Positions 1 to 34,703 of a stretch of DNA of 34,703 nucleotides are shown here, one piece after another. Position numbers and translations under genes: made by a program. Origin of the DNA: Bacteroidota bacterium (GTDB lineage: Bacteria > Bacteroidota > Bacteroidia > Cytophagales > Cyclobacteriaceae); assembly GCA_003973485.1 (NCBI GenBank), contig QNXU01000273.1, positions 1-34,703 of the forward strand, in the 5' to 3' direction. Numbering within the stretch: position 1 is the stretch's first letter; every line of letters begins with the position of its first letter. The notes below the pieces were generated by a model. The model was not told the origin of the DNA. It made no database searches and worked only from the letters and a program-made list of their open reading frames with translations.

Positions 1-70
1 ACTGAGTGGTGCTGCCAACTAGTGGGATAAATTAGGTAACACATAGTAAGCACACGAAATTTTGATATTC

Positions 71-1702
71 TTATGCGAAAGACATTTGAAAATAGGAGAA
101 CAAAATAACAGTAGCAGAAGCCATAATTAAAGCCGTAAGTCTGGCTGTTCTCAACCTCCTTTTTTGCTGTAATTCCTTAGCTCTTTGCTCTATTTCATAT
201 TCCTCCTCAGAATGCTCCAAGAAAGAAATAGTTCTTTCATAGGCATGGTGGTAGCGCTGCCCCCAAACTAAAGTTGGGTTGTGCTTTTCTTTCCAGTTTA
301 AAGCCAATTGCAGATCTGGTGGTCTCCACAAACTGGTTTTGCCTTGCTGATACATATCAGCGGCCTCGGCCAATCTCTTATACATCGAAACAGCATCAGC
401 TTCATCATTCACCCAGTTTTTCAAGCGATTCCAAATTCTCATTATACTTTCATGAGAAATATCAATAATAGATTGACTATGCAATGGGACACCATACTGA
501 GGAGTTAATAATGACCTTCCTGGATCACGAAACTTCTCAATTACTTGGATTATCTTTTCTTCGGAAGTATTGGCAATAGCTGCAATTTCATTTAGCTGGG
601 TTGGTCTTCTAATCCCATAATTACCTCCACCTCTTTTTTCGGTTATTGCTTTAAAAAGAAACTCACAAATTCTTTGCTGCTCATCATCAAGCTCTTCATA
701 AGCTTCATTGGCATGCATAGACAAAGCTTCTGACATGGTGCCAATTGCTTCATAATGTTTAATGTCAAGCGGCTCATCATCATAATCTCTAAAATGACTC
801 CAATAATCCCATGTTCGCATAAGTGCATGTTGCAAAATGGGTAACTGATCTGGGTTGTCTCCTAAATCATTTAACAACTGCTGGGTTAATCTTGGAGCAA
901 TTTCTGCATTCCCTACAGCCACAGGACCAGTAATGGCTCTTCTTTTTTGTTCCCGAGTCATTTGAGGAATCAAATATTGACTATCATTAATTTGCTTAGT
1001 CAATTCAGGGAATTGCGAACACTCACCTATAAAATCAGATCGCATAGTAATGGCCACATATATAGGCGCATCAGCATAGTTAATGGCTTCCATTAGTAAA
1101 TTAATAAAAGCCAAGGTTTCATTAACTGATTGCAGATTTGAGGAATCTTTAAATCTAAAAAGTTCTTCAAATTGATCAACTAGTATTAGATAATTCTTTT
1201 CCTTATTGCCTTTAAACTGCATGATGGTTTCCACCAAACCCACAGAAGAACTCCTTAGGAGTGAAGAAATAATGGTTTTCTTAATTTGTTTATCTTCCTC
1301 TGACAATTCTTCATCTACTAAATCTGTTTTGAGAAGTGCCTGAGCCAAATTATCGATTGGGGCTGCACCTGGTCTTGTGACCACAACTTCCCAATCAGTT
1401 GATTTACCTGTTAGAAAACCTCCATATAAGATAGGTAACACTCCGCAATAAATGAAGGAAGATTTACCACTTCCTGAAGGGCCAATAACACCAACAAAAC
1501 GATGTTTTGAAAGCTTTAGCAATACTTCATCACTTTGACCCTCACGTCCAAAAAACAAGTGGCTTTCTTCTATTTTGAAAGGACGTAAGCCTGGGAAAGG
1601 ATTATTTTTCTTTCCGTATTTCGACTGTGGTTTTTCTAATATGGTAGTCTTTTGATCCTTCATGTTAGCTTGCTCCTGCCATTTGTAGCTGCATTTTTTC
1701 AA
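71..1702 (-). CDS. nSTAND1-type P-loop NTPase with C-terminal transmembrane helix
   Basis: N-terminal NPFPGLRPFKIEESHLFFGRE, Walker A GVIGPSGSGKSS, Walker B-like YLILVDQFEELF, then an nSTAND1-like NTPase body; C-terminal hydrophobic helix LTALIMASATVILFSYF. Overlaps the upstream gene by 38 nt. Confidence 0.85.
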   Translation of the reverse strand: MKKCSYKWQEQANMKDQKTTILEKPQSKYGKKNNPFPGLRPFKIEESHLFFGREGQSDEVLLKLSKHRFVGVIGPSGSGKSSFIYCGVLPILYGGFLTGKSTDWEVVVTRPGAAPIDNLAQALLKTDLVDEELSEEDKQIKKTIISSLLRSSSVGLVETIMQFKGNKEKNYLILVDQFEELFRFKDSSNLQSVNETLAFINLLMEAINYADAPIYVAITMRSDFIGECSQFPELTKQINDSQYLIPQMTREQKRRAITGPVAVGNAEIAPRLTQQLLNDLGDNPDQLPILQHALMRTWDYWSHFRDYDDEPLDIKHYEAIGTMSEALSMHANEAYEELDDEQQRICEFLFKAITEKRGGGNYGIRRPTQLNEIAAIANTSEEKIIQVIEKFRDPGRSLLTPQYGVPLHSQSIIDISHESIMRIWNRLKNWVNDEADAVSMYKRLAEAADMYQQGKTSLWRPPDLQLALNWKEKHNPTLVWGQRYHHAYERTISFLEHSEEEYEIEQRAKELQQKRRLRTARLTALIMASATVILFSYFQMSFA

Positions 1703-3125
1703 ATGCCGCCTTAATATCCTTTATAAATTTATTCAATTTTTTTGAATCTTCACTACTATCTACCTCTACCTCATACCGGTTAACATATTCATTTTCAGAG
1801 CCTTTTGCTTTACTAGACTTAAACAGTTTACCTAAAATGGGCTTAGATCTTCCGAAACCAGGTGCTTTCAATAAATCTAACAGCTTCATGTAAACCCATT
1901 GATTATTTACATTCTCTTGGAAAACTATTGCAGCATCCATCTGTTTCAAAGCATCAATATGTTTATTTCTCAATTCCATTAATTCTCCATGTTTTTCCAA
2001 AGTCAGAATTTTTATTTGTTGATCGTCAATTTTTGAAATCAACTTTTCTGCTTCCTTTTGATCCGACTCATCATAAATCAAATAAATCATGGGCAGTTTT
2101 TGATCTTCTTGTGTGAAAGCATTTCTTAACTTTTTATTTAAACCGCTTTCTAAAAGTTCCTCCCATAAAGTGTTTTTAAAATCTTCGAGAGATGTTTGTA
2201 AAACTTCTGCACCTAAAGAAGCATTTGCATCTCTTTTAATATTATGAATGAATGATTTTTGTTTTTCGCTGGCAAATTTTAATGATGGGCTAATCCAAAT
2301 TAATCGATTAAATTTATCTGGCGTCTGCTCGTATTGATCTGCAGCTAATTCATTTTGAATATCCATTAAGGAGGAATCAGAACCGTGAGGAATTGAGCCA
2401 TAAGAAGCACCTACCATGTGAATGGAAAACTGACACTTTTGCAAATCAGCTTTTATTGATTTCTTTAATTCTGCGGAATTATGTGGCAATAAGCCTTTGG
2501 GATAAACTTCATATCCATGGCGGTTTAGTTCTCGCTTAATTATATTCCTTGCACCTGCCAAATCCTGACCTGTTTCCGCCAAATATACCGACCGTCTGTT
2601 ATGAACTAAATCATCATTTTCGTCATTATTCCCCATTTTTAATATAGTTTCATAAATATCAAAACATAAATCCACCATTTTCATCCAATAGCCTTTCTCC
2701 GCCTCTTTGCTGAAAAAATCTGAAAGTTCTTTTTCATGATTTTCATTATCTAAATAGAAAATGTATGCACTTAGTCGCCGAAGTTTCTCAGGGATATCAA
2801 CAAAGTCTAAAGGAGATTTAAATACTGGGAATATCTTATCATTTAATTTTTCGCTATTCTTATTCAGAAATAATGCCTCTAATCTATCCAAACTCACTCC
2901 TGATAAAATAAAATCTGGTGATAAAATAGGTATGTAAATTCCATCCTTCAAGGGAGCGTTTTCTGAAGAATCTGACATCAAATTAATTTGAAACCGTCTG
3001 TTCATAGTCTGCTTAAGCATCATACTTAAGAACTTCTCAAAATAACTAACCCATCCCCTTTTTCCCTTGATAGGTTTATTATCATCTTCAGCATAAATAA
3101 TATTTATATTCAGTTTTTCACTCAT
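1665..3125 (-). CDS. multi-TIR-like domain protein (three tandem TIR/DUF4062-like segments)
   Basis: Segment 1: INIIYAEDD...GWVSYFEKFL...IYIPILSPDFILSGVSLDRLEAL. Segment 2: SVYLAETGQDLAGARNIIKRELNRHGYEVYP...FSIHMVGASYG...DIQNELAA. Segment 3: PMIYLIYDESDQKEAEKLI...AAIVFQENVNNQWVYMKLLDLL. Start overlaps the upstream stop by 4 nt. Confidence 0.7.
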   Translation of the reverse strand: MSEKLNINIIYAEDDNKPIKGKRGWVSYFEKFLSMMLKQTMNRRFQINLMSDSSENAPLKDGIYIPILSPDFILSGVSLDRLEALFLNKNSEKLNDKIFPVFKSPLDFVDIPEKLRRLSAYIFYLDNENHEKELSDFFSKEAEKGYWMKMVDLCFDIYETILKMGNNDENDDLVHNRRSVYLAETGQDLAGARNIIKRELNRHGYEVYPKGLLPHNSAELKKSIKADLQKCQFSIHMVGASYGSIPHGSDSSLMDIQNELAADQYEQTPDKFNRLIWISPSLKFASEKQKSFIHNIKRDANASLGAEVLQTSLEDFKNTLWEELLESGLNKKLRNAFTQEDQKLPMIYLIYDESDQKEAEKLISKIDDQQIKILTLEKHGELMELRNKHIDALKQMDAAIVFQENVNNQWVYMKLLDLLKAPGFGRSKPILGKLFKSSKAKGSENEYVNRYEVEVDSSEDSKKLNKFIKDIKAAFEKMQLQMAGAS

Positions 3126-6100
3126 ACAATTGATTGATAATGTTGGGTAATGGCAGTAAAAATTTGATTTGTAAATTCCTGACTTCTAGACATCAGCGTA
3201 TAGAAATTATTAATATTTAATTGAAAAACTACAGAATCAGTCTCCGCAGTTATTTTATTTGCTTTAAGGTGTTTTTCAGGGACAAATAATTCACCATAAA
3301 CATCCTTTTCCTCTAAAATGATGTCTGCTTCAAATTCCGCTTCCGATTTAAATTTCCCCTCTGCCACTACATATATTGCATTATTTTCAGGGTCGGTTAA
3401 ATCTATTGATTCACCAGAACCCATTCGAAGAACATGTGTATTATCAGCCAGATCACATAGCTGGGCTCCATTTATATGCGAAAAGACCTTAATTTGTTTA
3501 AGAAACATTACTATTTCTACTAATAGAAAGTATCCATCATTCAATCCATCTTCCAATTGGTTATGAGCAATGGTTTCAATTAATTCTTCCCGTTCTTCAT
3601 GTTTTACTCTTTCAATCACCTTCTCAAATTTATTGGGCGATCGATGGTATAGTAACCATGCTGCAACTTCTTGTAATAATCTATCATCATTAAATATATG
3701 AGCTATTACGGCATAGTCAGGCTCATAATCCTTCTGAAAAGCAAGGTTATATAATGCACAAGCTTTTATCCATCTGGAAAGTTGATTGAAATCTCGGTTT
3801 AATATATTGTTTAAAAGCATTAGAGGCTCAAAATGCTTTCTAGGAAAGAAGTGTTCTAAAGCCTTAATTTTTTCATTCACAGAAATATCATCAATTAAAG
3901 GAAAGAGCTTTGATTTTAGTTCTGAACTTATAAACATGTCCAGCAATTCAATTCCGTAAGCAATTCCTTCCGAGGTTTCTGATAAAATATTCTCCTTAAC
4001 TAAAGAAACTGATTCGGTATCATAAACCAGCGATAGAAATAAAAATATCTGTTCATAATTGTGACCAATTTCTTCTTTGAAAGCTTGACGAATGATATAA
4101 TACTGATCTTCTTTTGGCAATTCAGTTAATGCGGCCATATTCCAAACCGTTTTGCCGATTTCATCTTCTATGAGCGTAAGGATTATTTGTGCTTGATTAC
4201 CTTCTGCATTAAAATCTTCATAACCAAACCCATTTAACATTTCATATACTATCCGTTTGTCGGGATAGTCAATCTTTTTAAGCAAGAGTTTTTCAGCCTC
4301 ATCTCCTCCAATTTTACCCATTATCCTAACTACTGCCATTTTAATTTTATCAGTCTGACCAGATTTATGAAATGCAGATTCCAAATGGTGAAGCACATCA
4401 CTTCCAGCAGCAACTAGTGCTGCAGCTGCTGCATGTCCAAATTTTTCTGAATCCAACATATCAATCAACACATTCCATGTTTCATGTCGCTTTAGAATTC
4501 TTGCCGTTTCTATTGCCTCCATTCTAACTCTTAAATTGGCATCCTTTAAGAGATCCAATAACAAAAAGATGTTTTTAGCATCGGCATGTTGTCTAAATAT
4601 TCTGGCTGTATATAGTCTTTTCTCGTGTTCTAATGATCTTGCCCAAGTACTTAATTGTTCAAAGGTTACTGGAGTCACATCTCTGGATTGACTTTCTTTC
4701 AAGGCTTTTTCCGCAAGTTTTCGAAGCGTTAAATCTGAGCCTTCTGAAAAGGCCTGATTTGGCTCTCCAATATATTCCTGCATTTTAGGAGAAACATCAC
4801 CCTTAAAATTTTCCTTAAATGATGAAAATTCTTCTGGCTCTAGTTTTTCCATTAATTTTAAACTGTAAAGCCTTTTATGCTCTTCATTGCTATTAACTTG
4901 CTTCTGTAAAAGCCTACTGATAGAGTTTTCATTTTCATCAACCTTATTTTTTTCTTTATTTCTGATAAGTGTGCCTTGTAGCGTTGATCTATAGCCTTTA
5001 TGTAATTTTTGAGTAACCAAATACCATATCAATAATAAAGGAATTACTGCAATTGAAATTGTCAGGAGATTAAATACCTCAACATTGTTAAGCACAATAA
5101 TGATAGCACCCGCAATCATTCCCGCAAAAGCATTGACTAAACCTTGAATTTTTACTTGAATATCAAAGCGGTTTTCCACATCAAGCGGAAGAAAATAAAG
5201 CTTAAAGGCAGGCTCATCCAAAGCATCTTTTAAGGAAGTAACAAATAATTTACTTACTGCAATGATTACAAAAAAGAATATAAAAGTTGGATCATCTGGA
5301 GTAAAACCAAAACCAGCACCTATTAAACAAGCTGCACCTACCATGATAAGGATTAAAATAGGATTAATCAATAATGATACTTTCAATCCGTAAAGTGCTA
5401 TAATTTTATCTGTTGCGAAAGTTTGGAAAAGAAAGCTGAAAATTATGATAGTACCATTAAAATAGGCTAAAAATGTAGCTAAGTTACTTTCATTAAATTG
5501 AGCTGAAGCAACACTAAAGAATGAATAATCAATAAAGGTTATGGCCACAACACTCACCAAAACAAAGCCTACCATCAGCAACATATATTTATCCGTGAGT
5601 ACTTTTTTATAGGGAACAAATTTGTTTCTACCGGCTTTAACCAAGAATTTTTTTGAACTATTCATCAGCCAAAGGAAGGATAAAAACATTCCTCCAAGAC
5701 TAATAACGCTCATGGTAATTAGATCTTTTTCGGCAAAATCTGGCCTATTCAATAAATAAGGTATGATTACTAATAGCGCTAAGATAGAAGCTGTTAATTG
5801 CCCTGTATCAATTCCTCCTATAATTCTTTTTGATTGACGTAAATCAAATAAACGACCAAATGCACCCCAAAAAATTAATAATATTAAATAAGTAAAGGGA
5901 AGTACGAAAGTGAAAGTAATAAAATATAAAGGAGATACATCTGGGAGATATGAGTAAGCTATTTCCACTGCAATTAAGAGTAAAAATATGATGAGTAAGG
6001 TATATCCTGCTAATCGAACAAAACTAGTTTTGGATTGAAAATAATTAAAAAGATAAGTGGCCAAAACTCCAATTGCACCAGAAACTACAATAGCTAAAGG

Positions 6101-6262
6101 CAAGTCTGTTTCTTCACTGAAATTATTCAAAAACAAGGATTCTGCGCCTACTGCAAGACCAGACACAAAAAAGCCCATAAAGAATCCCATAAGAAGTAGC
6201 AAAAATACTCTTTTGGATTCTGGTTCTTCTGCATTTAAAATGTTGAGGACCAGCTTCTTCAA
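3122..6262 (-). CDS. TLC/ADP-ATP translocase-like (Npt-like) membrane protein with HEAT-like repeats and C-terminal cNMP-binding-like domain
   Basis: About 12 hydrophobic helices in the N-terminal 420 aa, including FGRLFDLRQSKRIIGGIDTGQ; alpha-helical repeat region NIFLLLDLLKDANLRVRMEAIETARIL...; C-terminal Crp-like beta-roll IYVVAEGKFKSEAEFEADIILEEKDVYGELFVPE... Confidence 0.75.
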   Translation of the reverse strand: MKKLVLNILNAEEPESKRVFLLLLMGFFMGFFVSGLAVGAESLFLNNFSEETDLPLAIVVSGAIGVLATYLFNYFQSKTSFVRLAGYTLLIIFLLLIAVEIAYSYLPDVSPLYFITFTFVLPFTYLILLIFWGAFGRLFDLRQSKRIIGGIDTGQLTASILALLVIIPYLLNRPDFAEKDLITMSVISLGGMFLSFLWLMNSSKKFLVKAGRNKFVPYKKVLTDKYMLLMVGFVLVSVVAITFIDYSFFSVASAQFNESNLATFLAYFNGTIIIFSFLFQTFATDKIIALYGLKVSLLINPILILIMVGAACLIGAGFGFTPDDPTFIFFFVIIAVSKLFVTSLKDALDEPAFKLYFLPLDVENRFDIQVKIQGLVNAFAGMIAGAIIIVLNNVEVFNLLTISIAVIPLLLIWYLVTQKLHKGYRSTLQGTLIRNKEKNKVDENENSISRLLQKQVNSNEEHKRLYSLKLMEKLEPEEFSSFKENFKGDVSPKMQEYIGEPNQAFSEGSDLTLRKLAEKALKESQSRDVTPVTFEQLSTWARSLEHEKRLYTARIFRQHADAKNIFLLLDLLKDANLRVRMEAIETARILKRHETWNVLIDMLDSEKFGHAAAAALVAAGSDVLHHLESAFHKSGQTDKIKMAVVRIMGKIGGDEAEKLLLKKIDYPDKRIVYEMLNGFGYEDFNAEGNQAQIILTLIEDEIGKTVWNMAALTELPKEDQYYIIRQAFKEEIGHNYEQIFLFLSLVYDTESVSLVKENILSETSEGIAYGIELLDMFISSELKSKLFPLIDDISVNEKIKALEHFFPRKHFEPLMLLNNILNRDFNQLSRWIKACALYNLAFQKDYEPDYAVIAHIFNDDRLLQEVAAWLLYHRSPNKFEKVIERVKHEEREELIETIAHNQLEDGLNDGYFLLVEIVMFLKQIKVFSHINGAQLCDLADNTHVLRMGSGESIDLTDPENNAIYVVAEGKFKSEAEFEADIILEEKDVYGELFVPEKHLKANKITAETDSVVFQLNINNFYTLMSRSQEFTNQIFTAITQHYQSIV

Positions 6263-6381
6263 TTGGAAATAATTTTCTTAGTTAAGGAATAAATTTATTT
6301 AAAATATTCAGATTGTAATATTTATTCTATAAAAAAGTACTTTTTATTTCGATGAGTGGTAAATATGAGGGGATGGTTTTC

Positions 6382-6403
6382 AATAAGTGTTGCAACACTT
6401 ATT
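6382..6403. promoter_or_regulatory. perfect 22-bp palindrome, candidate operator upstream of the 71-6262 operon
   Basis: AATAAGTGTTG/CAACACTTATT, 11-bp arms with no spacer, about 120 nt upstream of the start at 6262; no U-tract follows on the minus strand. Confidence 0.5.
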
Positions 6404-6521
6404 CTTTTGGAGTAAATTTTGCGTAAGAAATATGAAATCTAAACACATTAAATGAGGTTAAATTGACAGACTTATTAAAACCTACATCGGAGTCTGTAGC
6501 TACTTACCCTAAATAAATGTT

Positions 6522-6713
6522 TTACTCTTCTTCTTTAGACTTAATCTTTCGAATATATCTGTTAAGTACAAAAGCAGCAGCCCAAAAGGCAAGTGCCACA
6601 AAGGTATATTCCATTGCTTGCTCTCCTGCATAACGCAAACTATAGTAAAACACCATAATCATGATGATAACCAATACCCAATATATAATTCTTAAAATCT
6701 TAGTCAACTCCAT
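6522..6713 (-). CDS. small membrane protein (two predicted TM segments)
   Basis: 63 aa, ILRIIYWVLVIIMIMVFYY and FVALAFWAAAFVLNRYI, charged C-terminus KIKSKEEE; ORF starts 5 nt after the upstream stop. Confidence 0.65.
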   Translation of the reverse strand: MELTKILRIIYWVLVIIMIMVFYYSLRYAGEQAMEYTFVALAFWAAAFVLNRYIRKIKSKEEE

Positions 6714-6718
6714 TTCAA

Positions 6719-7849
6719 TTATTTTAGTAATTCATAAGCCGCCTCCACATAGGTGTAAACATCATTTGGATGTTCATCTGTGTACAGCTTGCTTCTGCTT
6801 TTTCCCAACCTTACTACCACAGCATTTTTATCCTTTAAAACAAAAATATATTGTCCTAAAATCCCTCTTGCGTAAGGAATTTGCTTTCCATTATAATTCA
6901 AAATCCACCATTGATAGCCATAATGCGGAATAAGTTCTCCTGATCTGATTAATCTGGCAGGCATGGTAGCCATTTCAATATATTCTGCTGGAACTACTTG
7001 CTCGCCATCCCAACTTCCTTTATTCAAAACCAACTGACCAATTCTAGCAAAATCTCTGGCAGTACTATTAAAACAACAGAAGGCTTTCTCCATTCCTCCT
7101 TCTCTATCCAAACTCCAAAGCGCATCATTTTCTGCTCCAATTTTTCTCCATAAGCGGTTAGTGGCATAATCACTAATTGATTGTCCTGTAGCTACTTCCA
7201 ATACTTCCGCTAAGATTTGTGTGTTGATACTTTTATAGGCAAATTCCTGTGATGGCTCACCAGAAACCTCCAATTCTGCCACTAATTTCTTTAAGTCATT
7301 TCCATAATAGGCATCGGTTGTTTTGGAAAAAGGACTCATATACGCCTCATTCCAATCAATACCTGAACTCATGGTCAACAGATTTTTAATAATGATTTTT
7401 GACTTCTCTCCTTCTTGAAAAGATTCTAAAAAATCAGAAACAGGCTGAAATACACTCTCTATTTTACCTTCATCTATAGCAATACCAATCAGTAAGCTTA
7501 TAATACTTTTGGCAGCAGAAAACGAATTGGATATTTCATTTTCATCATAACCTAAATAATATTTTTCATAAAATAGAGCGGTATCTTTCACTACAAGAAA
7601 AGCTGTGGTCTCATAAGCTTCCAATTCATCTTTAAAAGTCTGCCCCATTTCATATTGATTGTATTGAGGAGATTTTTCCCAAGCTTGAGGATTGCTGGCT
7701 GCTATAGTTCTATTCTCAAAAATTTCATAATCATCAATATCAGCAGTTAAATGAAGAAATGCTTTTTGTGCATAATTAGGCAAGAAGAAGTAAATAATTC
7801 CTAAAAGTATGACTACTAAAATGCTGTAGCCGCCAATCTTTTTCAACAT
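6719..7849 (-). CDS. serine hydrolase, beta-lactamase (class C/PBP-like) family
   Basis: SAAKSIISLLIGIAIDEGKI (SxxK), AYKSINTQILAEVLE (YxN), TM/signal anchor MLKKIGGYSILVVILLGIIYF. Start taken at the internal Met before MLKKIGG. Confidence 0.85.
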   Translation of the reverse strand: MLKKIGGYSILVVILLGIIYFFLPNYAQKAFLHLTADIDDYEIFENRTIAASNPQAWEKSPQYNQYEMGQTFKDELEAYETTAFLVVKDTALFYEKYYLGYDENEISNSFSAAKSIISLLIGIAIDEGKIESVFQPVSDFLESFQEGEKSKIIIKNLLTMSSGIDWNEAYMSPFSKTTDAYYGNDLKKLVAELEVSGEPSQEFAYKSINTQILAEVLEVATGQSISDYATNRLWRKIGAENDALWSLDREGGMEKAFCCFNSTARDFARIGQLVLNKGSWDGEQVVPAEYIEMATMPARLIRSGELIPHYGYQWWILNYNGKQIPYARGILGQYIFVLKDKNAVVVRLGKSRSKLYTDEHPNDVYTYVEAAYELLK

Positions 7850-8004
7850 AGTATTTTTGCATTTTTTAGAATAGATGTAAAAATAAGGTTTCAAAAATCA
7901 TTTATCAGCATTAAAGTAAAATGAATTTCTAAATCAACATTTCTCTGCTACCTTCGTAATGATTATCTTGTTGAAACAAATAAAACTAAATCTAATTTAA
8001 TAAT

Positions 8005-8601
8005 ATGAAAAAAGGACTTTTAATTACCATTGGCGTAATAGTCGTTATTGTTTTTATACTTTATCGAGTATTTGCGGGTTCGTATAACAATATGGTTACA
8101 AAAGAAGAGCAAGTGACAAGCGCTTGGTCTCAAGTAGAAAATGTTTATCAAAGAAGGGCTGATTTGATTCCAAACTTGGTAAATACTGTAAAAGGATATG
8201 CTGATTTTGAACAAGAAACTTTGCAAGGTGTAATTGAGGCAAGATCGAAAGCAACTGGAATAAATGTAAATACGGATGATTTAAGCCCAGAAAAAATTCA
8301 GCAATTTCAGCAGGCGCAGCAAGGTTTAAGTTCTGCTTTATCACGATTAATGGTGGTTGTAGAAAGATATCCTGACTTGAAAGCCAATCAGAATTTCATT
8401 AAGCTTCAAGATCAATTGGAGGGAACCGAAAACCGAATTGCGGTAGAAAGAAGAAGGTTTAATGAAGTAACTCAAGAATACAACACTTACATCAGAAAAT
8501 TTCCTCAAACAATGCTAGCAGGTATGTATGGCTTTGAAAAGAAAGGCTACTTTGAAGCAGACGAAGGAGCAGAAAAAGCTCCCGAAGTGAGTTTTGATTA
8601 A
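8005..8601 (+). CDS. lemA: LemA family protein
   Basis: N-terminal TM, YNNMVTKEEQVTSAWSQVENVYQRRADLIPNLVNTVKGYADFEQETLQGVIEARSKA; the characteristic LemA signature. Confidence 0.95.
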   Translation: MKKGLLITIGVIVVIVFILYRVFAGSYNNMVTKEEQVTSAWSQVENVYQRRADLIPNLVNTVKGYADFEQETLQGVIEARSKATGINVNTDDLSPEKIQQFQQAQQGLSSALSRLMVVVERYPDLKANQNFIKLQDQLEGTENRIAVERRRFNEVTQEYNTYIRKFPQTMLAGMYGFEKKGYFEADEGAEKAPEVSFD

Positions 8602-8615
8602 AATAATAATTGAAG

Positions 8616-8653
8616 AAAAAAGGCTTCTGGACGATTTCAGAAGCCTTTTTTTC
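8616..8653 (+). terminator. Rho-independent terminator of lemA
   Basis: AGGCTTCTG-gacgattt-CAGAAGCCT followed by a T-run; 15 nt after the lemA stop. Confidence 0.85.
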
Positions 8654-8661
8654 TTTTACTA

Positions 8662-9975
8662 TCACATATCTTCCAAGGATAATTTTACATACTCAATTTT
8701 GTAGTCTTTGAAATCTTTCAATAATTTCTCTGATTTACTTTCAAGCTTTTTTAAATCAATTTTCTTTTTATTAAGCTTCACCTCAGCTAAAATTATCTTT
8801 CTTTCTAACTCATTTATGGCAACTAAATCAATTTCATTTAGATTTCGCTTTTCCCAGTAGTTGCCTACCATTGAGTAATTGCCTGATTCTTCAAATTGCT
8901 GTCTAAAATACCGCTCAAGCATGTAACCACTAAAAGTGTCAAAATCACGTTTTACGATTGCTTTTACATATTCATAATTTCCTATTTCAATTGCACTTCT
9001 GTTTTTATATATAAAGCGGAACCAAAAATTTAGAAAATTATCTTTTATCTGATATTTGATTTTACGGCTATTTGGCTTTGCAAAAATCGGTTTTACTTGC
9101 TCAATAATCTGATATTCATTTTCCAGTCTATCTAAAAAACCACCTATTGATCCTCCCAAGATAGACTCTATTTCAGTTCGGGATGTTTTCGAAGAAGCTA
9201 TCAAGGTTAAAATCGAAAAATGAGTGTGATAATCTTTTCCTAATTCATCTATCAATACATTTTTACCTTCATCTATAAATAGAGAATTCTCTCTAAACAT
9301 CTCATTTAAAATAGTTTCTAAATCAAAAGCTTCTGCTATAATTAAGTTTTCAACATATTTAGCTACACCTCCAGTAAAAATATAGAATGGAAAAATATTT
9401 TGATACGATACATTCTTCACATGATCTTCAAGGATTTCTTTAAGCACATTAATCTTAAATGGTTTAATGCTCATTCTGGCGGTTGCTCTTGAAAAAAGTG
9501 GTTCTTTTGAGTTTTCAAAAATGCGCTTCATTAAAGAATAGATAGAGCCACACAAAATTAAATTAATCTGACTCCCTTCTTTTTTACTATCCCAAATATT
9601 TTGCATTTCACTCATGATGGAAGGATTTATGGAAAGAAATTCTTGAAATTCATCAATTGCTAGTGTAAATGGAATTTCTTTAGAAATATCCATCAGCCAT
9701 GAAAAGAGCTGGCTGAATTTGGTAATTTCACCATGAGGTTGCCTTTTTAATTGAAATTGGATAAGTTCTAGGAATTCGGCACATAAAAGTTGCTCAGACT
9801 TTTTAGCAATAAAAAGATATAAGGCAGTAGAGTTTGGTTCTATGCTTTTTTTAATCAAACTAGTTTTTCCAATCCTTCTCCTTCCCACCATTACAGTCAT
9901 CTGAGCATTAGTTAATGACCGCCTTTTAATAAGTGCTAAATTCTCTAATTCTGATTCTCTATTATAAAATCTCAT
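8662..9975 (-). CDS. AAA/P-loop ATPase with C-terminal DUF234/DUF4143-like nuclease-related domain
   Basis: MRFYNRESELENL...VMVGRRRIGKTSLIKK (Walker A), FTLAIDEFQEF (Walker B), C-terminal RNLNEIDLVAINELERKIILAEVKLNKKK. Start taken at MRFYNRE. Confidence 0.85.
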   Translation of the reverse strand: MRFYNRESELENLALIKRRSLTNAQMTVMVGRRRIGKTSLIKKSIEPNSTALYLFIAKKSEQLLCAEFLELIQFQLKRQPHGEITKFSQLFSWLMDISKEIPFTLAIDEFQEFLSINPSIMSEMQNIWDSKKEGSQINLILCGSIYSLMKRIFENSKEPLFSRATARMSIKPFKINVLKEILEDHVKNVSYQNIFPFYIFTGGVAKYVENLIIAEAFDLETILNEMFRENSLFIDEGKNVLIDELGKDYHTHFSILTLIASSKTSRTEIESILGGSIGGFLDRLENEYQIIEQVKPIFAKPNSRKIKYQIKDNFLNFWFRFIYKNRSAIEIGNYEYVKAIVKRDFDTFSGYMLERYFRQQFEESGNYSMVGNYWEKRNLNEIDLVAINELERKIILAEVKLNKKKIDLKKLESKSEKLLKDFKDYKIEYVKLSLEDM

Positions 9976-10071
9976 GATTAATTTATTGTAATACAAATTA
10001 CGGTAATTTATATTACAATAAAAACAGTTGTTTCTAATAAACCATCCAAACATCTCATAAGTTGATATAGC

Positions 10072-10575
10072 ATGGAAATTCAAGAAAACACAGTTGTTAC
10101 TTTATCCTATCATGTGCGCAAGAAAGATGCAGAAGGAGAATTAATGGATTTCTATGGCCAGTCATATCCTTTGAGATTCCTTTTTGGAAGTGGCAAAATG
10201 CTTCCTTACTTTGAAGAGCAATTGAGAGGGAAAAACCAAAATGAAACTTTTTCATTTAAGCTTCCTGCAGATTTTGCTTATGGCAAAAAAGATGAAAGCC
10301 TGATAAAATCTATTCCTCTTGAGGACTTTACAGAAAAAGAAGGATATACCAAAGAGACTTTAGAAGTTGGTGCTTATATCCGTTATGAAAACCATAAGAA
10401 TCACAAAGCGGAAAAATCATTGATAAAAATAAAAAGGAAGTAAAAGTAGATTTTAATCATCCATTAGCAGGGCAAAATCTATTTTAAAGGCAATATAATC
10501 TCCGTTAGGAAGGCCTCTTTAGAAGAAATTGAAAGGCAGCACCATATTGAACCAGATGGTATTCGCTTTCAATAA
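10072..10575 (+). pseudogene. FKBP-type peptidyl-prolyl isomerase, SlyD-like, with two apparent frameshifts
   Basis: ORF 10072-10443 encodes VVTLSYHVRKKDAEGELMDFYGQSYPLRFLFGSGKMLPYFEEQLRGK...FAYGKKD. Another frame then continues with KKEVKVDFNHPLAGQNL, and frame 1 resumes with KGNIISVRKASLEEIERQHHIEPDGIRFQ, stop 10573-10575. Confidence 0.75.
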
Positions 10576-10641
10576 TTGTGGTCATCCATAACTATTGCAT
10601 TTCCTTATCGTATTCCTCTGAAGATTTATTATTTTTACACC

Positions 10642-11079
10642 ATGGCAAAAGACGCATTTACCGAAGAGGAAAAGAAACAAATTGTAAACGCAATTAAAGA
10701 AGCGGAAAAAAATACATCTGGAGAAATTCAAGTGCATTTGGAAAACCATTGTAAGGAAGATGTGATGGATCATGCGGCTTATATTTTCAAAACCTTGAAA
10801 ATGCACAAGACCGATTTGCGTAATGGGGTTCTATTCTATATGGCGATCAAAGACCACAAATTTGCTATCTTAGGTGATGCGGGCATTAATAATAAAGTTC
10901 CTGAAAACTTTTGGGACGATATTAAAGAACACATGTTGGCTCACTTCAAAAAAGGAAATTTAACCGCTGGATTGAGCGAAGGAATCCAAATGGCTGGAGA
11001 TCAACTAGCCGCACATTTTCCATATCAAAAAGATGATGAAAATGAATTGCCAGATGAGATTTCTTTTGGGAAGAATTGA
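10642..11079 (+). CDS. TPM domain protein (TLP18.3/Psb32/MOLO-1 family)
   Basis: MAKDAFTEEEKKQIVNAIKEAEKNTSGEIQVHLE...KTDLRNGVLFYMAIKDHKFAILGDAGINNKVPENFWDDI; typical TPM motif. Confidence 0.9.
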   Translation: MAKDAFTEEEKKQIVNAIKEAEKNTSGEIQVHLENHCKEDVMDHAAYIFKTLKMHKTDLRNGVLFYMAIKDHKFAILGDAGINNKVPENFWDDIKEHMLAHFKKGNLTAGLSEGIQMAGDQLAAHFPYQKDDENELPDEISFGKN

Positions 11080-11089
11080 TCAAATCTCT

Positions 11090-11113
11090 CGCAAAGGCGC
11101 GAAGACGCAACGT
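11090..11113. repeat. short tandem degenerate 8-mer (CGCAAAGG CGCGAAGA CGCAACGT)
   Basis: Three adjacent related octamers directly after the TPM gene. Confidence 0.5.
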
Positions 11114-11176
11114 TTTCGTAATGCTAAATGAAAGAGAACTTAGATGGAAATACGAGTTTGAGTAACCATTTTGAAT

Positions 11177-11527
11177 TTAATTCCCAATCTCTCCCAAATG
11201 CGTAAATTTAAAACCTTTCTCATATTTTAAGCCATAACCAAATATTCTGTCCATGCTAGCGTGACCGAATAGAATGATACCTGATAGTAAGAAGTAATCA
11301 TTGCTTAACCACCAGCCTATTGCATAGACCAAAATTGCAACTCCTTTATGGTGAAAGAGGTTATAGGCATATGCTCCAATCTTATCTCCGAAAGCATAAC
11401 CAAGCATTCCGATATCGGAAGCTAGGATTAAGGCAGGAAACCACCACCAAGCAAAAGGCAATTCATTAAAAAGTAATATGGAAAAGGCAAACATAGCCAG
11501 TTCTTCCAATCGAATCAGGTTTTTCAT
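11177..11527 (-). CDS. DUF4260-like small membrane protein
   Basis: LEELAMFAFSILLFNELPFAWWWFPALILASDIGMLGYAFG...LFHHKGVAILVYAIGWWL...GHASMDRIFGYGLKY. Confidence 0.75.
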   Translation of the reverse strand: MKNLIRLEELAMFAFSILLFNELPFAWWWFPALILASDIGMLGYAFGDKIGAYAYNLFHHKGVAILVYAIGWWLSNDYFLLSGIILFGHASMDRIFGYGLKYEKGFKFTHLGEIGN

Positions 11528-12285
11528 TTCTGTAGTTCTGAATTAATTAAATCCAACATATCCTGAATTCTTTCTTTTACTGTTATAGATAATAAATTAG
11601 TGAGGTTATTAGTCGTTATTGCTATTGCAAGGTGGTCTTCTAAGGGGGTGTCATTGATTAAATCATGATAACTTAATTTTCTATTAGACTTACCCATGCT
11701 GATGTTACTTTGTTCCGCCTTTTCAATCAATACTTGACCTGTTATTTCAAAATCTGCCCAAACATGCGACATCAAAGTTCTAACAGAATAATGTTCTATC
11801 AAAAACGGTAAATAATGTTCATCCCGATAGCCTAGCCAAATTTCCTCTTCTTCAATTACATCTAAAACATTGCTTGACCAGTGTGACAGAGCAATCCTAA
11901 GCTCTTCATTATTAAGAATATACAATTTTCCGGAAACGGCTAAATCATTATTTACGGGATCAAAAGTTGGGGTCACTAAAGTTCTAGAAAGATACAGATC
12001 AAAACTATCCTGACTTAAAGTTTTCTTTTTATCAATTACTTCAAGTAAAATTTCGGCAGAATTAATCAACTCATTTCTTATGGATATTTTTGAATTCAAT
12101 TGAGATAGGTTTTGCTCATATTCTTGTTTAAGTTGAATTAACAATCTGTGCTCCTCCTCATTTTCCTTCCTGCTTTCGCCCCAGCTTTCAATTGCAAAAG
12201 CTCCTAAAATACCAATCACAATCACGAAAGTTTCTATAAGGTATTTGACCCAACGCTCTTTAATATTATTAAAAAATGCCTTCAT
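11524..12285 (-). CDS. DUF6090-like membrane-anchored protein
   Basis: VKYLIETFVIVIGILGAFAIESWGESRKENEEE...LLIQLKQEYEQNLSQL; 4-nt overlap with the downstream gene. Confidence 0.6.
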   Translation of the reverse strand: MKAFFNNIKERWVKYLIETFVIVIGILGAFAIESWGESRKENEEEHRLLIQLKQEYEQNLSQLNSKISIRNELINSAEILLEVIDKKKTLSQDSFDLYLSRTLVTPTFDPVNNDLAVSGKLYILNNEELRIALSHWSSNVLDVIEEEEIWLGYRDEHYLPFLIEHYSVRTLMSHVWADFEITGQVLIEKAEQSNISMGKSNRKLSYHDLINDTPLEDHLAIAITTNNLTNLLSITVKERIQDMLDLINSELQK

Positions 12286-12356
12286 AAAGTTGACACAACT
12301 GAATAATTCGGAAAAATTGATACTAAAATAATAAAATATTTCAATAAGCTGTGTGC

Positions 12357-12842
12357 TTATCCAATCAACCGCATCAATTCCTTTCTACTTTTTAAATATG
12401 CTTCATTAAAGCGAGAAAGAATTAAAGCATAACTGGCAATTAGTATTATGAGCGGAAAAATGATGGTTAAAAAGTCATCTTTCTGAGCGATGGAGATGAT
12501 TGAAAAAAGAAACATTAAAATGATCCAGAAGAACAAGAAATATTTAACGCTGGGGAAAAGGCTAAACTCCAAATGAACCAGACTTCCGCTTTCACCACCT
12601 TCTATCTTTCCCTTGATAAGTGGTAGAAAATTATTGGGTCTATTCACGATTTGAGATATGGAAAACCCATTTTTACCTACTCTCCCATTAAATAAATAAG
12701 CCTCTTCTTCTAGGTCTCCTAAAGATCTATTTTTGAAAGATTGATACTTTACAGGCTTTACGGCCAGCTCCATGCGTCTAATAATTTCATCTTGTCCGTG
12801 TGGACTCAGAAACATTTCCGATTTAGCTGGCCATAACTGCAT
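12357..12842 (-). CDS. hypothetical membrane protein (two TM segments)
   Basis: 161 aa; YFLFFWIILMFLFSIISIA and FLTIIFPLIILIASYALIL; start overlaps the RidA gene stop. Confidence 0.6.
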   Translation of the reverse strand: MQLWPAKSEMFLSPHGQDEIIRRMELAVKPVKYQSFKNRSLGDLEEEAYLFNGRVGKNGFSISQIVNRPNNFLPLIKGKIEGGESGSLVHLEFSLFPSVKYFLFFWIILMFLFSIISIAQKDDFLTIIFPLIILIASYALILSRFNEAYLKSRKELMRLIG

Positions 12843-13222
12843 TATTTTACAGCGATGCAGCTAATTTCTACATTCACATCTTTAGGCAGACGAGCTACCT
12901 CCACTGTTTCTCTTGCGGGTGGGTTTTCTTTAAAATACATGCCGTAAGCCTCATTTATAGTGGTAAAATTACCCATATCTTTTACGAAAATACTGCACTT
13001 CACCACATCAGAAAAGCCAAAACCTGCTTCTGCAAGAATGGCTTCCAAATTCTTCATTACCTGATGGGTTTCTTCTGTAATATTTTCATTTATTAATTCA
13101 CCAGATTGTGCGTCCAAAGCTATTTGCCCGGAAACGTATAAGGTATTGCCCGCTAAAATCGCCTGATTATAAGGCCCAATAGGTGCCGGTGCTTCTTTTG
13201 TTTGAATGATTTGTTTACTCAT
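12842..13222 (-). CDS. ridA: RidA family reactive intermediate/imine deaminase
   Basis: EAPAPIGPYNQAILAGNTLYVSGQIALD...VMKNLEAILAEAGFGFSDVVKCSIFVKDM...PPARETVEVARLPKDVNVEISCIAV. Confidence 0.95.
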   Translation of the reverse strand: MSKQIIQTKEAPAPIGPYNQAILAGNTLYVSGQIALDAQSGELINENITEETHQVMKNLEAILAEAGFGFSDVVKCSIFVKDMGNFTTINEAYGMYFKENPPARETVEVARLPKDVNVEISCIAVK

Positions 13223-13271
13223 CTCGCTTTTTATGATTAGTTCCTTAACTTTGGTTCAAAACTAACAAATT

Positions 13272-13940
13272 ATGAATATACTTGTTGTCGGAGACCCCAA
13301 AAACCAAGAGGAAATCACAGCAAAATTTGGAGAAAAACACCAAATCATTTCTTTTGACGATTTAACAGAGATTACAAAAGAAGCTTTTTTTGAAGCGGAT
13401 GTAGTTTTTGATTTTTTCATAGCGGAAGAACCTGAAGCACTTGAATTCTATGAGCAGCGACCTGATTTGACCATATTCACTAATATGGCTAAAAGCTGTT
13501 TCGGAAATTTAGAAATTTACCAAGAGCAAACTCAAAACACGGTTTTCGGATTTAATGGCTCGCCTACTTTCATCAGTAGAAGCATTTTGGAATGTACACT
13601 TCAAGATGAAATAGAAAAGGAAAAATTAAATTTAATCTGTGGTAAGTTAGAGACTGAATATGAAATAGTGGAAGACAGAGTAGGGATGGTTACGCCCAGA
13701 ATTATTTGCATGATTATCAACGAAGCTTACTATACTGTTCAGGAAGGCTCCGCTGAAAGAGAAGATATCGATTTGGGCATGAAATTAGGCACCAATTATC
13801 CTCATGGACCCTTCGAATGGTGTGCGAAAATTGGAATTGAAAATGTTTACGAACTTTTAGAAGCCGTTTACGATGATACAAAGGAAGAAAGGTATAAAAT
13901 CTGTCCAAGATTAAAGAAAGATTATTTAGCTTTAGCGTAA
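13272..13940 (+). CDS. 3-hydroxyacyl-CoA dehydrogenase C-terminal domain protein with degenerate N-terminal Rossmann-like part
   Basis: VGMVTPRIICMIINEAYYTVQEGSAEREDIDLGMKLGTNYPHGPFEWCAKIGIENVYELLE matches 3HCDH C-terminal features; the N-terminus MNILVVGDPKNQ lacks GxGxxG. Confidence 0.8.
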   Translation: MNILVVGDPKNQEEITAKFGEKHQIISFDDLTEITKEAFFEADVVFDFFIAEEPEALEFYEQRPDLTIFTNMAKSCFGNLEIYQEQTQNTVFGFNGSPTFISRSILECTLQDEIEKEKLNLICGKLETEYEIVEDRVGMVTPRIICMIINEAYYTVQEGSAEREDIDLGMKLGTNYPHGPFEWCAKIGIENVYELLEAVYDDTKEERYKICPRLKKDYLALA

Positions 13941-13983
13941 ACCTAAGAATTCAACAATTTTTTAAAATATAACTGATACATAT

Positions 13984-15402
13984 ATGTCACAAAATCAAGA
14001 ATATAGCTTATTCGAGGATGTCTGTAGTTTCGTGGATGATGCAGCTCAACACATGGAATTACACCCTGGATTATTAGATCAAATCAAGCAGTGTAACAGT
14101 ATTTATAAATTTCACTTCCCAATTCGATTAGAGGATGGTTCTTATGAAGTAGTGAAGGGTTACAGAGTGCAACATTCTCATCATAAACTTCCCACCAAAG
14201 GAGGTATCCGTTTTAGTGAAATGGTAAATGAACAAGAGGTAATGGGTTTATCAGCACTGATGACCTATAAATGTGCTATGGTAAACATCCCTTTTGGTGG
14301 AGCCAAAGGAGGCGTAAATATCGACCCTTTAAAATACAATACCCGCCAATTAGAAAAAATTACTAGAAGATACACTTCGGAATTAATTAAAAAGAAATTT
14401 ATTGGTCCTGCCATTGATGTTCCAGCTCCAGATTATGGAACGGGCGCTAGAGAAATGGCTTGGATTGTGGATACTTATGAAGCTTTCAATCCGGAAGCTA
14501 TTAATGCCAAAGCTTGTGTAACAGGTAAACCACTTTCCCAACACGGAATTGAGGGCAGAACCGAGGCAACTGGTATGGGAGTTTATATCGGGATTAGAGA
14601 GGCTGTAAGTGTGGAAGAGGATATGAAAGAATTAGGCTTAACCACAGGCTTAAAAGGAAAGAAAATCATTGTGCAAGGCTTAGGAAATGTTGGGTTTTAC
14701 TCCGCAAAGTATTTAACTGAAGCAGGAGCAAAAGTAATTGGCGTTGCAGAATGGAATGGTGGAATTTGGGATGAAGAAGGTATAGATATTGAAGCCTTGA
14801 AAAGTTATCAAGTTGAGCATAAATCCTTCAAAGGCTATGGAAAAGGAAAGTTTGTTGAAAACTCAGCAGAAATCATGGAATATGATTGTGATATCCTAGT
14901 TCCTGCCGCTTTAGAAAATCAAATCACAGGAGCGAATGCTCCGAGAATTAAAGCAAAAATAATAGGAGAAGCTGCCAATGGTCCTATTACTAAGGAAGCT
15001 GAAAAAATCTTATTAGATAAGGATATCTTAGTAATTCCTGATATGTATTTGAATGCTGGTGGTGTGACGGTTTCCTATTTTGAGTGGTTGAAAAATCTTT
15101 CAAGAGTTTCATTCGGAAAGCTTGAGAAGCGTTATGACATGGAAAAATATAAATTCTTGATTGATAGTATTGAAACCGCTACCGGAGACGCATTCAATCA
15201 AGAACAAAGAGATGCCATTGTAAAAGGTGCTAGTGAAAGAGATTTGGTAATTTCTGGATTAGAAGAAACCATGGTGACGGCTTATCATGATATGAATGAA
15301 AAGCGAAAAGAAAAGAAACTTAAAAGTTTGAGAACTGCTGCCTTTATTCTGGCAATTGACAGAATAGCAGTTAGTTATACGGATATGGGGATTTTCCCTT
15401 GA
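13984..15402 (+). CDS. Glu/Leu/Phe/Val dehydrogenase (glutamate dehydrogenase family)
   Basis: VVKGYRVQHSHHKLPTKGGIRFSEMVNEQEVMGLSALMTYKCAMVNIPFGGAKGGV; VQGLGNVGFYSAKYL nucleotide-binding motif. Confidence 0.95.
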   Translation: MSQNQEYSLFEDVCSFVDDAAQHMELHPGLLDQIKQCNSIYKFHFPIRLEDGSYEVVKGYRVQHSHHKLPTKGGIRFSEMVNEQEVMGLSALMTYKCAMVNIPFGGAKGGVNIDPLKYNTRQLEKITRRYTSELIKKKFIGPAIDVPAPDYGTGAREMAWIVDTYEAFNPEAINAKACVTGKPLSQHGIEGRTEATGMGVYIGIREAVSVEEDMKELGLTTGLKGKKIIVQGLGNVGFYSAKYLTEAGAKVIGVAEWNGGIWDEEGIDIEALKSYQVEHKSFKGYGKGKFVENSAEIMEYDCDILVPAALENQITGANAPRIKAKIIGEAANGPITKEAEKILLDKDILVIPDMYLNAGGVTVSYFEWLKNLSRVSFGKLEKRYDMEKYKFLIDSIETATGDAFNQEQRDAIVKGASERDLVISGLEETMVTAYHDMNEKRKEKKLKSLRTAAFILAIDRIAVSYTDMGIFP

Positions 15403-15414
15403 TCCATTATTCTT

Positions 15415-15454
15415 AAAAATCTGTCAGGTTGAAATAAACCTGACAGATTTTTTT
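15415..15454 (+). terminator. Rho-independent terminator of the dehydrogenase gene
   Basis: AAATCTGTCAGGTT-gaaata-AACCTGACAGATTT followed by a T-run. Confidence 0.85.
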
Positions 15455-15466
15455 AGAAATTTCTTT

Positions 15467-15492
15467 CAGTCCAAGCGGACGCTTGAACCAGT
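15467..15492. repeat. palindromic repeat copy A (CAAGCG-ga-CGCTTG core)
   Basis: AGTCCAAGCGGACGCTTGAACCAG; core at 15472-15485. Confidence 0.7.
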
Positions 15493-15553
15493 AACAGCAT
15501 CGAGAGAACATTTCTGTTATAATTCTCCTCCCACTGTAGATTAAAAAACAGCT

Positions 15554-15573
15554 TTATTCCATCCCTGGTTGCT
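15554..15573. repeat. 20-bp exact direct repeat of the amidohydrolase 3' end
   Basis: TTATTCCATCCCTGGTTGCT, identical to 15700-15719. Confidence 0.85.
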
Positions 15574-15579
15574 ACCACT

Positions 15580-15603
15580 GGTTCAAGCGTCTCGCTTGGA
15601 CCC
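15580..15603. repeat. palindromic repeat copy B
   Basis: GGTTCAAGCG-TCT-CGCTTGGACC, 9 of 10 arm pairs. Confidence 0.75.
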
Positions 15604-15643
15604 ATTATTAGCTAAGATAAACCATTATTTATAGCATAGGAAA

Positions 15644-15666
15644 AGTCTAAGCGAGACGCTTAGACT
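15644..15666. repeat. palindromic repeat copy C
   Basis: AGTCTAAGCG-AGA-CGCTTAGACT, perfect 10-bp arms. Confidence 0.8.
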
Positions 15667-15699
15667 AGAGAGACTAGAGAGTGAAAATAATAGTGTTCA

Positions 15700-17280
15700 T
15701 TATTCCATCCCTGGTTGCTTAATTTCAAATCCCGTTTTTTCCTTTTCTTCGGCTACCATATTTTTCACATCTTCCAATAATTTTTTGGCATCATAAATAA
15801 TCCCATCTTTAATAGTATATTTCACTCCTCCAGCTCTGATTACTTCATTGTCTTCGGTCAGTTTTATGGCTCCGGTTCCATATAAAGCTTTCAAGTTTTC
15901 CAAGGGATTTTCCTCCACAATTACAAAATCAGCCAGTTTCCCGATTTCTACCGTACCGATTTTGTCTTCCATACCCAAAGCTTCAGCACCATTCAGGGTA
16001 GCAGACATCATAATTTCTAAAGGATGGAAACCAGCTTCTCTCAATAATTCCATTTCACGGATATAAGCAAATCCATACAATTGGAAAATAAAGCCTGAAT
16101 CAGAACCGGTAGTTACTCTCCCTCCTCTATTTTTATATTCATTTACAAAAGTCATCCATAATTGGTAGTTTTTTCTCCAGCTCACTTCTTCCTCTGTTCC
16201 CCAATAATGCCAGTATGAACCATGAGAGATTTTACTCGGCTGATAGAATTCCCAAAGAGAAGGGTAAGTATATTCTTCATGCCATTCTGCTCTGCGAGCT
16301 CGCATTAAATCCCTGCTAGCTTCGTAGATATTGAAAGTTGGGTCAAGAGTAAAATCCAAGGCCAGTAATTCGTTCATCACTTCATTCCATTTATCAGAAT
16401 ATGGAGGTGCAGCTTGCTCCCATAATTTTCCTGCTTCGGAAAAACGATCTTGCTCATTATTGTAATTATAATCTAATTTATAGTGCTGCACAGTTCTGTC
16501 CGTAAATAATGCTTCTGGCAATCCATACCAATGTTCCATGGTAGTTAAGCCTGCTTTTGCAGAGTTTATCACATTCCATCTTGCCACATCCATTTGCGCA
16601 TGATGCATGGCAGACCTTAAACCTAAACTTTTATTTTCCTCTAGAGCTGCTTGCATTATTTCTGGTCTTGCCCCAAAAAATTTGATGCCGTCAGCACCCT
16701 TTTTGGCATTTTCTTGAACCCATTTTCTAGCCATTTCTGGACTGCTAATGGGTTCATCGCTTCCTTGTCCGAATGCGGTATATGCTAAAATTCTTGGGGC
16801 TGTAATTTCATTTTTGGCACTCTTTTCTTTGTGTTCTAATACCCAATCTAAACCATTCCCAGCGGATGGATCACGAATCGTTGTTATTCCATGCCCCATC
16901 CATAATTTGAATACATATTCGGCTGGTGTTCCTTGGGCTTCTCCTCCAATATGCCCATGCATATCCACAAAACCCGGCATCAAATACATACCTGAAGCAT
17001 CTAGTTCTTTTCCGCCCTTTTGTAATTTTGGTCTTTTATCTTCCTTAATTTCTACCCCCGGATAGCCTACGGTTTTGATTTCCACAATTTTATTTTGCTC
17101 AACCACGATATCTACTGGACCAGTGGGTGGCGCTCCATTCCCATTGATCAAGGTTACTCCTCGAATAATCAATTGAGGCCAAGGGCCTTCACCCTCCGTT
17201 CTTTCAGGGGCATCTTTAATTTGTGCCCAAAGTGGCAATTGAATCAATATGATAAATATTGTTAGAATTAGCTTTCTCAT
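15700..17280 (-). CDS. secreted amidohydrolase family protein
   Basis: Signal peptide MRKLILTIFIILIQLPLWAQ; LIIRGVTLINGNGAPPTGPVDIVVEQNKIVEI; MYLMPGFVDMHGHIGG; GTVEIGKLADFVIVEENPLENL. Confidence 0.92.
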   Translation of the reverse strand: MRKLILTIFIILIQLPLWAQIKDAPERTEGEGPWPQLIIRGVTLINGNGAPPTGPVDIVVEQNKIVEIKTVGYPGVEIKEDKRPKLQKGGKELDASGMYLMPGFVDMHGHIGGEAQGTPAEYVFKLWMGHGITTIRDPSAGNGLDWVLEHKEKSAKNEITAPRILAYTAFGQGSDEPISSPEMARKWVQENAKKGADGIKFFGARPEIMQAALEENKSLGLRSAMHHAQMDVARWNVINSAKAGLTTMEHWYGLPEALFTDRTVQHYKLDYNYNNEQDRFSEAGKLWEQAAPPYSDKWNEVMNELLALDFTLDPTFNIYEASRDLMRARRAEWHEEYTYPSLWEFYQPSKISHGSYWHYWGTEEEVSWRKNYQLWMTFVNEYKNRGGRVTTGSDSGFIFQLYGFAYIREMELLREAGFHPLEIMMSATLNGAEALGMEDKIGTVEIGKLADFVIVEENPLENLKALYGTGAIKLTEDNEVIRAGGVKYTIKDGIIYDAKKLLEDVKNMVAEEKEKTGFEIKQPGME

Positions 17281-17383
17281 AATAATCTGTTTTCTGGACT
17301 AGCAATATAAGAAAGTTTGATTTAAAGAAATAAGGCTGTTTTATAAGTGGAAAATTCAAAATTCGTTGACCTTAATTAATAAC

Positions 17384-17404
17384 TTAGTGTAAAACATACA
17401 CTAA
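17384..17404. promoter_or_regulatory. inverted repeat, candidate operator upstream of the GH97 gene
   Basis: TTAGTGTA-aaaca-TACACTAA, perfect 8-bp arms in the divergent intergenic region 17281-17464. Confidence 0.45.
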
Positions 17405-17422
17405 TTAATGCTTAGGAAGTGA

Positions 17423-19594
<2,172 letters not shown>

Positions 19595-19600
19595 TTAATC

Positions 19601-20026
19601 TTAAAATAAAATATTTATTGCTTCATCAGGAGTAACCACTTCTGGTGAAGCTTTTACGGGATAATCTTTAATATTTCTAGTTACAAAATAATCGATATTA
19701 TTCATTTCCGCAGTAAAATATAAAATAGCATCTTCCAAATCTTTGAAATCTGATTCTATCGCCTTTTTAATTGCAATTTTATCTGTTTGGCATATTTCAA
19801 AAATCTCATAAAAATTTTGCAGAATCTGCTTTTGTACTTTTAAATTTATTTTTGCTGACTTAATAATGATATACATACTTGTTTGAACGCATGAAATATC
19901 AGTGAATAATTGATATTCATTTAAAACACAATCATTAAGTAACTTTGTTGATTCTGTAGAGAATGTTGGACGCTTTAGATAATGATCAAGTAAGATATTG
20001 GTATCAATAAATAGTTTATTTGCCAT
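19601..20026 (-). CDS. PIN domain toxin
   Basis: KLFIDTNILLDHYLKRP start; acidic residues in DLEDAILYFTAEMNNIDYFVTRNIKDYP typical of PIN RNases; partner antitoxin immediately upstream. Confidence 0.9.
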   Translation of the reverse strand: MANKLFIDTNILLDHYLKRPTFSTESTKLLNDCVLNEYQLFTDISCVQTSMYIIIKSAKINLKVQKQILQNFYEIFEICQTDKIAIKKAIESDFKDLEDAILYFTAEMNNIDYFVTRNIKDYPVKASPEVVTPDEAINILF

Positions 20027-20252
20027 ACTTCTTTTTTAAATATTCCGTGCGAGCTTCCTCAACTGAAATATCTTCAACTTCAAATCTTAACTTGTTAAAC
20101 TCGTCTAAGGCTAATTTCTTTTTTTTCATCTGAACCTTTTCCTTTATCATATCTGATATTAAATCCGATAAGGTGGTCTTTTGCTTTTCTGCCTGCGATT
20201 GAGCAAATTCAAGTAATTCTCTTTCAATATTTAAAGTCACCCTAGTTGTCAT
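20016..20252 (-). CDS. ribbon-helix-helix-like antitoxin (DUF6364-like)
   Basis: MTTRVTLNIERELLEFAQSQAEKQKTTLSDLISDMIKEKV; overlaps the PIN ORF by 11 nt. Confidence 0.8.
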   Translation of the reverse strand: MTTRVTLNIERELLEFAQSQAEKQKTTLSDLISDMIKEKVQMKKKKLALDEFNKLRFEVEDISVEEARTEYLKKKYGK

Positions 20253-20414
20253 ATTACCAAATTTCTATTATAAGTATTCTAAATTTTAATAACAAAAATG
20301 CTTGACCTTTGATTCTGATTATCAGCAAATTATATTTTGAATTTGCCTGATGATATTTTTAAGATACGAAATTTATTAATTCTAGCCTATAAATCCGCTT
20401 TGCGATACAGAAAA

Positions 20415-21116
20415 TCAAAAAACAAGCTTCCACCGAAAAGCCCATCTCCACGCTAATTCATAATTTTTGATTTCAGCTAATTTCAAAATTTCCTGCAACT
20501 CCTGTTTAGTGAATGCTCTCCAAACTGAAAGACATGCATCGTTTTGCACCATAGGAGATTTACTAAACAATCTTGTGATCCATTTTATGGAATAATAGGC
20601 AAATGGATGCCTGTGCAAATCATTAATAATCACTTTATCTGATTGCACATTGAACTGCTTCAATAATTTGACTAGATCATTTTGAGGAAAATGATGGAGG
20701 AAAAGTGTACAGCAAATCACATCGAACCTTTTGTTTTTAAAATTTTCAGAAAAAATATTCTCAGCATGAAATGCTATTTCAGGATAGTCGTTGCAATGCT
20801 CCTCTGCATAGGCAATCACATTTGGATTAGCATCAAAACCATGCAATTGCACTTTAATATTTTGGGTTCTACACCATTTAGCAATTTTCAAAAGCATTTC
20901 ACCACTTCCGCACCCTAAATCTGCAAGTTGCCATTCTTTCTGACGATTTGTTTTGAAAATTTTTTTAACTGCTTGTAAAGTAATGGCATTTCCTCCCAAC
21001 CAGTGATTGATAATATCCAATTCTTTTAAAGCCCGATAAAGAGAAGGGCTATCATCAGATAAATCATCCATGATCTCTTCTTCTTCTGAGCGATAGGATA
21101 AATCAACTTTTGTCAT
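20415..21116 (-). CDS. class I SAM-dependent methyltransferase
   Basis: WQLADLGCGSGEMLLKIAKWCR (motif I), FDVICCTLFLHHFPQNDLVKLLKQF; 4-nt overlap with the type III PKS gene. Confidence 0.9.
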   Translation of the reverse strand: MTKVDLSYRSEEEEIMDDLSDDSPSLYRALKELDIINHWLGGNAITLQAVKKIFKTNRQKEWQLADLGCGSGEMLLKIAKWCRTQNIKVQLHGFDANPNVIAYAEEHCNDYPEIAFHAENIFSENFKNKRFDVICCTLFLHHFPQNDLVKLLKQFNVQSDKVIINDLHRHPFAYYSIKWITRLFSKSPMVQNDACLSVWRAFTKQELQEILKLAEIKNYELAWRWAFRWKLVF

Positions 21117-22201
21117 TTTTCTACACGCTCCAAGAGCATACTTTCCATGGTTAAACCTGGCCCAAAGGCAAAGCTCAAAACTTTATCTTTCGGTTGGATT
21201 TTATCCCACATTTCCTGCAATACAAAAAGCACTGTGGGTGAAGACATATTTCCATATTCTTTCAATACCTTATAGGCAGACTCATTTATTTCTTTCGGTA
21301 AACCAAGCCCTTTTTCTACTGCCTCTAGAATTCTTTTCCCTCCGGGATGAATAGCAAATTGGTTGATGTCTTTTAAGGTCAATTGAAGTTTTTCCATTAG
21401 TTCTTCACCCAATTTAGCAATATTTTGAGCAATTACTTCTGGGACATAACTGCTAAGCTTCATTTCAAAACCTAGATTGCCGATATTCCAGGCCATTTCT
21501 TGCTCAGAATCATTTTCAACCACGCTTTTAAAAGCTTTCATTTCAAGTGCATTCTTTGTTTTTTCGTTACTGACCACAACCGAAGATGCACCATCTCCAA
21601 ATAATGTATTCGCCAGTAAATTATCTTCTGAAAAATCAGACTGAAAATGAATGGTACACAATTCCACACAAACAATCAGTACTTTAGCATCCTTCTCAGA
21701 TCTCGCAATATGATGAGCCGTTTTCAAAGCATTAAATGCTGCAAAACATCCCATGAATTGAATGGAAGTGCGTTCGATATCGGAATTCAATCCAACTTTT
21801 TTAATCAACTGAATATCAAGACCGGGAGCAAACATTCCCGTGCAGCTCACAGTAATGAGATGCGTAAACTCCTCTGCTTTATACTTCTCAAAAACCTTCT
21901 CCAAACTTTTCTGCGCTAAAGGCAAAGCATGTTTTTCAAATAACTGCATTCTGTCTGCAGTATTAGGCAGCGCTTTCCCATTGTTTAATTGGGGATAAAA
22001 TGACCAGTTTTTATCATCTGAAAATTGATAATCAGGAATTACGGTATGTCTTTTTTGAATGCCTGACATCCTAAAAATGGCCTTTAACTTTCGGCTATTT
22101 TCTTCGTTTAACCCCATGGCTTTTTGCATGAAGCCTGCAATGTCATTTTGAGCAATATTAATCTCCGGATTGGCAGGAGAAATCAGGTTGATGTACGGCA
22201 T
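21113..22201 (-). CDS. type III polyketide synthase (chalcone/stilbene synthase family)
   Basis: HLITVSCTGMFAPGLDIQLI (catalytic Cys), FAIHPGGKRILEAVEKGLG (His), EYGNMSSPTVLFVL (Asn), FGPGLTMESMLL. Confidence 0.93.
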   Translation of the reverse strand: MPYINLISPANPEINIAQNDIAGFMQKAMGLNEENSRKLKAIFRMSGIQKRHTVIPDYQFSDDKNWSFYPQLNNGKALPNTADRMQLFEKHALPLAQKSLEKVFEKYKAEEFTHLITVSCTGMFAPGLDIQLIKKVGLNSDIERTSIQFMGCFAAFNALKTAHHIARSEKDAKVLIVCVELCTIHFQSDFSEDNLLANTLFGDGASSVVVSNEKTKNALEMKAFKSVVENDSEQEMAWNIGNLGFEMKLSSYVPEVIAQNIAKLGEELMEKLQLTLKDINQFAIHPGGKRILEAVEKGLGLPKEINESAYKVLKEYGNMSSPTVLFVLQEMWDKIQPKDKVLSFAFGPGLTMESMLLERVEK

Positions 22202-22249
22202 AAATTATTCTTGAATGACTATTTTAAGCAAAAATTTTGATAATTGTTC

Positions 22250-23143
22250 ATGAAAAAAGCTATTCATATTATTCGGCATTTAAGGATTCCATTTTCTTTC
22301 TTTTTATTGCCTGTCTATATTTTCGCTTTGGGAATAAGCCCCAACATCGGAGCGGATAGGATTATCTTAACATTCGTGATTTTGCATTTCTTTATATATC
22401 CTGCAAGTAATGCTTATAATTCTTATTTCGATAAAGATGAGGGCAGTATTGGCTTAATCAAAACGCCCCCACCTGTGACCATTGGCTTGTATTATACAAG
22501 TTTGATTTTCGATTTTATTGGAATTGCCTTAGCTTGGCTGATTAGTATGGAATTTGCACTCTTGGTTTTCATTTATGGCTTAGCGTCTAAAGCCTATAGC
22601 CATCCAGGAGTTCGACTTAAAAAATATCCGTGGCTAGGATGGCTAGTAGCTGGATTTTTTCAAGGAGTATTTACTTTCTATATGGCTTATGTAGGCATTA
22701 ATGATTTCGGATGGGAAATTGCCTTGAAATGGAAAGTCATATTGCCGGGTCTATTGACTTCTGCTTTTTTATGGGGCTCCTATCCCATGACCCAAATTTA
22801 TCAACATAAAGAGGACAGCAAAAGAGGGGATAATACACTTTCAATTGTCTTGGGTATCAAAGGAACCTTTTTGTTTACCTTGGTAACTTTTCTTCTCGCC
22901 ACATTAGGATTTGAATACTACTTTCTGAATTATCACCAGGAAAAAATGGGGATTGCCTTTTTACTTATTATGGCCCCTACAGTAATCTATTTTTTGATAT
23001 GGTTTGCATTGGTTCATAGAAATGAAAAATATGCCAGTTTTGGATGGACTATGGGATTAAACTTGATTTCTGCTATATGCCTAAATGCTTTCTTTATTTA
23101 CTTTTTTTTGCAGACAAGCCATTTATATCAGTTGAATTTGTGA
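22250..23143 (+). CDS. UbiA family prenyltransferase-like membrane protein
   Basis: Polytopic; NAYNSYFDKDEGSIGLIKTPP (N-x3-D-x3-D-like motif), YQHKEDSKRGDNTLSIVLG. Confidence 0.85.
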   Translation: MKKAIHIIRHLRIPFSFFLLPVYIFALGISPNIGADRIILTFVILHFFIYPASNAYNSYFDKDEGSIGLIKTPPPVTIGLYYTSLIFDFIGIALAWLISMEFALLVFIYGLASKAYSHPGVRLKKYPWLGWLVAGFFQGVFTFYMAYVGINDFGWEIALKWKVILPGLLTSAFLWGSYPMTQIYQHKEDSKRGDNTLSIVLGIKGTFLFTLVTFLLATLGFEYYFLNYHQEKMGIAFLLIMAPTVIYFLIWFALVHRNEKYASFGWTMGLNLISAICLNAFFIYFFLQTSHLYQLNL

Positions 23144-23330
23144 AATTATAGGATGGTATAAAATTGTTCCTCTGTTTCTAATTTGAAAATACGATAAATC
23201 CTAATTGTAAATTGATTCCTATAAATGCTCCCGCTCCTGCTGATGTAAATTCAATACCTGGCTGAATAGCCATATCAAAATTTAAACGCTTCAAGAAATT
23301 ACGTTGCAATCCATAAGACAACATTAAGTC

Positions 23331-23340
23331 GAATATTGCT
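23331..23340. repeat. target site duplication, left copy
   Basis: GAATATTGCT, identical to 24588-24597. Confidence 0.92.
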
Positions 23341-24587
23341 CAGGGAAATCGCTTTTAAAGTTTCGCTAAAACAGCGTGTTATAGTGCAATAAAAGCACTA
23401 TATTTGATATATCAAAATAAATGAATTAGGGTTAAAAAAATGCCCTATTCGAACACAGAGAGCCCCAAAAATTTCCAAGTTTTCCACCAACACTTTACAA
23501 CTTTGGAAGAACCCCGCAGAACCAATAAAGGCAGATTCTTTTACCCACTTGAAGAAATATTATTTTTGAGCATTTCCGCAGTTGTCAGCGGATCGGACAG
23601 TTGGACAAGTATCTGCACATTTGGCCAGATAAAACTAGATTGGCTTCGTAAATTCTATCCCTACAAAAACGGAATACCCTCCCATGATGTGCTGGGGAAG
23701 CTTTTTGCAAGACTGGATCATAAAGAATTCGCAAAATGTTTTTCCAGTTGGGTGAACTCCCTCTCCGAGCTCACCGAAGGCGAGGTGGTAGCTGTCGATG
23801 GAAAGACCATCCGCAGGTCGGGTGACGGGGCACTTGGGAAATCACCGTTGCACGTAGTTTCTGCCTATGCCTCGGGCAACAGGGTCTGCCTAGGGCAAGA
23901 AACCGTCAGTGAGAAAAGCAACGAGATTACCGCCATACCCGAACTACTCAAGGTGCTCGACATCAAGGGATGTACTATTACTATAGACGCGATGGGCTGC
24001 CAAAAGAAGATAGCCAAGCAGATAATGGATAATAAAGCCAATTACATACTGATGGTCAAGGACAACCAAAAAGAATTAAAAGAGCAAGTAGAACATATCT
24101 TTACCATAACAGCAGGGACAAGCGACACACAATATGATGTCGGGCATGGTCGGACGGAAATCAGGGTTTGCAAAGTAATTAACGACCTTCGATTTCTTGA
24201 CGTCTCAGAGGAATGGCACGGATTGAAAAGCTTGGTGAAAGTAGAATCTGAACGTTGTGACAAAAAAACAGGTAAAACCTCACATCAAGACAGGTATTAC
24301 ATCAGTTCATTAGATGTAGATGCCGAATACATCAATAATGCCGTTAGGCAGCACTGGGCAATAGAAAACAACCTGCATTGGTCGCTGGATGTGATATTCA
24401 AGGAAGATGAATCCTTGAAAAAGAAGGGGAACTCAGCTTTGAACTATGGGATGATGGCCAAGATGGCATTGATTCTTATAGAAAAAGAAAAAACGCCAAA
24501 AATGTCTAAACCAAGTAAAAGATATCAGGCCGCTTTGGATGATAATTTCAGGGCTAAAATACTCAATTGTTAAAGGCGATTTCCCTG
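23341..24587 (+). mobile_element. complete IS element, ISAs1-like (1247 bp)
   Basis: Terminal inverted repeats CAGGGAAATCGCTTTTAA (23341-23358) and its complement at 24570-24587 (17 of 18 matches); flanked by 10-bp direct repeats. Confidence 0.93.
23440..24573 (+). CDS. ISAs1 family transposase (H-repeat-associated, DDE_Tnp_1-associated)
   Basis: LEEPRRTNKGRFFYPLEEILFLSISAVVSGSDSWTSI...IPSHDVLGKLFARLD...GEVVAVDGKTIRRSGD...ITIDAMGCQKKIAKQI...HWAIENNLHWSLDVIFKEDES. Confidence 0.95.
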   Translation: MPYSNTESPKNFQVFHQHFTTLEEPRRTNKGRFFYPLEEILFLSISAVVSGSDSWTSICTFGQIKLDWLRKFYPYKNGIPSHDVLGKLFARLDHKEFAKCFSSWVNSLSELTEGEVVAVDGKTIRRSGDGALGKSPLHVVSAYASGNRVCLGQETVSEKSNEITAIPELLKVLDIKGCTITIDAMGCQKKIAKQIMDNKANYILMVKDNQKELKEQVEHIFTITAGTSDTQYDVGHGRTEIRVCKVINDLRFLDVSEEWHGLKSLVKVESERCDKKTGKTSHQDRYYISSLDVDAEYINNAVRQHWAIENNLHWSLDVIFKEDESLKKKGNSALNYGMMAKMALILIEKEKTPKMSKPSKRYQAALDDNFRAKILNC

Positions 24588-24597
24588 GAATATTGCT
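24588..24597. repeat. target site duplication, right copy
   Basis: GAATATTGCT, identical to 23331-23340. Confidence 0.92.
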
Positions 24598-25184
24598 GGG
24601 CCTTTTGGATAATTTTCTGCATTGGTTATGAACAATCCCTCATCATAAAACCTAGCGGCAAAGCCCACATAATTTGCGGAATTATAAGCAGTGTTTTTAT
24701 CAGATGCTGCTCTTTTACTGAGATTATGATAAAACCGCGGTTGCACCATAACTTGTGGGGTTAGAACATAATAGGAACTGACACCATAAGTGGCTTGTGA
24801 AATGCTTCCACCACCATAGTGGCCCAAAAAACCTATTATACTATAAATAGAAAACTCTTTTCTGATTTTCTTTTCGTAAGAAACCCCCAGCAAATTAGGG
24901 TAAAATGTTTCCACCTTTACTAAATTCTCTGCGACTGAAGCAGATTCTCCTTTTATAAGCGCTGCGGGTTTATCTTGAGCATTAATTTGAAAAGAGGCAA
25001 AAAGAATTAGTGCAACTACTAGAATTGAAAATCTTTGCATTTTAAAAGGTTAATTGATTTAATAAATCGGTTCATTTTCAAATGTAAATATGCCAAAAAT
25101 TTAACTTAATTGTTAAGTGGTATTCAAAAAATTAAACTTCTGATTTTCTCTCCGTATACTATAGCATAACGATAAACAAAAATT

Positions 25185-25829
25185 ATGAACATATTAGTAA
25201 TAGGAGCCAACGGAAAAATTGGTCAGAAAATTGTCAATAAAATTCATAGTAACTCACCTCACGATGCCATTGCGATGGTGAGAGAAGAATCGCAGCGAGA
25301 GCAATTCGAGAAGAAAGGCATTAAAACGGTTCTAGGTGATTTGGAAAAAGATTTTAGCCATGCCTATGAAGGAAATAATGCAGTCGTATTTACTGCTGGA
25401 AGTGGTGGCCATACTGGGGATGATAAAACCAAAGCCATTGACCAACAAGGGGCCATCAAAGCTATTGATTTAGCTGTTCAACATAAATATATTCGCTTTA
25501 TGATGGTAAGTGCTTTTGGTGCTGATTTTAATCCTTCTGATTGGCCAGAAAACATGGCTGCATACTATAATGCCAAATCAGCAGCAGATGATTATTTACA
25601 GCAAACAGGCTTGAATTATACCATTTTTAAGCCCGGTTTATTAACCGATGATGAACCAAAAGGAAAGGTTGATTTTGGTGAAAGAACCGATGAAAGAACT
25701 GGTTCAATTCCGCGTTGGGATGTAGCCGATGTGCTAGTGAAAAGTTTGGAAGCCGAAAATACTTATCGAAAATCTTTAGAATTACTTTCTGGGCCTTATA
25801 GAATTGAAGAAGCGATTGAGAACGTCTAA
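25185..25829 (+). CDS. NAD(P)-binding SDR-like oxidoreductase/epimerase (atypical SDR)
   Basis: MNILVIGANGKIGQKIV (GxxGxxG), AVVFTAGSGGHTGDDKTKAIDQQGAIKAIDLA, AYYNAKSAADDYLQQTGLNYTIFKPGLLTDD. Confidence 0.92.
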   Translation: MNILVIGANGKIGQKIVNKIHSNSPHDAIAMVREESQREQFEKKGIKTVLGDLEKDFSHAYEGNNAVVFTAGSGGHTGDDKTKAIDQQGAIKAIDLAVQHKYIRFMMVSAFGADFNPSDWPENMAAYYNAKSAADDYLQQTGLNYTIFKPGLLTDDEPKGKVDFGERTDERTGSIPRWDVADVLVKSLEAENTYRKSLELLSGPYRIEEAIENV

Positions 25830-25838
25830 ATTATTTTC

Positions 25839-25871
25839 AGCTTTTCCAAAGTTTAGAACTTTGGAAAAGCT
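25839..25871. terminator. strong hairpin between converging genes, likely terminator
   Basis: AGCTTTTCCAAAGTT-tag-AACTTTGGAAAAGCT, perfect 15-bp arms; between the SDR stop and the recO 3' end. Confidence 0.7.
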
Positions 25872-25879
25872 ATTCTACA

Positions 25880-26569
25880 TTAGCTCAATACTTCATGTAA
25901 AATCCGTAGTGATTTAATTTCTTTGAAAGAATGACTGTGAATTTGGTAAAAATGAATCAATACCTTTAGCAATTGCTGTCTTTGTTCTCCATTGATTTTT
26001 AAATCATAAGTCAAATCATTGGCTAAAAGCTCATCCAATTTCACCAACTCATCTGGCCTCAATTTAAAGGGGTGATAATGTGAGACTTCATCCATAATTT
26101 CCACTGCACCGGATGGTTTGAATCCTAAATAAGTTGTAAGCTGTGCCAAAAACTGTAAATGGAAATTGATGTAGTCTTCTCCTTTCTGGTCGAAATAAAT
26201 AAGGCTATCGTGAATAAAACCAAACATCATGGTATTCTCCTCCTCCTCTCCACGCAAAATATGATTCAGGAATTCTGCTAAAAATATACCAATTGAAGAC
26301 TTAATAATTTCATAAGGAATAGTGTGATAAGGTGGATTCACTTTGATTTCCGACATGCGGTTAATATTACTATTCGCTTTTTTATAAACCACTAAATCGA
26401 GCAAAGTTAAAGGCTGAAAAATTGCCATTTTATGTTTGGCTTTTGCTTTTCGGACACCATTTTCAATATAGGATTGTATGCCGAATTTTTCAGTATAAAC
26501 CTGTATGATGAGAGAGCTTTCACCATATTTTACATGTCCGAGTACTATGCCTTTGGTTTTATGAAGCAT
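25880..26569 (-). CDS. recO: DNA repair protein RecO
   Basis: MLHKTKGIVLGHVKYGESSLIIQVYTEKFGIQSYIENGVRK...MAIFQPLTLLDLVVYKK...LAEFLNHIL. Confidence 0.92.
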   Translation of the reverse strand: MLHKTKGIVLGHVKYGESSLIIQVYTEKFGIQSYIENGVRKAKAKHKMAIFQPLTLLDLVVYKKANSNINRMSEIKVNPPYHTIPYEIIKSSIGIFLAEFLNHILRGEEEENTMMFGFIHDSLIYFDQKGEDYINFHLQFLAQLTTYLGFKPSGAVEIMDEVSHYHPFKLRPDELVKLDELLANDLTYDLKINGEQRQQLLKVLIHFYQIHSHSFKEIKSLRILHEVLS

Positions 26570-26572
26570 AGC

Positions 26573-28735
26573 TTATGGAGTTAGCGCAAATTTGGTTTGA
26601 TAAGTTTCCGTGCCATCTGCATTGATTGAGAAAACCAAATAGACTCCACTTTTGGCTCTGAAGCCTGAATAATTACCTAAGTCCCAGGAGAATGTTCCGC
26701 CATTGGCTTTTCCTTTGTGGATGAGATTTCCTGCTACATCGGTAATCATCACTTCATTATTATAAGCCAACCCTCGGATAGTTACCGTTTTATCAGCTGA
26801 TAGCCTTACAGGATTTGGAAATACCTCCACATCAGTATGAACCGCACCCGCACGGGTGGCATCCGTTCTATATGAAAGAAATTGGGATGATGAATTGATG
26901 AAAAGCTCTCCATTTAAAGGATTAACTATCATTTGCTGAATATTGGTATTAATAATAGGACTATTTGACCTTCTCAAATGTAGAATATTTCTTTCCGTAT
27001 TTTCATCAAAAAGCCATAAGCCATCTCTGGTACTCATCCATTTTCTGTTGCCACCATCTATCGTGATATGGTTAACAGGTATTCCATCAAAAAGGAAAAA
27101 GCCTTCAAAAATTGGCTGAGAAGCATCTACATTTTCTCCTGCCAAAACTCCCTGAAAGCGATTGAAAAAAGCAACTCCGCTTTCAGTAGCTATCCATAAT
27201 TGTCCATTTAAATCCATTGCCAAATCCTTGATTTGATTATTTGGCAGATTGCCATTTCCCAAAACAGTATTCAAGCTTCTTTCTTCTCCACTTTCAGGAT
27301 TGAAAATAAAAACACCTGAATTGGTCGCTAGATAATGGTCTCCATTGGGAACAATTATATAATCGTTTACAGCACTATTGGAGGGCAAATTCATCTCTAC
27401 CACGTCTTCCGATTCAGGATTGAAAAGTGCGTATAAATTATTCTCTGTTTTCACCAAAGCATAATAACTCGCTTGCGGACTTTCTGCGAGTGCCACCCAT
27501 TCTGATATGATTGAATTCCCTAAATCCAGCAGGCTAATATTTTCTGCATCCCAGCTAAAGAGCCCTTCTGATTCACTTAGAAAAATACCGTTACCAGAAA
27601 CTAGGTCTAAGGCTACATCCTGGAAAATGGGTAAATCCTGACCTTCTGAATCTTTACTTATATAGTTCCATCTGCCATTTTCAAAAAATGAAAAGCCTCC
27701 AATATTTTCTGCAAGATGGATAGTATATTGTTCTAATTGATGTAGGCTTTTCGTTATGCCTTTGGGTCCTTGTGGTGTTAAACTCTCAGTTGCTCCATCT
27801 TGATATCGGATTAAACCTGAGGTTTCATCTGCCAGAAAAAATTGACTGCCAAAAAAGCTAAAATCATTTACTTGATCGGATCCTTCAATTGTGATTGCTG
27901 TTTCAAAATTATTCTCATTCAACTGGAATAGCTGATTGGAAGAAGAGGTGTATAATTGATCATTGGCTATTTTTAATTGCTGTATAGGCTCGCTTGAACC
28001 AAAAACACCTAACCATGTGTCATTTTGAAACTGATAAATACTGTCATTATTTGCCAAACCATAAAGATTCCCTTCATAAAATACTGTTTTTAATAGTGCC
28101 GTCCCTTCATTGTTAATAGGTTCTCTTTCCCAATTCTGAAAATCTTTCAAATTGATATTTGAAGCTAAATCTCCAATTAATAACCCTTCGGCAGTACTCA
28201 GGAAAAGTTTTTCATTATCTGTGCTAATTCCATTAATAAGAATTCTTTCTCCATCCTCACCCAAATTCTGAAAAGCATCTATCAATTCATTTTCTTCGAT
28301 ACTATATAAAACCACTCCAAAATTTGTGGCCAGATAAATGATATCCTCTATAACAACCGCTTCATTTATTTTCTTATCTCCCCTTAATTCTGATTGAAAA
28401 ATATCTTCAAAAGTAGTGATGCTAAGCTCTTCATCCATTACATCCATTAAGCCATCTTCATAGCCAATCAATAATAAATCACCTACTACTTCTAGCATGC
28501 TGATATTGATACTACTCAAACCATCGGTGGTGCTTAGTGTGTTGAGACTACCATCTTCTGTATCAAAATAAAAAAGTCCGTTATTGGTAGCGCAAAAAAC
28601 TTTATTATCAAAAATAGCTGTCTTCTGAGCCGTGGAATAATCCGCATGATTTCTCCAGCTTCCCATAGGGATATCTTGGGCGGAGAGGCTCCATGAAAAG
28701 AAAATAAGCAATAAATAAGAAACTGATTTGAGCAT
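26573..28735 (-). CDS. porZ: PorZ-like two-component-regulator-type propeller protein with T9SS type A sorting domain
   Basis: QDIPMGSWRNHADYSTAQKTAIFDNKVFCATNNGLFYFDTEDGSL; repeated propeller units (LWIATESGVAFFNRFQG); C-terminal VEVFPNPVRLSADKTVTIRG...SGVYLVFSINADGTETYQTKFAL. Confidence 0.85.
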   Translation of the reverse strand: MLKSVSYLLLIFFSWSLSAQDIPMGSWRNHADYSTAQKTAIFDNKVFCATNNGLFYFDTEDGSLNTLSTTDGLSSINISMLEVVGDLLLIGYEDGLMDVMDEELSITTFEDIFQSELRGDKKINEAVVIEDIIYLATNFGVVLYSIEENELIDAFQNLGEDGERILINGISTDNEKLFLSTAEGLLIGDLASNINLKDFQNWEREPINNEGTALLKTVFYEGNLYGLANNDSIYQFQNDTWLGVFGSSEPIQQLKIANDQLYTSSSNQLFQLNENNFETAITIEGSDQVNDFSFFGSQFFLADETSGLIRYQDGATESLTPQGPKGITKSLHQLEQYTIHLAENIGGFSFFENGRWNYISKDSEGQDLPIFQDVALDLVSGNGIFLSESEGLFSWDAENISLLDLGNSIISEWVALAESPQASYYALVKTENNLYALFNPESEDVVEMNLPSNSAVNDYIIVPNGDHYLATNSGVFIFNPESGEERSLNTVLGNGNLPNNQIKDLAMDLNGQLWIATESGVAFFNRFQGVLAGENVDASQPIFEGFFLFDGIPVNHITIDGGNRKWMSTRDGLWLFDENTERNILHLRRSNSPIINTNIQQMIVNPLNGELFINSSSQFLSYRTDATRAGAVHTDVEVFPNPVRLSADKTVTIRGLAYNNEVMITDVAGNLIHKGKANGGTFSWDLGNYSGFRAKSGVYLVFSINADGTETYQTKFALTP

Positions 28736-28795
28736 AGTTCTTTTTAATCCATTGAATTATGTGTTCAAATATAAAAACTGATAGTTGACATATTG

Positions 28796-28822
28796 AGCCC
28801 CCTAGCCCCCAAAGGGGGAATA
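28796..28822. repeat. C/G-rich intergenic repeat, copy 1
   Basis: AGCCCCCTAGCCCCCAAAGGGGGAAT; related in inverted orientation to 28949-28985. Confidence 0.6.
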
Positions 28823-28948
28823 TGCAATAAATTTCTTCATCTTTTTAATTGATACTTTATCATTATTTGAATATATGACATAAAAATGAAACTAAATAGA
28901 TATAAATTTATTGTTTTCAGCTGATGTAAATCTGTGGGAAACATCCTT

Positions 28949-28985
28949 CCTTTGGGGGATTATAGGGGGCTGGAGGCTAGGGGGC
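28949..28985. repeat. C/G-rich intergenic repeat, inverted copy overlapping the tdk stop
   Basis: CTTTGGGGGATTATAGGGGGCTGGAGGCTAGGGGGC. Confidence 0.6.
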
Positions 28986-29555
28986 GTTAAAACACTTCCT
29001 ACATCTTGGTTCATACTTATCCTTTTCGCCCAGCATTACTTTTTGTTTTTCCTCGCTAAGTCGGTAGGAGTAGGAGGCTATTCCTCCGCATTTTACGCAG
29101 ATGGCGTGCACTTTAGTGACATATTCTGCAGTAGCCATCAATTCAGGCATAGAGCCAAAGGCCTTCCCACTAAAATCCATATCCAAACCTGCTATGATGA
29201 CTCTTTTGCCTTGATTGGCTAAGGAATTCACCACATTTACAATCTCTGTATCAAAAAACTGGGCTTCGTCTATTCCTACAACTTCTGAATTTCCTGAATA
29301 CAATAAAATATCTTCTGCGAAATCAACGGGAGTAGAGCGGATTTTAGTTTTATTGTGAGAAACTACTTCGGATTCATCGTAGCGTGTATCAATTTTAGGC
29401 TTAAAGATTTCTACCTTTTGCTTAGCAATAAGCGCACGATTAAGCCTACGGATTAGCTCTTCCGTTTTCCCGCTAAACATAGAACCACAAATCAGTTCTA
29501 TCCAACCTTTCCCCTTGCCGCCTTCTTCTCTTCCTATATGTGGTTCTACAAACAT
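28977..29555 (-). CDS. tdk: thymidine kinase
   Basis: [53 protein letters not shown]; Zn-binding CVKCGG and CRKC. Confidence 0.95.
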
Positions 29556-29585
29556 GTTTATATAATTGCTTTTATTATTTAGCTA

Positions 29586-29600
29586 AAACCTGTCAGGTTT
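29586..29600. repeat. AAACCTGTCAGGTTT palindrome
   Basis: 7-bp arms around a central T; exact reverse complement of 29652-29666. Confidence 0.75.
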
Positions 29601-29650
29601 ATAAATTTAATCATCGAAATATATTCAATCAAATGATGGCCCTGCCCACT

Positions 29651-29667
29651 GAAACCTGACAGGTTTC
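29651..29667. repeat. GAAACCTGACAGGTTTC palindrome
   Basis: 8-bp arms around a central A. Confidence 0.75.
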
Positions 29668-29773
29668 TATGTAACATCAAAACAGCATGTCTAATATACC
29701 AAAACCTCCAACGATATCAGGAATCTTAAAACAGCTCCTGTGTCAAATGATAGACCAACCAACATAAAAAAGC

Positions 29774-30097
29774 TCAATCCGAATATTCCATATGCGGAAA
29801 TTTATTTCGTTCCGCTACTTTTATTTTAATATCACCTAAAACTACTGCCTGACATGCTAGTCTTTCATTTTCCGCCAATCGTTTCTGATTTCTAAACCTT
29901 TCTTCAGCGGCCGTAAGTTCACCTAAATTTTCCATTCCTTCCTCCACTATCATTTTACAAGTGGTACACCTTCCTTTTTTTCCGCAGGCATGCATCCAAT
30001 CGATAAAGTTTTCGTGTATAATCTCTAATGCTCTTTTTTCTGTGCTATTAGTGATTATCTTGCGTTCATAAAGGTTGGTAATCTCAATTTCAGGCAT
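29774..30097 (-). CDS. 2Fe-2S ferredoxin family protein
   Basis: MPEIEITNLYERKIITN...HENFIDWMHACGKKGRCTTCKMIVEEG...NERLACQAVV (CxxxxxxCxxC...C). Start taken at MPEIEI. Confidence 0.9.
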   Translation of the reverse strand: MPEIEITNLYERKIITNSTEKRALEIIHENFIDWMHACGKKGRCTTCKMIVEEGMENLGELTAAEERFRNQKRLAENERLACQAVVLGDIKIKVAERNKFPHMEYSD

Positions 30098-30129
30098 AAG
30101 AATAAATTGCAAAAAAAGTAAATTAAATA

Positions 30130-31086
30130 ATGGAGAGCAAATTAAATCATCAGGCAATTGATGCTTACAGCAAAGCATTGGCAAAACAACTGAGTCAATC
30201 TTTCTTCAGTAATTCATCTCATATCAGCGGAAAGGAAATTTTAGAGCTGAGCCCCAACAAACAAATTAATTTGATGGTGCTCAAAAACCTTTTCAGAAAA
30301 TGGAAAAAGGAGAATGCAAAATTGCAAAGCCCCTATTTCGATTACCACAGTGATGAAGTGAAAAAAGCCATGAAAGATTTCATGAATACGCTCTCCCGTC
30401 ATATTTATGTTAAAAAAGAACATTTCGAACCTTTGTTAAAGGAATCTATCAAAGATAGCGTTTTGTTGGCTTTCTCCCCATACGATTTCTATTCAAAGGA
30501 AATTAACCAAAGGGATGACAGCCGTTTGCGCTTGTCTGATTTGAAGGATTTGAAAAAATATATCAAATTCAATGAATTTCTATTGGATGGATTAATTGAG
30601 CATTTCGAATCGCATAAAGAAGATGTGGTTTTTAATGATACGGCTTTTGAGATGTTCAATGAAGTTTGCAGTAATTCAGAAGAACAACCAGCCGATATTC
30701 AGCCCCTTTTAGCTGAATTTTCTAAAACTTTGCCGCTTTCTCTTGCCGATATTTATCTGGAAGAAGATAAAGATCAAACTGGTATTCTTAATGAAAAACT
30801 ACAAAGCAAGGACAAACAAACCCTTGCTGATAAGCTTGCCAAAAGTGGTGGGAAAAGTATAATGAAAATGCTGACCCTCAACCAACGATTTATGTTTGTC
30901 AACGAATTATTCGAGGGTAATCAAAATCAATTTCTATCTGCTGTGGAGCAATTAGATGGCATGGATAATTATAAAGAAGCCTCTTCCCATGTCAAAAAAT
31001 CCTTTGCTGATAAATACAGTTGGGACATGGAAACTGACGAAGTGCAGGAGTTTATGGAGTTAGTAGAGAAAAGGTTTGGGCATTAA
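30130..31086 (+). CDS. conserved hypothetical protein (helical)
   Basis: 318-aa ORF with a coherent, charged, helix-rich composition; no recognised family. Confidence 0.75.
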   Translation: MESKLNHQAIDAYSKALAKQLSQSFFSNSSHISGKEILELSPNKQINLMVLKNLFRKWKKENAKLQSPYFDYHSDEVKKAMKDFMNTLSRHIYVKKEHFEPLLKESIKDSVLLAFSPYDFYSKEINQRDDSRLRLSDLKDLKKYIKFNEFLLDGLIEHFESHKEDVVFNDTAFEMFNEVCSNSEEQPADIQPLLAEFSKTLPLSLADIYLEEDKDQTGILNEKLQSKDKQTLADKLAKSGGKSIMKMLTLNQRFMFVNELFEGNQNQFLSAVEQLDGMDNYKEASSHVKKSFADKYSWDMETDEVQEFMELVEKRFGH

Positions 31087-31093
31087 TTGGTTT

Positions 31094-31119
31094 TGGTACG
31101 AGCTGGGAAGCTCGCACCA
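31094..31119. repeat. imperfect palindromic intergenic repeat
   Basis: TGGTACGAGCT-GGGA-AGCTCGCACCA, one arm mismatch. Confidence 0.65.
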
Positions 31120-31133
31120 GCTCTAGAATTAGA

Positions 31134-31163
31134 TTTAAAGTGGTCAAATTCGACCACTTTAAA
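31134..31163. terminator. bidirectional terminator hairpin
   Basis: TTTAAAGTGGTC-aaattc-GACCACTTTAAA, perfect 12-bp arms between convergent genes ending at 31086 and 31180. Confidence 0.8.
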
Positions 31164-31179
31164 AAACCCAAGAGTTTTT

Positions 31180-32448
31180 CTACCTCGTCAAAACCTGCAT
31201 CCTATGAGCATCCAACTTAATTAAAACAAATAGCAAAATGGTGAACGACCAAAGGGAAGAACCTCCATAACTAAAGAAAGGAAGTGGAATACCTGCTACT
31301 GGAAAAAGTCCTATAGTCATCCCGATATTAATTCCGAAGTGGAAAAAGAAAATTCCAGCCACGGCATATCCATAGATTCGGGCAAAGTTAGACTTTTGTC
31401 TCTCCGCCAGAAAAACTATCCGAATCATTAGTACCAAGAATAAAAAAATCAATACAAAACTTCCTGCCCAACCATGTTCTTCTCCTATGGTGCAAAAAAT
31501 AAAGTCTGTACTTTGCTCTGGCACGAAGTCAAATTTGGTTTGAGTTCCTTCCAAGAACCCTTTGCCAAATGTACCTCCTGAACCAATAGCAATTTTAGAT
31601 TGAGTCACATTCCAGCCATAGCCCAAAGGGTCAGCATCAGGATTGACCAAAGCTTTCAATCGGTTTTGCTGGTGAGGTTTGAGCACATCAGAAATCACAT
31701 AATCTACACTTTGGATTACGCCAATTACTATAACCGCAGCCAAAATGGTAATCCCAATGTTTTTCAAGCGTTTATTGTTAATCACCACTATAATGGTAGC
31801 CAATACTATTACTCCAATTGTCAAATACATTTGGTCCACTAGCAATGTCAAAATAAAAATCAATGCTGCCGATAAGCCTGTAATCACATAAAAAGAAGGA
31901 AGTCCTTCTCTATAATAAACAATAATAAAACTGATGAAAACCATTGCAGTTCCTGCGTCTCCTTGCAATACAATTAAACCTAAAGGCACCAATACAAAAA
32001 GGGAAGATTTAATCTGGTCTTTAAACCGGTCGAGACGGACATTATTACTACTAAAATATTTTGCTACAGCCAGAGCAGTGGCAAACTTCGCAAATTCTGA
32101 AGGCTGCAATCGAACGGGGCCAAAAACAAACCAAGATTGATTTCCAGCAATTTCAGTACCCACCAACAACACTAGAACAAGCAATACTAGCACTACTGCA
32201 TAAATATAATAAGCAAAGGAATCGAAGAACTTATAGTCAAGTATCATAATAGCAATGATGATGACAAAAGAGCCTGCAATCCAAATTAATTGCTTACCAG
32301 AGTTTAGGTCAAAACTGAAAATATTTTGCTCTTGTTCAACATCATAAACTACTGCATAGATATTAAGCCATCCTAAAATAACCAGTATAAAAAACACGGC
32401 TATCAATAACCAATCTACACGATTCCATAAGCTGTCCTGTCTTCTCAT
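31180..32448 (-). CDS. rodA: rod shape-determining protein RodA (SEDS glycosyltransferase)
   Basis: Polytopic; RLQPSEFAKFATALAVAKYF, LQGDAGTAMVFISFIIVYY, GKGFLEGTQTKFDFVPEQSTDFIFCTIGEEHGW, GIPLPFFSYGGSS. Confidence 0.97.
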   Translation of the reverse strand: MRRQDSLWNRVDWLLIAVFFILVILGWLNIYAVVYDVEQEQNIFSFDLNSGKQLIWIAGSFVIIIAIMILDYKFFDSFAYYIYAVVLVLLVLVLLVGTEIAGNQSWFVFGPVRLQPSEFAKFATALAVAKYFSSNNVRLDRFKDQIKSSLFVLVPLGLIVLQGDAGTAMVFISFIIVYYREGLPSFYVITGLSAALIFILTLLVDQMYLTIGVIVLATIIVVINNKRLKNIGITILAAVIVIGVIQSVDYVISDVLKPHQQNRLKALVNPDADPLGYGWNVTQSKIAIGSGGTFGKGFLEGTQTKFDFVPEQSTDFIFCTIGEEHGWAGSFVLIFLFLVLMIRIVFLAERQKSNFARIYGYAVAGIFFFHFGINIGMTIGLFPVAGIPLPFFSYGGSSLWSFTILLFVLIKLDAHRMQVLTR

Positions 32449-34256
32449 AAATTATTCAAATACGCTTTGGTCATCACATAATTCTCTACCCAAGCCCTGT
32501 TGGACGCCACCTCACCTTTAATATATTTTTCAATAAGTAGGCCTGTTATTGCAGCGGCAACTCCACCGCCCCAGCCAGCATTTTCAACATAAACTGAAAT
32601 GGCGATTTGCGGGTTTTCTTTAGGTGCAAATGCCATAAAAGCCGAATGGTCAAAACTATCTTTATTTTGAACTGTTCCGGTCTTTCCTGCTATTTGAATG
32701 TCCTTCACTCTAGCAATCCGAGCTGTTCCATCCACTATTTCTCCCATAGCATCCACGACTGTGGTAAAATGCACTGAATCAATGCCTGTTTCTTGCCGAT
32801 CAAATTCTAACTTATAATAAGAATCAGGTGTATCAATTCCTTTGACTAAATGAGGACGAATATAATAGCCCCTGTTGGCCAGTATAGAAGCAAAATTGGC
32901 TACTTGTAAAGGGGTTGTCAAAAGTTCCCCTTCTCCAATACTCAAAGAATATATTGTAAAGAAATTCCAATGATCCTTTTGATAATATCGGTCATAATAA
33001 GTTGGCCCAGGAACCATACCAGAACTTTCATTTGGGATATCAATTCCTAATTTTCTTCCGAACCCAAAATCACTTAAATAATTATTCCAAGTAGTTAAGC
33101 CTACTCTAGCATCTTTATTCATGCCTTCCACTTTTCCTTGTTGAATAATTCTTTTGAAAGTTTGATAGAAATAGGGATTACAAGAATACTTAATAGCACC
33201 ATGCAAATCTTCATTGGTGTGGGAACCATGGCAATTAATTATTCCTCTGTTGCATACAATTCTAGTAGAGGGAGCAATTACACCTTCTTGCAAACCAATT
33301 AATGATTGTACTAATTTAAAAACAGAACCTGGACGATACTGCGCCATAATTGGTCTATTGAAAAGAGGCTTTAAAGTATCTTTATTTAACTCACTAAAGT
33401 TTTTGCTATAATTTCTTCCTGCCAATTGATTGGGGTCATAAGACGGACTATTGACAAAAGCCAAAATTTCTCCGGTAGAAGGCTCAATGGCCACTATACT
33501 GCCGACTTTATCATCCATCAAGTATTCAGCATACTTCTGCAAATCCAAATCGATAGTGGAAACCAAATTATTGCCAGGGACTGAAAGGGTATCAAATTTA
33601 CCATCATTAAAGGAGCCCTTTTCAATTCCTCTTACATTTACTAGCTTATATTTTACGCCCCTTTTTCCTCGCAGTTCTTCCTCATAAGCCGCTTCTATTC
33701 CTGAAATACCAATAAAGTCTCCTTGTTTATAATAATTGGTAGTATCTCTTTCTAGTTGTCTTTTGCTGACTTCACCAATATACCCCAGCCCATTGGCTAA
33801 GATTGGTTCAGGGTATTTACGTACAGTACGCGCTACAGGATAAAAGCCTTTATATTCTACCAAACGGCTTTGAATTTTCGCAAATTCTTCATTGCTTAAT
33901 TGCGGATAAAAAAGGGATTGCTTGATATAAGAATACTCTTTAGCCTTTTGGATTTTAGTGTTGAATTCTTCTTCGGTGATATCCAATAATTTACAAAAAG
34001 CGGTAGTATCCTGAACTTCCACCTCTTTTGGTACCACCATTATATCATAAACAGGAGTATTATGTACAATAATTTTATTATTTCTATCCAGAATTAATCC
34101 TCTGTATGGATATTGCACCACCTTATTAATCACATTATTTTCAGCCGCTAGTTTATAACGGCTTTCCATAACCTGAATAGAAAATAATTTCACTAGGAAA
34201 ATAACTCCTACAACAATGATTAAAATTTGAATGATGTACTTCCTGTTTTCTATCAT
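32445..34256 (-). CDS. mrdA: penicillin-binding protein 2
   Basis: N-terminal TM; YPYRGLILDRNNKIIVHNTPVYDIMVVP; RPGSVFKLVQSLIGLQ (SxxK); YSCNPYFY (SxN-like); GKTGTVQN (KTG). Confidence 0.96.
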   Translation of the reverse strand: MIENRKYIIQILIIVVGVIFLVKLFSIQVMESRYKLAAENNVINKVVQYPYRGLILDRNNKIIVHNTPVYDIMVVPKEVEVQDTTAFCKLLDITEEEFNTKIQKAKEYSYIKQSLFYPQLSNEEFAKIQSRLVEYKGFYPVARTVRKYPEPILANGLGYIGEVSKRQLERDTTNYYKQGDFIGISGIEAAYEEELRGKRGVKYKLVNVRGIEKGSFNDGKFDTLSVPGNNLVSTIDLDLQKYAEYLMDDKVGSIVAIEPSTGEILAFVNSPSYDPNQLAGRNYSKNFSELNKDTLKPLFNRPIMAQYRPGSVFKLVQSLIGLQEGVIAPSTRIVCNRGIINCHGSHTNEDLHGAIKYSCNPYFYQTFKRIIQQGKVEGMNKDARVGLTTWNNYLSDFGFGRKLGIDIPNESSGMVPGPTYYDRYYQKDHWNFFTIYSLSIGEGELLTTPLQVANFASILANRGYYIRPHLVKGIDTPDSYYKLEFDRQETGIDSVHFTTVVDAMGEIVDGTARIARVKDIQIAGKTGTVQNKDSFDHSAFMAFAPKENPQIAISVYVENAGWGGGVAAAITGLLIEKYIKGEVASNRAWVENYVMTKAYLNNL

Positions 34257-34692
34257 GAAAACCTCCCTTTAGAATAAAATAGATATTGTAAAATTACCAA
34301 CACCAATACGGTTAATAAAGTGCTCATCAACACTTTAGAAATCACATAAAAAAACATGTGAAAGCCACCTGCCTCTATGAAAAAGACTACTGCTAAATGT
34401 AAAAACATTAAGGGAAGTGCATAAGCCAGAAACCATGATAAACTTAAGTCTTTAATGGCTGGACTATCCACATTCTCATATCCACCTCTTGGTGTAATGG
34501 CATTCAACCATATAGGGCGAATGAAAGCAACCAACGTCATAGCCGCCATGTGCGTTCCCAAACTATTATAAAATATATCAATGATAAAGCCCGTGAAAAA
34601 TCCTAACAGTAAAATATTGTTACGGGAGATTCCCAAAGGAAGTAAAGCAAAAAGCCCACATATACAAAACAGAACGCACGGTTGTAGAGCAC
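34253..34692 (-). CDS. mreD: rod shape-determining protein MreD (partial, apparent frameshift near 34650)
   Basis: ILLLGFFTGFIIDIFYNSLGTHMAAMTLVAFIRPIWLNAITPRGGYENV; upstream in another frame FVLYNRAFCFVYVGFL fits the MreD N-terminus; the gene runs off the window. Confidence 0.85.
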
Positions 34693-34703
34693 AAAATTTT
34701 GTG

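What the first reader, a model, noticed from the sequence alone, without database searches (positions are those of the whole stretch)
71..6262. Coupled three-gene operon: TLC-like translocase-HEAT-cNMP protein, triple TIR-like protein, membrane nSTAND1 NTPase
Sequence shows three minus-strand genes with overlapping ends (4-nt overlap at 3122-3125, 38-nt overlap at 1665-1702), so they are likely co-translated. Family knowledge: the TLC family moves nucleotides (ATP/ADP, in some members NAD), TIR domains often cleave NAD+ or make nucleotide signals, and nSTAND NTPases are signal-activated switches common in prokaryotic conflict systems. Inference: the products may form a membrane-associated sensing and effector system linking nucleotide flux or binding (HEAT/cNMP), NTPase gating, and NAD+-related or signalling TIR activity. 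I do not know this exact trio as a named defence system.
Basis: partly seen in the sequence, partly recalled or inferred. Interest (0 to 1): 0.8.

Follow-up and report, generated by a model that had tools for sequence, protein, structure and literature searches.

The report
Half of a six-gene envelope operon
The three genes are real, but they are the first half of a six-gene set, widespread in one branch of gliding bacteria, that probably carries signals between the cell interior and a giant protein on its surface; it looks like inherited cell-surface machinery rather than the antiviral system first suggested.

Summary
The trio is real and lies at the end of a Marivirga MAG contig. The third gene runs off the contig: relatives encode a ~1056-aa nSTAND1-TM-coiled coil-WD40 protein. 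In four other Marivirga genomes and about 55 further loci the genes continue, with near-zero spacing, into an outer-membrane β-barrel, a lipoprotein and a giant (2,100-5,100 aa) Ig/fn3 protein with a type IX secretion tail (8 of 8 complete copies). Gene 1 is an NTT-HEAT-cNBD fusion. Gene 2 has TIR_2 and DUF4062 domains, but both catalytic glutamates are lost: the TIR one in all 56 core orthologues; the DUF4062 one is Gln in 56 of 59. This Gln marks every nSTAND1-linked DUF4062 sampled (18 of 18), against 1 of 46 unlinked ones. Gene 1 occurs in 105 of 197 genomes of its family, often alongside an ancient TIR-less paralogue; the middle protein has no plasmid match. An NADase or antiphage reading is therefore disfavoured. 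Best reading: a trans-envelope STAND signalling complex controlling, or sensing, a cognate giant surface protein. The function is inferred, not shown.

The parts
3122..6262 (-). Gene 1: NTT-HEAT-cNBD fusion, 1046 aa. NTT/MFS 12-TM domain residues 1-440 (about 4943-6262), HEAT region about 544-900, degenerate cNBD 923-1035 (about 3158-3496)
   Evidence: cNBD phosphate-cassette Arg not conserved
1665..3125 (-). Gene 2: TIR_2 + DUF4062 + third alpha/beta domain, 486 aa; predicted catalytically dead adaptor
2352..2588 (-). DUF4062 domain of gene 2; Q257 (about 2355-2357) stands where KpSwz has catalytic E97
71..1702 (-). Gene 3, 5' half only: nSTAND1 NTPase (about 338-1600) and start of the single TM; likely start ATG 1663; the real gene continues beyond the contig end
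1..95 (.). Contig-end tail without homology to orthologues; it creates the stop at 71-73, so the apparent stop is not trustworthy

Best explanation
The trio is the promoter-proximal half of a six-gene, apparently vertically inherited trans-envelope operon. Shown by sequence: gene 1 is a 12-TM NTT-fold protein with HEAT and cNBD-like domains; gene 2 is a soluble TIR/DUF4062 protein that has lost the known catalytic glutamates; gene 3 is an nSTAND1 NTPase with one TM helix followed by a coiled coil and WD40 propeller; genes 4-6 (in relatives, and on contig C215 here) are an OM beta-barrel, a lipoprotein and a giant Ig/fn3 protein with a type IX secretion tail. Inferred mechanism: the nSTAND1 NTPase sits on the cytoplasmic face with its propeller in the periplasm; the dead TIR/DUF4062 protein is its oligomerisation adaptor; the NTT-HEAT-cNBD protein is a membrane receptor or gate reporting nucleotide or energy state. 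ATP-driven STAND switching then links the inside of the cell to export, anchoring or occupancy of the giant surface protein through the barrel and lipoprotein. In variant operons a SpoIIE-type phosphatase is inserted, suggesting that phosphorylation signalling can be wired in. Neither the direction of signalling nor the substrate is shown.
For: Conserved order NTT-TIR-nSTAND1-barrel-lipoprotein-next gene in 48 of 80 loci, and the same minus TIR in 11; most others are cut by contig ends. Median gaps 12, 4, 3 and -4 nt. Intact in four other Marivirga genomes. All 8 complete giants end in Por_Secre_tail. The divergent neighbour of gene 1 in 29 of 68 loci is of a type with the TPR-PD40-CRD-OmpA architecture described for the T9SS component PG1058/PorE (PMC5053529). 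All 63 full nSTAND1 proteins have a TM segment at 450-600, in 61 of them the only one, mean net charge +2.6 before and -0.4 after it; a C-terminal Cys pair occurs in 51 of 63. SpoIIE phosphatases inserted in L041, L203 and L044. Catalytic Glu lost and Gln tied to nSTAND1 linkage. Family-wide distribution and deep paralogy.
Against: No experiment. Topology rests on hydropathy and charge only. No physical contact between the inner-membrane trio and the barrel/giant is shown; co-transcription could mean co-regulation only. The model of gene 2 is weak (pLDDT 68) and its fold search unspecific. TIR domains can act without the canonical Glu in ways not tested here. In this genome the link from C5 to C215 crosses a contig gap.
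Confidence: 0.5

Rival explanations
1. Antiphage abortive-infection system: the STAND protein senses infection and the TIR/DUF4062 protein depletes NAD+.
For: TIR and DUF4062 domains occur in NADase defence proteins such as Swarozyc (PMC13174449); nSTAND1 was named in counter-invader systems (PMC8195603); L044 and L045 keep a Glu in the first TIR domain.
Against: Catalytic Glu absent from both domains in the core family; carried by 105 of 197 family genomes with deep paralogues; no plasmid match for the TIR protein; no convincing PADLOC match in the trio; co-operonic surface proteins are hard to explain.
Confidence: 0.12
2. An ATP-fuelled adhesion or gliding machine: the STAND ATPase and NTT protein act mechanically or energetically on the barrel, lipoprotein and giant adhesin rather than signalling.
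For: Trans-envelope gene set, giant Ig/fn3 type IX cargo, PorE-like neighbour.
Against: The barrel hits OMP_b-brl_2 only, not a PorP/SprF model, and the giant has a Por_Secre_tail rather than a gliding-type (CHU_C) tail; no known motor subunit in the operon.
Confidence: 0.2
3. Regulated nucleotide (ATP/ADP/NAD) transport, with HEAT-cNBD and STAND domains as regulators and genes 4-6 as an unrelated surface cassette in the same transcript.
For: NTT fold and homology; NTT-HEAT-cNBD fusions known and proposed to regulate ATP transport (PMC5381601).
Against: Gene order kept over much of a family and in two paralogues argues for function as one unit; the cNBD phosphate-cassette Arg is not conserved.
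Confidence: 0.12

Closest known systems
NTT-HEAT-cNBD fusion proteins (Major, Embley and Williams 2017, PMC5381601)
   Same: Gene 1 has the same three-domain order; NTT fold confirmed by profile and structure.
   Different: That paper reports such fusions mainly in bacteria, function unknown; the passages read describe no TIR/nSTAND1/T9SS operon. Here the cNBD lacks the phosphate-binding Arg.
DUF4062 TIR-like NADases: Swarozyc and TEP1 (PMC13174449)
   Same: DUF4062 domain; DUF4062-STAND-WD40 logic as in TEP1/NWD1, here split over two genes.
   Different: Catalytic Glu replaced by Gln; family-wide operon, not a patchy defence-island gene.
nSTAND1 conflict systems (PMC8195603)
   Same: Same NTPase family with WD40 sensor and a TIR-class partner gene.
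   Different: A TM helix puts the propeller in the periplasm by prediction; no intact effector; linked to envelope genes.
Type IX secretion cargo and PG1058/PorE (PMC5053529)
   Same: Giant protein carries the type IX tail; PorE-architecture gene often divergently adjacent.
   Different: The operon itself encodes no known T9SS core component.

Membership tests
DUF4062 NADase / Swarozyc | DUF4062 domain | tested here: met
   PF13271 above cut-off in the window protein; 57 of 59 relatives match
DUF4062 NADase / Swarozyc | catalytic Glu (KpSwz E97) | tested here: not met
   Gln in 56 of 59, Glu in 2 (L107, L114), Thr in 1; position fixed by the KpSwz E97A chain 10wc
DUF4062 NADase / Swarozyc | defence-island or mobile, patchy distribution | tested here: not met
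   one PADLOC candidate gene (PDC-S27) lies 2.4 kb upstream in the window but not at that place in M. arenosa
DUF4062 NADase / Swarozyc | NAD+ hydrolysis | not testable with these tools
   needs assay
TIR NADase | WCxxE catalytic Glu in TIR domain 1 | tested here: not met
   position 81 is R in the window, N/L/H/T etc. in the 56 core orthologues; E only in the outlying L044 and L045
NTT-HEAT-cNBD fusion | NTT domain | tested here: met
   profile hit E 1e-15 to 1e-18; Foldseek 9j3m TMt 0.73
NTT-HEAT-cNBD fusion | HEAT repeats and cNBD | tested here: met
   cNBD degenerate
NTT-HEAT-cNBD fusion | nucleotide transport | not testable with these tools
   needs transport assay
nSTAND1 NTPase | PF20703 with Walker A/B | tested here: met
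   E 1e-98; GPSGSGKSS and LILVDQFEE in the window; Walker B in 63 of 63, strict Walker A pattern in 53 of 63 relatives
nSTAND1 conflict system | active effector domain | tested here: not met
   no effector with intact known catalytic residue in the operon
Type IX secretion cargo (gene 6) | C-terminal sorting domain | tested here: met
   Por_Secre_tail in 8 of 8 complete giants of relatives; gene 6 on C215 of this genome is cut by the contig end
SprB/SprF gliding adhesin cluster | PorP/SprF barrel and gliding-type CTD | tested here: not met
   barrel hits only OMP_b-brl_2; tail is Por_Secre_tail

The most novel reading that the evidence does not exclude
A trans-envelope STAND system: a cytoplasmic nSTAND1 NTPase with a periplasmic WD40 sensor, a catalytically dead TIR/DUF4062 adaptor and an NTT-based nucleotide sensor together control a cognate giant surface protein. 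More generally, nSTAND1-coupled DUF4062 proteins form a Gln-bearing, non-NADase signalling class, so immune-type STAND/TIR machinery also runs ordinary surface biology.
Probability: 0.35. Interest if true: 0.75.

Novelty: new variant of a known kind. Interest (0 to 1): 0.56.

Why it matters
STAND and TIR genes are now often read as antiphage defence. This operon is a case where the same parts look like inherited envelope machinery, and the Glu-to-Gln rule gives a simple sequence test for separating DUF4062 adaptors from NADases. It also gives NTT-HEAT-cNBD fusions, whose function was left open in 2017, a concrete genomic partner set to test.

Tried and rejected
IS insertion or true truncation of the nSTAND gene: the 90-bp contig end has no good second copy in the genome; the C215 half is orthologous but does not join cleanly, so an assembly break is preferred and truncation is not excluded. 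Foldseek of the gene 2 model: low confidence, unspecific. Profile comparison of the three TIR-like domains with one another: insignificant except domain 2 versus 3. PDB search with L059: no relevant hit. Chryseolinea serpens locus L089 first seemed to lack TIR: an antisense-ORF artefact, corrected. A Glu-bearing DUF4062 protein with an apparent STAND match (L253): marginal hit within the same protein (E 4e-6), not counted as nSTAND1-linked. Paper searches found no description of this operon; the library is open-access only.

Full report
OBSERVATION. The three minus-strand ORFs are present as described. The 4-nt overlap is a true ATGA junction; the 38-nt overlap exists only if a TTG start is used, and an ATG one base after the TIR stop is likelier, as in M. 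arenosa. The window is the whole of contig C5 of a 457-contig, 87%-complete assembly. Gene 1 is 84% identical to the Marivirga arenosa orthologue, so the organism is a Marivirga. The nSTAND gene is incomplete: Marivirga orthologues are 1036-1056 aa, and full-length relatives end in a WD40 propeller. Homology stops near position 95 of the window; the propeller half lies on contig C215 with the next three genes and is 67% identical to M. arenosa. The stop at 71-73 is therefore not reliable.

THE WHOLE OPERON. Among 80 loci fetched with a gene 1 profile, 48 show gene 1-TIR-nSTAND1-barrel-lipoprotein-next gene and 11 the same without TIR; most of the rest are cut by contig ends. Median spacings are 12, 4, 3 and -4 nt. 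Loci L150 and L152 keep gene 1 without the rest. In M. arenosa and in three Marivirga genomes reached by genome search the operon ends in a giant protein of 3,068-3,327 aa; M. aurantiaca (L075) shows the same order up to the start of the giant. In other genera the giant has 2,141-5,125 aa. All eight complete giants carry the type IX secretion tail, and Ig, fn3 or PKD domains were found where whole or long stretches were scanned. In 29 of 68 loci a divergent neighbour of gene 1 resembles L042:5563-8010, which has the TPR-PD40-CRD-OmpA order of the T9SS component PG1058 (PMC5053529).

GENE 1. A 47-sequence profile hits ATP/ADP translocators of Arabidopsis and Chlamydia, cGMP-kinase cNBDs and HEAT-type repeats. 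The model (pLDDT 80) matches AtNTT1 best. NTT-HEAT-cNBD fusions were described in 2017 with unknown function (PMC5381601). The cNBD lacks a conserved phosphate-cassette Arg, so cyclic-nucleotide binding is doubtful (inference from the family motif).

GENE 2. TIR_2 matches 52 and DUF4062 57 of 59 members. A 2026 preprint shows DUF4062 proteins to be TIR-like NADases requiring E97 in KpSwz (PMC13174449). The solved KpSwz chain aligned with a canonical DUF4062 shows an Ala exactly at Ser+5 of the SxTxxE motif, which I take to be the E97A mutation of the published structure. In the operon family that residue is Gln in 56 of 59. In TIR domain 1 the residue three after the conserved Cys, the catalytic Glu of TIR NADases by family knowledge, is Arg in the window and never Glu in the 56 core orthologues. 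The third domain has WxxxK at the analogous place (57 of 59), but its TIR assignment is weak. I conclude a pseudo-enzyme adaptor.

A WIDER RULE. Sampling DUF4062 across the phylum and scoring 1.5 kb of flank (longer for the first loci) for nSTAND1, all 18 distinct nSTAND1-linked DUF4062 domains have Gln at this position, while 45 of 46 unlinked ones have Glu; one further Glu protein (L253) has only a marginal STAND match. The Gln class is largely one group by profile score, so this may be a single event; the more divergent L243, L244 and L259 also show Gln, at lower alignment certainty.

GENE 3. In all 63 full-length nSTAND1 proteins a TM segment follows the NTPase; net charge is positive before and slightly negative after it, and Walker B is intact in all. 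This predicts NTPase inside, coiled coil and WD40 outside. A conserved C-terminal Cys pair (51 of 63) fits a periplasmic propeller (inference).

DISTRIBUTION. Gene 1 homologues at E <= 1e-60 occur in 105 of 197 genomes and 47 of 85 genera of the family, including 5 of 6 Marivirga, against 14 of 194 genomes for any match in the class sample. TIR and TIR-less versions form a deep split with few label changes (one of those changes is the L089 artefact), and 11 of 14 chosen genomes hold a second full-type copy. The TIR protein has no plasmid match; gene 1 has three, distant (24-29% identity). In this genome and in M. arenosa the second copy is a variant with a SpoIIE phosphatase gene between genes 1 and 2; L044 has a HAMP-SpoIIE there.

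MECHANISM AND VERDICT. Shown: gene content, order, domain make-up, loss of catalytic residues, type IX tail, distribution. Inferred: topology, complex formation, and that STAND switching is coupled to the giant surface protein. The NADase/defence reading is disfavoured but not excluded. No description of this operon was found in the open-access library searched; each part is of a known kind, the combination looks new.

Noticed in passing
window 8662-10083 (-): AAA ATPase_2/DUF234 protein matching PADLOC candidate PDC-S27 (E 4e-51); not at this place in M. arenosa L074, so probably an accessory insertion.
   Followed up: partly
L041 (contig C119) with L070 (C246); M. arenosa L203/L204: Second, divergent copy of the operon: 845-aa gene 1 relative, SpoIIE phosphatase with N-terminal propeller-like region, TIR-like 456 aa, nSTAND1, barrel, lipoprotein, giant of more than 4,039 aa.
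   Followed up: partly
L044 4420-6465: HAMP-SpoIIE phosphatase gene inserted between gene 1 and the TIR gene; this TIR protein keeps Glu in TIR domain 1 but Gln in DUF4062.
   Followed up: partly
L058 and L059: DUF4062 protein (532-533 aa) followed by two large nSTAND1 genes in genomes that also carry the six-gene operon.
   Followed up: partly
L107 and L114: Two near-identical operon members with Glu at the DUF4062 catalytic position, against Gln in nearly all others.
   Followed up: no
L150 and L152: TIR-less type gene 1 standing without nSTAND1, barrel or lipoprotein genes downstream; the partner genes are lost or elsewhere.
   Followed up: no
L045 5139-13175: TIR + nSTAND1 pair beside a TrkA_N-domain membrane protein and a GH18 protein instead of gene 1.
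   Followed up: no
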